A stretch of DNA of 64,000 nucleotides, taken from Nitrospira sp. (GTDB taxonomy: Bacteria > Nitrospirota > Nitrospiria > Nitrospirales > Nitrospiraceae). The stretch covers positions 62,001 through 126,000 of the forward strand of contig JACOEM010000009.1 in NCBI GenBank assembly GCA_024998565.1, given 5' to 3'. The translations under genes and the position numbers were made by a program. The notes under the pieces were generated by a model. That model did not search any database. It was given only the letters and a program-made list of their open reading frames with translations, and was not told the DNA's origin. Below, in pieces: positions 1-64,000 of this stretch (positions within the stretch are counted from its first letter, which is position 1; every line of letters starts with the position of its first letter).

Positions 1-115
1 TGTATTTCGCCCCCTTTCCGGTCGCATGCGCCTTCATGCGCCGTTCCAAATCATTCGTGATCCCGGTGTAGAGGCTGCCGTCGATACACTCGAGGATGTA
101 GACAATCCAAATCAT
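1..115 (-). CDS. GIY-YIG family endonuclease-like protein, N-terminal part (runs off the left edge)
   Basis: The reverse strand reads from an ATG at 115 into [20 protein letters not shown], continuing with [18 protein letters not shown] at the window edge. This is the N-terminal core of the small GIY-YIG proteins (UPF0213/YhbQ type): a YxL strand, YTGIT in place of the YIG half, then NDLERRxxxH. Only 38 residues are present of the usual 80-100. Family members are single-domain nucleases or nuclease-like proteins that act on DNA; the role of the stand-alone forms is mostly unknown. No strong ribosome binding site is visible. The family call is firm; the activity is not shown here. Confidence 0.85.
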
Positions 116-199
116 GTGGTGTGACGCGGGGGTCTCCGTGCCCAGCGAAGGTCGTTCGCCAGGCTGGCTCATGATAGCGAAAAAGATCCGGCGTGGCGA

Positions 200-358
200 T
201 TATTTGGGAAAAGCGTGGGGGAAGTCGAGCACCAGTCCTGAAAGGATGGCCGTCAAGATGAGGGCTGAGGCTAGTGCCACGATCAGGAATTTTCGGTCTT
301 TGCGCACCGAATCGTGGAATCGATATCTGCTGGATCTGTGTAGAGACTGACTTGCCAT
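200..358 (-). CDS. Small single-pass membrane protein, hypothetical
   Basis: This 52-residue reading frame starts at the ATG at 358, with a weak AGGGG about 11 bases upstream. The N-terminal half is basic (SQSLHRSSRYRFHDSVRKDRK). It is followed by one clear hydrophobic helix, FLIVALASALILTAILSGLVL, and a short tail FPHAFPK. The pattern of a positive cytoplasmic segment, one membrane span and a short tail suggests a small inner-membrane protein. No family is recognised. An in-frame upstream start at 397 is possible but adds residues without a better ribosome site. The composition is what supports it as a gene; it could be chance. Confidence 0.4.
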   Translation of the reverse strand: MASQSLHRSSRYRFHDSVRKDRKFLIVALASALILTAILSGLVLDFPHAFPK

Positions 359-603
359 GCGGCCGTACCCCTGGAGTCTATGAAATGGCCCGTGCACTAT
401 GCCTGGCTGATGCGTAGGCTGGAATAGGGGTTTTCCTGAAAGGCTCTGGAATTATTACTGTCTCGAATTTATTCGGTCCTGTTCACTGTTCTGCATACTC
501 GTCCCATGGGTCTCCGGTATCGAGCTGAGTTCCTGCCGATGTGGCCCTGATTGACAGCTCAGTCGGCGGCCACGTAGCGTACCCATTCATGTCTGAGGCA
601 ACG

Positions 604-936
604 ATGATCGATCGAGAACTCGCCGCAGCTGAAGTTGCGTGGACACAAGGCAATGCAGGCAAGGCGCGGGTCTGCGCGCGCCGGGCCGTGGCGCTGGCTG
701 CCGCAGCCTGGTGGGCGCGCTCTGGCCGCTCACTCCGGCGCGGTGATGCCCTGGAGCATTTGCGCCGGATTCAGCAGCAGGAGGCCTTCCCATCGCCTGT
801 CCGGCAGGCGGCGGAGCGATTGACCACCGCCGTAACCAAGCGGCATGACGCGCCCTTTACGAGTGATCCGATCGGTGACGCCCGGTTGATTGTGGGCTAC
901 CTTGCCGCGGCTACGACAGACGGGCGGCTTGCTTGA
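604..936 (+). CDS. Conserved-looking small helical protein of unknown function
   Basis: This 110-residue protein starts MIDRELAAAEVAWTQGNAGK. I chose the ATG at 604 because a GAGG lies five bases before it; an earlier in-frame ATG at 589 has no such site. It is rich in alanine and arginine and predicted helical. The AxxAWxxGNxGKARVCARRAVALAA pattern resembles HEPN/TPR-like helical hairpins, and a WW-containing stretch AAWWARSGR follows. No catalytic motif is seen. It lies 66 bases before the gluconokinase gene on the same strand, so the two may be cotranscribed. The function is unknown. Confidence 0.6.
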   Translation: MIDRELAAAEVAWTQGNAGKARVCARRAVALAAAAWWARSGRSLRRGDALEHLRRIQQQEAFPSPVRQAAERLTTAVTKRHDAPFTSDPIGDARLIVGYLAAATTDGRLA

Positions 937-1002
937 CGGTTGGCCCCGGCGGGTGGAACAGCGCCTATCCGTCCAGCCGCAGGTCGAACGAAGTGGAGGA
1001 TT

Positions 1003-1506
1003 GTGGTCATTCTGGTCATGGGCGTATCGGGAGCGGGGAAGACGACGATCGGCCGTCGCTTGGCGGACGAATTGGGCTGGCAGTTTTCCGACGGCGATGA
1101 CTTCCATCCGGCAGCGAATCTCGAGAAGATGCGGAATGGCCATGCGCTGACGGATGTTGATCGTCAGCCATGGCTGGAGCGGATGCATGCTGCGATCGTC
1201 GATCGGATCAGTCGGAACCAGCCGGCGGTGCTTGCCTGTTCCGTCTTGAAGGCGAGTTACCGCGCGATCGTGGAGGAGGGCTGTCGCGCACATTTGCGAC
1301 TGGTCTACCTGAAAGGTAGCTTCGATTTATTCCATCAACGCCTGATCCACCGCCGGGATCATTTCATGCCCCGGGAATTGTTGGCCAGTCAGTTTGCCAT
1401 CCTTGAAGAGCCGGCCGATGCCCTGGTGATCGACGCGGCTCTCCCGCCGAACGAGATCATCCGGCAGATCCGTCTCGGTATTCCGGTTGACGCGGCGAAA
1501 CACTGA
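1003..1506 (+). CDS. gntK: Gluconokinase (gluconate kinase)
   Basis: Phosphorylates D-gluconate to 6-phosphogluconate with ATP, feeding the pentose phosphate or Entner-Doudoroff routes; cytoplasmic. The P-loop is at the very N-terminus (VMGVSGAGKTTIGRRLADEL). It is followed by the substrate region FSDGDDFHPAANLEKMRNG, diagnostic of GntK, and by PWLERM, CSVLKASYR and the lid FDLFHQRLIHRRDHFMPREL. The length of 167 residues is normal. The GTG at 1003 is preferred: GGAGG lies three bases upstream, a short gap. ATG at 1018 would start right at the P-loop. No gluconate permease or dehydratase gene is nearby. Confidence 0.92.
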   Translation: MVILVMGVSGAGKTTIGRRLADELGWQFSDGDDFHPAANLEKMRNGHALTDVDRQPWLERMHAAIVDRISRNQPAVLACSVLKASYRAIVEEGCRAHLRLVYLKGSFDLFHQRLIHRRDHFMPRELLASQFAILEEPADALVIDAALPPNEIIRQIRLGIPVDAAKH

Positions 1507-1589
1507 GGACGGATCAGGCTGCGATGTCAGAAATCATGTGTCCCGTTCCGACAGCGCCATCGTGACGTTTCCATTTCCATCCAGTCCCG

Positions 1590-1949
1590 TCACTCCTTGA
1601 CGTAATGGACGCGCACCGTCTGAATCTGCCCCTCTTCGTTGATGAGCATCATCTCCGCAGCCAGCAATCCCTTGACGCTCCGATAATACAGCAACAGACT
1701 GTCGACGCCGATCAGGGTGTGGATCAGCTCGAAGTGCAGGTCCGGGTAGGCTTGGAGTCCTTTCCGAAAATAGGCGCTCAATGCTTCTCGGCCGCAGATG
1801 GTGCCGGACGCTTCTCCGGATAGCGTCGTCACAAACGGACTGGTAAACTCCACCTCTGCCGCGTAATGGTGCACAATGGCGTCCAGATCGTGCCGGTTCC
1901 AGGCGTCGATCCAGGCCTGGGCCAGGCGGGTGGCCTGCTGTTCGTTCAT
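1590..1949 (-). CDS. SnoaL/NTF2-like polyketide-cyclase-type protein
   Basis: This 119-residue protein starts at the ATG at 1949, with AAAGG about ten bases upstream; an upstream TTG is less likely. It has the NTF2-like cone fold pattern: helix ATRLAQAWIDAWNRHDLDAI, strand VHHYAAEVEFTSPF, G-x-EAL-YF helix GREALSAYFRKGL, and repeated strands ending VRVHYVKE. SnoaL-like proteins of this length include small-molecule isomerases, hydrolases and many with no known substrate. It is flanked by a convergent gluconokinase gene and a divergent DUF2127 gene, which give no pathway hint. The fold is confident; the reaction is unknown. Confidence 0.8.
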   Translation of the reverse strand: MNEQQATRLAQAWIDAWNRHDLDAIVHHYAAEVEFTSPFVTTLSGEASGTICGREALSAYFRKGLQAYPDLHFELIHTLIGVDSLLLYYRSVKGLLAAEMMLINEEGQIQTVRVHYVKE

Positions 1950-2066
1950 GACGGTCAGACCTTTCGTCAATGGGTGATGGGCCTAGCCTAGGCGCGGCCG
2001 GTTCGATGATCAAGAGTCTGTTGAGGCTCGCATAACGATGATGCAGAACGATCCGAGTGAGCCAGG

Positions 2067-2555
2067 ATGGCCGGGCAAGACATGATGCCAGTCATGACGC
2101 CGCCCTCGCCCCGAGGCGGCTTGGCGTTGATCGCATTGTTCAAACTGCTCAAGGGCGTGGTGCTGTTGCTGGTCGGCGCCGCTCTGCTCCGATTGGTAGA
2201 CCCTGAGATCGCCACGTTCCTGGCTCCGGCTATGGATCTCTTGCATCTCCACGGCCATTCCCGCCTGGTCCATTCCCTTCTGCTCAAGGTCTCCGCCTTG
2301 TCATCCCACAGCGTATTTTTGATGGCCTATGCCAGCCTGCTCTACTCCGTCTTTTTGCTCATCGAAGGCTGCGGCCTGTGGCTCGAAGCGTCGTGGGCCG
2401 GATACATGGCCGTCATCTCCACCAGTGTATTTCTGCCCGTCGAATTCTACGAAGTGCTGAAGCAGATCTCGCTCATGCATGTGGCGATGCTGCTCCTCAA
2501 TGTCGCCATCGTGGGGTATCTGCTCGCGCAATTGGAACGACGGTCGCTGCGGTAA
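2067..2555 (+). CDS. DUF2127-family integral membrane protein
   Basis: This 162-residue protein has four hydrophobic segments (LALIALFKLLKGVVLLLVGAA, SHSVFLMAYASLLYSVFLLI, WAGYMAVISTSVFLPVEFYE, LMHVAMLLLNVAIVGYLLAQ). The signature LxxIAxFKLxKGxxLLxVG near the start and EGxGLWLEASWAxYxAVISTSxFLPxEFYE define DUF2127. Family members are inner-membrane proteins of unknown function, common in bacteria. A start at 2067 gives MAGQDMMPVM before the first span; a later Met could serve. It stands alone between a divergent SnoaL-like gene and a downstream hypothetical gene. Confidence 0.88.
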   Translation: MAGQDMMPVMTPPSPRGGLALIALFKLLKGVVLLLVGAALLRLVDPEIATFLAPAMDLLHLHGHSRLVHSLLLKVSALSSHSVFLMAYASLLYSVFLLIEGCGLWLEASWAGYMAVISTSVFLPVEFYEVLKQISLMHVAMLLLNVAIVGYLLAQLERRSLR

Positions 2556-2667
2556 CGCGGCAGCCTCCCCCTGAACCGATGCGAGCCTCAGTCACGGTCC
2601 AGGGGATTGCCTAGCTGCCGAGCTCCTCGGAGGGCGGTACAAGAGAATCAAACCGGGAGGAGACATC

Positions 2668-3060
2668 ATGACTGAAGTCAATTCCATGTATCGTGCCGAG
2701 ACGCGGAGTGATGGCCTCAAGGCCCAGATCGAAAAGCTCGAAGGCCTCGCCCATCATACGGCCGTGAATCCCACATTCGATCAGTTTGATGCGGAGACGG
2801 AAGACATTCTCATGAAGATATATGGCGCGAACCATAAGTACGTGGAATCGTACAAATACGCCACGGTGGGGGAGGCCGAAGCGCTGGTAAATCTGCCTGA
2901 ATCGGCGCAGGAACCACAGACCCGAGATATTCCGAAAAAAGGGCTGCAGCAACGCCGGCAGGTGTTGCAGAGCATTCTGACCGATCTGCAGGGACTTGAA
3001 TCGCAAGAAACTGAATTGCTTACCGGCGAAGATCGCGAAGATCCTCCCGGTCCCAGCTAG
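2668..3060 (+). CDS. Hypothetical soluble protein, hemerythrin/coiled-coil-like composition
   Basis: This 130-residue protein has an excellent ribosome site (GGGAGGAG, about five bases before the ATG). It is hydrophilic with no signal peptide or membrane span. It is mostly helical: GLKAQIEKLEGLAHHTAV, then TFDQFDAETEDILMKIYGANHKYVESYKYATVGEAEALVNLPE, then a C-terminal coiled coil QQRRQVLQSILTDLQGLESQE with an acidic tail. I do not recognise the family. The paired HH, the acidic FDAETED patch and the length could suit a small metal-binding helical bundle, but that is only a suggestion. Confidence 0.7.
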   Translation: MTEVNSMYRAETRSDGLKAQIEKLEGLAHHTAVNPTFDQFDAETEDILMKIYGANHKYVESYKYATVGEAEALVNLPESAQEPQTRDIPKKGLQQRRQVLQSILTDLQGLESQETELLTGEDREDPPGPS

Positions 3061-3289
3061 CCCCGCTGTACTCCGGAATTGTCCAGGACATGGAGGTGGT
3101 GGCCGCCGTTCCATTTATACCCAATGCGGTCGCTGCCTCCGCGAGCCCTTCCATACCCCATGTTCTCGTGGGCGCTTCTCTTCTGTCATCCCATCTTCAT
3201 ATCCCGCGATTCGCACGAGTTAAATTCAAAAAGGAATAGTCAGGCCCAGTCCCTTCGCCTGTACATCGGCGCAATGCCGGGAAGGGGAA

Positions 3290-4105
3290 CTACCGGCCTG
3301 TTTCACGAAGTGTGGCCAGGTAGGCGATGAGGTCACGGACATCTTCGTCCCGGAGCAGTGTCTTAGGATACATGGCTGTGCCGGGGTGGCCGCGTTTGAT
3401 CGAGCGGTAGCGGTCTTCGTCGTTCTGCGATTTCAGGGTGGCGGGATCCCGGAGGTTTGCGGGCGGCGCGGGCAGTGCGTCAAGCCGTTTGAACAAGTCG
3501 GCCGACATCGGGGGTCTTCGATTTAAATGTCCTTCGATACCATGGCAGATCGCGCATCCACCAAGTTCATGATAGAGCTGCCGTCCGCTTTTGGCATCAC
3601 CCCGCAGCGAGGTGTCGGGTTCAGGGAAGACAGCGGGTGGTGACACCGTGCCGCGGATTGAAGCCAGGTAGGGGAGCAACGCAAGAATCTCTTCGTCGGA
3701 AAGGGCTTCCTTCGAGAGTGGATACATGGCGGTGCGGAGATGCCCGTGCCTGATCGACTCGAACCGTTGTTTGTCGGTGGTGAGGGTAAGCGCGGCTGCC
3801 TGTCGCAGGTCGGGCGGTGCCGGCGAGAGATGGTCGATATTGTCGCGGATGTTCTTGCTCAGTTGCGGGGGCAACCGGTTTCTGTAGCCATCGATGCCGT
3901 GGCACGTGGAGCAGAGGCCTTTGCCGTTGAAGATGGCTCGGCCTTGCTCGGCATCCACCGGTCCGTTGCCCGGCTGTATCTGTGGCGGCGATCCGGCCCA
4001 GAGCAGTGAGCCGGCCATCAACGAGGCTGCGAGACAGACGATCCCGGTGAGGGCCACTCTATGGCGGCCTCTTCGAATCGGCAACTGATAGGAGAACGTC
4101 GGCAT
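3290..4105 (-). CDS. Periplasmic di-haem cytochrome c with two duplicated haem domains
   Basis: This 271-residue protein has an N-terminal signal sequence (RVALTGIVCLAASLMAGSLLWAG) and two class-I cytochrome c domains. CSTCH lies near residue 61 with distal Met in TAMYP, and CAICH near residue 183 with distal Met again in TAMYP. The two halves align throughout (GRAIFNGKGLCSTCHGIDGYRNRLPP against GRQLYHELGGCAICHGIEGHLNRRPP; IRHGHLRTAMYP against IKRGHPGTAMYP), so the gene arose by tandem duplication. It would shuttle electrons in the periplasm. No oxidase or reductase gene is adjacent, so the partner is unknown. The stop is near the left edge of a gap of about 230 bases. Confidence 0.93.
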   Translation of the reverse strand: MPTFSYQLPIRRGRHRVALTGIVCLAASLMAGSLLWAGSPPQIQPGNGPVDAEQGRAIFNGKGLCSTCHGIDGYRNRLPPQLSKNIRDNIDHLSPAPPDLRQAAALTLTTDKQRFESIRHGHLRTAMYPLSKEALSDEEILALLPYLASIRGTVSPPAVFPEPDTSLRGDAKSGRQLYHELGGCAICHGIEGHLNRRPPMSADLFKRLDALPAPPANLRDPATLKSQNDEDRYRSIKRGHPGTAMYPKTLLRDEDVRDLIAYLATLRETGR

Positions 4106-4504
4106 GGTCAGTGTCCGGTTGGCGTGTCTGTCGGACCTGCTCCCCCATCATAATCGAGGAAGGGGGTACAGTGCCATCCCTGATAGAGGAGAAGCGCACT
4201 CCTGGCTGCCCCCCTTGGCGTGACTTCCTCGCGCCGGCTCGTCTTCTTCGGCCTCTTTCCTCTTCCTTCCGGCCCTCCGCCTTTGCCCGCTCAAGGCGGG
4301 AGATCGTTCCGTGACAACTGCTCAATACTACGTACTAGTGGTTTTCTCTGCGCCTCGTATTTGAGCGATCATTTCGTTTCAGATTGCGACAATAATTGGA
4401 ACCATTCTGTTTCGTCGGAACCGCACGCTTTTTCTTGAAAACGGAACGGCCACTTGCCTAGAGTGCATCGCTTGAAGATTGTTTTATTATCATAGGAGGA
4501 CGGT
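4106..4504. other. Intergenic region between divergent cytochrome c and outer-membrane protein genes
   Basis: No coding region is supported in this 399-base gap. It must hold the promoters of both flanking genes. Close to the rightward gene there is an AT-rich stretch (TTATTATCAT, 4484-4493) and an AGGAGG ribosome site at 4494-4499, five bases before the ATG at 4505. I could not assign a convincing -35/-10 pair. Confidence 0.5.
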
Positions 4505-5089
4505 ATGCGCAGGAATCGTGAGCGGTATGTGTTCGGTGGGGCCCTGGTGCTGGCTCTGGCAATGAGTTTGACCCCTGCCTTCTCTCAGGCTGCCGAGTGG
4601 GTGCATGAGGGGATGGCCGAAGAGGGGAAAGTTACGATGGGTTTTCGCGTGGGACCGAGCTTTACCACGCAAAGCGCCGGTGTCTCGACGGCCGGTCCGG
4701 CGCTGAACTTTCAAGGCATGTACGGACTGAACAAATGGTTCCGTCTCGGGATGATGTTGGAATGGGAGAATCACGGAATCGATGGGCCGCGAAACGGGTC
4801 GCTCAATACCATTACGCTGCTGCCGGTGAACCTGGAGTATCGTCCGGGGCACTTCGGCAACTTCATCCCCTATTTCACGACCGGTCTGGGCGTGAACATC
4901 AATACGAAGGATGTGAAAGATACGTTCGCCTGGCGGATCGGCGGCGGTATCGACTATGCCTTGACCAATCTGGTTCAGGGCGCGCCGAAAGGCCTGATGC
5001 TGAATATGGAAGCGGCCTGGAAGCGTAACCATCCCGACAGTGACGGGTCTACCATGGGCCTGCTCTTCGGTGTACGCCATACCTTCTAG
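4505..5089 (+). CDS. Small outer-membrane beta-barrel protein (OmpA-like/OmpW-like fold)
   Basis: This 194-residue protein has a signal peptide (YVFGGALVLALAMSLTPAFSQAA) and alternating amphipathic strands typical of an 8-stranded barrel: GKVTMGFRVGPSFTT, NKWFRLGMMLEWE, ITLLPVNLEYRPG, IPYFTTGLGVNINT, FAWRIGGGIDYAL, MLNMEAAWKRNH. It ends in GLLFGVRHTF, with the terminal aromatic residue recognised by the Bam machinery. Ribosome site AGGAGG is five bases before the ATG. It is related in layout to the barrel gene at 27114-27755 (same KWF/YFRFG, IPYxxxGLG and FAxRIxGGxD blocks), so the two are probable paralogues. The transported or bound ligand is unknown. Confidence 0.85.
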   Translation: MRRNRERYVFGGALVLALAMSLTPAFSQAAEWVHEGMAEEGKVTMGFRVGPSFTTQSAGVSTAGPALNFQGMYGLNKWFRLGMMLEWENHGIDGPRNGSLNTITLLPVNLEYRPGHFGNFIPYFTTGLGVNINTKDVKDTFAWRIGGGIDYALTNLVQGAPKGLMLNMEAAWKRNHPDSDGSTMGLLFGVRHTF

Positions 5090-5636
5090 CAGGATACGGT
5101 AAGAATTCCGCCGCCGGCGTGCTCGACACCCGTGAACCATGAAGCGTATCTCGTCGGGGTCAGCGCGTATGGTTGGTGGCGTATAGCTGAGAGTAAAGAG
5201 GCCCACTCTCACGGTCTTGCCATGCGCTATGAGCTCTATGCCGTAAGCTCTTTTCTACGGACGCGGGTACGGTCTTTTTGCGCATCCTGCGGGTGATTCT
5301 GGCACCGACACCGAGCACGAGTGAATCATCACGCAACAATCGAGGGGTTCAGCAGCCTGCTGATCCCGACTTCGAACGTTCCAACGAGTCCCCGAACGGG
5401 AATGCCGCCAAACCCGGGCAGTCAGTAGCGGTTACGCCGTTGCTGGCTGCTCCTTCAGCCCCGTGTTCGAGCGATCACCTCTGCCGGGCCTGCAGGCCGC
5501 CGATGACCCTGCTCACTCTTCGCTGAAATTGCTGCTGATCATCTTCTGAGGGGTGGGAGCATGGCCCCGGAGGATTGTGCTCTGTTCTGCGTGAGCCGAG
5601 GGCCGAGGGGTAGGCACGGCTGGAATCTGCTCGCGA
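5090..5636. other. Intergenic region with one dispersed-repeat copy
   Basis: I find no supportable gene in this 547-base gap between convergent genes. The segment 5131-5200 carries a copy of the dispersed motif CGTGAA-N4-GAAGCGTATCTCGT followed by TATGGTTG and GGCGTATAGC; a related copy lies at 11781-11825. Reading frames here have no signal, domain or ribosome site. Confidence 0.5.
5131..5177 (+). repeat. Dispersed intergenic repeat, copy A
   Basis: This stretch reads CGTGAACCATGAAGCGTATC then TCGTCGGGGTCAGCGCGTATGG, with TTGG following. The order CGTGAA / GAA(A or G)CGTAT(C or T)TCGT / CGTATGG(C or T)TG is shared with the minus strand of 11781-11825. The first half is shared with 19301-19346. 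It is a short, imperfectly conserved intergenic element of unknown role. Confidence 0.45.
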
Positions 5637-6128
5637 TCAGCTCCCGGCGGGCTTCTGCCGAAGATATTCGCGGAGGAGATCCCGCCAGGTGATGATGCCT
5701 TCGAGATGCCCGGTTGTTGTGACGACGGGGAGGCAGGACACGCGATGCTCAAGCAGCAGTCGTGCCGCTATTTCCACGGGCGTGTCGGCTGCGACCGTGA
5801 TGAGTTTCCGGCTCATGATTTGATGGGCACGTTTGTTGAGCGTCGCCCGGTCGCGATCGGTTTCGGACAGTGTCCCGATATTGGGACTCACTGCCTTGAG
5901 CAGATCGCGATCTGAAATGATGCCGAGCAATTCCCGACCCTGTACGACCAGCAGGTGATGGAAATGAAATTCATTGAACAGGTCCCGCGCTCGAGCGAGG
6001 GAATCGTCCATGGTGACGGTGACGGCTCGTGTCGACATGATGGCACGTACTGTCGGCGGTGCGATGGTGTCGGAGGGGACAACCGGGAGAGGCATGTTCT
6101 CGGAATCATTGAGACCTGGTCGAGACAT
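5637..6128 (-). CDS. CBS-domain-pair protein
   Basis: This 163-residue protein is built of two tandem CBS motifs (a Bateman module). The first is TVRAIMSTRAVTVTMDDSLARA with LVVQGRELLGIISDRDLLKAV. The second is AHQIMSRKLITVAADTPVEIAA with CLPVVTTTGHLEGIITWRDLL. Such stand-alone pairs bind adenine nucleotides and act as energy or redox sensors or as regulatory partners; no enzymatic domain is attached. The ATG at 6128 begins MSRPGLND. It is transcribed toward the barrel gene and away from pyrophosphatase. The target protein cannot be inferred from the neighbours. Confidence 0.92.
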   Translation of the reverse strand: MSRPGLNDSENMPLPVVPSDTIAPPTVRAIMSTRAVTVTMDDSLARARDLFNEFHFHHLLVVQGRELLGIISDRDLLKAVSPNIGTLSETDRDRATLNKRAHQIMSRKLITVAADTPVEIAARLLLEHRVSCLPVVTTTGHLEGIITWRDLLREYLRQKPAGS

Positions 6129-6594
6129 GGACGGCTCTCGTGGGCAGGAATTGGAATGTGTGTGTGGTTCGGCCGTTCCGCTCTGTTTCCCTTATCGGCG
6201 TGCGGGAGCGCATTCTTGAGAGTTTGGGGCGACTTGCGCACGGGCCGGAGGGCCGATCGAATGGCCGATTGCGGACGGATGTTGTGCGGGAGGGGCTCGC
6301 CCGGGCGTCCCGCTTCCTCTCCTGGTGAGGCGTTTCTGCTCGTATGGTGTATCCGCAAGGGCCGGAATTCCTACTGGTTCGGCATGATGGCGAAGTCGGT
6401 CTGTCGCCGGTGCGGGAGCCGACCGCAGCCCCCCTGCTGTTTCATTCGGCCGCAATGTGTTATAAGCTGTCTGTTTCTCTCGCCAATCAATCATGTTTCA
6501 TTGCAGTGGGCCGTAGAATCAATCCAGACCTTCGCGGATCGCACGATCGTCAGACCGTCAGTTCCGAGAGGATTCACAGGGGGAAAGAATTAGG
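6129..6594. other. Intergenic region upstream of pyrophosphatase
   Basis: No gene is supported in this 466-base gap between the divergently transcribed CBS-pair and ppa genes. It must contain both promoters. A TTATAA (around 6460) is the most AT-rich hexamer, but no matching -35 is clear, and a leader of more than 100 bases would follow. Confidence 0.4.
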
Positions 6595-7278
6595 ATGAGC
6601 AAGAAGGAAATCGATGCAGCGCGGCGACTGATGAGCCTGATGTTCAAGGCGCATCCTTGGCACGGAGTGTCCATGGGCGACCATGCGCCTGACCTGGTGA
6701 CGGCCTATATCGAAATTGTGCCGACCGATACGGTGAAATACGAAGTGGACAAGGCCAGCGGGTTCCTCAAGGTCGACCGTCCGCAGCGGTTTTCCAACTA
6801 TTGTCCGTCCTATTACGGGCTGATCCCGCAAACCTATTGCGGCGAGCGCGTGGCGAAACTGTTCGGCGCGCGGGCGGGCCGGCCGGACATGATCGGCGAC
6901 GGCGATCCCCTTGATATCTGTGTGTTGACGGAGAAGACGATTCCGCACAGCGACATTCTGTTGACGGCCCGACCCATCGGCGGATTCAGCATGGCGGACG
7001 GCGGCGAGGCGGACGACAAGATCATCGCGGTCATGCGGGACGACGCCGTCTACGGGTCGTTTACCGATCTCAAAGATTGCCCGACGACGCTCCTGGATCG
7101 GCTGCACCACTATTTCCTGACGTACAAACACGCGCCGGGATCGACGCAGCACAAGGTCGAGATTACGAGCATGTATGGCCGGGACGAGGCCATGAAAGTC
7201 ATTCACGCCAGTCATGACGACTACAAGCAGAAATTCCCTGAGTTGGAATTCATGTGGCCCGCCAGCATGAACAGCTAG
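6595..7278 (+). CDS. ppa: Inorganic pyrophosphatase, family I
   Basis: Hydrolyses pyrophosphate to two phosphates in the cytoplasm, pulling biosynthetic reactions forward. The metal-binding signature is intact: DGDPLDICVLTE at about residues 101-112, preceded by KYEVDKASGFLKVDR and YCPSYYGLIPQTYCG and followed by DDKIIAV and the DCP/LDRLHHYFLTYK segment. At 227 residues it is longer than the ~175-residue E. coli enzyme and resembles the longer bacterial group with an N-terminal extension (MSKKEIDAARRLMSLMFKAHPWHGV). Its start has a purine-rich GGGGGAAAG upstream. It sits 29 bases before an RNA helicase gene, so they may be cotranscribed. Confidence 0.95.
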   Translation: MSKKEIDAARRLMSLMFKAHPWHGVSMGDHAPDLVTAYIEIVPTDTVKYEVDKASGFLKVDRPQRFSNYCPSYYGLIPQTYCGERVAKLFGARAGRPDMIGDGDPLDICVLTEKTIPHSDILLTARPIGGFSMADGGEADDKIIAVMRDDAVYGSFTDLKDCPTTLLDRLHHYFLTYKHAPGSTQHKVEITSMYGRDEAMKVIHASHDDYKQKFPELEFMWPASMNS

Positions 7279-7307
7279 TACTACCAAGAAAGGTTTATCC
7301 CCCCCTG

Positions 7308-9038
7308 ATGAAACACACCACGACGCATTCGCAAACAGAGCCGGCAGCCAAAGGTTTTTCTCCCGGTTTTGCCGCGCTCGGATTAGAAGCCTCGCTGTTG
7401 ACCACCCTGGAGGCCCTGGGCTACGAAGAGCCCACCCCGATTCAGCGTGAAGCCATTCCTCCGCTTCTGGAGGGGCGCGACTTGCTGGGGCAGGCCGCCA
7501 CGGGAACCGGAAAAACAGCGGCGTTTGCGTTGCCGCTCCTGCAGCGGATCGCCCACGGGCCACGGCAGCGGCCCACGGCCTTGGTGTTGGTGCCGACCCG
7601 TGAACTGGCCGTGCAGGTGAGCGAGGCGGTGCAGCGGTACGGGAAAGAACTGCGGATCGGTGTGCTGGCTTTGTACGGCGGCCAAGCGATGGGGCCGCAA
7701 CTGCAGGCGCTCAGACGCGGGGTGGAAGTCATTGTTGCGACGCCGGGCCGGGCCCTGGATCACCTTCGCCGCAAGACCTTGAAGCTGGCCGATCTTCAAG
7801 TGGTGGTGCTCGATGAGGCGGACGAAATGCTCGACATGGGCTTCGCCGACGACCTCGATGCCATTCTCGAACAGACTCCGGCGACCAAGCAGACTGCGTT
7901 GTTCTCGGCGACCATGCCGCCGCGGATTGCGTCCATCGCTCGCCGGCATTTGAAGAATCCGGTGGATGTGACGATTGCCCGTGAGCCGGTGAAGGCAGGC
8001 GCCGCGCCGCGCGTGCAGCAGACCGCTTATGTGGTGGCGCGACAGCATAAGGTGTCTGCGCTGGCCCGCGTGTTGGATATTGCGACGCCCAAGTCGGCGC
8101 TCGTGTTCTGCCGGACCCGGTTGGAAGTGGATGAGGTGACGGCAGCGTTGAACGGGCGCGGGTATCGGGCCGAGGCGATCCATGGCGGCATGAGCCAGGT
8201 GCAGCGGGATCGCGTGATGCAGGCGTTTCGCTCAGGACAAACCGAACTCCTCGTGGCGACCGACGTGGCCGCGCGCGGGTTGGATATTCCATCCGTTTCC
8301 CACGTGATTAATTACGACCTGCCCTCGTCCTTGGAAGTCTATGTCCATCGGATCGGGCGAACGGGCCGGGCGGGTCGCGAAGGTGCGGCCATGACCATTA
8401 TCGAGCCGCGTGAACAGCGATTGTTGCGCGCGGTCGAACAGCATACCAAAGCGAAAATTACGGTCGCTGCGGTGCCATCCCTGGGTGATCTGCTGGCCAA
8501 ACGGCTGGAGCGGACCAAGGCCTCCATCCAGGAAACCCTGGAGGCCGGCGAGCTCGAAGATTTTCGCCGTGTCGTGGAAGCGCTGTCGGCGTCGGCAGAG
8601 CCGGCGGATATCGCGGCGGCGGCCATCAAGCTGGTCTACCGGTCCCATGGCGGTGAACGGGCGGAAGAAGAAATCCCGGCAGTCTCGACCAGGCCGCCGG
8701 AGCCCTATCGGTCGTCGCGTCCTTCGTACGGCTCCGCTCCTCAACAGGGAGATCGCGCGCGTGCGCCTCGTGGTGGCCCTGGTCGCGGTGGTCGGGCGGC
8801 CGGAACCGTGCGGGTCTATGTCGGGGCCGGGCGGGCGGCAGGGATCAGACCCGGGGATCTTGTCGGTGCCATTGCCAATGAGGCTGGTGTGCCGTCGCGC
8901 ATGATCGGGGCGATCGAAGTCGAGGAGCGATTCTCTCTGGTGGATGTGCAGGAAGAGGCGGCCCGGCAGATTATCGAGGCGCTCGGACGGACGCGCATCA
9001 AGGGCCAAAAAGTCGCCGTGAGATTGTTCAGAGATTAG
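7308..9038 (+). CDS. DEAD-box ATP-dependent RNA helicase with DbpA-type C-terminal RNA-binding domain
   Basis: This 576-residue SF2 RNA helicase shows the motifs in order: Q motif (GYEEPTPIQREAIPPLL), motif I ATGTGKTAAF, PTRELAVQ, TPGR, DEAD in VVLDEADEMLDMGF, SAT in LFSATMPP, then TDVAARGLDIP and HRIGRTGRAG. After a linker and an RG-rich patch (RARAPRGGPGRGGRAAG) comes a DbpA/CsdA-type RNA-binding domain (RVYVGAGRAAGIRPGDLVGA ... VAVRLF). It probably acts in ribosome assembly or RNA turnover, as DeaD/CshA/DbpA proteins do. ATG at 7308 lies 15 bases after an AAGAAAGG; the N-terminus before the Q motif is short and unconserved. Confidence 0.94.
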   Translation: MKHTTTHSQTEPAAKGFSPGFAALGLEASLLTTLEALGYEEPTPIQREAIPPLLEGRDLLGQAATGTGKTAAFALPLLQRIAHGPRQRPTALVLVPTRELAVQVSEAVQRYGKELRIGVLALYGGQAMGPQLQALRRGVEVIVATPGRALDHLRRKTLKLADLQVVVLDEADEMLDMGFADDLDAILEQTPATKQTALFSATMPPRIASIARRHLKNPVDVTIAREPVKAGAAPRVQQTAYVVARQHKVSALARVLDIATPKSALVFCRTRLEVDEVTAALNGRGYRAEAIHGGMSQVQRDRVMQAFRSGQTELLVATDVAARGLDIPSVSHVINYDLPSSLEVYVHRIGRTGRAGREGAAMTIIEPREQRLLRAVEQHTKAKITVAAVPSLGDLLAKRLERTKASIQETLEAGELEDFRRVVEALSASAEPADIAAAAIKLVYRSHGGERAEEEIPAVSTRPPEPYRSSRPSYGSAPQQGDRARAPRGGPGRGGRAAGTVRVYVGAGRAAGIRPGDLVGAIANEAGVPSRMIGAIEVEERFSLVDVQEEAARQIIEALGRTRIKGQKVAVRLFRD

Positions 9039-9486
9039 GCCACGAGGCGGGCCGGCCGTTGACGGACGTCACGACCGGCTCACCGCGTGATCTTCCGGAG
9101 TCTGTCCTCTGCCGACAGGCCCCACCGTCGAGTCCGGCCGGTGGATCCCCCGCGCAGGCTGAGCCGGCACCACCGTTCCGGCCCGGCATCTTCCGTCTTG
9201 GCCCTTGTTGCCTGACCGGTTTTGCGATACCATCCCGCACAGACATGATGCGTCTCACCCATACCGTGCCGGCCGCCTCGCGATCGTGAGGGTGTGCCGG
9301 CAGAGTGTGCGTCACACCTCATTACCCGATCAGTTCCAGGCAGACAGTCTCTGTGGTGCCTCGCACCGGCGAGCCATTACGGAAAGGGACTGGCGGCGTC
9401 TGACGTGTGGTGACGATCCAGGAGGATGGCGTAGGGGTGAGACCGGGTTCCGATGAGTCAATGCGACGGAGAGGCTCTGTGTTGAG
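9039..9486. other. Intergenic region between two helicase genes
   Basis: No gene is supported in this 448-base stretch. Candidate reading frames are proline/arginine-rich and lack ribosome sites. I saw no repeat, strong terminator or clear promoter. Confidence 0.4.
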
Positions 9487-11049
9487 ATGGCGGTGACGCT
9501 CGCATCATGGAAAGCCGTGCTGCGGGACTGGCAGACGAGGGCGGTCGCCGATGTGTTGGCGCAGCCGCGCGAGGACTACCTCGTCACCGCGACACCTGCG
9601 GCCGGAAAAACCCGCTTCGCGCTCCGGATCGCGCATCAATATCTGGCCGACCGGGCTGCGAGTCGTGTGCTGGTGATCTGCCCGACGAACCATCTTCGAA
9701 CGCAGTGGGCCTCGGCCGCGGGGCAGGTCGGTATCCAACTCGATCCGGCGCTCTCGAATGAGCAGGCCTGCGAGGCACGCGACTATCACGGCGCGGTCGT
9801 GACCTATCAGCAGGTCTGTCTGGCACCGGAAGTATTCCGGCGCGCCTGCCGCAGCCGTAAGACGCTGGTCATCCTCGATGAGTTGCACCATGCCGGTGAC
9901 GGCAAGGATTGGGGCAAGGCGCTGCGCGAGTCCTTCGGCGAGGCGGTTTTTCGTCTGGCCCTGTCCGGCACTCCCTTCCGCTCGGACAACAACCCGATTC
10001 CCTTTGTGCGATATGAGCAGGGCGAGAGCCAGGCGGATTTCACCTATGGGTATTCGCATTCGATTCGTGACGGGGTCTGTCGCCCGATTCTGTTTCCGAG
10101 TTACGAAGGCGAACTGACCTGGCTGTCGGACGGGCGCGAGCATCGGGCTACCTTCGAAGACGGCTTAACCTTCGAGCGCCAGCGGGAACGGCTCAAGACC
10201 GCGTTGCTCCAGGAGACATGGCTGGGCCCTGTCTTGAGCGATGCCCATGCGGAGTTACAGCGCTTGCGGAAGCAGGAGCAGGCGGATGCGGGCGGGTTGA
10301 TCGTGACCATGAACCAGGACCATGCCCGGCAGGTGGCGGATCTGGTGTTGAAGCTTACGGGTACGCGCGCGCTGGTGGCGGTATCCGACGATCCATCCGC
10401 CTCGAAGACCATCGAGACCTTTGCGCATCACAAGCAGCAGCAGTGGCTGGTGGCGGTGAATATGGTGAGCGAAGGCGTCGATATTCCTCGCCTGCGGGTC
10501 GGTGTGTATGCGACCAACGTGTTGACCGAGATGTATTTCCGCCAGGTCGTCGGACGGTTCGTGCGGATGCAGGAGAAGGTGCCGAAACCGCAACGGGCCT
10601 GGCTCTATCTGCCGAAGGATGCGACGCTGGTCCATTATGCCAAACGCATCAAGGTCGAGCGCGATCACGTCCTCGAAGAGATCATGCCGTCCGTGCAGCG
10701 GACATTGTTCGGCACGGCGGCGACGTCGCTGAAGGAATACATTCCGCTCAACGGCGTGGCCAGGCTGGATGCCTTGATCGGCGCGGATGAGGGGGACCCG
10801 GCGGGTGAAGGCAAGGGGCAGCCGGAACCGGCGGTCGCGTTGCATGACCAGAAGAACGCCTTGCGGGACAAACATCGCTCTCTGGTCGGGGCGGTGGCGC
10901 GGAAATGCGGGATGGATCATCGGCAGCTCAATGCGGAGTTGATCAAGCGGACAGGCGGCCGGGTCGATCAGGCGACCATCCCGCAATTGGAGCGGCGGAT
11001 CGCTCTGCTGGAAAAGTGGCGTGATTCCGGCTTCGACAAGAAGCGCTGA
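9487..11049 (+). CDS. SF2 DEAD/DEAH-type helicase (RadD/XPB-like), DNA-directed
   Basis: This 520-residue superfamily 2 protein has motif I ATPAAGKTRFA (near residue 35), Ia VICPTNHLRTQW, a DELHH motif II (VILDELHHAGDGK), motif III LSGTPFRSD, a second RecA domain with GLIVTMNQDHARQVADL, motif V VAVNMVSEGVDIPRL and motif VI QVVGRFVRMQ. The layout matches bacterial and phage RadD/ComF-like SF2 helicases. The C-terminal 120 residues (VRHKH-type basic helix RDKHRSLVGAVARKCGMDHR, then TIPQLERRIALLEKW) may bind nucleic acid. Substrate is unknown; repair or plasmid/phage functions are typical. It is followed 81 bases later by the AAA+-like gene on the same strand. Confidence 0.85.
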   Translation: MAVTLASWKAVLRDWQTRAVADVLAQPREDYLVTATPAAGKTRFALRIAHQYLADRAASRVLVICPTNHLRTQWASAAGQVGIQLDPALSNEQACEARDYHGAVVTYQQVCLAPEVFRRACRSRKTLVILDELHHAGDGKDWGKALRESFGEAVFRLALSGTPFRSDNNPIPFVRYEQGESQADFTYGYSHSIRDGVCRPILFPSYEGELTWLSDGREHRATFEDGLTFERQRERLKTALLQETWLGPVLSDAHAELQRLRKQEQADAGGLIVTMNQDHARQVADLVLKLTGTRALVAVSDDPSASKTIETFAHHKQQQWLVAVNMVSEGVDIPRLRVGVYATNVLTEMYFRQVVGRFVRMQEKVPKPQRAWLYLPKDATLVHYAKRIKVERDHVLEEIMPSVQRTLFGTAATSLKEYIPLNGVARLDALIGADEGDPAGEGKGQPEPAVALHDQKNALRDKHRSLVGAVARKCGMDHRQLNAELIKRTGGRVDQATIPQLERRIALLEKWRDSGFDKKR

Positions 11050-11130
11050 GCGGCTGAAGTGTGGTAATGATGGCAGGCTCCATCGGCGGATGTGCGATTC
11101 GTTGAATATTGATGTGAGAGGAAGGCACGC

Positions 11131-11676
11131 ATGGCTGGGAAACAAGCGGCGCGCCGCACAAGTGCGGTCGCCAAGAAGATCACGAAGCAGGCGGTGAAGA
11201 AAACGGGAACGAAGAAAGCGGCGCCTGCGCGCCGCGCACAGACGCGTCGCGCCAAGCGGCCGTCCGTGGCGGTGGTGGTGCTGTCCGGCTCCACTCCGCT
11301 TCGCCGGAACAAAGCGGCGGAGTTGGTGGCGGAAGAACTGCAATTGGATCTGGCGAAGGTGAATCTCTCCTCAGTGGTCAGCCGACAGGTCGGCGAGACG
11401 GAGAAGAACATCAACCGGGTGTTCGATGAGGCGGAACGGAGCGGATCGATTCTCTTCTTCGACGGCGCGGATGCGCTGTTCGGCACGGGCCGGGCGGGCG
11501 CCAGTCACTCGACCGCTGCCGGGGCGGCCCATCTGCTACAACGCATCGAGGACCATACCGGCCTCGTCATTCTCACGACCAACGGGAAAAGCCGGATCGA
11601 TCAAGCCTTGTCGCGGCAAGCGAAGGTGTCTGTGATGGTGGGCATCAAGAAGAAGCCAAAGAAGAAGACGGCCTGA
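11131..11676 (+). CDS. AAA+ ATPase-like pseudoenzyme with a histone-H1-like basic tail
   Basis: This 181-residue protein begins with about 43 residues carrying 16 Lys/Arg and no acidic residue (KQAARRTSAVAKKITKQAVK...), like bacterial H1/HU-tail proteins. It continues as an AAA+ domain: KAAELVAEELQLDLAKVNLS, VVSRQVGETEKNINRVFDEA, ILFFDGADALFGTG, LLQRIEDHTGLVILTTN. In canonical relatives the first block is GPPGTGKT and the Walker B is DEAD. Here the P-loop reads SGSTPLRRN and the catalytic Glu is Gly (DGAD), so ATP hydrolysis is unlikely. The arginine-finger/lid region is truncated and a second basic tail (KKKPKKKT) ends it. GAGAGGAAGG precedes the ATG. Confidence 0.85.
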   Translation: MAGKQAARRTSAVAKKITKQAVKKTGTKKAAPARRAQTRRAKRPSVAVVVLSGSTPLRRNKAAELVAEELQLDLAKVNLSSVVSRQVGETEKNINRVFDEAERSGSILFFDGADALFGTGRAGASHSTAAGAAHLLQRIEDHTGLVILTTNGKSRIDQALSRQAKVSVMVGIKKKPKKKTA

Positions 11677-11780
11677 GGAGTCGGCCGACCCATAGCCACC
11701 TATATGGAACGGCCAAAAGAGCCTATGGCGTATAGCTTATAGCGGAAGGCAAGAAGTCGAGAATGGGCGTAGTTGTTATC

Positions 11781-11825
11781 AGCCATACGCTCTTACTCTC
11801 CACGAAATACGTTTCACGTTTCACG
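11781..11825 (-). repeat. Dispersed intergenic repeat, copy C
   Basis: On the minus strand this reads CGTGAAACGTGAAACGTATT then TCGTGGAGAGTAAGAGCGTATGGCT. It matches copy A at 5131-5177 in block order and spacing, and the CGTGAA...CGTAT part matches 19301-19346. It is noncoding. Confidence 0.45.
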
Positions 11826-11839
11826 GATCGGCGAGCGAT

Positions 11840-11875
11840 GCGAGAACGCGGCTGACAGACTTTTTCAGCATCCTG
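11840..11875 (-). repeat. Palindromic-repeat family end module
   Basis: The plus strand reads GCGAGAACGCGGCTGACAGA then CTTTTTCAGCATCCTG. It differs at about six of 36 positions from 59606-59641 and is related in reverse to 21920-21958. It lies six bases past the end of the small zinc-finger gene, as other copies lie at gene ends. Confidence 0.6.
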
Positions 11876-11881
11876 TGAGGA

Positions 11882-12052
11882 TTATTCCGTTTCTTCGCTG
11901 GCCTCCAGGCACTTCGTGCACTGTTCCAGGTCGGGCACGCCATGGGCGCTGCAGAAGTGCCGATGGCAGAGGCCGCAGAGCATAAAGGTCATCTTGATGC
12001 GGTCTTCCGCTTCGCAGTAGTAACAGTTTTTTGCGGTTCTTGCCTTCGGCAT
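11882..12052 (-). CDS. Small zinc-ribbon / AN1-like zinc-finger protein (56 aa)
   Basis: The minus strand from the ATG at 12052 encodes 56 residues with four Cys pairs and His ligands: NCYYC, MLCGLCHRHFC, SAHGVP and QCTKCLE. The order C-x2-C, C-x2-C-H-x2-H-x-C, C-x2-C suits two zinc sites in a treble-clef or AN1-like finger. GAGGAGAAGGACC lies just before the start, a strong ribosome site. Such small Zn proteins often bind nucleic acid or protein partners; no role is known here. It is downstream of prfC on the same strand but 318 bases away. Confidence 0.75.
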   Translation of the reverse strand: MPKARTAKNCYYCEAEDRIKMTFMLCGLCHRHFCSAHGVPDLEQCTKCLEASEETE

Positions 12053-12370
12053 GGTCCTTCTCCTCGAAACGTGTGTCGGTTCAACTGCCGGCCAGTGATT
12101 GAGTGCACGAGCCGGTCTCTGTCGGCGTCAGTGCGCTTCGCCGTTCCATGCCGATGATCGGGCATGGGGGCGGCAGGACCTGAAACCATGACGGGGGCGG
12201 GCAAGGCACCTAGGCCGAGTTAGCCTGAGGCGCTAAGGGCAGCTAGAGGTGTGATCGTGCTCGCGTTCACCAGTCCACAGGGTCGGCCGGCACTCCCGTG
12301 GATCGCTGACTCGTTATAACACATTTTGCCGGCCGTGGGCTCGGTCCTGACCGGGCGGCCTGGCCCGTGT
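12053..12370. other. Intergenic region between prfC and the small zinc protein gene
   Basis: No additional gene is supported in these 318 bases. Both flanking genes run leftward. A TTATAAC around 12315 is the most promoter-like element, but it has no clear -35 and its direction is uncertain. Confidence 0.35.
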
Positions 12371-13999
12371 TTATTGTGCCGTGGCCTGCTCGACTTCTTC
12401 CCGCAATAGAAACTTGATCGACGGGTTCGATTTGATGCAATAGGCCAGCAGGTGTTCGGTAGTGAACAGCATCACGCCGCGGCCCTGCTGATCGACGAGC
12501 CGGATGGTGTCGGACGGCCAATAGACGGCCGAAATCGTCGCGGGATCGCCGACAATCCAGCGGGCCAGCGCATGGGGCAGGCGCTCCACGGATGTTTTCA
12601 CCCCGTACTCGTTCTCCAGCCGCGACATGACGACATCGAACTGCAATTCACCCACCGCAGCCAATACCGGTTCGCGACGCACGTGGTCCGGTGAATAAAA
12701 GATCTGCATGACCCCTTCTTCTTCCAGCTGCTTGAGCCCCTTCTGAAACTGTTTGTGCTTTGAAATATCTTGTGTGCGCAAGAGGCCGAAACATTCCGGC
12801 GGAAAGTGCGGAATGGGATCGAAGGTCAGTGCCGGATCCGAGGTCAGGGTATCTCCGATGGTGAACAGCCCGGGGTTCACCAACCCGACGACATCGCCGG
12901 GGTAGGCCTCGTCGATCGTTTCGCGGTCGCGACCGAACAGGCGATGGGGGCGTGTCATCCGGATCTTTCGGCCCAGGCGCGCATGATGAACCATCATGTC
13001 CTTTTCGAAGCGCCCGGAGCAGATGCGGAGGAAGGCCATGCGGTCGCGATGCTGCGGATCCATGTTCGCCTGAATCTTGAACACGAAGCCGGAGAACGCT
13101 TCGTCGGTCGGTTGAATCAGTCCCTGCGCCGTCTGGCGTGGCCCGGGAGGCGGCGCGAGCTTGGTGAATGCATCCAGGAACGGCCCGACGCCGAAGTTGG
13201 TCAACGCGCTGCCGAAGAAGACCGGCGTCAATTCACCTGCGAGGAACCGGTCGCGATCGAATGACGTGCCCGCGCCTGTCAACAGCCCGATCTCTTCCTG
13301 GAGCGGCCCGTAGGCGTCGCCAAGGGTTTCCGCCAGTTTCGGGTTCGGAAAGGCCTCGACCGTCATCGGGGCGCGGCGTTGATTGTGCGCCGTGCGCTGG
13401 AAGAACAGCACCTGCCGGTTCTGAAAATCGTAGACCCCTTGAAAGCCGGACCCTTCGCCGATCGGCCAGTTGAAGGGCACCGCCGTCATTCCCAGGGTTC
13501 GTTCGATTTCGTCCAGCAGGTCGAACGGATGGCGGCCCGGCTGGTCCATCTTGTTGATGAAGGTCAGGATCGGGATGCCGCGCTTACGGCAGACGGCAAA
13601 GAGTTTCTTGGTCTGCGGCTCGATACCCTTGGCGCCGTCCAGCACCATGACGGCGCTGTCCACGGCCATAAGTGTGCGGTACGTGTCTTCGCTGAAGTCC
13701 TGGTGGCCTGGCGTATCCAGCAGGTTGACCCGCGCGCCCAGATAGTCGAACTGCAACATGGTGGATGTGATCGAAATACCGCGCGCCTGCTCCAATTCCA
13801 TCCAGTCGGACTTGGCCTGCCGTTGAGTAGAACGCGCCTGCACCGCGCCGGCCAGGTGGACGGCTCCTGCGTACAACAACAGTTTTTCCGTCAACGTGGT
13901 TTTTCCGGCGTCCGGATGGGAAATGATCGCAAACGTGCGCCGTCGCAGCACTTCTCGCCGCAGTTCATCGGCCGCGGATTTCTCAACCGGCAGGGACAT
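12371..13999 (-). CDS. prfC: Peptide chain release factor 3 (RF3)
   Basis: GTPase that recycles RF1/RF2 from the ribosome after termination. It has 542 residues, about the family length (529 in E. coli). G motifs: G1 SHPDAGKTTLTEKLL, G2 RGISITSTMLQFDY, G3 LLDTPGHQDFSEDTYRTL, G4 FINKMDQPGRHPFDLLDEIE. The GARVNLLDTPGHQDF block and the KTSVERLPHALARWI C-terminal segment distinguish RF3 from EF-G and TypA. The QFQKGLKQLEEEGVMQIF block is also RF3-specific. It is monocistronic by spacing, with a divergent stretch without genes upstream. Confidence 0.97.
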   Translation of the reverse strand: MSLPVEKSAADELRREVLRRRTFAIISHPDAGKTTLTEKLLLYAGAVHLAGAVQARSTQRQAKSDWMELEQARGISITSTMLQFDYLGARVNLLDTPGHQDFSEDTYRTLMAVDSAVMVLDGAKGIEPQTKKLFAVCRKRGIPILTFINKMDQPGRHPFDLLDEIERTLGMTAVPFNWPIGEGSGFQGVYDFQNRQVLFFQRTAHNQRRAPMTVEAFPNPKLAETLGDAYGPLQEEIGLLTGAGTSFDRDRFLAGELTPVFFGSALTNFGVGPFLDAFTKLAPPPGPRQTAQGLIQPTDEAFSGFVFKIQANMDPQHRDRMAFLRICSGRFEKDMMVHHARLGRKIRMTRPHRLFGRDRETIDEAYPGDVVGLVNPGLFTIGDTLTSDPALTFDPIPHFPPECFGLLRTQDISKHKQFQKGLKQLEEEGVMQIFYSPDHVRREPVLAAVGELQFDVVMSRLENEYGVKTSVERLPHALARWIVGDPATISAVYWPSDTIRLVDQQGRGVMLFTTEHLLAYCIKSNPSIKFLLREEVEQATAQ

Positions 14000-14422
14000 A
14001 GGGGTTCTCTTTGTGGTTAGGAAAAGCCAACGGGACAGGGGATCAGGGCATCGCCTGGCGTCGCTGGATGTGAACTCTTTCTTTTATCAGTCGGAGTGGG
14101 GTGGCGGCAAGGAGGGAGAAGATGGGAGGGCAGCCAGGTGCTCCTGGAAGACACTGCCGGCTCACCGTCTCGCCGGCGTGCGCAATCGTGATGCTCGTTA
14201 TTCCTCGCATCGCGCACCTCGCGCAACGCGCGGTCGCAGACTCCCCTCGTTGGACGCGCGCAGTTTGGGGACCACCCAGGCTGCCCGCCCTGGGTGAGGG
14301 GATAAAGAGAGATTTCGGATGGCGCGCACGATCGGAATGTGCTCGTCCCATGCGCGCAGTGACTGCTTCCTGCCTCCCCCCCGTTACCTGACGAAGGTGC
14401 TAGTGGGGATCGGCGGTGCCGA
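14000..14422. other. Intergenic region upstream of prfC
   Basis: No supportable gene in 423 bases. Short frames on both strands lack signal sequences, domains and ribosome sites. The region should contain the prfC promoter and the terminator of the LEA-like gene, but neither could be pinned down. Confidence 0.4.
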
Positions 14423-14728
14423 CTATTTGCCCAGTGGGTTGGTCAGCGTGCCTTTGGCGCTTTCCTTGACGCCTTTGACGTCTTCTTTGACCTGACCGAC
14501 GCCCTGCTTGGTCTTGTCGATGTCCAGCTTCTTAGCGTCTTCCTTCGTTTGGCCCGCATCGGTTTTGAGTTTGCCGGTGGCTTCCGTCAGCGACTTGCCC
14601 GTGCCCTTCATCGCCTCTTTGCCTTCGGCTACGAGGCCCTCGGCATGGGCTGATGGCAGAAACGGCGAGAGTGAACCGGCACCGAGACCGGCGGCGACTG
14701 CGATGGCGACGATCAATGATTTCTGCAT
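14423..14728 (-). CDS. Periplasmic LEA-like / CsbD-like repeat protein
   Basis: This 101-residue protein has a signal peptide (SLIVAIAVAAGLGAGSLSPFLPSAHA). The mature part is lysine/glycine/aspartate-rich with an 11-residue-type periodicity: GKEAMKGTGKSLTEATGKLK, TDAGQTKEDAKKLDIDKTKQ, GVGQVKEDVKGVKESAKGTL. This resembles group-3 LEA and CsbD/YtxH-like stress proteins that are disordered and become helical on drying or salt stress. A strong AAGGAGG lies just upstream. A second protein of the same type lies at 57540-57815. A protective or envelope-stress role is inferred only from composition. Confidence 0.75.
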   Translation of the reverse strand: MQKSLIVAIAVAAGLGAGSLSPFLPSAHAEGLVAEGKEAMKGTGKSLTEATGKLKTDAGQTKEDAKKLDIDKTKQGVGQVKEDVKGVKESAKGTLTNPLGK

Positions 14729-15001
14729 GACAACCCTCCTTGGTAAGCGGACACGATTCGCTGCATGGGGGCGTAGGAAAGTGGCTACCTGCTCGGCCTG
14801 TGCAGGCCAATGCCGTGCTCCTGGTTGGTCACTATATCAGGATAGCGGAAGTTTTGTTTCGCGACCTTTGTGCTGCGACGCAAACGCCTAGAGAAAGTCG
14901 AGCCACATGGAGGCTGGTGCTTCGCTTGGCATATAATCCCGTTGCCGTATAGTGTTCAGGAAGTAAAGTCTGCAGCCTGATGGTATTTCTATGGGGACCA
15001 T

Positions 15002-15751
15002 ATGAATGTCGATGACATCATCGGTTACGGAGAACTGGTCGGCGCTGAGAAATTGATGCTCCAGAAGGGAATGAATTTTGGAGCGGGAAAGGACTATTCC
15101 ATCCTACTCATGTCTCAACGAGCGAATGCACCGTATCGAGATATCGTTGATGAAGCCACTGGAATACTGGTGTATGAAGGCCATGATCAGCCACGCACAA
15201 AGGATTGTCCGAATCCCAAGGAGGTTGATCAACCGATCACAACGCCGAAAGGGACTTGGACAGAGAATGGCCGATTTTTTAATGCAGCCATGGATTTTCA
15301 GCGCGGGCTAAGAGAAAAAGCAGAGCTGGTGAAAGTCTACGAAAAAATTGCCGTCGGTGTATGGTGCTACAAGGGATTCTTTGAGCTGTTCGACGCGCAC
15401 TTTACGCTGCGGGAGGAAAAGAGGAAAATGTTTCAGTTCTTCCTCAAGCCTGTCGAAAAGAAAGCCTTTGGCCGAATCATTGAATTTCCACACAAACGGC
15501 TGATTCCGACCCATGTGAAAGTCGAAGTCTGGAAACGAGATCAGGGCAAGTGTGTCCAATGTGGTTTCCAGAAGAATCTCCATTACGATCACGACATCCC
15601 CTATTCCAAGGGTGGAAGCAGTCTTTCTGCACAGAACGTTCGAATCCTCTGCGCCAAATGCAACCTGGAAAAATCTGACAAGATCATGAGCCTATTGCCG
15701 TGGCTATGTGCAATAACAAGCTCCATTGTAGAGCTTGGGCGGCATCCTTAG
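15002..15751 (+). CDS. PUA/SRA-like domain fused to HNH endonuclease, candidate modification-dependent nuclease
   Basis: This 249-residue protein has two parts. Residues about 10-135 look like an SRA/YDG-type (PUA-like) reader: AGKDYSILLMSQRANAPY, GILVYEGHDQPR, GTWTENGRFFNAAMDFQRG, AELVKVYEKIAVGVWCYKG, FFELFDA. Residues about 168-228 are an HNH nuclease: VEVWKRDQGKCVQCG, LHYDHDIPYSKGG with D196/H197, N212, and CAKC zinc ligands pairing with CVQC. SRA-HNH enzymes (for example ScoA3McrA-like) cut DNA with modified cytosine. The gene is noticeably AT-richer than its neighbours, which fits horizontal acquisition. No methyltransferase lies next to it. Confidence 0.82.
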   Translation: MNVDDIIGYGELVGAEKLMLQKGMNFGAGKDYSILLMSQRANAPYRDIVDEATGILVYEGHDQPRTKDCPNPKEVDQPITTPKGTWTENGRFFNAAMDFQRGLREKAELVKVYEKIAVGVWCYKGFFELFDAHFTLREEKRKMFQFFLKPVEKKAFGRIIEFPHKRLIPTHVKVEVWKRDQGKCVQCGFQKNLHYDHDIPYSKGGSSLSAQNVRILCAKCNLEKSDKIMSLLPWLCAITSSIVELGRHP

Positions 15752-15935
15752 ACAGGTTGGATGGGGCATAGCAGGGCGCATTTGAAGCTGACGTTGGGAG
15801 TGCCCGGCAGGACAACGTGTTCGCGACGAATGACCCACTCTGTTCGGATATCGCTCGTGGTCTGATGGTTGTTACGAAACTGCAGGGTAGCCTATTCGCC
15901 CTTCTTTCATTTTTCATGCTATACAGCGTCACATC

Positions 15936-16154
15936 ATGACGAATTCCCATCCTCGCGATCCCTTGCACGGCATCACGTTGGAGACCATCGTGACGACCCT
16001 GGTCGAACGCCACGGGTGGGCCGAGCTGGGCCGTCGTCTGCCGGTGCGTTGTTTCCTCAACAATCCAAGCGTCAAATCCAGTCTCACGTTTCTGCGCAAG
16101 ACGCCCTGGGCGCGCGAGCGGGTGGAAGGCATGTATATCGCCGAATTGCCATGA
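15936..16154 (+). CDS. VF530-family (DUF2132) small DNA-binding-like protein
   Basis: This 72-residue protein matches the whole DUF2132/VF530 family: DPLHGITLETIVTTLVERHG, WAELGRRLPVRCFLNNPSVK, SSLTFLRKTPWARERVEGMY. The family structure is a small helical bundle proposed to bind DNA; function is not established. The length is normal. It stands alone, downstream of the HNH nuclease and upstream of the mechanosensitive channel gene. Confidence 0.93.
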   Translation: MTNSHPRDPLHGITLETIVTTLVERHGWAELGRRLPVRCFLNNPSVKSSLTFLRKTPWARERVEGMYIAELP

Positions 16155-16296
16155 TGGCGTTCGCGCCGGCGGCCCATCGATCTTTCCTCGCTTGACGTCT
16201 GACTCCTCCCGTGAGCCTGATTCCTCCGCCTCAGGGAGAGCAGCGCAATGGCAGCAGCCTTCCCTTCCAAAGCCTGCCGACCCGGGAGATCTCTCC

Positions 16297-16325
16297 TTGG
16301 TTCGATTCGACACCGCTTGTACAAT
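16297..16325 (+). promoter_or_regulatory. Sigma-70-type promoter for the mechanosensitive channel gene
   Basis: TTGGTT (16297-16302), 17-base spacer, TACAAT (16320-16325). Transcription would begin near 16332, leaving a leader of about 26 bases before the ATG at 16358. Confidence 0.5.
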
Positions 16326-16357
16326 CGGGATCAGCTCTATACAACTAGATCTGACCT

Positions 16358-18697
16358 ATGTCTCATCATAAGAGGTGTCGGCTCGTGCGCATCATGTTCG
16401 CTGTGGTCTTTGCCTGCCTTCTGAATTGCTCCCCGGCTCCGGCTTGGCTTTCGCAGGCCACAGCTGCTTCATCGGACAAGGACACTTCAGCCGGTTCCAA
16501 CGGACCGGCTTCCCAGGGTCCTTCCAGTCAATCGACATCAGCCTCGCTCGTGAACGAGTTGCAAAGCAAACGAGAGGCTGCGGAACAAGAGCTCGGCGAA
16601 ATCAATTCACCGCCGACTCTGCGGAAAGGGGCGCCCCCCGGGACCACGGATGCTCGATTGTTGGAGCGCCGCTCCTTGCTGCAGCAGTTGGTGCAGACGT
16701 ATGAGCAGCATCTCGATGCCTTGAGGAAGTTCGATCAAATGCGCCTGCGCGTGCGAGAGATCGAACGCCAGAATAAGGAATGGGACGGGTTTTCCACACC
16801 GCCGCCCTATTCGGTGCTGATGGTCGATGAATTGCGTGATGCGGCACGGTCGATGGCGCTCACGGCGCAGGGCATTCAAACCAGGCTGACTATGACTGAG
16901 AGTATCGCCGACAGCACGCGGCGCAATTTGAAGGCCTCCCAAGAGCAGGCTCGCCAAGCTTCCGAACGTCTCGAAGGCGTTCAGGACCCGGTGAAGCGAG
17001 AGGCTCTTACCTGGGATCGTGACTTGGCTCAGTTACGCGAGCGCGTGGAGTCGGCGCGGACGGGGATGTTAGAGGCCGAAAAGGCACAGATCCAGGAAGA
17101 GCTGACGGAAGCGCAGCAGCGTATCACGCTGCTCAAGCGACAACGTGCCGTCGCGGCGCAGGACGTTGAATTCACCAAGCAGGATTACGACAAAATCAAG
17201 AAACGGCTCGACGCCGACCATCGGGCGCTGATGTCGGAGTTGGACCGGGCGCTGCTGGAACAGGCTGCGCAACGGCAGGCAGTCTCGGCCAGTGAAGCCA
17301 AGCTGGCCGCCGCAGATCGCAAGGCCCCTCCTTCCTCCAAGACCTCTTCCCGTGGTCTCAAAGAAGAGGGGGTCTCGCACTTCACCGAAGCCGTCGAGCT
17401 GGCCCGTCTTCAATTCGACAATGCCAATTTGCGCGTCGATTTCCTTCGCCAAATGGTGAATGGCCTGGAGCGTGAACGGCAGATCTGGGATATTCGCTAC
17501 GCCACCGCCCAGGGGACTCTGTCCGTTGTCGAAGAGCGTGATGCGTCGCAGAAGCTGAGCGCTGCCGCCAAGCGGATTCAGGGGTGGAAGGAATACGGGT
17601 TACAGCAGCTCGGCATGGTGGGAAGCCAGATCAGCGACGTGGAAAACCGGCTCGAAGAGACGTCCTCGTCTGCCACCGGTCAATATCTCAATGACATGCT
17701 CCGTGCCTATCGTCAGCGGGAAGATCTCTATCGGCGCATGCTTCAACGAACGGATTCGCTGTTGGGATTGATCGAACATCGGCAGACCGAGTTCGTTCAG
17801 CGTGAGCAGGCCCGTTCCATCGTCACGCGCCTGGAAGATTGGGGAACATCGTCTCTGGCCGTGGTCGGGAACCTGTGGAATGTCGAGTTGTTCACCGCCG
17901 AGGATACGATCGAGGTGGACGGGAAGAGCGTGACCGGACGCCGCAGTGTCACCGTCGGAAAAGTGCTGACGGCGATCGCCCTCCTGGTCATCGGGTATTG
18001 GGGCGCGGTGATCTTGGCACGGTTTGCAGAAAAGCAGGCGATCAGGCGACTGCAGGTCGATCCGAATGTCGCCAACATCATTCGCCAGTGGGCCTTGGCC
18101 TTTCTTTTTCTGGTGCTCGTGAGCATTACGCTGACGTTCGTCAAGATTCCGATCACCGCCTTTGCCTTTCTGGGAGGCGCGCTGGCGATCGGCGTCGGAT
18201 TCGGCACTCAAAATCTCCTGAAGAACGTCATCAGCGGACTGCTGCTTCTGATGGAGCGTCCGCTGCGTGTCGGCGACGTGATCGAAGTCGATGGGATCAG
18301 GGGCATGGTCACCACCATCGGGTTGCGCTCGTCGACGATCCGAGACGTCAATGGTGTGGAAACCCTCATTCCGAACAGCAATTTGCTGGAGCGGAACCTG
18401 ACCAACTGGACCTATTCCAGTTTCCGCAAACGTTATTCGATCCGGATCGCGGTGGCGACCGGATCTGATGCGCGACGCGTGAAAGAGATGCTTCGAGACC
18501 TGGCCGGCCAGCACGGACAAATTCTCAAGGAACCCGAACCCTATGTCCTGTTTGAAGATTTCAGTGAGCATGCGCTGGTGTTCGCCCTGCATTACTGGAT
18601 CGACATCGGTCCGAGCATCGACCCGGCGACCGTTTCCAGTGACCTCCGATTTATGATCGAGAACACGTTTGCTGAAGCCAAGATTGTCAGGAAATAA
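16358..18697 (+). CDS. MscS-family mechanosensitive channel with large periplasmic coiled-coil domain (MscK-like)
   Basis: This 779-residue protein has a signal peptide (IMFAVVFACLLNCSPAPAWL), then about 450 residues of heptad-rich coiled coil (LVNELQSKREAAEQELGEIN, and RERVESARTGMLEAEKAQIQ). The C-terminal ~250 residues form the MscS unit: TM segments VLTAIALLVIGYWGAVILA and WALAFLFLVLVSITLTFVKI, the pore helix FAFLGGALAIGVGFGTQNLL, then the beta domain LLLMERPLRVGDVIEVDGIRGMV and VNGVETLIPNSNLLERNLTNW. It opens under membrane tension to release solutes on hypo-osmotic shock. It is shorter than E. coli MscK (1120 residues), with fewer TM segments. The start codon has a weak ribosome site. 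Confidence 0.93.
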   Translation: MSHHKRCRLVRIMFAVVFACLLNCSPAPAWLSQATAASSDKDTSAGSNGPASQGPSSQSTSASLVNELQSKREAAEQELGEINSPPTLRKGAPPGTTDARLLERRSLLQQLVQTYEQHLDALRKFDQMRLRVREIERQNKEWDGFSTPPPYSVLMVDELRDAARSMALTAQGIQTRLTMTESIADSTRRNLKASQEQARQASERLEGVQDPVKREALTWDRDLAQLRERVESARTGMLEAEKAQIQEELTEAQQRITLLKRQRAVAAQDVEFTKQDYDKIKKRLDADHRALMSELDRALLEQAAQRQAVSASEAKLAAADRKAPPSSKTSSRGLKEEGVSHFTEAVELARLQFDNANLRVDFLRQMVNGLERERQIWDIRYATAQGTLSVVEERDASQKLSAAAKRIQGWKEYGLQQLGMVGSQISDVENRLEETSSSATGQYLNDMLRAYRQREDLYRRMLQRTDSLLGLIEHRQTEFVQREQARSIVTRLEDWGTSSLAVVGNLWNVELFTAEDTIEVDGKSVTGRRSVTVGKVLTAIALLVIGYWGAVILARFAEKQAIRRLQVDPNVANIIRQWALAFLFLVLVSITLTFVKIPITAFAFLGGALAIGVGFGTQNLLKNVISGLLLLMERPLRVGDVIEVDGIRGMVTTIGLRSSTIRDVNGVETLIPNSNLLERNLTNWTYSSFRKRYSIRIAVATGSDARRVKEMLRDLAGQHGQILKEPEPYVLFEDFSEHALVFALHYWIDIGPSIDPATVSSDLRFMIENTFAEAKIVRK

Positions 18698-18755
18698 CCT
18701 GCCGATCGCTCACTCGGCAATCTGAACCTGTTCTTTACGGGGAACAAGCACCCAC

Positions 18756-19298
18756 ATGGCTCCGAATGCGACGATTTTCAAGGCCGTCCTCCACATCGCC
18801 GATGTGGACCGCCACTATTACCAGGACCATACGGTCACCCTTGCGCGCCATCCGTCAGAAACCGACGAGCGGATGATGGTGCGGTTGTTGGCCTTTGCAT
18901 TTCATGCGCATGAGGCGCTGCTGTTTGGCCGGGGGCTGAGCGCTGAAGATGAGCCGGCGCTCTGGCAGAAGGATTTGACCGGGCTCATTGAGTTGTGGAT
19001 CGAAGTGGGCCTGCCGGATGAGAAGGCGCTTCGCCAGGCCTGCGGCCGCGCCCAACAGGTCTGCGTCTACAGCTATGGCGGTCGCGCCGCCGACCAGTGG
19101 TGGAAAGAGAATGTGGCTGCGTGTGAGCGGTTGAAGAATCTGACCGTGATGAATCTCTCGCCGGAGGGAAGCCGGGCTCTGGCCGGGCTGGCGCAACGCA
19201 ACATGGACTTGCATTGCACCATTCAAGACGGGCAGCTATTGATCGGCGACGGGACAAATGCCGTGCAGATTGAGATGACGACCCTGAAGGAATCGTGA
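18756..19298 (+). CDS. yaeQ: YaeQ family protein
   Basis: This 180-residue protein matches YaeQ along its length: ATIFKAVLHIADVDRHYYQD, HPSETDERMMVRLLAFAFHA, EDEPALWQKDLTGLIELWIEVGLPDEKALRQACGRA, VCVYSYGGRAADQWWKEN. YaeQ has a PD-(D/E)xK nuclease-like fold with unusual topology and no confirmed activity; in E. coli it has been linked to RfaH-type phenotypes and its role stays open. It lies 58 bases after the channel gene and could be cotranscribed. The next gene (SUI1-like) starts 67 bases later. Confidence 0.94.
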   Translation: MAPNATIFKAVLHIADVDRHYYQDHTVTLARHPSETDERMMVRLLAFAFHAHEALLFGRGLSAEDEPALWQKDLTGLIELWIEVGLPDEKALRQACGRAQQVCVYSYGGRAADQWWKENVAACERLKNLTVMNLSPEGSRALAGLAQRNMDLHCTIQDGQLLIGDGTNAVQIEMTTLKES

Positions 19299-19300
19299 CG

Positions 19301-19346
19301 CGTGAAAGGTGAAACGTAAAACGTGAAGCGTATCTCGCGAACGACG
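19301..19346 (+). repeat. Dispersed intergenic repeat, copy B
   Basis: The segment reads CGTGAAAGGTGAAACGTAAA then ACGTGAAGCGTATCTCGCGAACGACG. It shares the CGTGAA / GAAGCGTATCTCG core with copies A (5131) and C (11781). It fills most of the gap between yaeQ and the SUI1-like gene, so it lies in the leader of the latter. Confidence 0.45.
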
Positions 19347-19365
19347 AGTTGTGGAGCATGACGGC

Positions 19366-19758
19366 ATGACGGAGAAGAAACGTATTCCCACCGACGGTGG
19401 GCCGGTTCAGTGGAATAGTCCGTTTGCGGCCTTGAAGAATCTTGAACTGCCGCCGACTCCATCGCGAGGCAAGGCCGAAGGCCCCGCCACAGTCTCGCCA
19501 GGGCCGGCGAAGAACCGTGGGCGGGTGGATATCATCCGGCAAACTGCGCACCGCGGCGGCAAGACGGTGACGGTCGTGACGGGATTCACCGGTATCGGTC
19601 AGGATGAAAAAGAGCGACTGGCGAAGGAGATGCAGAAGGCCTGCGGCGTCGGGGGTACGGTGAAAGAAGGGCGGATCGAAATTCAAGGCGATAAGCGCGA
19701 TGACGTGGCGCGCATTCTGACGAAAGCGGGATTTCGGCCGGTGTTTGCCGGCGGGTGA
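19366..19758 (+). CDS. SUI1/eIF1-like translation factor (YciH type)
   Basis: This 130-residue protein has an N-terminal ~50-residue linker and a C-terminal SUI1 domain: GRVDIIRQTAHRGGKTVTVV, TGFTGIGQDEKERLAKEMQK, ACGVGGTVKEGRIEIQGDKR, DDVARILTKAGF. The RGGKTVTVVTGF and CGVGGTVK blocks are the family signature. Bacterial YciH can influence initiation fidelity on the ribosome in vitro; its physiological role is less clear. ATG at 19366 follows the repeat; an in-frame GTG at 19351 is an alternative. The gene ends six bases before the AlkC/AlkD-like gene, so these two form an operon. Confidence 0.93.
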   Translation: MTEKKRIPTDGGPVQWNSPFAALKNLELPPTPSRGKAEGPATVSPGPAKNRGRVDIIRQTAHRGGKTVTVVTGFTGIGQDEKERLAKEMQKACGVGGTVKEGRIEIQGDKRDDVARILTKAGFRPVFAGG

Positions 19759-19764
19759 GGTCTC

Positions 19765-20880
19765 ATGGCTGAGCCGCTCAAGAATAGTTTCGGGGCCGAT
19801 GTTCCACGGACCGTCGCGAGGATGATTGCCGCCGTCTTCCCGCGATTCGACGAGCAGGGGTTCGTCAGGTCTTCGTTGGACGGGTATGACGCGTTGGAGC
19901 TGATGCCTCGAGGCTGGAAAATCGCCCATCAGCTTCGCCGGTCCTTGCCGGAGGACTATGAGAAGGCCATCGAGATTCTTCTGGCGTCGCTGGACCGGAA
20001 ACCGGAGCGAACCGTGGCCCAGGGGATGAGCGGCTTTTTGTTTCTTCCGCACGTGTTCTTCGTGGCCGAATATGGACTTGAACATTTCGAAATCTCCATG
20101 CGGGCGCAATATGTCCTGACGCAGCGATTTACGGCTGAGTTCAGCATTCGCCGGTATCTCGAGCGGCATCAAGCGGCGACCTTGGCCCGTCTCAAGGAAT
20201 GGTCGGCTGACTCCAGCGAAGATGTGCGTCGTCTGGTGTCGGAAGGCACGCGCCCCCGGCTGCCCTGGGCTTCCCGGTTACGCGCCTTTCAGGCCGATCC
20301 GCGCCCCGTGCTCGCGTTGCTGGAGCGACTGAAAGATGACCCGTCGCTCTATGTGCGTCGAAGTGTGGCGAATAACCTGAACGACATCGGCAAGGACCAT
20401 CCCGCCCTGCTGGTGGAGACGGCTACGCGATGGATGGAGAACGCGACGGAGGAGCGCCGGTGGATCATCCGGCATGCGTTGAGGTCGGCGGTCAAGCGGG
20501 GTGAATCAGCCGCGCTTGGACTGTTGGGATTCGGGGAGGCCGCACGTATCTCAGTGGAGAAGGTACAGATTTCCCCGCAGCGGCCCGCAATCGGCTCGTC
20601 TGTGGCCATCGCCTGCGAGATTGCCAGCCGGGCTTCGGTGGTTCAACGGCTGTTGGTGGATTTGCGGGTGCACTACGTCAAGGCCAGTGGTGTGCAACGG
20701 CCGAAGGTGTTTAAGTTGAAACAGGTCGAACTGGCTCCGCGAGAAACGGCTCCGGTGCGCAAAACATTGGCTCTCGATCAATTGACGACAAGAACGCACT
20801 ATCCCGGGCGACACGCGGTTGAGGTGTTGATCAATGGCAGGCCGTATCCGCTGGGCACGTTCGAGCTCACGGATCGATAA
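19765..20880 (+). CDS. HEAT-like-repeat DNA alkylation repair protein (AlkC/AlkD family)
   Basis: This 371-residue protein has about 240 residues of HEAT-like helices (VARMIAAVFPRFDEQGFVRS, MPRGWKIAHQLRRSLPEDYE, RTVAQGMSGFLFLPHVFFVA, EFSIRRYLERHQAATLARLK, then SLYVRRSVANNLNDIGKDHP and RRWIIRHALRSAVKRGE). It ends in an Ig-like beta domain (RISVEKVQISPQRPAIGSSV to RPYPLGTFELTD), the layout of AlkC-type glycosylases, which remove N-alkylated bases such as 3-methyladenine. VRRLVSEGTRPRLPWA is a family block. It sits in an operon with the SUI1-like gene; GTGAGG precedes the ATG. A binding-only role cannot be excluded. Confidence 0.9.
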   Translation: MAEPLKNSFGADVPRTVARMIAAVFPRFDEQGFVRSSLDGYDALELMPRGWKIAHQLRRSLPEDYEKAIEILLASLDRKPERTVAQGMSGFLFLPHVFFVAEYGLEHFEISMRAQYVLTQRFTAEFSIRRYLERHQAATLARLKEWSADSSEDVRRLVSEGTRPRLPWASRLRAFQADPRPVLALLERLKDDPSLYVRRSVANNLNDIGKDHPALLVETATRWMENATEERRWIIRHALRSAVKRGESAALGLLGFGEAARISVEKVQISPQRPAIGSSVAIACEIASRASVVQRLLVDLRVHYVKASGVQRPKVFKLKQVELAPRETAPVRKTLALDQLTTRTHYPGRHAVEVLINGRPYPLGTFELTDR

Positions 20881-20895
20881 CAAACGCAGTCGTGT

Positions 20896-21504
20896 TTACC
20901 TGCCCGCCTGTTTCCTCGGATCGATCACCTGACCCGTCATCGTGCCTTCCACACTGGCGAGATAACCTTGCGCGACCGTCTCAGCCGGCAGGCCGATCGA
21001 CGGGTCCATGCCTCTGGCGATGAGTGTTTCCGTCACCCAGGGCGGGCTGACGACATTCACACGCAGGCTTCGCGGCAGGTCGATGGCGGCGGCACGGACG
21101 AACCCTTCCAATCCGGCATTGGCCATGCTGATCGCGCAGCTGCCTTTCATGGGTTCCTGGCTGAGCACGCCGCTGGTGAGCGTGAACGATCCATGGTTGG
21201 TCACGAACGGTCTGCCGATCCGCACGAGATTTGCCTGGCCCATCAATTTGTTTTTCAGTCCGATGAAATAGTCGTCGTAGGTCAGGTCGTCCAGACTCGC
21301 GAACTTGGCGATCCCGGCGGTGCTCACGACTGCGTCGCAGGTGCCGATGGTCTTGAAGAGGCTGGTGATGGAGTCCGGCGAGGCCAGGTCAACCTGGTAT
21401 GTTCCCTTCTTGTGCCCCACCGTCACCACATCGTGCCTCGTCGAGAGCAGCTTCACGACGGCGGATCCGATGGTACCCGTGCCTCCGATCACAATCACCC
21501 GCAT
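20896..21504 (-). CDS. Short, atypical short-chain dehydrogenase lacking the catalytic Tyr-xxx-Lys
   Basis: This 202-residue Rossmann protein begins MRVIVIGGTGTIGSAVVKLL (glycine-rich NAD(P)-binding loop GGTGTIG). Later blocks are TCDAVVSTAGIAKFAS (modified NAG), FTLTSGVLSQEPMKG (Ser), CAISMANAGLEGFVRAAAID and RVNVVSPPWV. In classical SDRs the active site is YxxxK. Here the aligned stretch reads CAISMANAGLEGF, with Ser/Met at the Tyr and Asn at the Lys. The protein may still bind NADP without classic catalysis; similar short SDRs are widespread. It is convergent with the AlkC/AlkD-like gene. Confidence 0.88.
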   Translation of the reverse strand: MRVIVIGGTGTIGSAVVKLLSTRHDVVTVGHKKGTYQVDLASPDSITSLFKTIGTCDAVVSTAGIAKFASLDDLTYDDYFIGLKNKLMGQANLVRIGRPFVTNHGSFTLTSGVLSQEPMKGSCAISMANAGLEGFVRAAAIDLPRSLRVNVVSPPWVTETLIARGMDPSIGLPAETVAQGYLASVEGTMTGQVIDPRKQAGR

Positions 21505-21570
21505 GCCGAACCTCCCTTGTTCATGAATGACCGAGTGTAGTCATGGGGCTCTGTGCGGCGCAAGAGTCGT

Positions 21571-21885
21571 TTACTCAGGACTGTCGATGACGTATTGCGC
21601 TCTGGCCGAGGGTGCTGTGGTCGGCTGAATGTGGCGGCAAGGGGGAATGTCCGCCTGTAGCCGTCGCAAGAGCACGGTGATTTTCATGTTGGCCGGCACC
21701 TCGCAGAGCCACACGTGCATGCCCGATTCGAGGTCGTCGAAGTGTCGCTGCACGGAAAATCCAGGTTTCTCCATGAAATAGGCAGAGAGAAATCCGTTGA
21801 TGGCCTGCACGGTCCAGGGATGGTCTTTGATGTATCGATAGGTGAGTCGAAGTTCCACGACCTGATTGACTGGCTCTGCATCCAT
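21571..21885 (-). CDS. Hypothetical small soluble protein
   Basis: This 104-residue protein starts at the ATG at 21885 (MDAEPVNQVVELRLTYRYIK); the upstream in-frame Met at 21918 is less likely. A helix/strand mix follows: DHPWTVQAINGFLSAYFMEK, GFSVQRHFDDLESGMHVWLC, EVPANMKITVLLRRLQADIP, with the tail PCRHIQPTTAPSARAQYVID. There is no signal peptide or membrane span. I do not recognise a family. It lies between the SDR and the trypsin-like gene, all on the minus strand. Confidence 0.6.
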   Translation of the reverse strand: MDAEPVNQVVELRLTYRYIKDHPWTVQAINGFLSAYFMEKPGFSVQRHFDDLESGMHVWLCEVPANMKITVLLRRLQADIPPCRHIQPTTAPSARAQYVIDSPE

Positions 21886-21919
21886 GTCTGCTCCGCTCCT
21901 CACGTGGTGACTGCGCACT

Positions 21920-21958
21920 CTAGCAGGTTGTTGAGAACGGTCGCCAGCGGCCTCCTAC
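21920..21958 (+). repeat. Palindromic-repeat family end module
   Basis: CTAGCAGGTTGTTGAGAACG then GTCGCCAGCGGCCTCCTACC. Aligned with the reverse complement of 59606-59645 (CTAGCAGGATGCGGAAAAAG / TCCGCCAGCGGCGTTCCCGC), most positions agree. Its right end overlaps the stop codon of the trypsin-like gene. Confidence 0.6.
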
Positions 21959-23169
21959 CTAGACACCTTAATGAGCACAACGTTACTCGCATAGGCATCC
22001 TGCATATCTCTGGCCGTAGCGGGTTGTTTCACTTGGTTGGACTCTGTGCAAGGGCTAGAGGATGTCATGGAGATCATACTTTTCAAATAAGAGCTTTTGA
22101 CCGCGAAGTTAACGTTTTGCGGAAAAACTCCCGTCGTTCTTAGCATTTTCTTGTTGTTCAAGGTCGAGGTCACAACGCCGATGACGCGTCCCGATTGGTT
22201 TAATAGTGGGCTTCCACTATTTCCTGCCTGAATCGGGATGCTGATTTGAAAGACTCGGGGATCATTATCGATGCCCAGCACGTTGCTCACGAGCCCTTGG
22301 CCAATGCTGGGAGAAGTAGCTAAGAGCCCAGAGAGTGGATAGCCAATTGCGAATACCGCATCACCGGATTTGACTTCGTCTGAATTGCCGATCGAGAAAC
22401 AGGGCGCATCCTCAACAGTAGAGGCCACGCCATGAAGTTTTGAAGGATCAATTCGAAGCAAAGCCAGATCATTTTGCGCGTCTTTCAAAAGGAGATCCGC
22501 TTTCAGTTCCGTTGATCCACCTATCACCGAAATTCTTCTCGCCTCCTTAACAACGTGCCAATTGGTTGCGATCAAGTCTGACGCTACAAAAAATCCCGTT
22601 CCCGTACTGTCCTCTTGTTGTCTCAGAGAACCCGTGTTAGCGGTTTTGGGATAATTTCTAACGAACGTTGTCCGTTGTTGCCTGCCAAATCGATCAGAGA
22701 GAGTGAACTCCAAGAGGGTAGGGGATGGCAGAAGAAACATGGTCCCGATCTCATTATGTTCGTAATCGAAATAGGACCCGCTATAAGCTTCTGGAGAAGC
22801 AGTTTCTTTTAAAAGGAGCTTAATATCCCCTCTACTCCATGTGTCAACCCGCGAGTCTGCGATGACGCCTAAATAGTCATATTCTTTATATTGTTCCATC
22901 GTGTTACGGATGATCGCCACTTCATAATTGTTCGAACTTCCTATCCACACGCCTTCGATAGGGGTTAATTCGCGGTTAGCCAAATATTCCTCGATGAGTT
23001 GGGCGCGGCTTCTTATCCTTACCCCCGGAGTCGCTTTGTCATACAAGCCAGCAGCCGCGAAGCCCGGCGTTCCGACCACTCGGTTACCTTGCGCATCAAT
23101 GCTGCAACCGGTTAATCCGCATGCGCAAATAAGGACCAGTCCTACGGACCACAGCAGCTTAGATTTCAT
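21955..23169 (-). CDS. Trypsin-like serine protease lipoprotein (HtrA-like catalytic domain, no PDZ)
   Basis: This 404-residue lipoprotein has signal KLLWSVGLVLICACGLTGC with lipid attachment at Cys22. An N-terminal ~165-residue domain of unknown kind (EEYLANRELTPIEGVWIGSS ... FLLPSPTLLEFTLSDR) precedes a chymotrypsin-fold protease. The triad is His205 (TNWHVVKEA), Asp234 (NDLALLRID) and Ser318 (QAGNSGSPLLN), with GTGFFVASDLIATN and GYPLSG nearby. No PDZ follows, so it differs from DegP. It would act on envelope proteins. The coding region is clearly AT-richer than the surroundings and uses rarer codons, suggesting transfer. A repeat module overlaps the stop codon. Confidence 0.9.
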   Translation of the reverse strand: MKSKLLWSVGLVLICACGLTGCSIDAQGNRVVGTPGFAAAGLYDKATPGVRIRSRAQLIEEYLANRELTPIEGVWIGSSNNYEVAIIRNTMEQYKEYDYLGVIADSRVDTWSRGDIKLLLKETASPEAYSGSYFDYEHNEIGTMFLLPSPTLLEFTLSDRFGRQQRTTFVRNYPKTANTGSLRQQEDSTGTGFFVASDLIATNWHVVKEARRISVIGGSTELKADLLLKDAQNDLALLRIDPSKLHGVASTVEDAPCFSIGNSDEVKSGDAVFAIGYPLSGLLATSPSIGQGLVSNVLGIDNDPRVFQISIPIQAGNSGSPLLNQSGRVIGVVTSTLNNKKMLRTTGVFPQNVNFAVKSSYLKSMISMTSSSPCTESNQVKQPATARDMQDAYASNVVLIKVSR

Positions 23170-23348
23170 AGCGATTCCATTTCCGTCGGCATAATGCCAC
23201 GTGCTTTAGTGAACTACTATACTCACGCGGCTGAAGTATAACCCTCACCTTTTGTCATCTCAATCAGCTCCTAGTATAGGGTTGCTCAGGGCAAATAATG
23301 ACTTTCAAGTCGAGAATAGGGGTCGAAGAGCACAAGGGAGTTTTTGTT

Positions 23349-24016
23349 TTATGATCCTTTCGGCCTCCTTCGTGGGCGGAGTGTCGATTCCATCCCGAAT
23401 CGTTTCGCCATTCTCCGAATCCAGGGTTCGTCGCCGAACAGGCGACCTCGGTGCACACTCACTCGGAGCGACTCCAATTCCGGTGCAGGGTTAGGGTGAT
23501 TCACGCGCGTCAGACAATCTCGTGGCCAATCGACGGGCCAGTCGCTGCCCTGGGCGTCAATTTCTGGTCCTCCTGATGCTTCGCCAGAGGCTCACCCATT
23601 GCCAGTTTTCTTCCCGCAAGACCAACATCGCGCGTTGCATTGCGTTCCACATGGCGCACGATCGTCAGAAGGTGTGCATAGGTTTGAACCGGAAACGATT
23701 TGAAGCGACCTTGATAGATCGGTCTGGTTTCCGTCCTGTGGTGGTGGGCATGCCAGCGTTGCGTAGGCGTTACGGTGATCCACCGCAGCGTCTCAGACAG
23801 TTCTCCATTCTGACGATGTCAGATCAGGAGGTGCCAGTGCTTGGGCATCAGGCAGTATGCGGCGATGCGAATGCGAGTCTGAGCCTGAACCTCGGCCAAA
23901 ATCGTTTCGAGCGCGGCATAGTCGGAGGGTGTGCCGAACAACGACTATCGGCCCATGCGATGATTCAGGACGTCATAGGCAAGGTCTTCGACTGCGAGTC
24001 GTGGGCGGCGCGACAT
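23349..24016 (-). pseudogene. Decayed REP-associated tyrosine transposase (RAYT, Y1/IS200-like)
   Basis: The minus strand from an ATG at 24016 reads MSRRPRLAVEDLAYDVLNHR MGR, then a TAG, SLFGTPSDYAALETILAE, RIRIAAYCLMPKHWHLLI, a TGA, GELSETLRWITVTPTQRWHA and PIYQGRFKSFPVQTYAHLLT. This is the core of RAYTs, with the HUH-like HWH retained. The Tyr of RYVERN is His (RHVERNA). The frame is then lost; ENWQWVSLWR appears in another frame, and DWPVDWPRD ... RRPKGS in a third, ending at 23349. At least two stops and two frameshifts make it inactive. RAYTs mobilise REP palindromes. Confidence 0.88.
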
Positions 24017-24246
24017 GGGCGATCTTGTGCCGATACGGTGCGATCATGCCAATAATGACTCCGGTCTCCTTCTCATATGCCACCTCTTTGTCAGCCTGTC
24101 TATCGCCGTGTGTGTTATGCCCGTCGTCCTCTCCTACAGTCCTGGCGGATCGCCCATCACGCAACCGTCTTCACCCGCGACCAACAGGCTCAGGGCTTCT
24201 AGTATGATCTCGACGGTCTAAGCACGATCTTTGATCAGTGGAAACG

Positions 24247-24276
24247 TTGAGACCGTCGCCAAGATCTGTGTATGGT
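24247..24276 (+). promoter_or_regulatory. Sigma-70-type promoter for the aldo/keto reductase gene
   Basis: TTGAGA (24247-24252), 18-base spacer, TATGGT (24271-24276). Initiation near 24283 leaves a leader of about 16 bases that contains GGAGGGG (24284-24290), eight bases before the ATG at 24299. Confidence 0.55.
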
Positions 24277-24298
24277 ACGGCATGGAGGGGTTCACGCC

Positions 24299-25135
24299 AT
24301 GTTGACTGCCTATAATCAGGTTCCACTTCCGTCGTTCATGTACGGGACCGCATGGAAAAAAGAGGCGACAGCGCCGTTGGTGCAACAGGCCGTGGCCGCA
24401 GGGTTCACGGCAATCGATACGGCCAATCAGTTGATCCATTACGAGGAAGCATTGGTCGGAGAAGCGCTGGTGGCGCTGGCGAAGCAGGGCACACCGCGGG
24501 ACCGGCTCTTTCTGCAAACCAAGTTCACGCCGGTGAACGGTCAGGACCATCGCACGCCCTACGATGCGCAGGCCGATCTCACGACGCAGGTAACACAATC
24601 TCTTGCCAGTTCCCTCGCCCATCTCCACACCGACTATCTCGATTCCTATGTCTTGCATGGCCCCTATGGGCGGCGTGGTTTGAGCGATGCAGATTGGGAG
24701 GTCTGGGCGGCCATCGAAGCGCTCTACATTGCGGGTAAGACGAAAATGATCGGCATCAGCAACGTGACGGCGGATCAACTCACCCTGCTTTGTGCGCGGG
24801 CGGCACATCGGCCCATGGTGGTGCAGAATCGCTGTTATGCGGCGCTGGGCTGGGATCAGGACGTGCGGGCCATCTGCCGGACTCACGGCATCATCTACCA
24901 AGGCTTCTCGTTGTTGACGGCCAACCGGGAGCTGTTCGCCGATCCCGAGGTGCGGGCCATGGCCGCCAGGTACGGCATGGGGCTGGCGCAACTGGTGTTC
25001 CGATTCGCCATGCAGATCGGCATGTTGCCGCTGACCGGCACGACCAACCCGAAACATATGCAGGAAGACCTGCGCTCCGACCAATTCACGATCGCCCCCG
25101 ACGATCTCCAGCGACTGGAAATCATCGGGATGTAA
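24299..25135 (+). CDS. Aldo/keto reductase
   Basis: This 278-residue (alpha/beta)8 NADPH oxidoreductase shows FTAIDTANQLIHYEEALVGE at the active-site loop, LQTKFTP (Lys), YVLHGP (His), KMIGISNVTADQL, MVVQNRCYAALGWDQDVRAI, HGIIYQGFSLLT and the cofactor segment LPLTGTTNPKHMQEDLRSDQ. It reduces aldehydes or ketones; the substrate is unknown. The DTAxxY spacing is altered (DTANQLIHYEE) compared with most bacterial AKRs, where Tyr follows the DTA sooner, but a Tyr is present. The start is well supported by GGAGGGG at 24284-24290. An antiporter gene follows after 68 bases. Confidence 0.92.
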   Translation: MLTAYNQVPLPSFMYGTAWKKEATAPLVQQAVAAGFTAIDTANQLIHYEEALVGEALVALAKQGTPRDRLFLQTKFTPVNGQDHRTPYDAQADLTTQVTQSLASSLAHLHTDYLDSYVLHGPYGRRGLSDADWEVWAAIEALYIAGKTKMIGISNVTADQLTLLCARAAHRPMVVQNRCYAALGWDQDVRAICRTHGIIYQGFSLLTANRELFADPEVRAMAARYGMGLAQLVFRFAMQIGMLPLTGTTNPKHMQEDLRSDQFTIAPDDLQRLEIIGM

Positions 25136-25203
25136 CCGGTTGCCTGTCGCAGCGACGCTCGGCCCGACCCGCGCGATCGTCCCGGAAACGGTTTTGTGCA
25201 TCG

Positions 25204-26820
25204 ATGAAAAGCCTGCATCAACTCGAAGTGATCATCATGTTGCTTGCGGTGGTACTCGCGCTGACGACCGTCGCGCAGAAGATCCGTATCCCGTATCCGA
25301 TCTTTCTCGTGTTGGGTGGTCTGGCGCTGGGTCTGGTGCCCGGTTCACCCGCAGTGATACTCCATCCTGACCTCGTGTTCCTGGTCTTCCTGCCGCCGAT
25401 CTTATGGGCGGCCGCCTATTTCACGTCTCTGCGCGAGTTTCGGCAGAACCTCCGGCCGATTTCGCTGCTGGCGGTCGGGTTGGTCCTGGCGACCTCCGCC
25501 GGGGTGGCGTTCGTGGCCCATGCGCTCTTGCCCGGTATCGGGTGGGCGGAGGCCATCGCGCTGGGTGCGATCGTCTCGCCGCCCGACGCCGTGTCTGCGA
25601 CGGCCATCGGGAAACGGCTGAGAATCCCGCGCCGGATCGTCACGATCCTGGAGGGTGAAAGTCTGGTCAACGACGCCACGGCGCTGGTGTTGTATCGGGC
25701 GGCTGTGGGCGCCGCAATGAGCGGGTCGTTTGCACTCGGCCATACGCTGTTCGAGTTTGTATTCGCCGCGCTGGCGGGAGTGGTCATCGGCATTGGTGTG
25801 GCCTGGCTCACGCGGTGGGCGCTCTGCGCGACGGACGACGGGTTTACGCAGATCGGCGTGACGTTGCTGGCGCCGTACATCGCCTGGGTGTGCGGGGAGT
25901 CGGTGCATGCCTCTGCCGTGCTGGCTTGTGTGGCTGGTGGACTGTACCTTCGTCAGTCGTTCAGCGGCGCGGTATCTCCGGCCACCAGATTGCAGGCTCG
26001 CGCGGTGTGGGATCTGCTGATCTTTATCTTGAATGGAGTCATTTTTATCCTCATCGGACTGCAACTGGGCGCGTTACGCGATTCGGTGCCGCCGGGCCAG
26101 TTCGCACCGGTGCTCATCGCCGGAGCCTGGGTGAGCGCGACCGCTATCGTAGTGCGGCTTCTCTGGGTGCCGTTGGCCGCTCTCATTCCCAGATGGGTGA
26201 GCGCGACATTGCGTGCACGTGATCCGATGCCACCATGGTCCGCCCTGTTTCTCATTTCCTGGACCGGCATGCGCGGGATCGTGACTCTGGCTGCCGCATT
26301 GGCGCTGCCGGTGACAACCGGCACCGGTGTGCCGTTTCCATTTCGCTCTGAAATTATTCTGATCAGCTTCACCGTGATTCTTGCGACCCTGGTCCTGCAG
26401 GGCCTCTCCTTGCCGCCGATCATCAGGCTGATGCATCTCAAAGAAGACGATGGGCTGGAGCAGGAAGAAACATCGGCGCGGGAACATGCGGCGACGGCGG
26501 CCTTGAATCGGCTGGATCAAGTCGTCACAGAAAACTGGGTGTCGCTGGAGCAGGTCGAGCGGGTGCGGCTGCGGTACCTCCAACGGCTGGAGCGCCTCAC
26601 CCGGGCTAGTCTGGCGGAGGGACAGATGTCCGTCTCGACCACTGAATCGGTCCAGCGTCTGCAGCATGAAGTGCTCACGGCCGAGCGGGTCGCCTTGATC
26701 GGGCTTCGGGATAACGGCACGATCAGCGACGAAGTCCTTCATCGTTTAGAACAGGAACTCGATGTCACTGCGCTCCACCTGGGCGTCGGCGAGCGACGTC
26801 TCGGCAGAACCCACGCGTAA
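25204..26820 (+). CDS. CPA1-family Na+/H+ antiporter
   Basis: This 538-residue inner-membrane protein has about twelve hydrophobic segments and the CPA1 hallmarks: FLVFLPPILWAAAYFTSLRE, AIVSPPDAVSATAIGKRLRI with the ion-binding PPD, ILEGESLVNDATALVLYRAA with the ND pair, and WTGMRGIVTLAAALALP. A C-terminal ~130-residue cytoplasmic tail is helical and charged (LNRLDQVVTENWVSLEQVER to LEQELDVTALHLGVGERRLG). It exchanges Na+ (or K+) for protons to control pH and sodium. ATG at 25204 gives MKSLHQLEVIIMLLAVVLA; longer frames upstream are noise from the preceding gene. Confidence 0.95.
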   Translation: MKSLHQLEVIIMLLAVVLALTTVAQKIRIPYPIFLVLGGLALGLVPGSPAVILHPDLVFLVFLPPILWAAAYFTSLREFRQNLRPISLLAVGLVLATSAGVAFVAHALLPGIGWAEAIALGAIVSPPDAVSATAIGKRLRIPRRIVTILEGESLVNDATALVLYRAAVGAAMSGSFALGHTLFEFVFAALAGVVIGIGVAWLTRWALCATDDGFTQIGVTLLAPYIAWVCGESVHASAVLACVAGGLYLRQSFSGAVSPATRLQARAVWDLLIFILNGVIFILIGLQLGALRDSVPPGQFAPVLIAGAWVSATAIVVRLLWVPLAALIPRWVSATLRARDPMPPWSALFLISWTGMRGIVTLAAALALPVTTGTGVPFPFRSEIILISFTVILATLVLQGLSLPPIIRLMHLKEDDGLEQEETSAREHAATAALNRLDQVVTENWVSLEQVERVRLRYLQRLERLTRASLAEGQMSVSTTESVQRLQHEVLTAERVALIGLRDNGTISDEVLHRLEQELDVTALHLGVGERRLGRTHA

Positions 26821-27113
26821 GCAAGGTCTGTTCGGCTGACTTTCTCGTGATCAGGAACGTCGCGGGCGTAAGGGCGTGACAACCGGCTGCAACTCCTCTC
26901 GCCTCGCCGACTTCGCTATCCTGTTCTCTCGTTCATAGACCGGTTGTTGCGCGACTGCCACGGTTGTTCCCTCCTTCGCGGTAACACTTCAGAGGACTTT
27001 CCTCCCTTCCGGCGACTAATGGATAGTGCGCCCTCGGCAATAGGCAGGGGGCACCGAATACATGTGCTCGTGTCCGGTTGATGAGCCGGGCAGGGCGAGC
27101 AAGGAGTGGGAGA
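26821..27113. other. Intergenic region before the second barrel gene
   Basis: No gene, repeat or convincing promoter pair is visible in these 293 bases. It contains the ribosome site AAGGAG (27101-27106) of the barrel gene. Confidence 0.35.
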
Positions 27114-27755
27114 ATGGCTGGCGCAAGGCGTTCGAAGGTCGCAATTGGTGTGGTCCTGGTGGGACTGTTGTGTGGCATGGGGTGGGGACCCGCCCAGGCT
27201 GAGGAAGGCGGCGCGGATCCTGACGTGAAAACGGAAGAGCCGCATTGGGTGATTTCGATTCGAGGCGGTGTGGCTCAGGCGACGCAGGACCATGTCTCCA
27301 ATGCGGTTGCCTCGTTGGGGGGCGCGGGCAGCCTCCAATTCCTCTATCAATTTTCTCCCTATTTTCGTTTTGGTCTGACCGTCGATGGTCAGCAGCAAGC
27401 AGTGGATGTGAAGAACGGGGCGGGCACCTTCGGTGATCTGTTGACCGTCGCGGTCATGCCGACGATTGAAATGCGTCCGTTTCAAACCACCACCGCGATT
27501 CCATACCTCTCAGTCGGCCTTGGCATGAATTTCAACATGTTCTCGACGGCCACGCGGGTGCTTCCGCTGGATTACGGCAATACGTTTGCGGCGCGAATCG
27601 CAGGTGGACTCGATATCCCGTTGACGCCTCACTGGAGTCTCAATACGGAAGTGGCTTGGCGGCTCAATAAGGGAGAGTGGACCCAATCGGGCGCGACCGG
27701 TCGGTTCGATGCCACGTCTGTCCTTGGCTTAGTCGGTATTCGATATCTGTTCTGA
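27114..27755 (+). CDS. Small outer-membrane beta-barrel protein
   Basis: This 213-residue protein has signal SKVAIGVVLVGLLCGMGWGPAQA and strand-rich blocks: WVISIRGGVAQATQD, GSLQFLYQFSPYFRFGLTVD, DLLTVAVMPTIEMRP, TAIPYLSVGLGMNFNMF, FAARIAGGLDIPLTPHWSLN, TEVAWRLNKG. It ends in SVLGLVGIRYLF, with the terminal Phe of Bam substrates. AAGGAG precedes the ATG by eight bases (27101-27106). Layout and several blocks match the barrel at 4505-5089. It is convergent with the Omp85 gene, 183 bases away. Function is unknown. Confidence 0.85.
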   Translation: MAGARRSKVAIGVVLVGLLCGMGWGPAQAEEGGADPDVKTEEPHWVISIRGGVAQATQDHVSNAVASLGGAGSLQFLYQFSPYFRFGLTVDGQQQAVDVKNGAGTFGDLLTVAVMPTIEMRPFQTTTAIPYLSVGLGMNFNMFSTATRVLPLDYGNTFAARIAGGLDIPLTPHWSLNTEVAWRLNKGEWTQSGATGRFDATSVLGLVGIRYLF

Positions 27756-27891
27756 CGCTTGCTCCGGCGATCGTTCCGCAGGAGCGCCGTATGTGCTTGT
27801 CCCGCCTTGTTCTGCTGTCCTTCATCCGATGCTCTTTCGGTGACCTCCGCTGTCGGTGAGTCCACCGTACCGACAGCGGAAGCCACCTTGC

Positions 27892-27920
27892 TTGACGCGC
27901 GAATCTGCTGCGGGTAGGTT
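27892..27920 (+). promoter_or_regulatory. Orphan copy of a repeated promoter cassette (TTGACG-17-TAGGTT)
   Basis: TTGACG (27892-27897), 17-base spacer CGCGAATCTGCTGCGGG, TAGGTT (27915-27920). Bases 27890-27925 repeat, with three or four changes, at 29773-29809, where the cassette drives a start codon directly. Here no gene follows on the plus strand. Transcription would start near 27927 and run antisense into the 3-prime end of the Omp85 gene. Confidence 0.5.
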
Positions 27921-27937
27921 CGTGCCCTGTAGAATTG

Positions 27938-29230
27938 TTAGAAGTATTGTGTGATGCCGATTTGAAGAAGCGAATTGGGGCTTGGGGCTAGCAGTTGTGC
28001 GAAATCCACACGCAGCAATGTGTTGGCGAGAAACGTGGGCACCACCCTGATGCCTGCCCCGACATTGACCGTGCCGATCCAATCCCTCTGACTGCCCTCT
28101 TCGGTAAAAGGTTGAAAGGCGCCGAAATCTGAAAAGAGCACTCCTTGCAGTGCCCAGCGTGGTGCGACTTGAATCGCATGCCGCAACTCCAGGTTCATAT
28201 AGGTCTGCGCCCGATTGCGATAGAGATTGTCGGAGAGCCCTCTGACTCCTGCGATACTCCCCATCAACACACTGTGATTTGGATTGCGGCTGTTGTTCAC
28301 CGCCTCGGCGACCGTATTGATCATCAGGACCGTCATGGGAGTCAGGGGGATTCCCTGGAGGTATCGAAGGCGCGCCTCGTGACGCGGCTGGTTCGCGCCG
28401 AGGAAGTACCCCGGTCGGAGCTCCAGCGCGATGCGATACCCGGATGGCACCAGATCGTGCCAATGGTATCGGTCCCAGGTCAGTTCGGGAATGAGACCCA
28501 CATAGTAGCCATCCGGTGGCCGCCCCCCTGTCCCTGTTTGGTCCTGGACGAGTTCACGGTAGATTTTGGCGACCACCTCATAGCGCAAGGGAGATCCATA
28601 GGCAAAGGGTCCTTTGAGTTCGAATTCGCCGCCGATGCGGTTGCGCGTCCAGGTGGCGCTCGAATCGGCAAAGCGGATGCCGTTACTACTGTAGGAGCCC
28701 TTCACTTCTTTCGCCCAGTGGTCCGGTCGGTATGCGTGTTCCGAGATCCACACATCCACGTTCGGTCCTCGCTGGCTGTAATTGAACTGACCCCCGATCT
28801 GTGTGCCGGTACCACCCAGGTTATATTCCACGAAACCGGCGGTGGCATTCAGATCTTTGACGCTGGTGCCGCTCGTAAAACTCAAGATGGGAGAGAGGGA
28901 AAACTTCTCCTGCACATCCACGGCCAGGTTTCCATCATGTGCCGCCACCTGGACCCGATCGAAAAGGCTGAGGTTTCGGATGCGTCTCTCAAACTCCTCG
29001 ACCTCTGTGCGAGTGAATTCTGAGGGGATCGGCCGCGGAAGCAATCGCCGGATCGTGTCTTCTGTGGTATGCAGCAGGCCGCTGATTTCTACCTTGTGAA
29101 TCGCAATGGTTCCGTCCTCTGCATGAGCGGAATGTGCAGGTGCAGCATGGAAAATGATGACCATCGCACAGGAGAGGATGATCGGAAGGAACAATACGCG
29201 CGCGCGTCGCTCGCAATGAGTAGAGTGCAT
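27938..29230 (-). CDS. Omp85-family (BamA/TamA-like) protein with one POTRA domain
   Basis: This 430-residue protein has signal VLFLPIILSCAMVIIFHAAPAH. A single POTRA domain (IHKVEISGLLHTTEDTIRRL, TRTEVEEFERRIRNLSLFDR, VQVAAHDGNLAVDVQEKFSL) precedes a 16-strand-type barrel with GFVEYNLGGTGTQIGGQFNY and the C-terminal block GVRGLSDNLYRNRAQTYMNL, equivalent to the Omp85 GG[VR]RG motif. BamA has five POTRAs and TamA three, so this is a compact member like the patatin-associated or single-POTRA forms. It ends in QIGITQYF. It may insert or export a specific envelope protein. A two-span membrane protein gene lies just upstream. Confidence 0.88.
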   Translation of the reverse strand: MHSTHCERRARVLFLPIILSCAMVIIFHAAPAHSAHAEDGTIAIHKVEISGLLHTTEDTIRRLLPRPIPSEFTRTEVEEFERRIRNLSLFDRVQVAAHDGNLAVDVQEKFSLSPILSFTSGTSVKDLNATAGFVEYNLGGTGTQIGGQFNYSQRGPNVDVWISEHAYRPDHWAKEVKGSYSSNGIRFADSSATWTRNRIGGEFELKGPFAYGSPLRYEVVAKIYRELVQDQTGTGGRPPDGYYVGLIPELTWDRYHWHDLVPSGYRIALELRPGYFLGANQPRHEARLRYLQGIPLTPMTVLMINTVAEAVNNSRNPNHSVLMGSIAGVRGLSDNLYRNRAQTYMNLELRHAIQVAPRWALQGVLFSDFGAFQPFTEEGSQRDWIGTVNVGAGIRVVPTFLANTLLRVDFAQLLAPSPNSLLQIGITQYF

Positions 29231-29304
29231 CGCAGGCTCCCATGATAAAAGCAGGTCCCACCGTGATGAACAACGGAACCGTCAGTGGAGAGGCTGGATG
29301 TGGT

Positions 29305-29670
29305 TTAGATTCGAAGGGGAAGGAGGAGCGGAATAGGGCTGCTGCGCGGCGGCCGCTCATGAGTGGGGGCCGCTCGTGTGCTTGAAATGGTCGGCAGGCA
29401 GGCGGACATGAGGAGAGCCGCGAAGGCGACCCATGCCCAGGCCGGCCAGACGATACCAACCGGGCCATCGGTTTTCTGTGACGCCATCAGGATATGTTCG
29501 GCGGGATTGTCGGGCTCTTCCGGAGGGGGAGTTCCTTCGGCGGATGTGCTGAGATCCGGCCCCTCGAACGCAAGGTCCATGATGAGATCTCCGGTAATCG
29601 CGAGCGAGACGACCAGCGTCAGCCAGGCGATCACACGGGTGTGTCGGGCCATTCTTCTCATGCGCAGCAT
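29305..29670 (-). CDS. Two-span inner-membrane protein of unknown function
   Basis: This 121-residue protein starts MLRMRRMARHTRVIAWLTLV at the ATG at 29670. Two hydrophobic segments (VIAWLTLVVSLAITGDLIMD and GIVWPAWAWVAFAALLMSACLP) flank an acidic Pro/Glu loop (AEGTPPPEEPDNPAEHILMA), and a Pro/Arg tail ends it. It has the same strand as the Omp85 gene, which starts 74 bases downstream, so the two may form an operon. It is divergent from the GNAT operon, and their promoters share a 139-base gap. No family is recognised. Confidence 0.6.
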   Translation of the reverse strand: MLRMRRMARHTRVIAWLTLVVSLAITGDLIMDLAFEGPDLSTSAEGTPPPEEPDNPAEHILMASQKTDGPVGIVWPAWAWVAFAALLMSACLPTISSTRAAPTHERPPRSSPIPLLLPLRI

Positions 29671-29774
29671 GAGGCCAACTATAGGGTCGAGACTCTGGTC
29701 TGTCAATTGATGGCGCCCAAGCGAGATCAAGATGGCTGCAGCGAATCTTCTCGTTCCGAGTGACGTGTCGGTGC

Positions 29775-29803
29775 TTGACGCGCGAGCCTGCTGCGGGTAG
29801 GTT
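29775..29803 (+). promoter_or_regulatory. Promoter directly abutting the GNAT start codon (probable leaderless transcript)
   Basis: TTGACG (29775-29780), 17-base spacer CGCGAGCCTGCTGCGGG, TAGGTT (29798-29803), then CGCGCC and the ATG at 29810. Initiation about seven bases after the -10 falls on the start codon itself, so the mRNA would have no leader and no ribosome site. A near-identical cassette is at 27892-27920. Confidence 0.65.
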
Positions 29804-29809
29804 CGCGCC

Positions 29810-30280
29810 ATGTCGATTCGTCTCACTCACGCCCAACCTTCCGATGCGCCGCTCGTGGCCGATTTGGTCGGTGAGCTGTTGCAGGAGATTATGACAGCCA
29901 TCGGCGTGAAGGCGTTCGAATTCTCCAGGGTCGAGACCGAAGGGCGGGCGCGGGTCTGGTTGGCTGACGGGACCTATACGGTGTTGTTGGCGTATGACGA
30001 CGAGAAGGTTGCCGGTTTTCTGACCCTGTCGGAAAGTCGCTCTCTCTATGCGGAAGGCACGTTCGGCACCATTCCGGAACTGTATGTGCGTCCGGCATTC
30101 AGGTCCTGCAACGTGGGCACAGCACTCGTGGCGGAGGCGGCAAGGGTGTCCCGCGCGCGAGGATGGACCAGGCTGGAGGTGACGACACCTCCGCTTCCGC
30201 AGTTCGACCGGACTCTGGCGTTTTATGAACGACAGGGATTCAGCATTTCCGGCGGGCGGAAAATGAAACTGCCTCTGTGA
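29810..30280 (+). CDS. GNAT-family N-acetyltransferase
   Basis: This 156-residue protein has the GNAT fold: ITHAQPSDAPLVADLVGELL, VWLADGTYTVLLAYDDEKVA, GTIPELYVRPAFRSCNVGTA with the RxxxxGxA acetyl-CoA loop (RSCNVGTALVAEAARV), and TLAFYERQGFSISGGR. Substrate is unknown. There is no ribosome site upstream; the ATG begins six bases after a -10 element, pointing to leaderless translation. It opens a four-gene block (GNAT, C39-like, TIGR03862 flavoprotein, RBBP9-like hydrolase) with overlaps or gaps of four bases or less. Confidence 0.9.
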   Translation: MSIRLTHAQPSDAPLVADLVGELLQEIMTAIGVKAFEFSRVETEGRARVWLADGTYTVLLAYDDEKVAGFLTLSESRSLYAEGTFGTIPELYVRPAFRSCNVGTALVAEAARVSRARGWTRLEVTTPPLPQFDRTLAFYERQGFSISGGRKMKLPL

Positions 30281-30696
30281 TCCGGCTCGTTGTTCAAGAA
30301 GAGCGAACCGGCTGTGGCATCGCGGCAGCGGCCGCGTTGGCAGGTGTGTCCTATGCTCGCGCGAAGGCCGTTGCCGCGTCGTTGGGCATCTCTGCTCAAG
30401 ATCCGAAGCTGTGGTCCGAAACGGCATCGGTGCGGCGGCTGCTGACACAATTCGGTCTGCGTCCCTCGCGGGCGACCAAACCGTTTCGCTCCTGGACCGA
30501 TTTGCCGGATTGCGCGTTGCTGGCCATCAAGTGGCATCTGGAGCAGGGACGACCGTTCTGGCATTGGGTGGTGTTCGTGCGAGAGAACGGCCGGTCGTAC
30601 GTGGTAGATTCCAACCCGATATTGAAGGCTCCCCTTCGGACCGACTTCGGGCGTATGAGGCCGGTGTGGTTTCTGACTGTGACGAGGAAGAGGTAA
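30277..30696 (+). CDS. Peptidase C39-like (papain-fold) protein
   Basis: This 139-residue protein has a GTG start overlapping the GNAT stop (GTGA). It shows a papain-like arrangement: Cys13 in ERTGCGIAAAAALAGVSYAR, His96 in RPFWHWVVFVRENGRSYVVD and Asp111 at the end of that block. C39-like domains cleave leader peptides or act as deubiquitinase-like hydrolases, but stand-alone bacterial forms often lack a known substrate. There is no signal peptide or ABC transporter. Tight coupling suggests it works with the acetyltransferase or flavoprotein next to it. Confidence 0.72.
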   Translation: MIRLVVQEERTGCGIAAAAALAGVSYARAKAVAASLGISAQDPKLWSETASVRRLLTQFGLRPSRATKPFRSWTDLPDCALLAIKWHLEQGRPFWHWVVFVRENGRSYVVDSNPILKAPLRTDFGRMRPVWFLTVTRKR

Positions 30697-30699
30697 CAG

Positions 30700-31938
30700 G
30701 TGAAGATCGCGATTATCGGTGGTGGGCCGGCCGGGCTCATGGCCGCTGAGGCGGCATTGGCCGGCGGGGCGCACGTCGCGCTGTACGATTCGATGGCGTC
30801 GGTGGGACGCAAGTTTCTGTTGGCCGGAAAAGGCGGGCTGAACCTGACTCACTCCGATCAGCCCGACCTGTTCCTCAGCCGATATGGCGAGCGCCGCGCG
30901 CAGGTTGCGCCCTGGTTGGCCGAGTTCGGGGCCGACGCGGTTCGTACGTGGGCGCGGGGGCTTGGTGTCGAGACGTATGTCGGCTCCTCCGGTCGTGTGT
31001 TTCCGACGGATATGAAGGCGGCACCGCTGTTGCGCGCCTGGTTGCGGCGATTGCGTCAGGCGGGATTGACGATTCATGTGCGGCATCGTTGGCAGGGCTG
31101 GGATGAACAGAAGGCCCTCCGTTTCGAGACGCCGCAAGGCGCGAGTTCCGTACGGGCGGATGCGGTCATCCTGGCGTTGGGTGGAGGCAGTTGGCCCAAG
31201 CTCGGCTCTGATGGTGCCTGGGTGCCACTGCTCGCGGGGCGTTCCATTTCGATCGCTCCGTTGCGCCCGGCGAACTGCGGGTTTGATGTCGGGTGGACCG
31301 AACACTTCCGAACCAAGTTCGCGGGGCATCCGGTGAAAACGGTGGGTGTGGTGGCGAAATCACCGACCGGCGTCGTGATGCGTCGCATGGGGGAGTTCGT
31401 GATCACTGAGACCGGTGTCGAAGGCGGCGTGATCTATGCCGTGGCCTCTTGCCTCCGCGATGAAATTGAAGCCACCGGCCGTGGCACGCTGCGGTTGGAT
31501 CTGGCGCCGGACCGTGAACTGCCGCGTTTGATCAAAGATCTCTCTCAGCCGCGCGGAAAAAAGACGATGGCCACGCATTTGCAGCGGCGCGCCCATATCG
31601 ACGGGGTGAAGGCCGGGCTGCTTCGTGAGATTGTTTCCAAGGAAGATTTTGCAGATCCGACCCGTCTGGCTGCCGCGATCAAAGCCTTGCCGCTCACCCT
31701 GACGGCGCCTCGTCCCTTAGAGGAGGCGATCAGCACGGCCGGCGGTGTGACCTGTGAGGCGCTCGACAAGCGGTTGATGCTCAAAGCGTTGCCGGGGGTC
31801 TTCTGCGCAGGAGAAATGGTGGATTGGGAGGCGCCGACGGGCGGGTATCTGCTCACGGCCTGTTTTGCCAGTGGCCGGACCGCCGGTGCGGGGGCCGTCG
31901 CCTGGCTCGCGGAGCGCGCAGGACGTGCCAAGTCATAA
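30700..31938 (+). CDS. NAD(P)/FAD-dependent oxidoreductase, TIGR03862/HI0933-type flavoprotein
   Basis: This 412-residue protein starts at a GTG four bases after the preceding stop. The FAD-binding Rossmann motif is KIAIIGGGPAGLMAAEAALA, then VGRKFLLAGKGGLNLTHSDQ, the family signature, AVILALGGGSWPKLGSDGAW, VLTAAISTAGGVT-like segment EAISTAGGVTCEALDKRLML and the C-terminal PGVFCAGEMVDWEAPTGGYL LTACFASGR. This is the TIGR03862 branch of HI0933/YhiN flavoproteins; their substrate is unknown. A second HI0933-type protein (the YhiN branch) lies at 33498-34814. It overlaps the next gene by 14 bases. Confidence 0.92.
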   Translation: MKIAIIGGGPAGLMAAEAALAGGAHVALYDSMASVGRKFLLAGKGGLNLTHSDQPDLFLSRYGERRAQVAPWLAEFGADAVRTWARGLGVETYVGSSGRVFPTDMKAAPLLRAWLRRLRQAGLTIHVRHRWQGWDEQKALRFETPQGASSVRADAVILALGGGSWPKLGSDGAWVPLLAGRSISIAPLRPANCGFDVGWTEHFRTKFAGHPVKTVGVVAKSPTGVVMRRMGEFVITETGVEGGVIYAVASCLRDEIEATGRGTLRLDLAPDRELPRLIKDLSQPRGKKTMATHLQRRAHIDGVKAGLLREIVSKEDFADPTRLAAAIKALPLTLTAPRPLEEAISTAGGVTCEALDKRLMLKALPGVFCAGEMVDWEAPTGGYLLTACFASGRTAGAGAVAWLAERAGRAKS

Positions 31939-32485
31939 GAGGACCAGCGACGGGGTGGTGGCTCTGGTGGTTCCGGGCATCGGTAATTCGGGGCCCGGTC
32001 ATTGGCAAACCTTGTGGGAAGCGCGGCATCCCGGGTGGCAGCGCGTGCAGCAGAGGGACTGGGATCGTCCGGTCTGTGCGGAATGGCTGCGCGGGCTTGA
32101 TGCCGCCATGGCTCGTCTTTCTGCTCCGCCTGTGCTGATCGCGCATAGCATGGGCTGCCTGCTGGTCGCCCACTGGGCGAAACGTTCCTCGCTTCCTGTT
32201 CGTGCGGCGTTTCTGGTCGCAGTCCCGGATCCTGCCGGCCCCATGTTTCCGCCTGCTGCACAAGGTTTTCAGCTGGTCCCTTCGGAGAAACTTCGGTTTC
32301 CCAGTCTGGTGGTGGCGAGCAGCAACGATCCGTTCGGTTCCGTCGCCTATGCGCGGGGTTGTGCTGCTGATTGGGGCAGTGACTTTGTGGAGGTTGGTGC
32401 AGTCGGCCATATCAATGCAGACAGCGGTATCGGTGACTGGCAGGCCGGGCTTGCGTTATTCGATAGCTTCTTGAAGTCGTTGTGA
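31925..32485 (+). CDS. RBBP9/YdeN-family alpha/beta hydrolase
   Basis: This 186-residue protein: VALVVPGIGNSGPGHWQTLW, then DRPVCAEWLRGLDAAMARLS, VLIAHSMGCLLVAHWAKRSS (nucleophile Ser in HSMGC), VVASSNDPFGSVAYARGCAA (Asp) and VGAVGHINADSGIGDWQAGL (His). These are the RBBP9 signature blocks. Activity is a serine hydrolase; the physiological substrate is unknown. The start is uncertain: GTG at 31925 overlaps the flavoprotein gene, and GTG at 31955 is 12 bases after AGAGGA. It is last in the four-gene block, before a perfect inverted repeat. Confidence 0.88.
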   Translation: MPSHKRTSDGVVALVVPGIGNSGPGHWQTLWEARHPGWQRVQQRDWDRPVCAEWLRGLDAAMARLSAPPVLIAHSMGCLLVAHWAKRSSLPVRAAFLVAVPDPAGPMFPPAAQGFQLVPSEKLRFPSLVVASSNDPFGSVAYARGCAADWGSDFVEVGAVGHINADSGIGDWQAGLALFDSFLKSL

Positions 32486-32500
32486 CCCGCTCGCCGTCCG

Positions 32501-32532
32501 CGTTCGTATCTCGTCAGGACGAGATACGAACG
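32501..32532. repeat. Perfect 15-base inverted repeat with a 2-base loop
   Basis: CGTTCGTATCTCGTC, AG, GACGAGATACGAACG. It lies between the convergent RBBP9-like and nitrilase genes, so it could end transcription from both sides. There is no T-run. Its arm contains CGTATCTCGTC, the core shared with the dispersed repeats at 5131, 11781 and 19301. Confidence 0.8.
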
Positions 32533-32575
32533 ATGGGATACGGTATGCGCTCGATGCGTTTCACCGCGTATGTCG

Positions 32576-33358
32576 CTAGAGCAGGATCTGTCGATATTCC
32601 GGCGAGGCGAGTGTTCCTGCTTTCAGGTTCCAGTCGATGAGGAAAATGGTAGACCGTTCCGAGGACATCGAGAGGAGCCGCTGTCCGTTTTGAGCCACCA
32701 CACTGTCGGCCTTCCTGAAATCGAGTGTGCGGTCGGCGCCGGTGCGGTTGCACACGAAGAGGGGCAGCCCGGTGTCTTTCGTGCATCGTTCCCATTCGCC
32801 GTTCGGGCCATGCAGCCCAGGAGCCCAGGCCGCCGATGAGACCAGGACCTGCGCGCCTTTCGCCTTCAAGCTGTTGGCAATGCCTGGTGAGTAGGCGTCG
32901 GCGCAGATGAGCATCCCGACGTTCCCGAGCGGCTCCATCGGAAACACCGTCGTTTCCGTGCCCGGAGTCGACCAGGCTTCGGACCCGACGCGCAGCGCAT
33001 TGATCTTACGATGTGATCCTGCCAGGCGTCCGTCGGGGGCGATGGCGAAGACGGTGTTGTAAAGTCGGCCGGATTGCGGGTCCCGCTCGGGATGTGACAG
33101 GAAGATGGTGACGCGCTTCCTGGCGGCGAACAGCCGAACCTTCTCCATCCAAGGATCGGGCTGCGGGGTGATCCAGTCCGTGCCGAGTGTGTCGGCGAAG
33201 GTGTAGCCGCTGACCGCGAGTTCCGGCGTGATGATCCACCCGGCCCCGAGGCAGGCGGCTCTCGTGATCGCGTGAGCGATCAGGTGACGATTCTTCGCCA
33301 GGGCGCCGGGTATCGGAGCCAGATGCAAAAGTGCGATGCGCAGGGTCGATCCGGCCAT
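32576..33358 (-). CDS. Nitrilase-superfamily carbon-nitrogen hydrolase
   Basis: This 260-residue protein has the Glu-Lys-Cys triad: Glu46 in WIITPELAVSGYTF, Lys118 in AGSHRKINALRV and Cys152 in GMLICADAYSPGIA, plus VNTVFAIAPDG and APGLHGPNGEWERC. Members hydrolyse amide or nitrile C-N bonds, or take part in transamidation; branch and substrate are not clear from sequence. It reads toward the RBBP9-like gene. It is divergent from the YhiN gene, which starts 140 bases away. Confidence 0.93.
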   Translation of the reverse strand: MAGSTLRIALLHLAPIPGALAKNRHLIAHAITRAACLGAGWIITPELAVSGYTFADTLGTDWITPQPDPWMEKVRLFAARKRVTIFLSHPERDPQSGRLYNTVFAIAPDGRLAGSHRKINALRVGSEAWSTPGTETTVFPMEPLGNVGMLICADAYSPGIANSLKAKGAQVLVSSAAWAPGLHGPNGEWERCTKDTGLPLFVCNRTGADRTLDFRKADSVVAQNGQRLLSMSSERSTIFLIDWNLKAGTLASPEYRQILL

Positions 33359-33497
33359 AGGTCAGGATTGTGAGATGAAGGTCGGAAACTTGTCGCAGGA
33401 CTGTATCATATGCCGCGCCGTCGATCGACCCGCAGGACTGCCATGCCCATGCTCGTACGTATCAGCCAGCGGTTTGCCAAAAAGATGAGACGAATGA

Positions 33498-34814
33498 ATG
33501 ATCCCTCCAACGGTTGATCTCTGTGTGATCGGGGCTGGAGCGGCGGGATTGGCGGCCGGTATTTTTGCCGCCGAGCGAAATCCTTACCTGACAATCGACT
33601 TGCTGGACGGGGCAAAGACCATCGGGGCCAAGATCCTGGTGTCAGGCGGAGGCCGGTGCAATGTCACCCATGATGTGGTGACGCCGGATGATTTTTTCGG
33701 TACCCGCCACCTGGTGCGCAATGTGCTCGCGGCCTTCCCTGTTCGGGACACGATCCAGTGGTTTGCTTCCCTCGGTGTCGATCTGAAGTGTGAAGAAACC
33801 GGCAAACTGTTTCCGGTGACCGACAAGGCGCGGACCGTATTGGAGGCGCTCCTTGCTCGCAGCCGGGCGCTCGGGATAGTCCTTCGTCCCGGTCATCGAG
33901 TCACCGATATCGCCCGCCTTGACGACACACAAGGCGCGGACAAGCCGGAGCCTGCCCAGTTCGTGATCCGGCACCAAGAAGGCGAGACCGTCGCGCGGCG
34001 TGTCATCCTGGCCACCGGCGGGCGGTCGTTGCCACGGACGGGGAGTGACGGTTCGGGTTATGGCCTCGCGCGACGTCTGGGCCATCGGGTGACGCCGACT
34101 GTCCCGGCGTTGGTGGCCCTGGTCCTCGACGATCGGTGCTTTCATAGCGGGCTGTCCGGGCTTTCACAGGAGGTCGAGATCCAGACGGTGGTGCAGGGGA
34201 GGCCGGTCGATCGGCGGACCGGCAGCTTACTCTGGACGCATTTCGGGATCAGCGGACCGGTGGTGATGGATGCGAGCCGATTCTGGTGCCTTGCCAGAGA
34301 ACGTGGTGAGGCGGCGGAGGTGTATGGAAATTTCCTGCCCGGACGCACGACGGAGCAGGCGCGGGAGTGGTTTCTGCATCAGGCGGCGAAGAATCCGCGG
34401 CGGTCGCTGCTGAAGTTATTGACGGAAGTCTTGCCCGAGCGATGCGCCGAGACCCTCTGTCGTCATGTGGAGGGCGACCCGCAGCAGGCCTGCGCCCAGG
34501 TGTCACGAAACACTCGTGATCGTCTCCTGTCGGCGCTCACCCGGTTTCAGTTTCCTGTCGTGCGCGATCGAGGGTGGAACTTTGCAGAAGTGACGGCCGG
34601 GGGAATTCCGCTCGAAGAGGTCAACTTCCGCACGATGGAGTCAAAGGTGGTCCCCGGCCTATATCTGGTCGGGGAGGTGCTCGATTGCGACGGGCGGATC
34701 GGCGGATTCAATTTTCAATGGGCCTGGGCGACCGGACGGCTGGCCGGACGAGCGGCAGCCGTGACTCCCGGCTCCGGGAACGGCGAACAGGGTGAGCGGG
34801 CGGCGGGCAAATAG
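33498..34814 (+). CDS. HI0933/YhiN-family flavoprotein (second copy)
   Basis: This 438-residue protein: FAD motif VDLCVIGAGAAGLAAGIFAA, family block KTIGAKILVSGGGRCNVTHD, VTDKARTVLEALLARSRALG, LATGGRSLPRTGSDGSGYGL, WTHFGISGPVVMDASRFWC and the C-terminal LYLVGEVLDCDGRIGGFNFQ WAWATG. YhiN-type proteins are flavoproteins of unknown reaction, widely conserved. ATG at 33498 follows close after another ATG (33493) in a different frame. It is monocistronic by spacing and convergent with the DUF481 gene. Two related flavoproteins within 4 kb is notable. Confidence 0.93.
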   Translation: MIPPTVDLCVIGAGAAGLAAGIFAAERNPYLTIDLLDGAKTIGAKILVSGGGRCNVTHDVVTPDDFFGTRHLVRNVLAAFPVRDTIQWFASLGVDLKCEETGKLFPVTDKARTVLEALLARSRALGIVLRPGHRVTDIARLDDTQGADKPEPAQFVIRHQEGETVARRVILATGGRSLPRTGSDGSGYGLARRLGHRVTPTVPALVALVLDDRCFHSGLSGLSQEVEIQTVVQGRPVDRRTGSLLWTHFGISGPVVMDASRFWCLARERGEAAEVYGNFLPGRTTEQAREWFLHQAAKNPRRSLLKLLTEVLPERCAETLCRHVEGDPQQACAQVSRNTRDRLLSALTRFQFPVVRDRGWNFAEVTAGGIPLEEVNFRTMESKVVPGLYLVGEVLDCDGRIGGFNFQWAWATGRLAGRAAAVTPGSGNGEQGERAAGK

Positions 34815-34837
34815 GAACGCCGCTAGGCACTCGGCTG

Positions 34838-35863
34838 TCACTTGAATTCGTAGCCCACACCAAAAATGAGGGATTCGTCGATTTTCTCCCGTCCCGGCGC
34901 GGGTTGCGTATTCAATCGAAGGTCGTATTCCACATTGAAGAAGAGATTCTTATAGACCGTGATCCGGACTCCCTGGTCCGCATTGACGCGGAACGCATTG
35001 CCGGCATTGACGTCGTAGAAGCCTTCATGGCGGTGGAAGACTTTGACGCGGTCCGGCCATACGGCATGTTCCCAGCGCAGACTCCATCGGCCTGATGGGG
35101 TTTGTGTGTTCGGACTGTTGGTAAAGTGCTCGCTCACATGAGCAAGGCCGAGGGAGAGCGAGAGGGTGGTTCGGGCACTCTCGTAAAACTGATATCCCAA
35201 ACCGCTACCGATCGTGGATCGGAGCTGGAGGTTTTGCAGGGTGTCTTTTTCAAGCATGCCGAAGGATTCGATGAAGATTTGCTTGCTGAGGAAGTAGTTG
35301 TGCTTCACGCTGGCCAGTGAATTTCTAGCCGTCACGAGCTCGCCGGCCTGCCCGTAGTTGTATTTTCCTTCGAGTAACAGTCGCTGGCGGTACGCTTGAA
35401 TCGTCAAGCGGGCGGCGCTGTTGAAAGCTTTCGTGCTGCTGTTGCCGGAGGTGCTGTTGCCGCCGACTGTGACCGTCCCGGTCAGTCGGAGCGGCTCGAG
35501 ATTGATGGCGGTGACGTCGGCCAGGGGCACGGGACTCTCGGGCCCCAGTTCTCTGGTTTCCCGCAGGGCCTGTGCGCCGTACAGAAAATCTCGAAGTACA
35601 TCGTGCGATTCGCCCGGCACCAGAATCTTCAGTGTGCCGTCGGACTTCAGACTCTCGACTTTCCCCCAATCGATTTTCACCTCACCCCCGTAGTCGGTCT
35701 GCAGGGTGAGGACGCGCTCCTCCATTTTGAGAATCGTCCCGGTCAGTCGATCTCCATTCAGCAGGTGTACTTCGTCGGCCCGGGAGGGCAGAGCGAGACA
35801 CAGACTGATGAGGAATGCTAGCCACTGCCACGGCAGGGCGCGACTGATGACATTGCGGTACAT
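34838..35863 (-). CDS. DUF481 outer-membrane protein
   Basis: This 341-residue protein has signal WLAFLISLCLALPSRA, then a soluble beta-rich domain (VHLLNGDRLTGTILKMEERV, LTLQTDYGGEVKIDWGKVES). From about residue 140 it is a barrel of alternating strands (TGTVTVGGNSTSGNSSTKAF, RLTIQAYRQRLLLEGKYNYG, NYFLSKQIFIESFGMLEKDT, TLSLSLGLAHVSEHF), ending IDESLIFGVGYEFK. This is the DUF481 (YdiY-like) family of salt- or acid-induced outer-membrane proteins with no known substrate. Start ATG at 35863. It lies downstream of a lipoprotein gene on the same strand, 153 bases away. Confidence 0.9.
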   Translation of the reverse strand: MYRNVISRALPWQWLAFLISLCLALPSRADEVHLLNGDRLTGTILKMEERVLTLQTDYGGEVKIDWGKVESLKSDGTLKILVPGESHDVLRDFLYGAQALRETRELGPESPVPLADVTAINLEPLRLTGTVTVGGNSTSGNSSTKAFNSAARLTIQAYRQRLLLEGKYNYGQAGELVTARNSLASVKHNYFLSKQIFIESFGMLEKDTLQNLQLRSTIGSGLGYQFYESARTTLSLSLGLAHVSEHFTNSPNTQTPSGRWSLRWEHAVWPDRVKVFHRHEGFYDVNAGNAFRVNADQGVRITVYKNLFFNVEYDLRLNTQPAPGREKIDESLIFGVGYEFK

Positions 35864-36016
35864 GGGTGTGAATCAGGGGCGGACGGGTACGTCACTCGTG
35901 GCGAGAGCCGGGCGGCCCGCTTTCTGTCGATGGCCCAACCCTACTGGAGAGCCCGGTGGAGTTGCAAGAGACAGGAAGACAAAAGTGCAGCCACGGCCCG
36001 GCCTAGGGGCCTGGTA

Positions 36017-37243
36017 CTATTTTGCGATGGTGATGCTGGGCACACCGCTGCGCGAGACTTCAGTGACGGTCATTTGGAAGAGCTGGTAGAGCAACTTGAA
36101 CGCTTCACGGTTCCAGCGGGCGAGCGGACCCGTGACATTCACGGCGTAATACTTGCCGTGGGACTGCACCGTCAAGTCCGATCCGGACGGCGAGGAACCC
36201 TCGACGAGGAGATCCAGCGTCTTCGACGGATTGTCCAGGAACGGCGGTGTCCGGACATCCTTGTCGACGTGGTATTCGGGTTCTTCCTCGATGGATTGAG
36301 CGAGAAAATTGAGCATGGTGTTGAAGCTTCGCAGCCGGAACTCGCCTTTTAACGGCCATTCGCCACCATAGTGCCCCGGGCGAATATCGAACGCCACATC
36401 GTTCATCGGGCGTTGGTCCACTTCTTCGTGCAGCCTGACGCGTTCCTCGCGCGGGAGCGTATCCGGGTCGTAGTTCGTGATGAGAATTCTCCCGGAGACC
36501 GGTTTGCGGAGGGTGTAGGTTTTTTGCAGTGGGTTATACGTGACGAGGTACTCCTGCTCCAGGGCTTTGAAACCCTCTGCCGTCACGGATTCCCCCGGAA
36601 TGGTCCAGGTGCGTTCAAAGAGCAGCGATTCGGCGTAGAGCTTATTGGCATCCTGAATGGCGGAGAGATGCAGGACGACCTTCCGAAACATCTCGTATCC
36701 GCTTTTGTCGGCGGGGCTGTTCCGATAGGGCACATCCTCGCCGTTGCTTTTCAGCCGAAGCTCTTTTGCCATGAGACGAAGCAGCAGGTCGATGTCACCG
36801 CCCTGCCGGAGGAGAAGCGTGAATTTGCCTTCTTGAAACGGGGTCAGGAGACGCCGCGTGAAGTCTTCCCCTTCGATCGGTGCAATGCTGATGGTCGGAT
36901 TCTCCGCGACACTCCCGCCGAAGAGCGGCAGCAAGGTTTTGCCGGCGTCGCCGGTTAATGCCGGCGTCGCTCCGGCACTGATGCGGAAATCGAATGTGGC
37001 GGCGATGTTCGAGACGCCGGTGAAGTGAACCGGCTGATGATGATGAGCCCTGGCGATGTTGATGAGCAGCTGTTTGGAAATGGCATCCGTGATGGACTCA
37101 TCGTAGGCGAGGACGGCGCGATTCAGGGTCGGAGGAGAAAGGCAGCCTGCGAGGCTGAGAACGGCCAGGAGGCCGACCAGGCCGCGGAGCCGTCCGGCGT
37201 GAATCCTGTCGTGCGCTGGGTCGGATCGACGTTGATGGTTCAT
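36017..37243 (-). CDS. Hypothetical lipoprotein
   Basis: This 408-residue protein has a lipoprotein signal (GLVGLLAVLSLAGC, Cys34 when counted from the ATG at 37243; a start at 37261 adds six residues). The mature part has SPPTLNRAVLAYDESITDAI, ISKQLLINIARAHHHQPVHF, TFDFRISAGATPALTGDAGK, QGGDIDLLLRLMAKELRLKS and FRLRSFNTMLNFLAQSIEEE. I recognise no family. The ISKQLLINIARA...VHF block recurs in proteobacterial and Nitrospira-type hypothetical lipoproteins by my recollection. It is followed downstream by DUF481 and preceded by the DUF155-like gene, all leftward. Confidence 0.75.
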   Translation of the reverse strand: MNHQRRSDPAHDRIHAGRLRGLVGLLAVLSLAGCLSPPTLNRAVLAYDESITDAISKQLLINIARAHHHQPVHFTGVSNIAATFDFRISAGATPALTGDAGKTLLPLFGGSVAENPTISIAPIEGEDFTRRLLTPFQEGKFTLLLRQGGDIDLLLRLMAKELRLKSNGEDVPYRNSPADKSGYEMFRKVVLHLSAIQDANKLYAESLLFERTWTIPGESVTAEGFKALEQEYLVTYNPLQKTYTLRKPVSGRILITNYDPDTLPREERVRLHEEVDQRPMNDVAFDIRPGHYGGEWPLKGEFRLRSFNTMLNFLAQSIEEEPEYHVDKDVRTPPFLDNPSKTLDLLVEGSSPSGSDLTVQSHGKYYAVNVTGPLARWNREAFKLLYQLFQMTVTEVSRSGVPSITIAK

Positions 37244-37298
37244 CGGCAGGGGTTCTACCATATCTCTTCAACGGAGCCTAGGGCCTAAGCCCCTGTGT

Positions 37299-38417
37299 TT
37301 AGTGGCCGGTGAACGGGAGGAAGGAGACGGCGATCGAAATCGCGATGAGCACGATGATGATCCATTCGAGCACTTCCATCCGTCGAGTCGTGGCGCGGTC
37401 GGTCATTTTTCCGTAAATGCTTTCCAGGGTCTGGAGTTTTCTGATGATGCTGGCGTCCCAGGCTTCCAGGTGAAAGCGTTGAGAGGCCAATCGATACACG
37501 CGGGCCAGGTATTGATCGCCGAGCAGCTTCAGCGTGTTGGCTACGCGTTCGAAGAGCACGGCGCTGTCGACCTGCAATTGCCCGATGTGCGTCAAAGCGA
37601 CTTCGTGCGAACCGGGCAGCCATGATGTCAGGCCGGTCTTTCGTGTCAGCGCGTCATACCCCTGGTCGAGCGCCGTATCGAGTTGCTCATCCAGGGCGCG
37701 CATTTCAAGCAGTTCGACGTTCACAAACTCCAGCACCGCCCGCACGTCATCCATGTCCTGTCCGAAGACGAGGGCGGCATTCCAGTCGATCAGGGCGGTG
37801 TCATCGCGGCTGAATGCAATCCGGCAGGACGTCGCTTCATGGATTTCCTGGTCGGAAAGTCGCGTGCGTTCGCTACGGAGCACGTGGGCGAACAAGGGAT
37901 CGTAGGGAGCGCCGAAGGTTTGGATGGCCGAGGGGGTGCAGCGCTCAATGGAAAAAATGAGATAGTCTTCGACCTCCTTCGACGTGGAGGGCCGCTCGAT
38001 GGCCGGATAGATGTCGCGCACAAGCTGATCCAGGCGGTGGCGCGATTCCGCCAGCAGCGTCTCGTTCTCGTACAGCGACTCACTTAAGCTCAGCAGGCCT
38101 TCAAAGGGACCGTTGATCGGAATGCGGTAGATGACGGTGACCGCGCCGAAGTCGTACAGCATCACCTCCACGGCTTCGCTCGACTGGTAGTCGCCGAAAG
38201 CCAGAGCGACGGTCTCCTGTGTCAGTCGAAGCGGCGCCGGACGGTATTCGAAATAGTGCGGGGCTCGCGCTTTGTGGCGGATGCGCCCGCGTTCTTTGAT
38301 TGCGGTGACGTGCCGTTCCGCCTCATCGAGATTGATCGCCAGTCCGATGTCATAGGCGAAGAGGGCATAACAGGTCCCCTGTTCGATCGAGAGCGGAGGC
38401 GCATCGAGGGGTGTCAT
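37299..38417 (-). CDS. RMD1/DUF155-family protein with C-terminal membrane anchor
   Basis: This 372-residue protein shows the DUF155/RMD1 pattern: CYALFAYDIGLAINLDEAER, VEVMLYDFGAVTVIYRIPIN, SESLYENETLLAESRHRLDQ, then ALDEQLDTALDQGYDALTRK, and a C-terminal LQTLESIYGKMTDRATTRRM EVLEWIIIVLIAISIAVSFL with a tail-anchoring span. Yeast Rmd1-type proteins are membrane-associated with roles in sporulation and mitochondrial organisation; bacterial members are uncharacterised. The ATG at 38417 is in a gene block with the lipoprotein and DUF481 genes. Confidence 0.8.
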   Translation of the reverse strand: MTPLDAPPLSIEQGTCYALFAYDIGLAINLDEAERHVTAIKERGRIRHKARAPHYFEYRPAPLRLTQETVALAFGDYQSSEAVEVMLYDFGAVTVIYRIPINGPFEGLLSLSESLYENETLLAESRHRLDQLVRDIYPAIERPSTSKEVEDYLIFSIERCTPSAIQTFGAPYDPLFAHVLRSERTRLSDQEIHEATSCRIAFSRDDTALIDWNAALVFGQDMDDVRAVLEFVNVELLEMRALDEQLDTALDQGYDALTRKTGLTSWLPGSHEVALTHIGQLQVDSAVLFERVANTLKLLGDQYLARVYRLASQRFHLEAWDASIIRKLQTLESIYGKMTDRATTRRMEVLEWIIIVLIAISIAVSFLPFTGH

Positions 38418-38642
38418 GGGGATTCTCCCGGAGGATTCCTATGATGATGGGCGATATGTACGCAGACTGCAAGCGGGCTGCGAGGCCGGCCACGCGGCGG
38501 CTGTCGGGAGCAGGGTGGCGGTATCAGTCGGACCATCGTATCGGCACAGGATTACAACGAGGTCAGGAGAGGATTAAGTTTGCATGAACCAGGCGCAGGC
38601 CGCTTGTGTTGATCAGCCGGAAGCAGGTAAGAGTGGGAACAC

Positions 38643-39326
38643 ATGGCTACGATCAAAGCAGTCATTTTCGATTTCGACGGGGTGTTGTTCGACACCGAGC
38701 CGCTGCATTTCGAAATGTTTCGACAGGTGCTTCGAATGGAGGGGGTGACGCTTGCTCCGGACCGATACCATGCGCGCTATGTCGGGTTGACGGATCAGGC
38801 CTGCTTCCGCGCGGTCTTGACCGACTCCGGTTGGACTGCCATAACGGGCGAGACTCTCGACCGACTCGTGCAACGCAAAACCGGTCTCATGCAGGACGCG
38901 CTACGCAAGACGTTACCTGTTCTGTCCGGCGTCAGGGAATGTGTCGCAGCCGTGACGGAGGCCTGCCGTACGGCCATTGCATCCGGCGCGTTGCGCCAGG
39001 AAATTGCCTTGTGTTTGGAACTGGCCGGGATGACGTCGATGTTCGAGCATATCTCAGCGGCGCAGGATGTTCGTCAGGGCAAACCTGATCCGGCCCTGTA
39101 TCTGCATGCGCTGGGCGCGCTGAATCGGCGGTTGCCGCTAGGAGCCCACGAATGTGTGGCGTTCGAGGATACGCCGCACGGGATCGAAGCGGCCCGCAAG
39201 GCCGGGATGCGTTGCGTCGGGGTGGCGACAACCTTGCCCGAGAGTCGTCTGGTGCAGGCCGATCTTGTCGTCCCGTCGCTTCACGCAGCGTCCTTCAGCC
39301 AGGTACTCGCTCATCTCTCTGCCTGA
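38643..39326 (+). CDS. HAD-superfamily (subclass IA) phosphatase, beta-phosphoglucomutase-like
   Basis: This 227-residue protein has motif I DFDGVLFDTEPLHFE, with the cap domain following (RQVLRMEGVTLAPDRYHARY), motif II in AIASGAL, motif III Lys in DVRQGKPDPALYLHALGAL and motif IV in CVAFEDTPHGIEAARKAGMR. This is the subclass IA layout of phosphoglycolate phosphatase, beta-PGM and sugar-phosphate phosphatases. Substrate is unknown. ATG at 38643 (ATGGCTACGATC); upstream sequence is A/G-rich. It is directly followed by a palindromic MITE-like element at 39333, seven bases past the stop. Confidence 0.92.
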   Translation: MATIKAVIFDFDGVLFDTEPLHFEMFRQVLRMEGVTLAPDRYHARYVGLTDQACFRAVLTDSGWTAITGETLDRLVQRKTGLMQDALRKTLPVLSGVRECVAAVTEACRTAIASGALRQEIALCLELAGMTSMFEHISAAQDVRQGKPDPALYLHALGALNRRLPLGAHECVAFEDTPHGIEAARKAGMRCVGVATTLPESRLVQADLVVPSLHAASFSQVLAHLSA

Positions 39327-39332
39327 ATCTAA

Positions 39333-39505
39333 CCCGGACTAGTCATGAATGCCTGCTGCGTCGTCCGATCCTCTCGCTCGGCGGGACTGTTCTCGTTCGC
39401 CCTCCTCGACGGACAGCAAGTACGCCTGCGTCGGCCTCGCGTGCGAGTGGCCCCGGCGGGCTTCGGTCTCGTACGCCTCGCGACGGCCTTCATGAATAGT
39501 CCTGG
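39333..39505. mobile_element. MITE-like element with 21-base terminal inverted repeats
   Basis: The left end CCCGGACTAGTCATGAATGCC (39333-39353) pairs with the reverse complement of the right end 39485-39505 (CCAGGACTATTCATGAAGGCC) at 18 of 21 positions. The interior is GC-rich, without a reading frame of its own, and contains GTACGCCTGCG and CGTACGCCTCG boxes. It occupies most of the gap between the HAD gene and the four-gene operon. No transposase is carried. Confidence 0.75.
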
Positions 39506-39634
39506 CTAACCGCCTCACCGCCGCTGCATTGTTACACAACATTTCTATGGGGATGAGGCGCTCGTAACAGACTGGCGGTAGGCTCGATCCGTATCAGCCG
39601 TAGATTTCTCCGGGTGATCACCGGGAGGTTGAGC

Positions 39635-42040
39635 ATGAGCCGAACGACGACCATCTCCTCGAATTCCCCTCTGCGCCCCGCCGAACCCCGTGATGTGCTC
39701 GAAAAAGAGGCGGCGCAATTCCTTGCCGGTCTCCCTGTTCTGCCGTTCTCCCATGATGACATCACGGCTGGTTCCGAGAGCGAGTTACAGGCGGCGGTGT
39801 GCGGCCTCTCCGAAGATGTCGATCTTCCGCGCACGATTCAGCGCTCCAATTATCTGCACAATATCCGTGAACGGACGGCGGCCGGCGAGAGTCCGAGAAT
39901 CGTGATCAGGCAGTTGCAGGAATTCCTCGCCTCGCCGGATGCGACCGTTTGGGAAAATTCGTGGGTGCGGTTTCCCCGGCGGCTCCTGAATCGAACCGCC
40001 GATCAACTCTTCGAGGGCGATCTCGCAGCCGACAAGTGCCATGCCAAGGGGCCGCTTCGGGCCGATGCCCATCGGTATCTGCTGACGGAGCAGGGCGAGG
40101 AGTGGGTCCGCCTTCCGATCAGTTACCTGCTGAAGCTCACGCTGGCCCAGGTGATCGAAGAAATCGAGCGGGATGCGCCGCTGCTCGCGAGTGAGGGCCG
40201 ACGGCTGCTGAATCACTTCCTGAACGACAACAGCTCACCCGAAACCTTCTCCTTCTACGTGTCTCCGATGGATCGGGCGCAGGGGATGGGAACAGGCATT
40301 GCGCGGGAAACGGCAGTCCGGTTTCTGTTCACGCATCTGCTGGCGTTGTATGCCAATCGGCAATTCGGTTTGCAGGAGAGCGGACAACAGGTGTTGGTCT
40401 ATGCGTCACCCCATCCGCCGTTGCGGCAGCGCCGTCTCAACGGACTGGTGTCCGATGCCTTCTACCGCGAATTGTTTATGAACCCGTGCTTGTCGGGGTG
40501 GGAGCGAGGCGAGGAGAAGTCTCAGTACATGGGGCTCTGTCATGAGGTGCTGTCGCGCAGCCAACTGAACGCCGTCGTCCGGTTGAAGGATGCGGGCATC
40601 ATCACGCGCAACCTCGTCGTGTTGCCGTCCACCTCGAATATCAGCCTGGCCAACAACGGCACGCACCTCAGTTTAGGGAGTCGCATTCTGACGCAGGCGC
40701 TGCAATCCGGCGGGAAGGGATTCTCGGCTGCGCATGAAAAGGTTGTTGGCGACTTGGTGATCAAGATCGTGGAGCATTTTCTGCCGCTGTTTGCCGGCAT
40801 CTATAGCGCGGCGCCCTACCGCATGAACTTTCGTGATTTCCATCCGGAAACGGCCTTAGGTTTCCTGCCGCACGAATTGGACTTTACCCATTTGCGCATG
40901 TTGTGGCGCCGGTGGAAAAAGAAGGCCGGTCTTTCGGTGTTCGGGCGCTCCATTACACCGGTCGGTCCCTTGTGGGTGGATCGTGCCCTCAGCGCGCTCT
41001 TTCATTTGCGCGGCGACTTCCTGCCCGACTTCAGATTGATCGACTACCTCGTGTCCCTGTTGTCGACCGATCAGAGTCCGGCCCTTGACGGGATCCAGGG
41101 GAATGATCTCCGGCTGAAACGCGATCTAGGGCAACTCGGGGTCTTCGACGAACGTATGTCGCTCTACCTGTTCTACAAGTTGCGCGCGGAATCAGTGATG
41201 GGATTCTCCGGCTTCGAGGGGCGGCAGCACAGCCTGTTTTCCAATCATCTGGACGACTTTGCCGACGCGGCCGCCCTGCAGGCGCTGGTGACGGCGCTGG
41301 CCTTTCGCTATATCGCAACCGGAGCCGTGGCCCATGACGATATCCCCGACGATCCGTTCACCGAAAGCGAACGACGACAATGCATCTTCGCCTCGGCCAT
41401 CGGCGTCGGGACGGTGAATGTGCGCGACGGGGGATCGAACCGGTTCCTGGCGCGCATCCTGAGCAGGACGCAGAAGACCAGAGTCAGCCGCCGGTATGCA
41501 GGGTATCTGCGGGTCCGCGTCGATGACTATCGCCTGGCGCTTCTGGCGACGCTTGAAGAAGATGGGGCCGAATTGATCGAGGCATTTCAGCTTTCGGAGC
41601 ATCTGGGGCGCCTGCGTCAGCGACTGCTCGAATCGGAGAGCCACAGCACCGCCGGCAAGTTGACCAGGGGCATTTTGGATTCTATCGGTGCGGGAAATCC
41701 CATGCAGTTGTCCGGCGAGGAGTTCGCGCAGGCGTCGGAGGCCTATTATCGCCGTCAACTACGCACCCAGTATGTTCGAGAGGCACTCGGATGTGTTCGG
41801 GAGGATTTGCAGGCGATCGACGGGGGCGGATCCGGGTGCGACAGGCGGTATCGCGGGATTGCGACGGCGGTGATCGGTCCCCGGTCAGCTGCGGATGCCC
41901 TTGCGGAAGCCGAAAAGGACTTGTTGTCTGAGACGGCGGAGGTCCCCACCCTGCGCCGCTGTCTGGCCCTCTGCCTACTCACGATTGCCAGGACCGGCGC
42001 GGCATCCCTGAGCCGGGAGGGAAGGTCGCTGGCCTCATGA
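39635..42040 (+). CDS. Large protein of unknown family, first gene of the PSD/Lgt-like operon
   Basis: This 801-residue, soluble, mostly helical protein starts at the ATG at 39635, with GGGAGG six bases upstream. It has no signal peptide or membrane span. Notable blocks are LPRTIQRSNYLHNIRERTAAG, HAKGPLRADAHRYLLTEQ, SFYVSPMDRAQGMGTGIARE, SQYMGLCHEVLSRSQLNAVV, LPSTSNISLANNGTHLSLGS, APYRMNFRDFHPETALGFLP HELDFTH and SIGAGNPMQLSGEEFAQASE. I recognise no family. The conserved-looking His, Asp and Arg stretches could form an active site, but that is only a suggestion. Its stop overlaps the next start (ATGA), giving translational coupling with the PSD-like gene. Confidence 0.8.
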   Translation: MSRTTTISSNSPLRPAEPRDVLEKEAAQFLAGLPVLPFSHDDITAGSESELQAAVCGLSEDVDLPRTIQRSNYLHNIRERTAAGESPRIVIRQLQEFLASPDATVWENSWVRFPRRLLNRTADQLFEGDLAADKCHAKGPLRADAHRYLLTEQGEEWVRLPISYLLKLTLAQVIEEIERDAPLLASEGRRLLNHFLNDNSSPETFSFYVSPMDRAQGMGTGIARETAVRFLFTHLLALYANRQFGLQESGQQVLVYASPHPPLRQRRLNGLVSDAFYRELFMNPCLSGWERGEEKSQYMGLCHEVLSRSQLNAVVRLKDAGIITRNLVVLPSTSNISLANNGTHLSLGSRILTQALQSGGKGFSAAHEKVVGDLVIKIVEHFLPLFAGIYSAAPYRMNFRDFHPETALGFLPHELDFTHLRMLWRRWKKKAGLSVFGRSITPVGPLWVDRALSALFHLRGDFLPDFRLIDYLVSLLSTDQSPALDGIQGNDLRLKRDLGQLGVFDERMSLYLFYKLRAESVMGFSGFEGRQHSLFSNHLDDFADAAALQALVTALAFRYIATGAVAHDDIPDDPFTESERRQCIFASAIGVGTVNVRDGGSNRFLARILSRTQKTRVSRRYAGYLRVRVDDYRLALLATLEEDGAELIEAFQLSEHLGRLRQRLLESESHSTAGKLTRGILDSIGAGNPMQLSGEEFAQASEAYYRRQLRTQYVREALGCVREDLQAIDGGGSGCDRRYRGIATAVIGPRSAADALAEAEKDLLSETAEVPTLRRCLALCLLTIARTGAASLSREGRSLAS

Positions 42041-43053
42041 TCGCGCCGCATCAATACATCGAGCGTGAGACCAGCCTGATCAAGACCGAGCGGTTCTGCG
42101 GCGATCGGTGGCTCAATTGGGCGTATCGCGCCCTCTGGGAGGATGCGGGCTGGTTGATGAAGGCCTTAACCTCTCAACGTACGACACAGGTGTTGGGGTT
42201 CTTCAACTATGACCGGCCGTTTACCGCCACCCAGACGGCGGTATCCAGGTGCGCCCGGGCCATGGAGATCGATCTCTCGGAATGCCTCGAGTCTCGCGAT
42301 CGCCTGAATACTCTGCGACGTCTCTTCCAGCGGCGGTTGCGCTACTGGCAGGTACGCCCGATGGACGAGGATCCGCGGGCCATCGTGTCTCCGGCCGATG
42401 CCCGATTGCTCCTCGGGTCGTTCGCCGACGACTCCTCGCTCTTTCTCAAAGGAAAATTCTTCGACTATGACGAACTGCTCGGCATCGACCGGTCCCGATG
42501 GCTGAGCCTGTTTCGGCAGGGGGACTGGGCGATCTTCCGGCTGACCCCGGATAAGTATCATTACAACCACAGTCCGGTATCGGGGCGGGTGCTGGACTGC
42601 TATGACATTTCAGGCCGTTATCATTCCTGCAATCCCGGCCCGGTGGTGGTGGCGGCCACACCGTACTCGAAGAATAAACGTGTGGTGACGATCATCGATA
42701 CGGAGGTGCCGGGCGGGTCGCGCGTGGGGCTGGTGGCCATGATCGAAATCGTGGCGTTGATGATCGGCCACATCGATCAATGCTACTCCGCCGTCGCCTA
42801 TGACGATCCCAGGCCCGTCCAGATCGGGATGATGCTCGAACGAGGGCGTCCGAAAAGTCTCTATCGTCCGGGAAGCTCCACCGACGTGCTGTTATTTGAG
42901 CCGGGCCGGGTGGCGTTCTGCGAAGATCTTGTCCGGAATCGGTTTCGTCCCGGGGTGCAGAGTCGGTTTTCTCAAGGGTTTGGCCGGGCGCTCGTCGAGA
43001 CGGATGTACGGGTGCGCTCCACGATCGGTTGGAAGCGCGAAGGAGCACCCTGA
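42037..43053 (+). CDS. Phosphatidylserine-decarboxylase-like proenzyme
   Basis: This 338-residue protein. PSDs convert phosphatidylserine to phosphatidylethanolamine and self-cleave at a Gly-Ser bond to make a pyruvoyl group. Here FRLTPDKYHYNHSPVSGRVL (catalytic His region), GSRVGLVAMIEIVALMIGHI and the cleavage segment SLYRPGSSTDVLLFEPGRV (the GSST form seen in many non-E. coli PSDs) are all present. An N-terminal ~100-residue extension (RTTQVLGFFNYDRPFTATQT) is longer than in E. coli. No membrane span is obvious. Its start overlaps the preceding stop (ATGA) and its stop overlaps the next start (TGATG). Substrate may be lipid or another carboxylate. Confidence 0.88.
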   Translation: MIAPHQYIERETSLIKTERFCGDRWLNWAYRALWEDAGWLMKALTSQRTTQVLGFFNYDRPFTATQTAVSRCARAMEIDLSECLESRDRLNTLRRLFQRRLRYWQVRPMDEDPRAIVSPADARLLLGSFADDSSLFLKGKFFDYDELLGIDRSRWLSLFRQGDWAIFRLTPDKYHYNHSPVSGRVLDCYDISGRYHSCNPGPVVVAATPYSKNKRVVTIIDTEVPGGSRVGLVAMIEIVALMIGHIDQCYSAVAYDDPRPVQIGMMLERGRPKSLYRPGSSTDVLLFEPGRVAFCEDLVRNRFRPGVQSRFSQGFGRALVETDVRVRSTIGWKREGAP

Positions 43054-44108
43054 TGGCCGTTCAGGATGTGGCTGCCGCCCTGCTCATCGTGCTGTATGCG
43101 GCCTTATTCCTGTGGGCCTTTCGTGTCTTGCCGCGCGAAGGGTGGCAGGTACTTGCGACGGTGCCGCAGGCGCGACGTCCGGACGGACGGTGGACGGGAC
43201 TCAATCTGACCTATTACGGAGCGTTCACCGCCAGTGCCGTCGTGGTGGCCGTGGCGCTGGCGATCGTGCTCCTGGGGAGTGTGGCGGTGCCGCTCGACGC
43301 CATTCTGTGGCTGTCGGTGACGCTGTTGGGCGCTTGCGTGCCGGCGGCCAAAATTCTGGCCCGGCTTATCGAAGGAAAGACCAATACCTTCACCATCGGC
43401 GGCGCGTCCATGTTCGGATTATTTCTTGCGCCGTGGATTGTGGCGGCGCTGAATGCCGGATTCCCGGCGAGGGCGGACAACGTATTACCGGTGGCCGCCG
43501 TGCTGGCGACCGTCGCCATCGCATATGCGTTCGGGGAAGGGACGGGACGTCTGGCTTGCCTGAGCTTCGGCTGTTGTTATGGCGCTCCGCTGACCCGGAG
43601 TCATCCGTGGATTGCCGGATTGTTTGCGCATCACCACACGGTATTTACGGGTGAAACCAGGAAGGCCGCCTATGAAAGCGGCTTGGAGTCGGTCCCGCTG
43701 GTTCCCATTCAAGCGATGACGGCGGCTGTTTCGGTCGCGACGGGTATGGCCGGTCTCTGGCTGTTCTTTCATGGCCGGATGGCGGCGGCATTTTTGTTCA
43801 CCGTCGTGGTCACGCAGATGTGGCGGGTCGGATCGGAATGTTTGCGCGCCGACTATCGGGGCGGGATGAGGGTGTCGTGGTACCAGGTTCTGTCGCTCGC
43901 CGGTATAGCCTACGCTGCGTTCCTGACTTTCTGGCTGGCGGACGTGCCGTCCGTGCCGCCGGACGCGCTACGCGGGATCCGACTCCTGTGGCAACCCGGC
44001 GTGATTTTGTGCCTGCAAGGTCTGTGGCTCGGTATGTTTTTTTTCACCGGCCGAAGTCGGGTCACGACGGCAACACTGTCGATGCATGTTGCGAAGGATC
44101 GGATTTGA
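43053..44108 (+). CDS. Lgt-like (prolipoprotein diacylglyceryl transferase-related) integral membrane protein
   Basis: This 351-residue protein has about eight hydrophobic spans. Residues after the fifth span give YAFGEGTGRLACLSFGCCYG, matching the Lgt core GR-x-GC-x3-GCCYG. The upstream NTFTIGGASMFGLFLAPWIV may stand for the GG-x-x-x-YG segment. Lgt transfers diacylglycerol from phosphatidylglycerol to prelipoprotein Cys at the inner membrane. The lower conservation, the extra length and the operon with PSD argue that this is a specialised paralogue rather than the housekeeping lgt. The ATG overlaps the PSD stop by one base. Confidence 0.82.
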   Translation: MAVQDVAAALLIVLYAALFLWAFRVLPREGWQVLATVPQARRPDGRWTGLNLTYYGAFTASAVVVAVALAIVLLGSVAVPLDAILWLSVTLLGACVPAAKILARLIEGKTNTFTIGGASMFGLFLAPWIVAALNAGFPARADNVLPVAAVLATVAIAYAFGEGTGRLACLSFGCCYGAPLTRSHPWIAGLFAHHHTVFTGETRKAAYESGLESVPLVPIQAMTAAVSVATGMAGLWLFFHGRMAAAFLFTVVVTQMWRVGSECLRADYRGGMRVSWYQVLSLAGIAYAAFLTFWLADVPSVPPDALRGIRLLWQPGVILCLQGLWLGMFFFTGRSRVTTATLSMHVAKDRI

Positions 44109-44842
44109 TTGCCCGGCGACCGTCAGGATCCCGTCTGGTTGCCGTCCTCAGTCTCGCCTGTCTGTCGTTGATTGCTCCCGCGCGAGCGGAGCACGAACCC
44201 CTGCCGCCGGACTATCCCGACTCGCTGGAGCGTCGGCTGGCCGTCCTGCAAGCGAAGATCGCCACACAGGGCGTCAGGCTCGACCGGCTGATCGCAGGGG
44301 CCGAGCTGTACCTGGACATTGCCGATGACCTGTTCGAGGACGACGCGCAGAAGCGTCTGGCCTATGAGGCGGCAGCGGAGATGGCGAGGCGCGCCTTACA
44401 GATGGAGGAACGGAACGCACAGGCCCATTTTCTGTACGCGGCGGCCCGTGGAAGCGCCGAGCGATTGAAAGGCATCGCCAATGCCGGGCTGGTGTTGGGG
44501 GAAATCAAGGAGCATGTCCGCCGGGCGATCGAGCTCGATCCAGGCCATGCGCAGGCGCTGCAAATGATGGGAGGCCTCTATGCGGAGTTGCCCTGGCTGT
44601 TGGGCGGTAGCGAGAAAGAGGCTGAATCGTATCTGCGGCGCGCGATTGCGGCGGACGGACGTTATACCAATGCCCATCTCATCCTGGCCCGACTCCTCAT
44701 CAAACAGGGCCGATCCGGTGAAGCGCGCGCACATCTCGAGGCCGTACTCCATATTGAGCATCCGCACTATCCCTATGCCTGGAAACGCAGATTCCGGCCG
44801 GAAGCGGAACGATTGCTTAAGTCGCTTCCCTCTCCCGATTGA
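44105..44842 (+). CDS. Periplasmic TPR-repeat protein (TatT-like)
   Basis: This 245-residue protein starts at a TTG at 44105 overlapping the previous stop (TTGA). Signal peptide SRLVAVLSLACLSLIAPARA. It is helical throughout: LYLDIADDLFEDDAQKRLAY, MARRALQMEERNAQAHFLYA, IKEHVRRAIELDPGHAQALQ MMGGLYAEL, LLGGSEKEAESYLRRAIAAD, AHLILARLLIKQGRSGEARA, giving TPR-type pairs. The ELPWLLGGSEKEAESYLRRA block resembles TRAP-associated TatT proteins. It is the last gene of the four; a 6-bp stem GACCGC-CGG-GCGGTC (44841-44855) just after it may be a weak terminator. Confidence 0.85.
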   Translation: MIARRPSGSRLVAVLSLACLSLIAPARAEHEPLPPDYPDSLERRLAVLQAKIATQGVRLDRLIAGAELYLDIADDLFEDDAQKRLAYEAAAEMARRALQMEERNAQAHFLYAAARGSAERLKGIANAGLVLGEIKEHVRRAIELDPGHAQALQMMGGLYAELPWLLGGSEKEAESYLRRAIAADGRYTNAHLILARLLIKQGRSGEARAHLEAVLHIEHPHYPYAWKRRFRPEAERLLKSLPSPD

Positions 44843-44918
44843 CCGCCGGGCGGTCGGTTCGCATGATGGCCTTGTCGTCGAGTGAGGGGGCGCAGTGCCT
44901 CACGAACGGCAGCGCTGG

Positions 44919-46526
44919 TTATGAGAGATGTCGAAACATCCAATACAGAGATCCGGCCAGTACGATGGACGCCGGGAGGGTCAGAACCCATGCCAGTGCG
45001 AGATGCCGGACTGTCTGCCACTGCAAGCCCGACCGATTGGCCGCCATGGTTCCCGCCACGCCGGAGGACAGCACTTGTGTCGTGCTGACCGGAAGCCCGA
45101 ATAGGTCCGCTGCGCCGATCGTCGTCATCGCGACCAATTCCGCGCTGGCGCCCTGACCGTAGGAAAGGTGCGTTTTTCCGATTTTCTCCCCGACCGTCAC
45201 CACAATACGTTTCCAGCCGATCATGGTGCCCAGCCCCAGCGCGATGGCCACAGCAGCTTTGACCCACACCGGGATGTATTTGGTGGCGTTGTCCAACATG
45301 GATCTATAGTGGAGCAGGACGTCTCGATCCGATCTTGAAAAGGCCGGTTCGTGAGTGTTGTTCATCCAACGCAGGGATTCCCCCAGCAGGTACATGTCGT
45401 TCCGCACGTTGGAGGTGTGTTCCGTCGGTATCTGGGCGACGGTCGCGTAGGAGGCAATCTGTGTGCGAACCATGCCGCTCAGCGCGCGAAGGGCCGGCAA
45501 GGTGTCCGGGCGAACCTCGTGGGTGCGGAGGTACTCTGCCACCGTGCGCCGCGGGTCCACCGGGGTGAGAGCCGTCTTGCCGTACCGTTGGAAAATAGCT
45601 TCCGATTTGGTCGACGCTTCCACGAAGGCAGGTGTGTACGAAATGTCCACGGTGCGATTGAGCGCATAGACCGTCGGCACGGTACCGATGAGGATCAGCA
45701 TGATCAGGCCCATGCCCTTTTGCCCGTCGTTGGACCCATGGGCAAAGCTGACACCCGTACAGGTGAGAATGAGCAGACCCCGTATCCACAGGGGCGGTGG
45801 TGTCTTGCCGCGCGGCGGTTTGTACAACTTCTCGACGGGGACGGCCTTCATGGCGATCAACAGCAGAAACGCAGCGGCGGAGAAACCGATCAGCGGAGAA
45901 AGCAAGAGGGACTTGCCGACGCTGAGGGCCTGTGTCCAATCGACGCCGCTGGTATTCGTGCCGCCGGCTGCCATCAGCTGGTTGGTGAAGCCGACGCCGA
46001 TCACGGAGCCGATCAGCGCATGCGAACTGGAAGAAGGCAGACCCAGATACCAGGTCCCCAGGTTCCAGAGAATGGCGGCGATCAGCAGCGCAAACACCAT
46101 GGCGAATCCGGCTCCGGCGCTCACTTGGAGAATCAACTCGACCGGCAGCAGGGCGACGATTCCGAACGCAACGGCTCCGGATGCAAGCATGACGCCGATA
46201 AAGTTCCACAGACCGGACCAGGCCACGGCGAGATGCGGCGGCATGGAATGCGTATAGATGACGGTCGCGACGGCGTTCGCCGTGTCATGAAACCCGTTGA
46301 CGAATTCGAAGCCGAGTGCGATCAGCAGGGCAAATCCGAGCAGGATAAACGGCCAGACTGAAGAGGCGCGAACATCGGAGAGGTCCGAGGTCAACTCACC
46401 GGCGACGTAAATTCCGCCGAGCGTGAGCAGGATCAGAATGAGGAAGAGGCCGATTTGTGAAGTCCCTCCTTCGAGAGTGATCTCGAAGGAATCGACAGCG
46501 GCGGTTTCGATGGGAGGCGGTGTCAT
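44919..46526 (-). CDS. pitA: Low-affinity inorganic phosphate transporter (PiT family)
   Basis: This 535-residue inner-membrane protein has about ten spans and both PiT signature repeats: GFEFVNGFHDTANAVATVIY and GVSFAHGSNDGQKGMGLIML. Also seen are LPSSSSHALIGSVIGVGFTN, GLPVSTTQVLSSGVAGTMAA and WKRIVVTVGEKIGKTHLSYG. It imports phosphate (often as metal-phosphate) with protons. A ~170-residue hydrophilic insert between the repeats (NRTVDISYTPAFVEASTKSE to NTHEPAFSRSDRDVLLHYRS) is typical of the larger PiT proteins. The long opposite-strand frames over this gene are shadows. Confidence 0.96.
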   Translation of the reverse strand: MTPPPIETAAVDSFEITLEGGTSQIGLFLILILLTLGGIYVAGELTSDLSDVRASSVWPFILLGFALLIALGFEFVNGFHDTANAVATVIYTHSMPPHLAVAWSGLWNFIGVMLASGAVAFGIVALLPVELILQVSAGAGFAMVFALLIAAILWNLGTWYLGLPSSSSHALIGSVIGVGFTNQLMAAGGTNTSGVDWTQALSVGKSLLLSPLIGFSAAAFLLLIAMKAVPVEKLYKPPRGKTPPPLWIRGLLILTCTGVSFAHGSNDGQKGMGLIMLILIGTVPTVYALNRTVDISYTPAFVEASTKSEAIFQRYGKTALTPVDPRRTVAEYLRTHEVRPDTLPALRALSGMVRTQIASYATVAQIPTEHTSNVRNDMYLLGESLRWMNNTHEPAFSRSDRDVLLHYRSMLDNATKYIPVWVKAAVAIALGLGTMIGWKRIVVTVGEKIGKTHLSYGQGASAELVAMTTIGAADLFGLPVSTTQVLSSGVAGTMAANRSGLQWQTVRHLALAWVLTLPASIVLAGSLYWMFRHLS

Positions 46527-46702
46527 TCAGGGTTCCTTTCTGCGGAGAGCCGATGCCGAACCGTTAACGGCCTGAGAGTCTGGCAGGATGTCGTTACACG
46601 TCGCTGTGAGCCGGATTAAGATCGGGTTAACTGTGGAAGACGGACGCTCGCCTCCGGGCAGGGGTTTGTTCTATCATCCGACGGGAGAAAGCCGGAGGGA
46701 CG

Positions 46703-47491
46703 ATGGACGCGAAGCACATGAGGCTGGGTGTTCTGATCGGTGCGATCATGCTGGTTGGCTGGGCGACCGGCTGTGGCAGTTCGGCGAAACTCATGTCCGG
46801 GCTCAGTATCGAGGAGTTGAAGCCGGTGCCGGGCATCCTGCCCAGCGCGAGGTTGATCAAGGGCACCATCAGCAGTTTCTCCGGCGATCGGGTGGAGGTC
46901 GAGACCGGGGAACGGGCTCCGCGCTACCTGTCACTCGAAGCCGGCGGGGACGAGGGGCGTGGACTGCAGCCGGGTGGGGCTGTGGAGATCATGGTCAACG
47001 ATCGCGACGAGATTGTGGCCTATCAGCGACCTGCCGACCAGCCGCCGACGAAAGTCTTCCGCGGCTCGCTGGGGAGATCGTTCAACCCTCAGAAGGAACG
47101 AGTGACGATTCGCCTCGATACGGGGCGGGATGTGGGGTTCTATGCGCGCACGGTCGCCATGGAGAAACTCGCGGCGCTTGAGGTCGGCGAGACGGCGGAC
47201 TTTGCCGTGGATCGAGCGTATCTTCTCGTCGATGTGTTTTCGTTGGGCAAGCCCCGCGAACTGGCGTTTGAGTCTTCGTCACGCGCGCCGCACCATCGCC
47301 TGGAGGGCGCATTCGTGACGATCGGTGACGGACGGATGCGTCTCAGGATGAAGATCGATGACATTCAATCCTTTCCCGTGCGGCCGTTGCTGCAGCCGGC
47401 GATTGAACAGCTCGCTCCCAACGAGTTGGTATCGGTCTATCTCGACGCGCAGGGGCAGGTGATCGATATGGTCAGAGCGCCCCGGCGTTGA
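46703..47491 (+). CDS. Hypothetical lipoprotein
   Basis: This 262-residue protein starts at the ATG at 46703 with GGAGGG upstream. Lipoprotein signal LIGAIMLVGWATGC with Cys24. The rest is beta-rich: LIKGTISSFSGDRVEVETGE, LQPGGAVEIMVNDRDEIVAY, KVFRGSLGRSFNPQKERVTI, DVGFYARTVAMEKLAALEVG, IEQLAPNELVSVYLDAQGQV. Repeated small beta units resemble OB- or SH3-like domains. No family is recognised. It is convergent with the SDR gene, six bases from its end. Confidence 0.75.
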   Translation: MDAKHMRLGVLIGAIMLVGWATGCGSSAKLMSGLSIEELKPVPGILPSARLIKGTISSFSGDRVEVETGERAPRYLSLEAGGDEGRGLQPGGAVEIMVNDRDEIVAYQRPADQPPTKVFRGSLGRSFNPQKERVTIRLDTGRDVGFYARTVAMEKLAALEVGETADFAVDRAYLLVDVFSLGKPRELAFESSSRAPHHRLEGAFVTIGDGRMRLRMKIDDIQSFPVRPLLQPAIEQLAPNELVSVYLDAQGQVIDMVRAPRR

Positions 47492-47497
47492 ACAACG

Positions 47498-48382
47498 TCA
47501 GCGGCGGGAAGGAAGCTTCACGATCCGGGTGATCAGCCAGTCATTCAGGCGATCCGGCAGGAGCAGGGCCAGGTAGGCACGGATGGCGGCGTCCGAGCCG
47601 ACGAGATAGCGTGTTTTCGGCCACCTCGAACGCAAGGCATGCGCCACGGCTTCGGCCACGACGCTCGCCGGTTGTGCCTGTTCGCCGGCCGCAGTGGCCG
47701 CGTCTTTGATGCGAGTGAAGCCTTCCTGGTACATGCCCTTGAGGTCCTGTCCCCAGGCTGCGTCCCAGGCATCGACTTCTCTTCTGGTCTTTTTCCAAAT
47801 AGGCGTGGCGATGGCGCCGGGGGCGATGAGTGCGACGCGGATGCCCCAGGGTTGGAGTTCCAGGCGCAAGGCATCGGTGATCGCTTCCAGCGCATGTTTC
47901 GATGCGGCGTAGGGGGCCATGAACGGCATGGAGGCCCGTCCCGCGATGGAGCCCATATTGATGATGCGTCCTCGCCCGGTGCGGATCAATGGGAGGAACG
48001 TTTGCGTGACTGCGATGAGTCCGAACACGTTGACTTCAAATTGCCGCCGCCAGTCGGCGAGGGGCAGGAGTTCGATCGGCCCCGCGACGCCGATCCCGGC
48101 ATTGTTTACCAGACCGGCGAGGCCGCGTTCCCCCACCATGGCTGCGACGGTGTGACTGGCTGCCGAGATCGAGGCGGCATCGGTGACATCGAGGCGGATC
48201 GGCATGAGGCGCGGTCCGGCCTGTTGCTGGAGCCGTTCACCGTCGGCTGGATTTCGAACGCCCGCGAAGACGCGATAGCCCAGCTTGTCGAGCGCCAACG
48301 CGCACGCGGCCCCGATGCCGGTCGAGGCACCGGTGATGACGACGGAGTCGGATTGCGGCGATTGTGAAAACCAATTCAGCAT
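47498..48382 (-). CDS. Classical short-chain dehydrogenase/reductase
   Basis: This 294-residue protein: cofactor motif VVITGASTGIGAACALALDK, GLVNNAGIGVAGP, INMGSIAGRASMPFMAPYAA SKHALEAI with Ser and the YxxxK pair, then IRVALIAPGAIATP. All classic SDR residues are intact, unlike the SDR at 20896. It uses NAD(P)H on an unknown alcohol or ketone; the 11-beta-HSD-like C-terminal extension is long. The start is the ATG at 48382 (MLNWFSQSPQ); an upstream Met at 48421 would overlap the region before the divergent lipoprotein gene. Confidence 0.95.
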   Translation of the reverse strand: MLNWFSQSPQSDSVVITGASTGIGAACALALDKLGYRVFAGVRNPADGERLQQQAGPRLMPIRLDVTDAASISAASHTVAAMVGERGLAGLVNNAGIGVAGPIELLPLADWRRQFEVNVFGLIAVTQTFLPLIRTGRGRIINMGSIAGRASMPFMAPYAASKHALEAITDALRLELQPWGIRVALIAPGAIATPIWKKTRREVDAWDAAWGQDLKGMYQEGFTRIKDAATAAGEQAQPASVVAEAVAHALRSRWPKTRYLVGSDAAIRAYLALLLPDRLNDWLITRIVKLPSRR

Positions 48383-48533
48383 ATCGAGGCGGTTCTTCCC
48401 GCCGGTCGCGTACCCTATCATAATTTACGGCGCGACCCTACTCTCGGTTTCATCCGGCGGGGATGACGAACAAGCATGGCCGCAGGGCGGAGGTCGCCTG
48501 AGTGGCGGTCGGGGTTTCGTCCAAGGAGGACAT

Positions 48534-49928
48534 ATGCGAGGACCAATGTGGAGAGCCGCAACGTTGGTGGTGCTCGTGCTGGGTACGGCCGGCTGTGCCG
48601 ATTCACTGAGCGGCATGTCGGGGGACGTGAAGGGGACCGGGCGGACCGTTACCGTTCAGCCTCGTGAAATTGATGAGGTGCTGTACAACCCCGGAATGGG
48701 ATTTGCCGATTTTCATTTCGGGTTCGGACAGCCGCCGGCACCGGAAGAGTATCCCCATACGACCGTCGCCTATTTTCGGTGGCCCTGGGCAGAGCTTGAA
48801 CCGAAGGAAGGTCAGTATAACTTTGCCCTCGTGGATGGTGTGATCGCGCAGGCCAAGGCGAAGGGAGAGACGCTCGCCATCCGCATCGTGTCCGAATACA
48901 AAACCGGTTCGCCGCAATGGTTGTTGGACAAGGGGGTCGGGAGTGTGAAGGAGTCCGACGGAATTTTCCCCGACTACAACCATCCCGTTTTTCTTGACTA
49001 CCATGAGCGGCTGATCCGCGCGTTTGGTGAGCGGTACGGCCGCTCCGTCGATATCGACCATGTCGACATCGGGTCCATCGGATGTTGGGGCGAGTGGAAT
49101 ACGGTGTGTTGCGAAGGTGTGGAAGCCCAGTGCAAGGCGTTCTTTCCGACCGAAGACAATCAGATCGCCATCACGGACTGGTACTTGAAATATTTCGCAG
49201 GCACTCCGCTGGTGATGCTCCACGGCGGACAACTGAAGTATGCGGCCTCGCAGGGCGCCGGTTGGCGAGGGGATTGTTTCGGCGACTACGGCTATTTCAG
49301 TCCTGACTGGAATCATATGGAGCATGCCTATCCTCCGGTACTCGAAGAGGCGGTCATTGCGAATGCCTGGAAGCGTGGGCCGGTTCAGATGGAAGTCTGC
49401 GGCTACATACACGAGTGGTACGAACGGGGATTCGATCTCGACCGTATTCTGAATCAGGGCTTGGAGTGGCATGTCTCGGTGCTGAACGCGAAATCGAAGC
49501 CGGTGCCTGCCGCCTGGCGAGCGCGGTTCAATGAATTTTTGAAAAGGATCGGGTATCGCTTCGTCTTGCGCGAACTGACACATTCAGCGGAGAGTCGTTC
49601 CGGCGGGCCGCTCGTCCTTCAGTCGCGTTGGGAAAATAAGGGGGTGGCGCCGATGTACCACGCCTGGCCGCTGGCCTATCGGCTGCGATCGAGCTCGGAT
49701 CAGGTCGTGGCGCAGTGGACCAGTCCTGCCGATCTGAAGCAATGGCTGCCGGGACCTGCGCCCCGGATAGAGGATACGGTGGTGGTGCCGGAGACCGTGC
49801 CCGCCGGTTCCTACGTTCTGGATGTGGCGATTCTCTCTGAAGATGCGCGGGCCGCCCATGTCGAGTTGGCGATCGAGGGGAAACGAGCGGACAAGTGGTA
49901 TGCGCTGTCGCGCGTGGAGATTCGTTGA
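48534..49928 (+). CDS. DUF4832-type glycoside-hydrolase-like lipoprotein
   Basis: This 464-residue protein starts at the ATG at 48534, with AAGGAGG five bases upstream. Lipoprotein signal TLVVLVLGTAGC with Cys19. A TIM-barrel-like domain follows: EIDEVLYNPGMGFADFHFGF, YFRWPWAELEPKEGQYNFAL, HVDIGSIGCWGEWN and YWHV-type strands GLEWHVSVLNAKS. The C-terminal ~110 residues (YRFVLRELTHSAESRSGGPL to YVLDVAILSEDARAAHVELA) form the DUF4832 beta-sandwich. Related proteins are glycoside-hydrolase-like envelope proteins of unknown substrate. It is divergent from the SDR gene. Confidence 0.88.
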   Translation: MRGPMWRAATLVVLVLGTAGCADSLSGMSGDVKGTGRTVTVQPREIDEVLYNPGMGFADFHFGFGQPPAPEEYPHTTVAYFRWPWAELEPKEGQYNFALVDGVIAQAKAKGETLAIRIVSEYKTGSPQWLLDKGVGSVKESDGIFPDYNHPVFLDYHERLIRAFGERYGRSVDIDHVDIGSIGCWGEWNTVCCEGVEAQCKAFFPTEDNQIAITDWYLKYFAGTPLVMLHGGQLKYAASQGAGWRGDCFGDYGYFSPDWNHMEHAYPPVLEEAVIANAWKRGPVQMEVCGYIHEWYERGFDLDRILNQGLEWHVSVLNAKSKPVPAAWRARFNEFLKRIGYRFVLRELTHSAESRSGGPLVLQSRWENKGVAPMYHAWPLAYRLRSSSDQVVAQWTSPADLKQWLPGPAPRIEDTVVVPETVPAGSYVLDVAILSEDARAAHVELAIEGKRADKWYALSRVEIR

Positions 49929-50003
49929 CTGTTCGGTGTGGTGCAGGTCTCCTGGGCCGGTGTCGGCGCCATGAGAGGCGGATCGTTGCGGCGAGAGGGG
50001 GCG

Positions 50004-50927
50004 TTACGCGACCAGTTCCTGCGCGACGGTCCCCAGTTGAAGCACCGTGAACACCTGGTTGCCGTTCCCGCGATACTCGATCTGATCGAAGCTGACCTTG
50101 TTGGCCATGGCGATCCCGCGGCCATGGGTGTCGAAGGCTCGCTCGGGGTCGAAGGTCAAATACTTCCGCCATTCGAATCCCTTGCCTTGATCGGTGATGT
50201 GCAGGGAGAGTTTGTCCGGGTGGCGGACAAACTGTGCCGTGGCCTCGCGGGACGAGTAGACGGGATCGCTCAGTCGTCGCTCGATTTCACTATCCAGCTG
50301 CTCCTCTTCGATGAGGCGGGATTTTTCCTTGTAGCCGATATTCAAGTTGCCGTGTTCGATCGCGTTCAAGGTGAGTTCGAGGATGCCGGTGACCACCCGG
50401 TTCGCATCGGGATAGGCATGCGCGAGGAGCATCGCCAGGTTTTTCGCCTCTTCAGGCGTTTTGAACCGGAACGTCCCTGAGTCGAGCTGGCGCATGGTGG
50501 TGGTGGTCCGGCGCAGGTCCTGTCGTACTTCCAGGTAGCTGATGTGATCGCGGACTGCCGCATCGACGATGGCTTGCAGGGTCGCTTTTTCGAACGGCTT
50601 TGCCAGGTAATAGTAGGCCCCTGCCTGGAGTCCTTCCAGGGTCTGCTGATGTGTGGAGGCGGCCGTTTGCATGATGACGGGGATCTGGCTCAGTACAGGA
50701 TGTTGCTTCATCTTGCGGAGGACTTCCATGCCGTCCATTTCCGGCATGATGCGATCGAGCAGCACGGCATGGAACCGATCCGGTTGTGCTTCGAGCATTT
50801 CCCAGGCCTGGAGGCCGCCTTGCGCCGTGGTGCAACGATAGTCAGGCTGGGGAAGGAACTCGAGCAGGATCTTGAGGTTCAGGGGCGAATCATCGACGAG
50901 CAATAACTGTGTTTGCGGGAACAGCAT
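50004..50927 (-). CDS. Response regulator with HATPase (anti-sigma-like kinase) output domain
   Basis: This 307-residue protein: receiver domain TQLLLVDDSPLNLKILLEFL with phospho-acceptor Asp in AVLLDRIMPEMDGMEVLRKM and Lys in YYYLAKPFEKATLQ, then a linker helix, then a HATPase_c_2-type module (LAHAYPDANRVVTGILELTL NAIEHGNLNIGYKEK, LSLHITDQGKGFEWRKYLTF, RGIAMANKVSFDQIEYRGNG). This REC-HATPase form resembles RsbW/RsbU-pathway regulators that act on anti-sigma factors or phosphatases. ATG at 50927 has GGAGG eleven bases upstream; GTG at 50939 is a weaker option. Confidence 0.9.
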   Translation of the reverse strand: MLFPQTQLLLVDDSPLNLKILLEFLPQPDYRCTTAQGGLQAWEMLEAQPDRFHAVLLDRIMPEMDGMEVLRKMKQHPVLSQIPVIMQTAASTHQQTLEGLQAGAYYYLAKPFEKATLQAIVDAAVRDHISYLEVRQDLRRTTTTMRQLDSGTFRFKTPEEAKNLAMLLAHAYPDANRVVTGILELTLNAIEHGNLNIGYKEKSRLIEEEQLDSEIERRLSDPVYSSREATAQFVRHPDKLSLHITDQGKGFEWRKYLTFDPERAFDTHGRGIAMANKVSFDQIEYRGNGNQVFTVLQLGTVAQELVA

Positions 50928-51073
50928 GATATGTGGCACCTCCGGTTGCCGGCCAGGCCGTCGGGGTATCGGGCATAGACTCTAGGCCTCGCATCGGAAT
51001 GCAAGGCACTGATACCCCTATCGGAAGTGGATGAAGAATACTTAAGTGATGGCTGAAAGAAGGGGAAATAGAA

Positions 51074-51106
51074 GGACTCGCCGGGGGCTGAGCCCCGGCA
51101 GAGTCC
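51074..51106 (-). terminator. Rho-independent-type terminator after the FKBP gene
   Basis: GGACTC...GAGTCC with GCCGGGG paired to CCCCGGC gives a stem of about 13 pairs around a small loop (51074-51106). On the minus strand it is followed by TTCTATTTCCCCTTCTTTC, a pyrimidine-rich tract, so it ends transcription of the gene at 51119-51796. Confidence 0.75.
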
Positions 51107-51118
51107 TTTCGAAAGGGG

Positions 51119-51796
51119 CTACTGCTTGACGATGTCCAGCAATTCCACTTCGAAAATCAGGGTGGCGCCGGGCTTGATGACCGGGGGTGATCCACGATCC
51201 CCGTAGGCGATGCCTGATGGGCAGACCAGTTTACTCTTGCCGCCGACCTTGATCAGCTGTACCGCTTCGGTCCAACACTTGATGACCTGGTTCAGCGGGA
51301 AGGTGGCCGGTTCGCCGCGTTTGACCGAGCTGTCGAACACCGTTCCGTCGATCAGCGTCCCGTGGTAATGAACTTTGACCGTATCGGTGGCCTTCGGGGT
51401 CGCGCCCTTGCCTTCCTTGATCGTCGTGACGATCGCACCCGATTCCGTTTTCTTCGCGCCCGACTCCGCTGCAGCCTTGGCCAGGAATCCTGCCCCGGCT
51501 TTCTTCTCGACCTCGGCCAGCGCCGTGGCGCGTACCTGCTGCATCTGTTGAATCTTCGGGCCGTACACTTGCAAATCGACCTTTTGGGGATGTTTCAACA
51601 CACCATCGACCAAACCGGCTTTCACGAATTCCAGTTCGGATTCGTTCAAGGTAAACGGGCCGAGCGATTGGCTGATGGCCGCTCCGAGAGCATAGAGCGT
51701 TTTTTGCTCATCGTTGGCCGGTTCAGGGGCGGCCGCCCAGCTGAGCGAGGACATGAGGAGCACCACTGCGGAGACGGCACCGGTCACATGACGCAT
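51119..51796 (-). CDS. Periplasmic FKBP-type peptidyl-prolyl isomerase
   Basis: This 225-residue protein has signal RHVTGAVSAVVLLMSSLSWA, an N-terminal dimerisation-like helical region (TLYALGAAISQSLGPFTLNE, SELEFVKAGLVDGVLKHPQK, MQQVRATALAEVEKKAGAGF) and a C-terminal FKBP domain: TDTVKVHYHGTLIDGTVFDS, SVKRGEPATFPLNQVIKCWT, CPSGIAYGDRGSPPVIKPGA TLIFEVELL. This is the FkpA/Mip layout, assisting folding of envelope proteins. The start is the ATG at 51796; longer frames extend into the preceding repeat. A strong hairpin lies downstream. Confidence 0.95.
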   Translation of the reverse strand: MRHVTGAVSAVVLLMSSLSWAAAPEPANDEQKTLYALGAAISQSLGPFTLNESELEFVKAGLVDGVLKHPQKVDLQVYGPKIQQMQQVRATALAEVEKKAGAGFLAKAAAESGAKKTESGAIVTTIKEGKGATPKATDTVKVHYHGTLIDGTVFDSSVKRGEPATFPLNQVIKCWTEAVQLIKVGGKSKLVCPSGIAYGDRGSPPVIKPGATLIFEVELLDIVKQ

Positions 51797-51873
51797 AGAC
51801 GATCCTTTCTGATGAACACCATGGCTCTGCTCACCATATGCCAGGGAGCCCCTGCGGCTCAAGATAATTCTTG

Positions 51874-52000
51874 GGCAGGCTGGTGAAAACGGCCTCCCGC
51901 GTCGTTCTCGGCTCGTCAAAATCATCGACGTACCCCTACGGGTACGCCTCCGGTGTTGATTCGCCTGCGGCCTAGCGGGACGGCGTGTTGAGCAGGCTGC
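51874..52000. mobile_element. MITE-like palindromic element with 26-base imperfect ends
   Basis: The left end GCAGGCTGGTGAAAACGGCC TCCCGC (51875-51900) pairs with the reverse complement of the right end (GCAGCCTGCTCAACACGCCG TCCCGC) at 20 of 26 positions. The interior holds the dyad GTACCCCTACGGGTAC. It fills the gap between the FKBP and reductase genes. The same end motif (CAGG-TG-TGAAAA) recurs at 11840, 21920 and 59550. Confidence 0.7.
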
Positions 52001-52106
52001 GAAGATTACGCAGACTTGTCTGTAGCCTTGCCGAATGGAAAGCCTGTCTGGCGTCCAGGATGGGTAAGTATGTCGTCTGTTTCAGCAGTCTTGCCGTGAG
52101 GTGCGG

Positions 52107-53051
52107 TCAGGAGAGCGCGTCTCGTCCATGCGGGCTCTCCAGATCCAGTTGCGGTCCGATGGGGACGATGCGGGTCGGGTTGATGTCGTCATGGGTGACA
52201 TAGTAGTGCCGCTTGATGTGATCGAAATCCACGGTCTCCGCGATACCCGTCACCTGGTAGAGGTCCTGAAGGTAGCCGTACAGATGGGGGTAATCGACGA
52301 TGCGCCGGAGATTGCATTTGAAATGCCCGTGGTACACGGCATCGAACCGGAGCAGCGTGACGAACAACCGCCAATCCGACTCCACGAACTGGGCGCCGAA
52401 GAGGTAGCGTCGGTCGCGAAGTCTCGTATCGAGTTGATCCAGCGCAATGAAGACCGAACGCGCGGCTCGTTCATAGACGTGCTGGGAGGTCGCAAAACCG
52501 GCGCGGTAGACACCATCGTTCACCCGCTCGTAGAGAAAGTCGTTCATCTCGTCGATCTGCGGACGGAGGGCTGCCGGATAGAGGTCCAGCGGGCTGGTGG
52601 TGAAGCGGTTGAACTCGCCGTTGAAGATCCGCATGAGGTCATCGTCGGAATTGGTCACGATTCGTTTTGTCACCGTGTCCCACAACACCGGAACGGTCAC
52701 GCGCCCTCGGTAACCGGGGTCGGTGGCACGATAGGCCTCGCTCAGGAAGTGAAACCCATTGGTCGTATCCAGGGAGTGGCCGGAACCGTTGCGAAAGGCC
52801 CAGCCCTGCTCGTCCCGGATCGGGTCGACCACGGTCATGCCGATGACCCCGGTGAGCCCTTTGAGTGTGCGGACGATGATGGTGCGATGCGCCCAGGGGC
52901 AGGCGAGGGAGACGTAGAGATGATACCGGCCGGCTGCGGCCGGATATCCGGAACGGCCGTCCTCGGTGACCCAGTGGCGAAATGCGTCGGACTACCGTTT
53001 GAATTCGCCGCTGTCGGTCTGTTCGTTCGGAAACTGGGGTTGTGTCCTCAT
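52107..53051 (-). pseudogene. Glutathionyl-hydroquinone reductase gene interrupted by an in-frame amber codon
   Basis: The minus strand from the ATG at 53051 (AAGGAG eight bases upstream) encodes MRTQPQFPNEQTDSGEFKR, then TAG at 52992-52994, then SDAFRHWVTEDGRSGYPAAA, active-site Cys in SLACPWAHRTIIVR and the glutathione-transferase fold (DLMRIFNGEFNRF, ERAARSVFIALDQLDTRL, YLFGAQFVESDWRLFVTLLR FDAVYHGHFKCN) to the stop at 52107. This is the Ecm4/YqjG (xi-GST) family, which reduces glutathionyl-hydroquinones. The homologous position normally carries Gln or similar, one base from TAG. Everything else is intact across 314 codons, and no good restart precedes the Cys. Confidence 0.85.
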
Positions 53052-53149
53052 TGCACGATTCTCCTTGGGAGTTCTACCTTAGTCAGAATCAAGGGGACTC
53101 GTCAATTGTCGATGAGGCCGTGCGGTGTTGCGTTGCCTCGAACGTAAGA

Positions 53150-55177
53150 TCATGGTCGTTCGGTCTGTGCCGGGTGGTGGGGCGCAGCGAGGTCCCATCC
53201 GACGGAAAAGAGTAGGAGGAGCCCGGCGGCGGTGGTCTGCTTCGTGCGGGCCGTGGTTTCCCGAGGCGGCAGCGGTTCGTTTGCGATGAGTCCGTCGCCC
53301 AGGACTCGAGCATCGAGATCGAGCGTGCCGCCGATTCCGACGTTGAAACTGTATTGATCTTGTCGATGCGGCCGGTATCCCATCATCAGGCCGAATCCCA
53401 CGGCGTCGATGATCCGCGACCCCGGCGCGACCGTGAGAAACGGTCCCCAACTCCAACGTTGCTCGTCCCACCGGTCGATCCAGAAGTGCATTTCCGGCAT
53501 GACGCGCACCAGATCGTTGCGTTCATTGTCGATGCGGACGATACGGTTGACGACTGTGACGGAATCCACCCGTCTCGGGCCAAGATTATGTGTCCATCCG
53601 AGGCCGAGCCCGAAGCCGAGACGCTGAAGCATCCAGGGCCGTTCAGATTCCCGGTCCGGTGGATCCTCCTTCTTGTCGGTGGTGGAGGCCGGGGGCGACG
53701 GCGGTGGGTGGTCAGTGGAGGGACCTGTCGCGCCTACCAGCGGAGCACTCGCTGTCGCGGGGGAGGAGTCGGCTGAAGCGACAAGCGGAGCGGATCGGAG
53801 GTGCGCCGAATCGATGGAGGGAGTGATCTGGTGTGGTTGCCGCGGCTTTCGAATGTCCTCAGCGGACTCGATTATGGTTGCGATGCTCCGATGCTGGGGA
53901 TTCGTTGGCGGTGAAGCCGCAGGTTTGGTCTCCACCTGGGTATCGATGGCGGCGATCAGCGGCGTTGGCGCTGGCTGCGGCGTAGTTTGCAGGGGGACCG
54001 GTTCAAGTGGTGTGAACGACTTGGCCGGCGGCATGCCGGATACCTGCGGGGGGAACGGTGTCACCCTGTCAGCGGGTGGTTGAGATTCAGCAACCAGAGG
54101 TTGTGAAGCGATTGCCGGGGTGGCTTCGTGATCTCTTGTGGGAGCGGTCTCGATCGGCGTCGCCGGTATCGGGCTTGTGTGCGGCCTGAGAGTGGTATCA
54201 GCGGGCGAAGTGGCCGCAGAAGCTCCCTCAGGTGCGGGAGGGAGGGATTTTGCCACAATGGGACCGCTGGAAGATTCGGTCACTGCGGTGGATGGGATGG
54301 GGATGACTGAGAGTCCCGGTTGCCTGTCGTCCTGCGCTGCCATGTCTGTGGAAGGTTTGGGCGACGGTACGGCCGGAAGCGGGGCCGCGCTTCGAGCGGG
54401 TGCAGGAGGGGCACTTTGGACGGTGTGTGAGTCTGTCTCCGGATCCGAAGCCACGATTCCGGGATCCGCCTCTGAACTGTCTGCCGTCGCGGCGGGCGAT
54501 TGGGGCCTCGTCGGTATCTCGGCGGCTGGTATGGCCCGCACGGGTGCTCTGTCAAATGCGTGCCTGAGTGAACCATTGCTACTTTCAGTTGCCAGAGTGA
54601 TCGGAGTTCTGCCGCCGGCCTCTCTGAGGTCAGGATCGGCCCCGTGGCGAAGGAGTGCGTCGATCACATCGGCTTGACGGGTCAGCCGCTCCGCCCGGGA
54701 TTCACCGGAGAGTTCCCAAAATCGCCTGACGGCCTGATGGAGCGGGGTAAATGCGAGGGCGTTCCGCGCCGAGGGCTGTGCCCCTGTGGCCAGGAGTGCC
54801 TCGACGCAGCGTACCTGCCCATAAAAACTCGCCTGATGTAACGCGGTGTTGCCGGCTCGATCCGTTGCTTCAACCTCCGCATGCCGGCTGAGGAAGAGAG
54901 TGACCAGCGCCAGATTGCCCTTGCCTGCCGCTGTGATCAGCGGCGTCGCACCCTGACTGTCTCGGGCTTCGATATTCGCGCCCTGGTCAAGCAGCCGTAA
55001 GGCTTGGGCTGCGGTCCCGTCGGTGAGAGCCCTGTGGATCGAGCGTTCGGAATGGATGAGCGATGCGTTCGGTTTGGGTTGCGGCTTATCGGGACGCGCG
55101 TGACTGACGGACGGGAGTCCGAACATGAGAAGCAGAAGGGCGCAGGTAACGCCGGTGCTGTGGTGCAAGCGAAACAC
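53150..55177 (-). CDS. Secreted ankyrin-repeat, proline-rich linker, barrel-like fusion protein
   Basis: This 675-residue protein has signal CALLLLMFGLPSVSHA. Residues about 45-200 hold ankyrin repeats (GTAAQALRLLDQGANIEARD, SQGATPLITAAGKGNLALVT LFLSRHAEV, AGNTALHQASFYGQVRCVEA LL, ALLRHGADPDLREAGGRTPI). About 310 residues rich in Pro, Ser, Thr and Ala follow. The last ~150 residues resemble a small barrel (LGFGLGLGWTHNLGPRRVDS, VVNRIVRIDNERNDLVRVMP, PFLTVAPGSRIIDAVGFGLM, SFNVGIGGTLDLDARV, LLLLFSVGWDLA). This is an unusual domain order for an envelope protein. Two inverted repeats lie upstream. Function is unknown. Confidence 0.8.
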   Translation of the reverse strand: MFRLHHSTGVTCALLLLMFGLPSVSHARPDKPQPKPNASLIHSERSIHRALTDGTAAQALRLLDQGANIEARDSQGATPLITAAGKGNLALVTLFLSRHAEVEATDRAGNTALHQASFYGQVRCVEALLATGAQPSARNALAFTPLHQAVRRFWELSGESRAERLTRQADVIDALLRHGADPDLREAGGRTPITLATESSNGSLRHAFDRAPVRAIPAAEIPTRPQSPAATADSSEADPGIVASDPETDSHTVQSAPPAPARSAAPLPAVPSPKPSTDMAAQDDRQPGLSVIPIPSTAVTESSSGPIVAKSLPPAPEGASAATSPADTTLRPHTSPIPATPIETAPTRDHEATPAIASQPLVAESQPPADRVTPFPPQVSGMPPAKSFTPLEPVPLQTTPQPAPTPLIAAIDTQVETKPAASPPTNPQHRSIATIIESAEDIRKPRQPHQITPSIDSAHLRSAPLVASADSSPATASAPLVGATGPSTDHPPPSPPASTTDKKEDPPDRESERPWMLQRLGFGLGLGWTHNLGPRRVDSVTVVNRIVRIDNERNDLVRVMPEMHFWIDRWDEQRWSWGPFLTVAPGSRIIDAVGFGLMMGYRPHRQDQYSFNVGIGGTLDLDARVLGDGLIANEPLPPRETTARTKQTTAAGLLLLFSVGWDLAAPHHPAQTERP

Positions 55178-55216
55178 GGGTCCCCAACAAGGCCATCCGA
55201 GAGGCTCTCTGACGGC

Positions 55217-55232
55217 GTATGGTTTACCATAC
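55217..55232 (-). promoter_or_regulatory. Operator-like dyad GTATGGT-TT-ACCATAC
   Basis: A perfect 7-base dyad with a 2-base centre, 40 bases upstream of the ankyrin gene start. The minus strand carries a TATGGT within it that could serve as a -10 element, so a bound protein would block it. Confidence 0.4.
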
Positions 55233-55256
55233 AGTTTGCATTGGCGTCACCTGAGT

Positions 55257-55274
55257 GTGTCACCCGTGTGACAC
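55257..55274 (-). promoter_or_regulatory. Operator-like dyad GTGTCAC-N4-GTGACAC
   Basis: A perfect 7-base dyad with a 4-base centre, 80 bases upstream of the ankyrin gene start. A single GGTGACG half-site lies 13 bases closer to the gene on the minus strand, so one regulator may have more than one site. Confidence 0.45.
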
Positions 55275-55471
55275 GATGCGATGACCCAAACAGCCGGTCG
55301 GTTGTACGTGAGCCGTTGGTGGGCCATGAATCGATGGTCGGGTCGGTCTTCAGGACAGGGTGAGGCGGCAGAGAAGGGATACTGCGGTGAGACCTTGCCG
55401 GGGGTGGAATCCCCGGTTGTAACGCTCTGCGAGAATCACGTTTCAGCGGCTCTGGCGGTTATGGTCCAGGA

Positions 55472-55966
55472 CTACCAACGCCTATGCCAGCGTCCATAGT
55501 AGGGCCGATAGTACCGTGGACCCCAGGCGTAGGGCCGGCCGTAAAATGGTGAGCCATAGAGCCATGGACGCCCGAGGTACAGGCCAAAACCCACAGACGG
55601 ATATCCATAGAGCAATCCGGGCGCAACATAATTGTAGGTCGATACGGAAGAGGACTGCTCGGCCATCTGACGTTGAAGGTCGGCGGTCATGGCACTTTGC
55701 CGATCAGCCTGCTCTTTCAACTGGCCGACGGCGTTTTGCTGGACATGGACCTCTGCTTCCAGCTTCGAAATTTTGTCGCGCTGGATTTCGATAAACGCTT
55801 GCAGGCATCGCGTGTGCGCATCACCCGTGTAGCTTGAACATTCCCAGGGGCCGGAAGAGTCGGCGGCGTGGAGGGGAAGCGTGAAGAGGACGATGCAGAA
55901 ACCGACGGTGAGAAACGTGACCCAATGCCGAGGAGAGTTCATTCGATCAGTCGTGAGACGTACCAT
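55472..55966 (-). CDS. Hypothetical periplasmic protein with tyrosine/glycine-rich tail
   Basis: This 164-residue protein starts at the ATG at 55966, with GGGAGGA six bases upstream. Signal FLTVGFCIVLFTLPLHAADS. The next segment has two Cys (WECSSYTGDAHTRCLQAFIE) and a coiled coil (IQRDKISKLEAEVHVQQNAV GQLKEQADRQSAM). The C-terminal tail is rich in Tyr, Gly, Pro and Arg (YNYVAPGLLYGYPSVGFGLY, GRPYAWGPRYYRPYYGRWHR). Such tails appear in self-assembling or surface proteins, but no family is recognised. Confidence 0.7.
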   Translation of the reverse strand: MVRLTTDRMNSPRHWVTFLTVGFCIVLFTLPLHAADSSGPWECSSYTGDAHTRCLQAFIEIQRDKISKLEAEVHVQQNAVGQLKEQADRQSAMTADLQRQMAEQSSSVSTYNYVAPGLLYGYPSVGFGLYLGRPWLYGSPFYGRPYAWGPRYYRPYYGRWHRRW

Positions 55967-56132
55967 GACGTTCCTCCCTGGCTAGCTGGCTACAGCCTAC
56001 CATTCCCCTGGCGATGAAGACCAGGTCTGGGGCTAACCTTCTGAAACGAACCACGCACTGATCGGTTGACAACCGGCTGCAGGGAAAGGATGCTTGGCGG
56101 CGGCAACCGGTTGTGGAAAGGAGAGGGAAAAA

Positions 56133-57083
56133 ATGGGACAGAAGCAGGTCATTGCGGTGGTCGGGGCGACGGGCATGCAGGGGGGCGGGTTGGTGCGGGC
56201 GATTCTGGCCGATCCAAACAGCGGCATGACGGTGCGCGCGTTGACCAGGGACGTGAATTCGGACAAGGCCAGGGAGCTGGCGCGACTTGGCGCCGAGGTG
56301 GTCGCGGCCGACGTGCACGATGGCGAGAGTTTGAAGCGTGCATTTGCGGGGGCTGCCGGGGCGTTTTGCGTGACCTTTTTCTGGGCGCATTTTTCTCCCG
56401 AAAAGGAATTTGCCGAAGCCGAGGCGATGGCCAAGGCTGCCAAGTCGGCGGGGGTTCCGCATGTGATTTGGTCGACCCTCGAAGACACGCGTCGATGGGT
56501 TCCGCTCTCGGACGACCGGATGCCCACACTATTGGGCAAGTACAAGGTGCCGCATTTCGACGCCAAGGGCGAAGCCGATCAGGTGTTCAGGCAACTCGGA
56601 GTGCCGACAACCTTCCTGCTGACGTCGTTCTATTGGGATAACCTCATTCATTTCGGCATGGGCCCGAAGAAGGGACCGGACGGGACACTGGCGTTCACGC
56701 TTCCCATGGGCGAGGCGCGATTACCCGGTATTGCGGCAGACGATATCGGGAAGTGCGCCTTGGGATTGCTGGAGAAGCGGGATGCCTATGTGGGAAAGAC
56801 CGTCGGAATCGCGGGGGAGCATCTCACCGGATCACAAATGGCCGCGGCGTTGACGAAGGCGCTGGGTCGGGAGGTGCGCTATAACGCGGTGCCGCCGGAG
56901 GTCTACCGGACGTTCGGGTTCCCCGGAGCGGATGATCTGGGTAACATGTTTCAGTTCAAGCGTGACTTCAATGCGATGTTTTGCGGCGCGCGCGAGCCGG
57001 CGATCGCCCGGGCGCTGAATCCCGGGCTGCAGACCTTTGCGCAGTGGTTGGAGGCGAACAAGGGGCGAATTCCCCTGTCGTAG
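56133..57083 (+). CDS. NmrA-like NAD(P)-binding protein
   Basis: This 316-residue protein starts at the ATG at 56133, preceded by AAAGGAGAGGG. It is an atypical SDR of the NmrA/HSCARG type: VIAVVGATGMQGGGLVRAIL, SGMTVRALTRDVNSDKAREL, AEVVAADVHDGESLKRAFAG, AFCVTFFWAHFSPEKEFAEA, PHVIWSTLEDTRRWVPL, then FPLTSFYWDNLIHFGM-like TTFLLTSFYWDNLIHFGMGP and DDIGKCALGLLEKRDAYVGK. Members sense NADP(H) or reduce small molecules; the SDR active-site pair is not conserved in this group. Substrate is unknown. Confidence 0.93.
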   Translation: MGQKQVIAVVGATGMQGGGLVRAILADPNSGMTVRALTRDVNSDKARELARLGAEVVAADVHDGESLKRAFAGAAGAFCVTFFWAHFSPEKEFAEAEAMAKAAKSAGVPHVIWSTLEDTRRWVPLSDDRMPTLLGKYKVPHFDAKGEADQVFRQLGVPTTFLLTSFYWDNLIHFGMGPKKGPDGTLAFTLPMGEARLPGIAADDIGKCALGLLEKRDAYVGKTVGIAGEHLTGSQMAAALTKALGREVRYNAVPPEVYRTFGFPGADDLGNMFQFKRDFNAMFCGAREPAIARALNPGLQTFAQWLEANKGRIPLS

Positions 57084-57104
57084 ACGGAGCCAGGTTCCTA
57101 ACTG

Positions 57105-57335
57105 CTAAGCCGGCACTTTGTGTGACGGCTTGTGCTTGGAAAGCTGGCACGAAGGTGTGAAGGGATTGCAGCGCAGGCGGTGGAGCTTGATCGTCCGGAG
57201 CTTCTCTGTCCCTGTCGCAATCCGCGGCTCGGCAGGCCGCTCGCCGCTCCCGAGTAACGGAAACGAGGCGAGCGTCGTCAGGACGCAGATCGAAAGAACG
57301 GCCACCACCCATGCGAAGTACAATGAGTAACGCAT
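57105..57335 (-). CDS. Small hypothetical exported or membrane protein
   Basis: This 76-residue frame starts MRYSLYFAWVVAVLSICVLT TLASFPLLG, a signal peptide or single span, followed by a basic mature part (GTEKLRTIKLHRLRCNPFTP SCQLSKHKPSHKVPA) with two Cys that could form a disulfide. The ribosome site is weak. No family is recognised. It is convergent with the NmrA-like gene. Confidence 0.45.
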   Translation of the reverse strand: MRYSLYFAWVVAVLSICVLTTLASFPLLGSGERPAEPRIATGTEKLRTIKLHRLRCNPFTPSCQLSKHKPSHKVPA

Positions 57336-57539
57336 GGCCTATTCGTACCATAGCGACATGAGATGTCAACGAAACGATTGTTTTTTGCCGTCTGTTCCTG
57401 TCGCTGAGGACGGAGGGATCTGTTCCGGAAGATTCCGTAGTCGGTTTCAGGAATTGCTACGGCGTTGTCATTGGCAGACACTGCTGTGGTGGGCGTCGGA
57501 TTCCGCTGTCGCTCACCAGTCTCACAAGGAGGACTCCCC

Positions 57540-57815
57540 ATGAACAGGATGTCGATTTCCGCCGCGACCATCGTATTGGCTTTGTTCGGCCTCATGTCGG
57601 TCGGCTGGGCCGGTGAGATGAAGGCCAAGATGGAAGAGATGAAGGGCGACACAAAGGCGAAGGTCGAAGAGATGAAGGGCGAGGCCAAAGCCGCCGTCGA
57701 AGACGCCAAGGGCAATAAGGTTCAGGCGGAAGTGGAGCGCGCCAAGGGCAAGGGGAACGCGGCCATGGAGAAGGCTAAGGGTAAGGTCAAGGAATTGAAA
57801 GCGAAGACGGAATAG
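57540..57815 (+). CDS. Second LEA-like periplasmic repeat protein
   Basis: This 91-residue protein starts at the ATG at 57540 with AAGGAGG seven bases upstream. Signal MSISAATIVLALFGLMSVGW. The mature part is lysine/glutamate-rich with an 11-residue period: GEMKAKMEEMKGDTKAKVEE, MKGEAKAAVEDAKGNKVQAE, VERAKGKGNAAMEKAKGKVK. This matches group-3 LEA and CsbD-like repeats, as in the gene at 14423-14728. A role in drying or osmotic stress is plausible but not shown. Confidence 0.75.
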   Translation: MNRMSISAATIVLALFGLMSVGWAGEMKAKMEEMKGDTKAKVEEMKGEAKAAVEDAKGNKVQAEVERAKGKGNAAMEKAKGKVKELKAKTE

Positions 57816-58001
57816 GCTCGTTCTGCCGACGCGGCTCGACCGGCCTGTGCATGGGGATGACGCACGCGCAGGCCGCCCGTAGCCGACTGCGTGAGCCCCT
57901 GCGCGCCCTGCCTGCCATTGCGCAGGGGCTTCGCTGCCGGTACAATCCCCTCGCTCGTCACCCGCCGACGGGTGTGATCGCACCGACGCGCGAACGATTC
58001 C

Positions 58002-59465
58002 ATGCTCCTATCCTTCGTGATTCTCTATCTTGCCTGCTCGGTCGGGATCGGGCTCTACGCGGCGACCCGCGTGCACAATGCCAAAGACTTCGCCGTCGCG
58101 GGGCGCTGTCTGCCGCTGCCGGTGGTGACTGCCACAGTGTTTGCGACCTGGTTCGGCGCCGAGACTGTGCTCGGCATCTCCGCCACCTTTGTCAAGGACG
58201 GCCTGCGAGCGGTGGTGGCCGATCCCTTCGGATCGAGCCTCTGTTTGATTCTCGCCGGATTATTGTTTGCCCGCCGCCTGTACCGATTGAATCTCCTCAC
58301 GATCGGGGACTTTTACCGCCTACGGTACAATCGCACGGTTGAGGTCCTCTGTACCCTCTGCATCGTCGCTTCATACCTCGGTTGGGTTTCAGCCCAGATC
58401 AAGGCCCTCGGGCTGGTCTTCAACGTGGTCACGGACGGAGCGATGAGCCAGTCGGTGGGCATGGTGCTGGGAGCCGTCATCGTCCTGACATACACCACGT
58501 TCGGAGGCATGTTCTCGGTGGCGATTCTGGATTTTGTGCAGATCACCATCATCATGGGCGGCATGCTCTACATCGGCTCGGTCATCAGCGGATTAGCCGG
58601 CGGGGTGGAGCGGGTGGTGACGCATGCGGCCATGGCGGGGAAACTGGATTTTTTCCCGCCGGCGCGGATGGAGGCGTGGATTCCGTTTCTCGGCGCCTGG
58701 GTCACGATGATGTTCGGATCGATTCCGCAGCAGGATGTGTTTCAGCGCATCACATCGGCGCGGGACGAACGGACGGCAGTGCGGGGATCGGTGCTGGGGG
58801 GGACGCTGTATTTCTTCTTCGCGTTTGTGCCGATGTTCCTCGCCTATTCCGCTACGCTCGTCGATCCGGCGCAGGTGGCGCAGTTATTGGAACGGGATTC
58901 CCAACTCATCCTTCCCAACCTGATCGTGCAGCACACCCCGATCGTGGCGCAGATCATCTTTTTCGGCGCGCTGCTGTCCGCCATCATGAGCTGCTCGTCC
59001 GCCACGTTACTCGCGCCGTCGGTGGCGTTCAGTGAAAATATCGTGAAGGGGTGGGTGCCCACGATCAGCGATCAAGGGTTGTTGCGGGTGATGCGAATCG
59101 TCCTCGTCGGGTTTGCGGCCACGGTCCTGCTGTTTGCGCTCAATTCAGAGGCCAGTATTTTTAAGATGGTCGAGAGTGCGTACAAGGTCACGCTGGTGGC
59201 GGCCTTCGTGCCGCTGCTGGCCGGATTGTACTGGCCCAGGGCCACGACACAAGGGGCGGTGCTGGCGATCACTGTGGGGCTCGGAACCTGGGGTGGATCG
59301 GAGCTGACCGTCACGCTCGATCAGGTCTGGCCGCCGCAGCTCCTGGGCCTGCTGGCCGCCGCCGTGGGGATGGTGGCCGGGTCCTTGCTACCGCAATGGA
59401 TCGAGCATCCGGCTGGAGTGAGCGCGTCCGGGAACCGGCCGTCCCTTTCCTCGCCCGTCGAGTGA
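58002..59465 (+). CDS. Sodium:solute symporter (SSS family)
   Basis: This 487-residue inner-membrane protein has about 13 spans. SSS signature parts: ATRVHNAKDFAVAGRCLPLP, TVFATWFGAETVLGISATFV, GWVSAQIKALGLVFNVV, YTTFGGMFSVAILDFVQITI, SIPQQDVFQRITSARDERTA and GALLSAIMSCSSATLLAPSV. It couples Na+ to uptake of a small solute; solute identity (for example a sugar, proline or an anion) cannot be told. ATG at 58002. Downstream lies a hairpin at 59489 and a repeat element, then the histidine kinase gene on the other strand. Confidence 0.94.
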   Translation: MLLSFVILYLACSVGIGLYAATRVHNAKDFAVAGRCLPLPVVTATVFATWFGAETVLGISATFVKDGLRAVVADPFGSSLCLILAGLLFARRLYRLNLLTIGDFYRLRYNRTVEVLCTLCIVASYLGWVSAQIKALGLVFNVVTDGAMSQSVGMVLGAVIVLTYTTFGGMFSVAILDFVQITIIMGGMLYIGSVISGLAGGVERVVTHAAMAGKLDFFPPARMEAWIPFLGAWVTMMFGSIPQQDVFQRITSARDERTAVRGSVLGGTLYFFFAFVPMFLAYSATLVDPAQVAQLLERDSQLILPNLIVQHTPIVAQIIFFGALLSAIMSCSSATLLAPSVAFSENIVKGWVPTISDQGLLRVMRIVLVGFAATVLLFALNSEASIFKMVESAYKVTLVAAFVPLLAGLYWPRATTQGAVLAITVGLGTWGGSELTVTLDQVWPPQLLGLLAAAVGMVAGSLLPQWIEHPAGVSASGNRPSLSSPVE

Positions 59466-59488
59466 ATTAGTAGGCTGCGGAGGAACTC

Positions 59489-59513
59489 GATTGTCGCGCA
59501 ATGCGCGACGATC
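59489..59513. repeat. Hairpin GATTGTCGCGC-AAT-GCGCGACGATC
   Basis: A 7-base perfect stem (GTCGCGC / GCGCGAC) extended by GAT/ATC with one G-T pair, located 24 bases after the symporter stop. It could end transcription or be part of the neighbouring palindromic repeat; no T-run follows. Confidence 0.45.
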
Positions 59514-59549
59514 AACTCATGCGCGGTGTCGGCATTACATTGACCTGTA

Positions 59550-59645
59550 AGATGTTCAAAAGGCCGTTCAGCAAGGCCGCAGCTAGCGGGAGGCGGCAGT
59601 GTCTTGCGGGAACGCCGCTGGCGGACTTTTTCCGCATCCTGCTAG
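59550..59645. repeat. Palindromic repeat element overlapping the histidine kinase stop codon
   Basis: The left end GATGTTCAAAAGGCCGTTCA GCAAGGC is related to the reverse complement of the right end (GATGCGGAAAAAGTCCG). The right part, 59606-59641, matches 11840-11875 at about 30 of 36 positions, and in reverse 21920-21958. The kinase stop codon (59642-59644) lies in its last bases. Confidence 0.65.
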
Positions 59646-62002
59646 GCGGGCGAGACTGAGTGAAGGATCTCGCGCACCATGCGGATCAAGTCTTCGGGCG
59701 AGAAGGGCTTTTGCAGAAAGGTCGTGTGGCCCTGGGTTTCATCTCCTGTGACGGGCGGGTTATCGCTGTATCCTGACATGTAGAGCACTTTCATCTCCGC
59801 GAAGTGACTGCGGAGGCGCATGGCCAACTCTTTGCCGTTCATGCCGGGCATCACGAGATCCGTCAGCAGCAGGTCGATGTGGAGCGCGTTTCGTCGGATC
59901 AGATCCAGTGCCTGGAAACCGTCCTCCGCTTCGTGCACGGTGTAGCCATGTGTGCGCAGAATATGCTGCGTCAGTAGGCGGACCGCCGGCTCGTCTTCCA
60001 CCAGCAGGATGATTTCTGTCCCCGAGGTGTGGGCCGGCTCCGATTGAACCGGCGGGAGGGCCGTGTACGGGGGGACGACTTCCGGCAGAAACACGGTCAT
60101 GGTGGTACCCTGACCCACCGCGCTTTCGACCGTAATGGTCCCGCCGCTTTGGTGCACGATGCCATACACCGTCGAGAGGCCGAGACCGGTTCCGCGACCC
60201 GGCGGTTTGGTCGTGAAAAATGGCTCGAAGATCTTGGCCTTCGTGGCCGGGTCGATGCCGGTCCCCGTATCGTGCACCCGCAGACGCACATAGGTGCGGG
60301 CGGTGCGCGTGTCATGATCCGTCCCCCAGACCTCTTCCCGGGAAACCTGGCGGGTATCGATGGTCAGGGTGCCTCCATGCGGCATGGCATCGCGGGCATT
60401 GACGGCCAGGTTGAGCAGGACCTGTTCGAGTTGGACGGCGTCGGCTTTGACCCAGAGCGGAAGAGGGTCGAGTTGCAGAACGATCGAGATGTGTTCACCG
60501 ATCAGGCTCTTCAGCAGCGCCATGAGGTCACGAATCACCCGGTGAAGGTCCAACGAGACCGGGTGGAGCATTTGCTTCCTGCTGAAGGCCAGTAACTGGC
60601 CGGTCAGCGCCGCGCAACGTTCCCCCGCGCGTTGAATTTCCTGCACGAAGTAGCGGGCTGAAGAATTCTGGCTCAGTTCCTGGAGCAGGACCGCGCTATA
60701 GCCGAGGATGACGGTCATCACATTGTTGAAGTCGTGCGCCACGCCTCCCGCCAATCGCCCGACGGCCTCCATTTTTTGGGCCTGCCGCAACTGGTCTTCC
60801 AGTTCGCGGGCCTCCGTAATGTCTTCAGTGATCCCGCTCAGACTATCGACTTCACCCGTCGCGGTATGGTGGATGACCATCCGGTCGTGAATCCATCGGA
60901 CCTGCCCGTCGGGCCGTATGATCCGATACAGCAGGTGCAGGTCGCGTCCGGTCGGATTCGCAATCTCCGCATCGTAGACCTCGCTGACGACCTGTCGATG
61001 GTCCGGGTGGATAAAATCCCGCCAGAGCTTTGGATTTTCATAGAATCGCGCGGCAGGCAAGCCCCAGATCCGCTCGAAGGCCGGATTGACGTACAGGACC
61101 TGCGGCGGATTCGCCTGCGCAAACCACACGCCCTGGTTGAGATTGTCGGTGAGATAGTTGAATCGCTTTTCGCTCGAGAGCCGCGCGCCTTCCGTCCGCC
61201 TGTGTTCCAGGACTTCATTCTGCAGCCGCGCGTTGGCCTGGGCCAGGTCGGCCGTGCGTTCGGTGATGCGCTGTTCCAGATCGGTTTGCGCGGTGCGCAG
61301 TTGCTCCTCGATGACGCGGCGATCGTGGATCTCTTTGGTGATGTCCTGATTCAGTCGTTCGACCGCTTCCGTGCGGGTCGTCAACGACCGTGCCAGGGCC
61401 ACCTTCTCCAGTTGCAGGCGCATCGAGGAGAGCAGCACGCGGTTGAAGTTCCAGGCCGAGTGGATGGTGGCCAGGAGAAACAGGACGCCCATGCCTCCCA
61501 TGATCAGATGGAACTCGTGTCCGCTGAGAAAGAGGTGTCCGAGGATTGGAAGTGTCAACGGAACCGCGTACCACAAAAACAAGGGAAAGGAGACAGAGAG
61601 GACGGACACCGCGCCGGCCGTCATGCCGCCGAGCACGAACAGTTGGACCAATTCATAGGGGAGGGGAATATCCAGCGTGAGAAAATACACGCTGCTGCCC
61701 CATCCGAACCCTGCCATGCTGGTCGTCACCAGCATCCAGCGGTGCCAGTCTGCGCTGCTCCAGGAGGTCGGCCACGCTCGCCGATAACTCAGGATCAGGA
61801 TTGCCCGCATGGCGGCGACCATCCACAGGCCGGCGATCCAGAGCAGCAGGGGCGTATGCGGAACGACGGACCATTCCACCGCCGCGAGAACGGCGGCATT
61901 GATGGCGCTCGCCACCACGCCGGTCGGCATGTTGCGGTACAACACCTGAACTTGCAGGGTATGCAGATCCGGAGCCGGATCGGTGTGGGATGGGCGATCC
62001 AT
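59642..62002 (-). CDS. Hybrid sensor histidine kinase (membrane sensor, PAS, HisKA, HATPase, receiver)
   Basis: This 786-residue protein starts at the ATG at 62002 with AAGG eight bases upstream. An N-terminal membrane sensor has about six spans (AVLAAVEWSVVPHTPLLLWI, LFVLGGMTAGAVSVLSVSFP). A coiled coil, a PAS domain (RFNYLTDNLNQGVWFAQANP, NPAFERIWGLPAARFYENPK, DGQVRWIHDRMVIHHTATGE), HisKA with GGVAHDFNNVMTVILGYSAV (phospho-His), HATPase_c (NLAVNARDAMPHGGTLTIDT, GTGIDPATKAKIFEPFFTTK PPGRGTGLGL) and a C-terminal receiver (ILLVEDEPAVRLLTQ, DLLLTDLVMPGMNG) follow. Signal and partner are unknown. Its stop lies inside a repeat element. Confidence 0.95.
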   Translation of the reverse strand: MDRPSHTDPAPDLHTLQVQVLYRNMPTGVVASAINAAVLAAVEWSVVPHTPLLLWIAGLWMVAAMRAILILSYRRAWPTSWSSADWHRWMLVTTSMAGFGWGSSVYFLTLDIPLPYELVQLFVLGGMTAGAVSVLSVSFPLFLWYAVPLTLPILGHLFLSGHEFHLIMGGMGVLFLLATIHSAWNFNRVLLSSMRLQLEKVALARSLTTRTEAVERLNQDITKEIHDRRVIEEQLRTAQTDLEQRITERTADLAQANARLQNEVLEHRRTEGARLSSEKRFNYLTDNLNQGVWFAQANPPQVLYVNPAFERIWGLPAARFYENPKLWRDFIHPDHRQVVSEVYDAEIANPTGRDLHLLYRIIRPDGQVRWIHDRMVIHHTATGEVDSLSGITEDITEARELEDQLRQAQKMEAVGRLAGGVAHDFNNVMTVILGYSAVLLQELSQNSSARYFVQEIQRAGERCAALTGQLLAFSRKQMLHPVSLDLHRVIRDLMALLKSLIGEHISIVLQLDPLPLWVKADAVQLEQVLLNLAVNARDAMPHGGTLTIDTRQVSREEVWGTDHDTRTARTYVRLRVHDTGTGIDPATKAKIFEPFFTTKPPGRGTGLGLSTVYGIVHQSGGTITVESAVGQGTTMTVFLPEVVPPYTALPPVQSEPAHTSGTEIILLVEDEPAVRLLTQHILRTHGYTVHEAEDGFQALDLIRRNALHIDLLLTDLVMPGMNGKELAMRLRSHFAEMKVLYMSGYSDNPPVTGDETQGHTTFLQKPFSPEDLIRMVREILHSVSPA

Positions 62003-62118
62003 ACGAAGGCCTTGCTCTGAAGCAGGTTCACCGCGCACAGGGTACCGATGGCAGCATCACGATGTGCGCGTGTCTCGTAAGTACGCCTACTCTACCATGA
62101 TCGTTGGAAGGCCGGGCA

Positions 62119-63609
62119 TCAAAAATTCACACGGAGATTGATGGAGCCGACATGCAAGGTCGTGCGATACGTTCCGTTGACGGTGGGATTGACGTTCCCC
62201 GCGACGGTTCTGCCCTCGTACAGAATGGCCTGGTAGGCCAGATCGATTCCGAGGCCTTTGGGGCTGAGGGTCTTGTCGGATCCTCCGCAGGGGATGACCC
62301 CGAAGAATTTGCCGTGCCCCCGGCACATGAATCCGAAGCCGGTGGAGACGGCATGATTGTCGCCGTCGGGAATGGCAGGGTTGAAGGTCTGATCGGGAAT
62401 CGCCTTCTGAGAATGCCAATAGCCGGCGCGTAAGGCGACATCCCAATCGGGCAGCGGTGCGGGGTTCAGCCACTTGTATTCCGTGCCGACCATGACGGTG
62501 TAGCCGCTGGTCCAGTTGGCCGGGGTGGCGATGGCGAGCCCGTTCGACAGGGTCGTATCCAGATTGCGGACCGATTTCCAGCCGGTGTAATCCACGTCCA
62601 ATTCCAGTTTCCACTCCCGCTCGTTATCCCGGACGGGCCAGAGTGCGATGCCGCCGGTGAGAACCTGCGGGACCACAAACGTCGTGCGGGCGTCTGCCAC
62701 ACGCGTGCCGCCGGCGAGCAATTGCCCGTCGAGATGCAGCGTCGCCTGGCTGCGGTAGATGAGGCCGATGTTGACGAGCGGACGTCCGTCCCCGTTACGC
62801 AGCGGCGTATAGAGCAGGCTGGCATTGAAGCCCGCGGCCGTGTCGCGCCCGTTCAATTCCATGCCGGTGCCGGCCGGGATGCCGAGCCCGCCGGGCCAGC
62901 GAAATTGTCGCTCAACCTGTCCTTCTCCGAAGGCTCCGGAAAACGTATAGATGTCCGCTCCCAACCCGATCGCCAGATCCGGCAATGGCCGGAAGGCGAT
63001 GGAAGGGCGAATGTCGATCAGCTCGAACGCGGCTTTCGTGGTCGCCGTGGAGAACGGACTGCTGTCCGGCCAGCGCGTCAAGGTGCCGAACGGGCTGAAG
63101 ACGGCCAGGCCGATGGCGGTGCGGTCGGAGGAGCCGATGCCGAGGTCCTTGAGATTGGCCGTCATGTAGATGTTCGACGGAGGTGGAACCGCCACACTCC
63201 CGCGAAGATCGCCGTTCGCCTGGGTGCCCGCGCCGTTCTGAAACGAGAATCCACCGGCGATGAGAGTGGTGCCGGCTGAGAACTGAACCCCGCGGAGTTG
63301 TGTCATGCCGGCCGGATTATAGTACCCGGCGGAAGCATCGTCGGCTTGCGCCGTGAATGCCGACGCCTGGCCGGTTGCCGAGGCACTGTGATCGTAGATG
63401 CGAAAACTTCCCGCCCGGGCTGTCGATGGGGTGGAGGTGATTGCGGTGATCAGGGCGCAACAGGCAATGAGTATGCGGGCGAAGGGGGCACCGTTTCGCT
63501 TCCACCGGCGCCGCGATGGGGTTTTCCCGTGGTGCGACGGCCGTGCCGCGGGCACGTAGGGTCTCGGTGAATCACCGGCATTAAGAAGGCGTAGAGTCCT
63601 CACGGTCAT
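62119..63609 (-). CDS. FadL-family outer-membrane transporter
   Basis: This 496-residue protein starts at the ATG at 63609, with GAGGA immediately upstream. After a long N-terminus the signal region ILIACCALITAITSTPSTARA is followed by the FadL hatch-like beginning (GSFRIYDHSASATGQASAFT AQADDASAGYYNPAGMTQLR), then barrel strands GVQFSAGTTLIAGGFSFQNG, RTAIGLAVFSPFGTLTRWPD, LIDIRPSIAFRPLPDLAIGL, GYTVMVGTEYKWLNPAPLPD and the end TTLHVGSINLRVNF. FadL-type proteins take up long-chain fatty acids or other hydrophobic compounds. A 30-residue extension before the signal is longer than usual; the true start could be further in. Confidence 0.93.
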   Translation of the reverse strand: MTVRTLRLLNAGDSPRPYVPAARPSHHGKTPSRRRWKRNGAPFARILIACCALITAITSTPSTARAGSFRIYDHSASATGQASAFTAQADDASAGYYNPAGMTQLRGVQFSAGTTLIAGGFSFQNGAGTQANGDLRGSVAVPPPSNIYMTANLKDLGIGSSDRTAIGLAVFSPFGTLTRWPDSSPFSTATTKAAFELIDIRPSIAFRPLPDLAIGLGADIYTFSGAFGEGQVERQFRWPGGLGIPAGTGMELNGRDTAAGFNASLLYTPLRNGDGRPLVNIGLIYRSQATLHLDGQLLAGGTRVADARTTFVVPQVLTGGIALWPVRDNEREWKLELDVDYTGWKSVRNLDTTLSNGLAIATPANWTSGYTVMVGTEYKWLNPAPLPDWDVALRAGYWHSQKAIPDQTFNPAIPDGDNHAVSTGFGFMCRGHGKFFGVIPCGGSDKTLSPKGLGIDLAYQAILYEGRTVAGNVNPTVNGTYRTTLHVGSINLRVNF

Positions 63610-63765
63610 GTTCCTCGTATGGATGAGTCTGTCAGTAACGCAATCAGCCTGCCGGGGCGCGTGGTGTGTGCAGTTAACGTTGTACGGGTGTGATGCGCAG
63701 AGCCGACGCGTATTCCGGACGTCCTGATTGGTGCAAGAGCGTAAAAACTCGGCAATGTGGCGCTC

Positions 63766-63794
63766 ATCTAAGAGAAGGCACGGGACTTTGTCAA
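63766..63794 (-). promoter_or_regulatory. Consensus sigma-70 promoter of the FadL gene
   Basis: On the minus strand TTGACA (63794-63789), 17-base spacer AAGTCCCGTGCCTTCTC, TTAGAT (63771-63766). Initiation near 63759 gives a leader of about 150 bases before the ATG at 63609. Confidence 0.7.
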
Positions 63795-63887
63795 GCTCGG
63801 GTGCCGGGGGATCTTCCTGAATTGCGCTGTGCACGCATGTGATTTCGTTCGCTGGATCGCGTATGCTCGGCGGATGGGGACGTGGTG

Positions 63888-64000
63888 GTGCTATTCGTGA
63901 GACGCTGGATCGTGCGAGGGCTTCTGGTCATGGCCGGCGTCGTGGTCCTTGCCGCAGGAAGTGGGGTGACCTACGGGCTCTACCTCTCGGCCAGTCTGGC
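63888..64000 (+). CDS. N-terminal fragment of an exported or membrane protein (runs off the right edge)
   Basis: From GTG at 63888 (or the preceding GTG at 63885) the frame reads VLFVRRWIVRGLLVMAGVVV LAAGSGVTYGLYLSASL at the edge: a basic start and one hydrophobic span, as in signal anchors. Resemblance to the anchor of class A penicillin-binding proteins (a span followed by a short YLSASLP-like stretch) is a guess. Only 37 residues are visible. It is divergent from the FadL gene. Confidence 0.5.
   Translation, partial: MLFVRRWIVRGLLVMAGVVVLAAGSGVTYGLYLSASL

Follow-up and report, generated by a model that had tools for sequence, protein, structure and literature searches.

The window analysed here is a stretch of 64,000 nucleotides from Nitrospira sp. 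(G000:C9:62001-126000). It contains a short gene, here referred to as gene A, which encodes an AAA+ domain between two basic tails (Table 1). A ribosome-binding-like GAGAGGAAGG lies close 5' of its ATG. The product matches the Pfam AAA family (PF00004) over residues 62-169 with an E value of 1.9e-16 and 61.1 bits (cut-off 21.2), i.e., above the gathering score, which places it in the AAA family by sequence match. Its best sequence relatives in the PDB are Rix7, Afg2, and p97/Cdc48. An earlier note on this DNA had described an AAA+ pseudoenzyme with an altered P-loop, an altered Walker B motif, and a retained sensor-1 Asn, flanked by histone-H1-like tails; the PF00004 match and the alignment bear this out, as do the C-terminal Lys tract and the composition of residues 1-43, the segment counted in that note (also 16 Lys/Arg and no Asp/Glu).

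Table 1. Positions of gene A, its sequence features, and neighbouring genes in the window.
Feature	Position	Strand	Description
Gene A	11131..11676	+	181-aa ORF, ATG start; lidless, by alignment nucleotide-free AAA+ core between basic tails
N-terminal basic tail	11131..11265	+	Residues 1-45; 16 K/R, 0 D/E; predicted disordered, pLDDT <50 for residues 1-46
Former P-loop	11287..11313	+	Residues 53-61, GSTPLRRNK; conserved LRRxK motif in its place
Pore-loop-1/alpha-2 block	11380..11409	+	SRQVGETEKN; aromatic lost (Q), GETEKN retained (alignment)
Walker B strand	11455..11484	+	FFDGADALFG; DG in place of DE (alignment, tree)
Pore-loop-2 and next helix region	11485..11541	+	Residues 119-137, degenerate (alignment)
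Sensor-1 Asn151	11581..11583	+	Retained; N in 22/24 A
Arginine-finger region	11614..11625	+	RQAK; finger position is Gln163
C-terminal basic tail	11644..11673	+	IKKKPKKKTA (tail composition count)
SF2 helicase (ResIII/DEAD)	9487..11049	+	Probable operon partner of A
DEAD-box gene	7254-9038		Neighbour of A (named by eye)
Pyrophosphatase-like gene	6595-7278		Three genes upstream of A (named by eye)
RF3-like gene	12371-13999		Neighbour of A (named by eye)

At the P-loop position, A reads GSTPLRRN where the long relative encoded in the same genome has GESGTGKT. The Walker A pattern GxxxxGK[ST] was found in none of the aligned rows of A (0/24), its paralogue B (0/25), or the homologues from the sister genus g21 (0/7). 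The replacement motif is identical in 21 of the 24 A rows, the other three having a single change, and pI ranges from 10.6 to 11.4 across the 24 proteins. Gene A has no eCIS-type N-terminal domain before its AAA module, the tail being all that precedes it.

The SF2 helicase gene that the earlier note saw directly ahead of A occupies this position, on the same strand, in all 24 genomes with A, at a gap of 60-87 bases. As promoter and terminator scans gave no excess over shuffled sequences, it is the spacing that speaks for co-transcription. The spacing between the DEAD-box and helicase genes, and between A and the RF3-like gene, differs among the 20 loci read, being a few hundred bases in some and kilobases in others. 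The helicase is also present where A is absent, namely in G027 and G004 (RF3 comes after it there) and in other genera, and is therefore independent of A. It scores above the cut-offs of the ResIII and DEAD models and far below those of the RadD and Dnd (DndI-like) restriction models. The identities IetA and CDC48 for A, and PbeA for the helicase, were rejected, as their NCBIfam scores are far below the cut-offs and PADLOC states none. Assuming a correct GTG start, the pyrophosphatase-like and DEAD-box frames share 7254-7278, and this pair lies ahead of the helicase-A pair in most loci read.

Distribution of A, its paralogue B, and more distant relatives

In the genus of Nitrospira defluvii (29 genomes, the window's own included), A is present in 24 genomes, among them the closed N. 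defluvii chromosome FP929003, and absent from five. Paralogue B, which the earlier note did not cover and which is 54-63% identical to A, is intact in 25 genomes, broken in one (G010), and absent from three. A or B thus occurs in 28 of the 29 genomes when the broken copy is counted, G004 having neither. The broken B (L034, G010:C933) occupies two frames of a draft genome that is itself fragmented, and the break may be a real loss or an assembly error. The B copy of the window's own genome (L004:6203-6778) precedes the window by a short distance and is some 12 kb away from A. Near it, L004:7541-7936 encodes a 131-aa protein that has no Pfam family above cut-off, and relatives of this protein were found near the homologue in five of seven g21 loci (5-kb flanks). 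Since relatives of the 131-aa protein occur near g21 homologues too, the position of B may be the older one, with A perhaps a copy that moved to the helicase. In the loci read, neither the B nor the g21 copies adjoin this SF2 helicase.

The family survey (175 genomes) revealed tailed proteins with a lost P-loop in 23 genomes of g21 and in one genome of genus g6 (G355), and in at least one g21 genome, G162, the phylum survey gave no match. All 23 g21 copies read GST[APV][LS]RRRK at the P-loop. Hence, to the earlier note's question of whether the loss is private to this gene or shared by a clade, the answer is that it is clade-wide (A 24/24, intact B 25/25, g21 23/23 copies read). In the G355 frame (L186, 191 aa), from a third genus, the replacement reads GSSAALRTK and the N-terminal tail is basic by eye. 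The N-terminal tails contain 9-20 Lys/Arg and 0-2 Asp/Glu in all 56 A, B, and g21 rows, which does not apply to nine other lidless relatives; tail Lys/Arg was counted in 14 of the 23 g21 copies and judged by eye in the other nine.

Further, more distant short lidless relatives emerged from the phylum survey (295 genomes). Nine such rows were compared (G277, G224, G241, G201, G297, G216, G050, G057, and G044), and by motif the P-loop is intact in G201 and G044 (GTGKT), near-intact in G057 (GTGKK), and changed or degenerate in six. G277 is the sole one with an LQRRK form, and its N-terminal tail is not acid-free. The G050 relative (L059, minus-strand frame 4805-5411, 0-based on that strand) has the degenerate P-loop GPRQKEKLE and a hydrophobic signal-like N-terminus, and is perhaps exported. 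Tails together with an intact P-loop, the combination that the earlier note named as its refutation, were sought among the genus, family, and phylum survey relatives read and found in none of them. Because the P-loop change is common to 24 A genomes, including the closed chromosome, sequencing error and private inactivation were ruled out.

A contig scan with one query gave at least 18 loci at 73-95% identity among the matches listed; 17 of these 18 are titled Nitrospira or Nitrospiraceae and one Pseudomonadota bacterium, and one weak Mycoplasmopsis match (28%) is also listed. A phage or plasmid origin was not supported: of the tblastn matches, which comprise two phage records (27-29% identity) and 176 plasmid records, not one extends over 80% of the query, and the best 25 of the 176 plasmid records show 42-46% identity over residues 47-168.

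Loss of the motor parts, fold, and selection

Motifs were scored in 56 aligned rows (24 A, 25 B, and the first seven g21) and compared with 11 longer relatives. The Arg finger, whose loss the earlier note had not recorded, is present in 0/56 of the former vs 11/11 of the latter. Its position is occupied by Gln in all 24 A, by Glu in 23 and Gln in two B, and by Gln in five, Lys in one, and Gly in one of the g21 rows. The pore-loop-1 aromatic, likewise not considered before, is retained in 7/7 g21, 5/24 A (four Tyr, one Phe), and 4/25 B. The Walker B position still has Glu in 7/7 g21, 25/25 B, and 6/24 A; the loss claimed for the window copy therefore stands, but it is a late change within A, requiring at least four changes on the tree. 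DE and KYVGETEKN persist in G001 and G007, which branch near the base of A. It appears that P-loop, finger, and lid were lost first and that the pore loops and Walker B followed later, mainly in A, an order read from the pattern of presence and absence across g21, B, and A rather than from a reconstruction.

In the tree, built without the remote row G036, without G355, and without the 16 g21 copies read later, a well-supported branch sets each group apart from the other rows (24 A, 25 B, and seven g21). Without the P-loop and Walker B columns, all rows with a lost P-loop (A, B, g21, and G277) lie on one side of a branch with support 90/83, which is suggestive, not decisive, of a single branch for these proteins. 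A sister-group relation of A and B is unsupported either way (AU p 0.256).

The fold modelling that the earlier note proposed was carried out with AlphaFold2 on 19 aligned sequences (the window copy and 18 loci from the contig scan). The model is of only moderate quality (mean pLDDT 59.5, pTM 0.52; 83 residues at 70-90, none at 90 or above, tails below 50). Its residues 45-173 align to residues 237-371 of p97 in N-D1 entries (Z 16.3, rmsd 2.6, 128 residues), a stretch that we take to be the D1 large subdomain only, and Foldseek with the model also returned AAA ATPases. The model thus indicates that A retains the AAA+ fold. Only 29-37 residues remain after sensor 1 in the 24 A proteins, ending in the basic tail, so that the C-terminal helical lid, a point not raised before, is absent. 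A, B, g21, and the other lidless rows (65/65) end 23-86 residues past the sensor-1 position.

All 24 A frames are open, and the core shows a median pairwise dN/dS of 0.070 and pN/pS of 0.132, vs a pN/pS of 0.585 and 0.538 in the N- and C-terminal tails; in 65 close A pairs, core dN/dS is 0.107. These ratios are rough, since synonymous sites are near saturation in many pairs. Recurrence in closed and draft genomes and the low core dN/dS place the features reported earlier beyond chance. The gene minimum of pN/pS (0.040) falls on the 12 codons of the former P-loop (G53-E64), where synonymous change is abundant: at the G, S/A, T, P, L, R, R, K, and A positions the codons differ by synonymous changes and the residues are near-constant. 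In B, the P-loop stretch is likewise the gene minimum (0.047), and in the seven g21 rows the values are weaker (0.254 for the core, 0.121 for the P-loop). The P-loop has been replaced, not decayed, its LRRxK being near-invariant, and constraint is strongest where the P-loop was lost, a pattern that a new function would predict and decay would not. In the tails, acidic variants make up 14/383 residue types, vs 10-14% expected from one-step changes (A N-terminal 7/160, A C-terminal 2/37, B N-terminal 3/94, B C-terminal 2/92), and in the cores 17/179 vs about 9% expected, the figures being residue types per column and not independent events. The tails evidently drift fast in sequence yet avoid acids, which points to a charge held by selection.

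Known systems and competing interpretations

The earlier note knew of no characterised protein with this combination of features. This holds in the searches made, and among open-licence papers none describes the A/B family by title or abstract start, but there is a precedent for a lidless, nucleotide-free AAA+ domain. The human Torsin cofactors LAP1 and LULL1 have an AAA+ fold without a C-terminal domain or Walker A, with an altered Walker B, and free of nucleotide (eLife 2014;3:e03239). Their 'AAA+ activator' domain is the closest described architecture to A, which by sequence and model is likewise a lidless AAA+ large-subdomain fold devoid of Walker A. LAP1 keeps the Arg finger and is membrane-anchored, unlike the finger-less, basic-tailed A, B, and g21 proteins, and by co-occurrence A and B need no partner AAA+, in contrast to these cofactors. 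Judging by sequence, the A/B family, which has no such finger, cannot activate a partner in the manner of LAP1.

The closest intact AAA relative in the window's own genome is an AAA ATPase of eCIS/Pvc15-Afp15 type (L005:4361-6292). It shares with A the GETEKN-like, DEADALFG, and related blocks, but unlike A it comprises 643 aa with an N-terminal WHD domain, GESGTGKT, DE, an RR finger, and a C-terminal part past the core. Pvc16_N and eCIS_core genes flank this copy, so the long relative is placed near the eCIS type, and the A family ranks among the AAA+ pseudoenzymes, related to such ATPases. An extracellular contractile injection locus spans 3063-9352 of L005 (G000:C7:184001-196000) and includes Pvc16_N, the AAA ATPase with WHD domain, eCIS_core, and a second similar-looking one. 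A itself is outside the eCIS locus, as it adjoins the helicase and RF3-like genes and the eCIS genes lie on another contig. The anti-phage ATPase IetA/IteA matches A in the AAA domain only (43.8 bits vs a cut-off of 510 in NCBIfam; also PADLOC). A has the long Lys-rich, acid-free tail that marks H1-like bacterial proteins such as AlgP of Pseudomonas aeruginosa. AlgP is reported to bind DNA; its tail consists of 154 aa of KPAA-type repeats, and no AAA+ core is described for it. ORC AAA+-like and clamp-loader delta-type subunits are AAA+ folds that do without nucleotide in DNA-handling machines, as parts of larger multi-domain rings.

The loss of the ATP site in A is well supported by the alignments, in which the Walker A site has evidently given way to a conserved G[SA]T[PA]LRRxK, the Arg finger and lid are gone, and acid-free Lys/Arg tails have been added. 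The earlier claim of an AAA+ fold with lost nucleotide chemistry accordingly agrees with the PF00004 match, the p97-like model, the missing Walker A, finger, and lid, and the selection on the core. Judged from these data, A forms a clade with B and the sister-genus homologues, made up of lidless, nucleotide-free AAA+ domains and present in the N. defluvii genus and in g21. From the tails and the gene order we infer nucleic-acid binding and a partnership with the helicase. The core would do no motor work and would act as a rigid protein-binding, perhaps self-assembling, module, which the disordered tails would anchor on DNA, RNA, or another polyanion, perhaps aided by the RR pair that occupies the old phosphate site. 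Presumably made from one transcript with the SF2 helicase, A would serve as its nucleic-acid tether or accessory, and B would perform a related job elsewhere. We see roughly even chances that this whole reading, a nucleotide-free AAA+ scaffold held by its tails on nucleic acid or another polyanion, with A beside the helicase, is correct. The tails could instead direct the proteins to ribosomes, polyphosphate, or membranes. A bolder version, in our view rather doubtful, is that the ATP pocket was converted into a fixed polyanion site that works without ATP (LRRxK, where helix 1 begins) and combined with histone-like tails, so that a motor domain of injection-system type became a bacterial chromatin or helicase-tether protein that was later duplicated, its motor parts being shed in order (P-loop, lid, and finger; then pore loops and Walker B).

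Other readings were weighed against the scaffold. A and B may be nucleotide-free regulatory subunits that insert into hexamers of the cell's own full AAA+ ATPase of injection-system type and so activate or poison it: the A core is 48% identical to the full-length eCIS-type ATPase of its genome over residues 50-166, and LAP1 is a lidless nucleotide-free domain that works as a regulator of Torsin. This is improbable in view of the loss of the finger in all 56 rows and of genomes that lack any AAA relative of greater length, i.e., G012, G014, and G015 (99-100% complete), which have A and B and no such relative at E<=1e-8, and 21 of the 23 g21 carriers at E<=1e-30; a role as partner subunit of the eCIS-type ATPase is weakened accordingly. 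G002, G017, and G028 (89, 94, and 66% complete), with A and/or B, also have no AAA relative of greater length at E<=1e-8. To about the same degree, it is improbable that the proteins organise polyphosphate or condensates in a role like that of AlgP, with tails that bind polyphosphate (and DNA) and a core that links granules. AlgP, which has an H1-like tail, is reported to be located on polyphosphate granules and needed for their even spacing, the tails of A and B are related in composition to the AlgP-type tail, and the pyrophosphatase-like gene lies nearby. Against this, the A and B tails are without regular KPAA repeats, inspection of the ORFs beside A or B by eye revealed no polyphosphate kinase, and none of the open-licence papers listed for Nitrospira polyphosphate and nucleoids treats A by title or abstract start.

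An RNA- or ribosome-linked accessory, with tails comparable to r-protein extensions and an SF2 protein acting on RNA, is likewise given a low probability. Tail composition does not distinguish DNA from RNA, and the neighbouring DEAD-box and RF3-like genes would suit such a role, but the best matches of the adjoining helicase are to DNA-acting families (ResIII; DndI-like and RadD far under their cut-offs), though DEAD is also above cut-off. That A and B are decaying remnants of an ATPase without present function is very improbable. The variability of Walker B, pore loop 1, and pore-loop-2 length within A, the broken B, and the genomes without A or B are what decay would predict; the constraint on the core and former P-loop, the open frames, and the maintained composition of the tails speak against it, and dN/dS together with the open frames rules out a pseudogene.

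In soils and water treatment, Nitrospira are among the main nitrite oxidisers; to our knowledge, little is known about their chromosome-organising proteins. A and B are small and have no evident membrane segment, so that binding of nucleotide, DNA, RNA, and polyphosphate is directly testable. The family offers a bacterial series that runs from intact AAA+ ATPases via lidless forms with an intact or failing P-loop to tailed proteins that are apparently nucleotide-free, and in which the order of loss can be read. It also shows that constraint on a pseudoenzyme can be tightest exactly where its P-loop was lost, and this speaks for a new function at that site.

Follow-up and report, generated by a model that had tools for sequence, protein, structure and literature searches.

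Genes A, B and C of a Nitrospira locus, encoding a probable ligase, a PSD-like protein and an Lgt-like membrane protein, form a three-gene core that is conserved as a unit and travels together in Nitrospirota, Desulfobacterota and SAR324, repeatedly beside genes for phosphate uptake and metabolism. We propose, with a confidence slightly short of even, that the three proteins constitute a dedicated phosphate-linked membrane-lipid tailoring pathway, in which the diacylglyceryl group of phosphatidylglycerol (PG) would be passed to a small amino-acid-derived headgroup to give a phosphorus-free (amino)lipid.

Organisation of the locus

The window analysed is a 64,000-nucleotide stretch of the Nitrospira sp. 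contig JACOEM010000009.1. Four genes, A to D, run in one direction with overlapping start and stop codons, and the coordinates bear out each of the overlaps originally predicted: ATGA at 42037-42040, where the ATG of B lies on the TGA of A, TGATG at 43051-43055 between B and C, and TTGA at 44105-44108 between C and D. Conservation across relatives (n = 64 for A, 31 for B and 29 for C) argues that A, B and C are real genes. The HAD_2 phosphatase encoded upstream is a possible accessory, and the convergent transporter gene lies within the phosphate neighbourhood described below. Scans of the locus for promoters, terminators and Rfam families returned nothing above chance.

Table 1 Genes of the locus and its immediate neighbours, with positions in the window
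Feature	Coordinates	Strand	Description
HAD_2 phosphatase	38643..39326	+	Upstream; kept ahead of gene A in Nitrospira (8 loci)
Gene A	39635..42040	+	801 aa
Gene B	42037..43053	+	338 aa
Gene C	43053..44108	+	351 aa
Gene D	44105..44842	+	245 aa, TTG start
Pit-type (PHO4) phosphate transporter	44919..46526	-	Convergent neighbour

A, B and C are inherited together beside housekeeping copies of psd and lgt

In a sample of 198 Nitrospirota genomes, 9 carry A, and these 9 and no others carry the Lgt-like gene, the gap in scores being about 408 versus 41 bits. The PSD-like gene adjoins A in 82 of the 87 loci collected, the Lgt-like gene lies at most 6 kb from A in 79, and all three genes are adjacent in approximately 80. 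Carriers that grow in culture include Geomonas, Citrifermentans bremense, Trichlorobacter thiogenes and Desulfatibacillum alkenivorans. The genome studied here has a separate housekeeping psd and a separate housekeeping lgt; a separate psd was detected in 20/20 operon genomes and a separate strong Lgt in 18/20. Both the co-occurrence of A with PSD-like and Lgt-like genes and the housekeeping copies elsewhere in the genome agree with what the original prediction of a dedicated pathway implied.

Gene A encodes a probable ligase of the glutamine-synthetase fold

Full-length identity between A and its 64 relatives ranges from 48 to 94%. Sequence and profile searches against Pfam, NCBIfam and PDB gave nothing real, the matches to DEAD_assoc (13.5 bits), histone and NifB being dismissed as noise. 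The PF04107, PF04262 and PF03136 models did not match A, and hhalign comparisons with GshA, YbdK and Pup ligases found no match, a result to be read alongside the GshA versus Pup ligase control, which failed likewise. GCS2 had no match in the genome, and its Pup ligases are encoded by genes other than A.

The AlphaFold model of A (pLDDT 88.2, pTM 0.91) matched GCS with a Z score of 18.1, YbdK and GshA with 17.7, PafA with 14.7 and Dop with 14.3; GS III followed at 7.5 and the best unrelated structure at 3.9. Foldseek hits with the same model were weak (best E 0.08), and it matched no viral structure. Placement of A in the GS/GCS/Pup-ligase superfamily is made by fold only, from the model. The 801-aa protein had been described as having no recognisable fold, which the matches at Z 14-18 to GCS, YbdK and Pup ligase contradict, and as belonging to no known family, which stands for sequence (no hit in Pfam, NCBIfam or PDB) but not for fold.

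Four motifs are invariant in 65 A sequences: G46xE48xE50, D198..P202-E203, G342xH344xS346 and E528xR530. GxExE, the metal-binding motif of this fold, sits on the first strand of the model (43-49), in a register that agrees with YbdK, since A residue 41 aligns to YbdK residue 10 and the YbdK GxExE begins at 15. The G342xH344xS346 and E528xR530 motifs lie on strands 343-349 and 525-532, which, going by motif order and the model, would correspond to the His and ExR strands of the active site and follow the right order. The combination of a GCS/YbdK/Pup ligase fold with conserved GxExE and ExR motifs makes A a probable ATP-dependent carboxylate-amine ligase, in a new branch of this fold. Like the glutamine-synthetase-fold amidoligases GshA, YbdK and PafA/Dop, it has the fold (Z 14-18) and appears to carry GxExE and ExR in the same order. 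It differs in length (801 aa versus approximately 350-500 aa), in having no Pfam, NCBIfam or profile similarity to them, and in its partners, which are lipid enzymes.

Gene B encodes a PSD-like proenzyme

B passes the Pfam PS_Dcarbxylase cut-off (PF02666; 118.9 versus 22 bits) and is 49-96% identical to 31 relatives. D121, H175, H178 and S281 (GSST) are invariant in these relatives, and the catalytic Asp and His align with those of E. coli PSD. The self-cleaving GSST site noted in the original prediction is accordingly retained, with S281 invariant and the triad conserved, and B is predicted from these residues to be a PSD-like pyruvoyl decarboxylase proenzyme. B shares the catalytic Asp, both His and the proenzyme Ser with phosphatidylserine decarboxylases. 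It differs from them in its GSST cleavage motif, in being an extra copy beside the housekeeping psd, and in its sub-equivalog score: all NCBIfam PSD equivalog cut-offs were far from reached, the best score being 120 versus 371 bits for the closest model, NF001941.

The complete PSD triad and proenzyme site of B would also fit an unlikely alternative, phospholipid headgroup tailoring. B would then be a second PSD making phosphatidylethanolamine from phosphatidylserine, A would couple a carboxylate or amino acid to the amine, as its fold makes amide bonds to amines, and C would bind or modify the lipid. The product would keep its phosphate and the phosphate neighbours would reflect envelope adjustment. 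However, a housekeeping psd is already present in all the operon genomes that were checked, the residues kept in C are those that take diacylglyceryl off PG, and the recurrent linkage to phosphate genes would be left unexplained.

Gene C retains the phosphatidylglycerol-handling residues of Lgt

C passes the Pfam LGT cut-off (PF01790; 41.4 versus 24.9 bits), is 35-70% identical to 29 relatives and matches E. coli Lgt (5azb) in fold at Z 13.5, the next structure being at 4.9. Sequence and fold together assign it to the Lgt superfamily PF01790. Its score against the NCBIfam Lgt equivalog is 21 bits, with a cut-off of 334, and its C-terminal part extends about 55 aa beyond Lgt. R143 and R239 of Lgt are essential for diacylglyceryl transfer, and a role in placing the phosphate of PG has been proposed for them (PMC4728403, PMC13251419). 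Equivalents of both were present in 30/30 C sequences, as was the whole PG-handling set (Y26, R143, G154, R239 and R246); G99, G142, E243 and Q264 also have equivalents in C. We therefore predict that C is an Lgt-like membrane diacylglyceryl transferase.

Unlike Lgt, C lacks H103 (replaced by V or F), G145, N146 (C), H196, Y201, E202 and Y235 (T). The set reported as essential in E. coli Lgt (Y26, H103, R143, N146, G154, R239 and Y235) is thus kept only in part, with H103, N146 and Y235 changed and the others retained. The N146 to C change is the same as in the GCCYG-type Lgts. The original prediction drew attention to an Lgt relative keeping GCCYG; the motif is indeed present in C, but it is not distinctive, because an entire class of Lgts of ordinary appearance in this phylum has it as well, and it was rejected as a special signature.

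Several of the residues lost from C are on the lipoprotein side, which makes a small-molecule lipid product likelier than lipoprotein modification. The latter, as first suggested for this locus, would have C lipidate a special protein or peptide, A add an amino acid by an isopeptide bond like PafA, and B decarboxylate a terminal residue. The Lgt fold of C and the resemblance of A to Pup ligase (Z 14-15) are in keeping with such a scheme, as is the ability of pyruvoyl enzymes to act on varied amino acids. We consider it quite improbable, given the changes at H103 and Y235, both reported essential for Lgt, the loss of H196, Y201 and E202, and the finding that no gene for a substrate protein turns up repeatedly around A loci. 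The idea of a dedicated, undescribed lipid- or lipoprotein-modification pathway finds support in part: the co-inheritance of A, B and C beside housekeeping psd and lgt favours a dedicated pathway, and the lipoprotein side becomes less likely. That the three proteins are degenerate or regulatory paralogues devoid of the predicted activities is very improbable; some essential residues of E. coli Lgt are missing from C, but neither the catalytic motifs of A and B nor the PG-handling set of C vary from phylum to phylum.

The operon recurs beside phosphate genes

Phosphate genes (Pst/PhoU, Pit, Ppx, CYTH) were found near 36 of the 87 A loci, corresponding to 14 of 39 sequence clusters, and in none of 72 control regions (0/32 and 0/40). 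The phosphate-neighbour label changes 15 times on the tree, and in approximately 60% of loci the visible neighbourhood contains no such gene. Where A is split from B-C, B-C adjoins PstS and A lies near PhoU-PstB-PstC; in genome G217 the two parts are about 21 kb apart on one 65,690-base contig, so they were counted as one phosphate-linked locus and the reading as two separate loci was rejected. A scan for PhoB boxes in the regions ahead of A showed no enrichment, with a mean best score of 9.10 against 8.83 in shuffles. The phosphate-gene link did not figure in the original prediction.

The Ppx/GppA, CYTH-type, Pit, PhoU and Pst neighbours would also be expected if A, B and C made a low-abundance signalling lipid or cofactor by which phosphate uptake or polyphosphate granules are regulated or anchored. 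This role in phosphate or polyphosphate homeostasis seems similarly unlikely to the tailoring of phosphate-containing headgroups. Two of the three enzymes come from families that handle lipids, and the neighbourhood repeatedly contains a Zn-phospholipase C, which lies downstream in Geobacterales; together these point to a membrane lipid instead.

Proposed phosphorus-free lipid pathway

In the lipid-tailoring pathway that we favour, all three enzymes would be active in a single route to one product. C would bind PG and transfer the diacylglyceryl group from it to a small acceptor derived from an amino acid, not to a prolipoprotein cysteine, releasing glycerol phosphate. B, as a pyruvoyl enzyme, would decarboxylate the alpha-amino-acid headgroup, and A would use ATP to build or cap this headgroup through an amide bond. 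Cells short of phosphate would in this way make an amino- or zwitterionic glycerolipid free of phosphorus. A bolder reading, decidedly unlikely, is a new class of phosphorus-free membrane lipid whose diacylglycerol is linked to the headgroup by an Lgt-type bond. As one example, S-diacylglyceryl-cysteine could be decarboxylated to its cysteamine form and then capped with gamma-glutamate, so that at low phosphate PG would give rise to a zwitterionic thioether analogue of phosphatidylethanolamine. We know of no earlier example in which the Lgt reaction serves anything but lipoproteins. Besides the lack of PhoB-box enrichment, the many loci with no phosphate gene and the placement of A by fold only, two further points count against the proposal: the active site of Lgt is regarded as facing the periplasm, whereas we take A to be cytosolic and B probably so, and B could simply make phosphatidylethanolamine, a phosphorus-containing lipid.

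In a sulfate reducer limited for phosphate, phosphorus-free lipids took the place of >90% of the phospholipid (PMC5193443). The purpose predicted for the operon, phospholipid replacement at low phosphate, is that of BtaA (betaine), OlsBA/OlsF (ornithine) and Agt (glycolipid) (PMC5193443), but none of these matches A-D, and the proposed donor is PG through an Lgt-type reaction. In the genome studied here BtaA was not found, and the search for OlsB gave a marginal, partial OlsB-like match only. The open-licence literature yielded no paper joining the A, B and C families, and we found no description of this three-enzyme set, which is common to nitrite oxidisers (Nitrospira), metal and sulfate reducers and SAR324. 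If correct, the proposal would describe a lipid pathway whose workings differ from those of the known phosphorus-free routes, extend the Lgt reaction beyond lipoproteins, add a membrane-lipid headgroup not previously described, and let A serve in soils, sediments and wastewater as a marker gene for phosphate-stress lipids.

Gene D is an addition of the Nitrospirales

The original prediction included the TPR gene D in the set. D was found in the Nitrospirales version of the operon only; a four-gene core was therefore rejected, and D is regarded as an add-on to A, B and C. With a signal peptide judged by eye, D appears to be a periplasmic TPR protein resembling the lipid-binding TAtT and BstC. 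It matches the TAtT Pfam model above its cut-off (29.4 versus 26.5 bits) and differs from this group in its restriction to Nitrospirales and in its score against the BstC model, 27 bits versus a cut-off of 350.

Genes A, B and C form a conserved unit

The window (G000:C9:62001-126000) belongs to a genome of 99.99% completeness whose closest relatives are Nitrospira. The original prediction of four overlapping, co-directional genes held: gene A, a gene resembling phosphatidylserine decarboxylase (PSD; gene B), one resembling prolipoprotein diacylglyceryl transferase (Lgt; gene C) and a TPR gene (gene D) overlap by ATGA, TGATG and TTGA, at the predicted positions.

Features in and around the operon (window coordinates)
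Feature	Position	Strand	Product or remark
Gene A	39635-42040	+	801 aa
Gene B	42037-43053	+	338 aa, PSD-like
Gene C	43053-44108	+	351 aa, Lgt-like
Gene D	44105-44842	+	245 aa, TPR
Pit gene	44919-46526		phosphate neighbour
Low-G+C segment	22001-24000		
Main ORF of low-G+C segment	21955-23169	-	

A search of genome contigs confirmed gene A relatives at 263 places, the best 80 of which were found in Nitrospira, Geobacterales, Syntrophales, Desulfobacterales, SAR324, Nitrospinota and one Brocadia bin. Gene A was present in 9/198 sampled Nitrospirota genomes (1097-1259 bits, no intermediate scores) and in 22/247 Desulfobacterota genomes, with one further fragment match. The expected strict co-occurrence was borne out in Nitrospirota, where the Lgt-like protein was confined to the same nine genomes (408-498 bits, next 41). 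Among 87 gene A loci of at least 12 kb each, the PSD-like gene adjoined gene A in 82 and the Lgt-like gene lay within 6 kb in 79. Exceptions were mostly insertions or rearrangements: the Lgt-like gene was a few kb farther off in loci L024, L050, L058 and L079, both partners were farther from gene A in L018, and in L077 ~21 kb of one contig separated the PSD-Lgt pair from gene A. The TPR gene was confined to Nitrospirales, so that the predicted four-gene unit is upheld for A-B-C and not for gene D. A-B-C is a real, conserved and undescribed enzyme unit. Its patchy distribution and the nesting of the Nitrospirales gene A clade within Desulfobacterota sequences (quick, unrooted tree) suggest transfer between phyla.

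Additional genes were seen at some loci. Two genes follow the Lgt-like gene in Geobacterales (L015, L016, L017, L020, L021, L025, L033, L034, L035 and L080), one for a membrane protein of 171 aa that matches no Pfam family and one for a Zn-dependent phospholipase C (PF00882). In Syntrophales (L039, L044, L054, L062 and L071), a DksA/TraR-type zinc-finger gene separates the PSD-like gene from the Lgt-like one. A 499-aa protein with an FDIDGT (HAD-like) motif, matching no family above cut-off, is encoded just upstream of or near gene A in L042, L045, L066 and L067.

Gene A has the fold of amidoligases

No sequence library recognised the gene A protein, as anticipated. Its fold had also been considered unrecognisable, but an AlphaFold model built from a 65-sequence alignment (pLDDT 88.2, pTM 0.91) matched gamma-glutamylcysteine synthetase (Z 18.1-16.2), YbdK (17.7), PafA (14.7), Dop (14.3), plant GCL (12.8) and GS III (7.5), beyond which matches fell to 3.9. 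The modelled structure places gene A in the glutamine-synthetase-fold amidoligase superfamily. Profile comparison missed this relation, and equally missed that between GshA and Pup ligase.

The superfamily metal-binding motif GxExE is invariant (G46-S-E48-S-E50) in the first strand and agrees in register with that of YbdK (residue 41 of the gene A protein aligns to YbdK residue 10; the YbdK motif starts at 15). Two further strands, one with ExR (E528, R530) and one with GxHxS (G342, H344, S346), have invariant motifs in the order of GxHxNxS and ExR in GshA, and D198-N-S-S-P202-E203 resembles, by eye only, the D-x-x-x-P-E of Pup ligases. Gene A is probably an active ATP-dependent amide-bond-forming ligase of a new branch. 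The source genome also encodes four PafA/Dop-family genes in two clusters (C2:181382-185770 and C13:87961-92770), a state common to many of its relatives; several other Nitrospirota families have two or none.

Genes B and C are divergent paralogues

Separate housekeeping copies, as predicted, were found in the source genome: a psd on contig C13 (159 bits versus 120 for gene B) and an lgt on C7 (274 versus 42 for gene C). Other operon genomes carried a housekeeping-type psd (20/20) and a strongly matching Lgt (18/20), the two without the latter both bearing assembly names of metagenome bins. This makes genes B and C extra, divergent paralogues. Contig G208:C96 (L036, L191) carries both the operon and a housekeeping lgt, ~6 kb apart. 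Its bin bears the label Candidatus Brocadia; as gene A of this contig groups with a Desulfuromonadales bin, the contig may be misbinned.

Gene B scored far below every PSD equivalog cut-off and keeps the catalytic set D121, H175, H178 and S281, the proenzyme serine of the predicted self-cleaving GSST site. Gene C shares its fold with Lgt (Z 13.5 against the E. coli structure 5azb, next 4.9) and also matches its profile (probability 97.9%, E 6e-13). Mapping 30 sequences onto E. coli numbering showed that Y26, G99, G142, R143, G154, R239, E243, R246 and Q264 are kept in 29-30/30, while H103 (V/F), G145 (A) and Y235 (T) are replaced and H196, Y201 and E202 also changed. Diacylglyceryl transfer requires R143 and R239 (PMC4728403), which were proposed to position the phosphate of phosphatidylglycerol (PG) (PMC13251419). 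H103 and Y235 are indispensable in E. coli Lgt; other bacteria have Y, W or F at the H103 position (PMC13251419). This pattern of retention and replacement indicates that gene C keeps the lipid-donor side with a putatively rebuilt acceptor side. The predicted GCCYG motif is present but does not distinguish gene C, its Cys at N146 being shared with a whole class of GCCYG Lgts in the phylum. Nitrospirota Lgts L103-L113 have FYGG instead of FHGG and GCCYG instead of NGELWG, with HPTQLYE kept; such changes alone are no marker of new function.

The operon is linked to phosphate genes

Phosphate genes (PstS, PstC, PstB, PhoU, Pit, Ppx/GppA or CYTH-type) flanked 36/87 loci, or 14/39 with one vote per 68%-identity cluster, both counts being based on queries taken from operon loci, flanks of varying length and related loci. 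The same genes were found in 0/32 regions around housekeeping psd/lgt of operon genomes and 0/40 evenly chosen regions from ten operon genomes, each of which carries phoU (Fisher test on clusters, p 1e-4 and 1e-5, respectively). This linkage is a new observation. The label changes 15 times on the gene A tree, indicating repeated gain or loss. Partners differ by group and vary in orientation: Syntrophales and L014 have Pst, Nitrospira (this window included) has Pit, and other Nitrospirales have Ppx and CYTH. In genome G217, the B-C pair is directly downstream of pstS, with A near phoU-pstB-pstC. In G206 and G135, phoU is found beyond the operon, at distances of 6 and 13 kb, respectively. A scan upstream of gene A found no PhoB box.

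A putative lipid-remodelling pathway

A-B-C, whose genes are divergent members of known families, would be a new variety of a known process, phosphate-linked lipid remodelling, with a putative product. The parsimonious reading is that Lgt-type transfer from PG to a small amino-acid-derived acceptor would yield a lipid, with decarboxylation and amide bonding of its headgroup. The phosphate-gene setting suggests that this lipid would be phosphorus-free. Desulfovibrio alaskensis at low phosphate swaps >90% of its phospholipids for phosphorus-free lipids, made by enzymes other than those of the operon (PMC5193443). The genome search found no BtaA in the source genome, and its sole OlsB-like match was marginal and partial; relatives without the operon likewise lack both, so this absence is weak support. 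A cysteine version, in which S-diacylglyceryl-cysteine would be decarboxylated and gamma-glutamylated, would rely, for each of the three families, on its ancestral chemistry; we consider this version speculative and unlikely. The Nitrospirales TPR protein resembles TAtT and BstC and, as a guess, could carry the lipid through the periplasm; equally speculatively, an HAD phosphatase upstream of gene A could recycle freed glycerol phosphate.

Elsewhere in the window, the low-G+C segment (0.51 versus ~0.60 in its surroundings) was possibly acquired.
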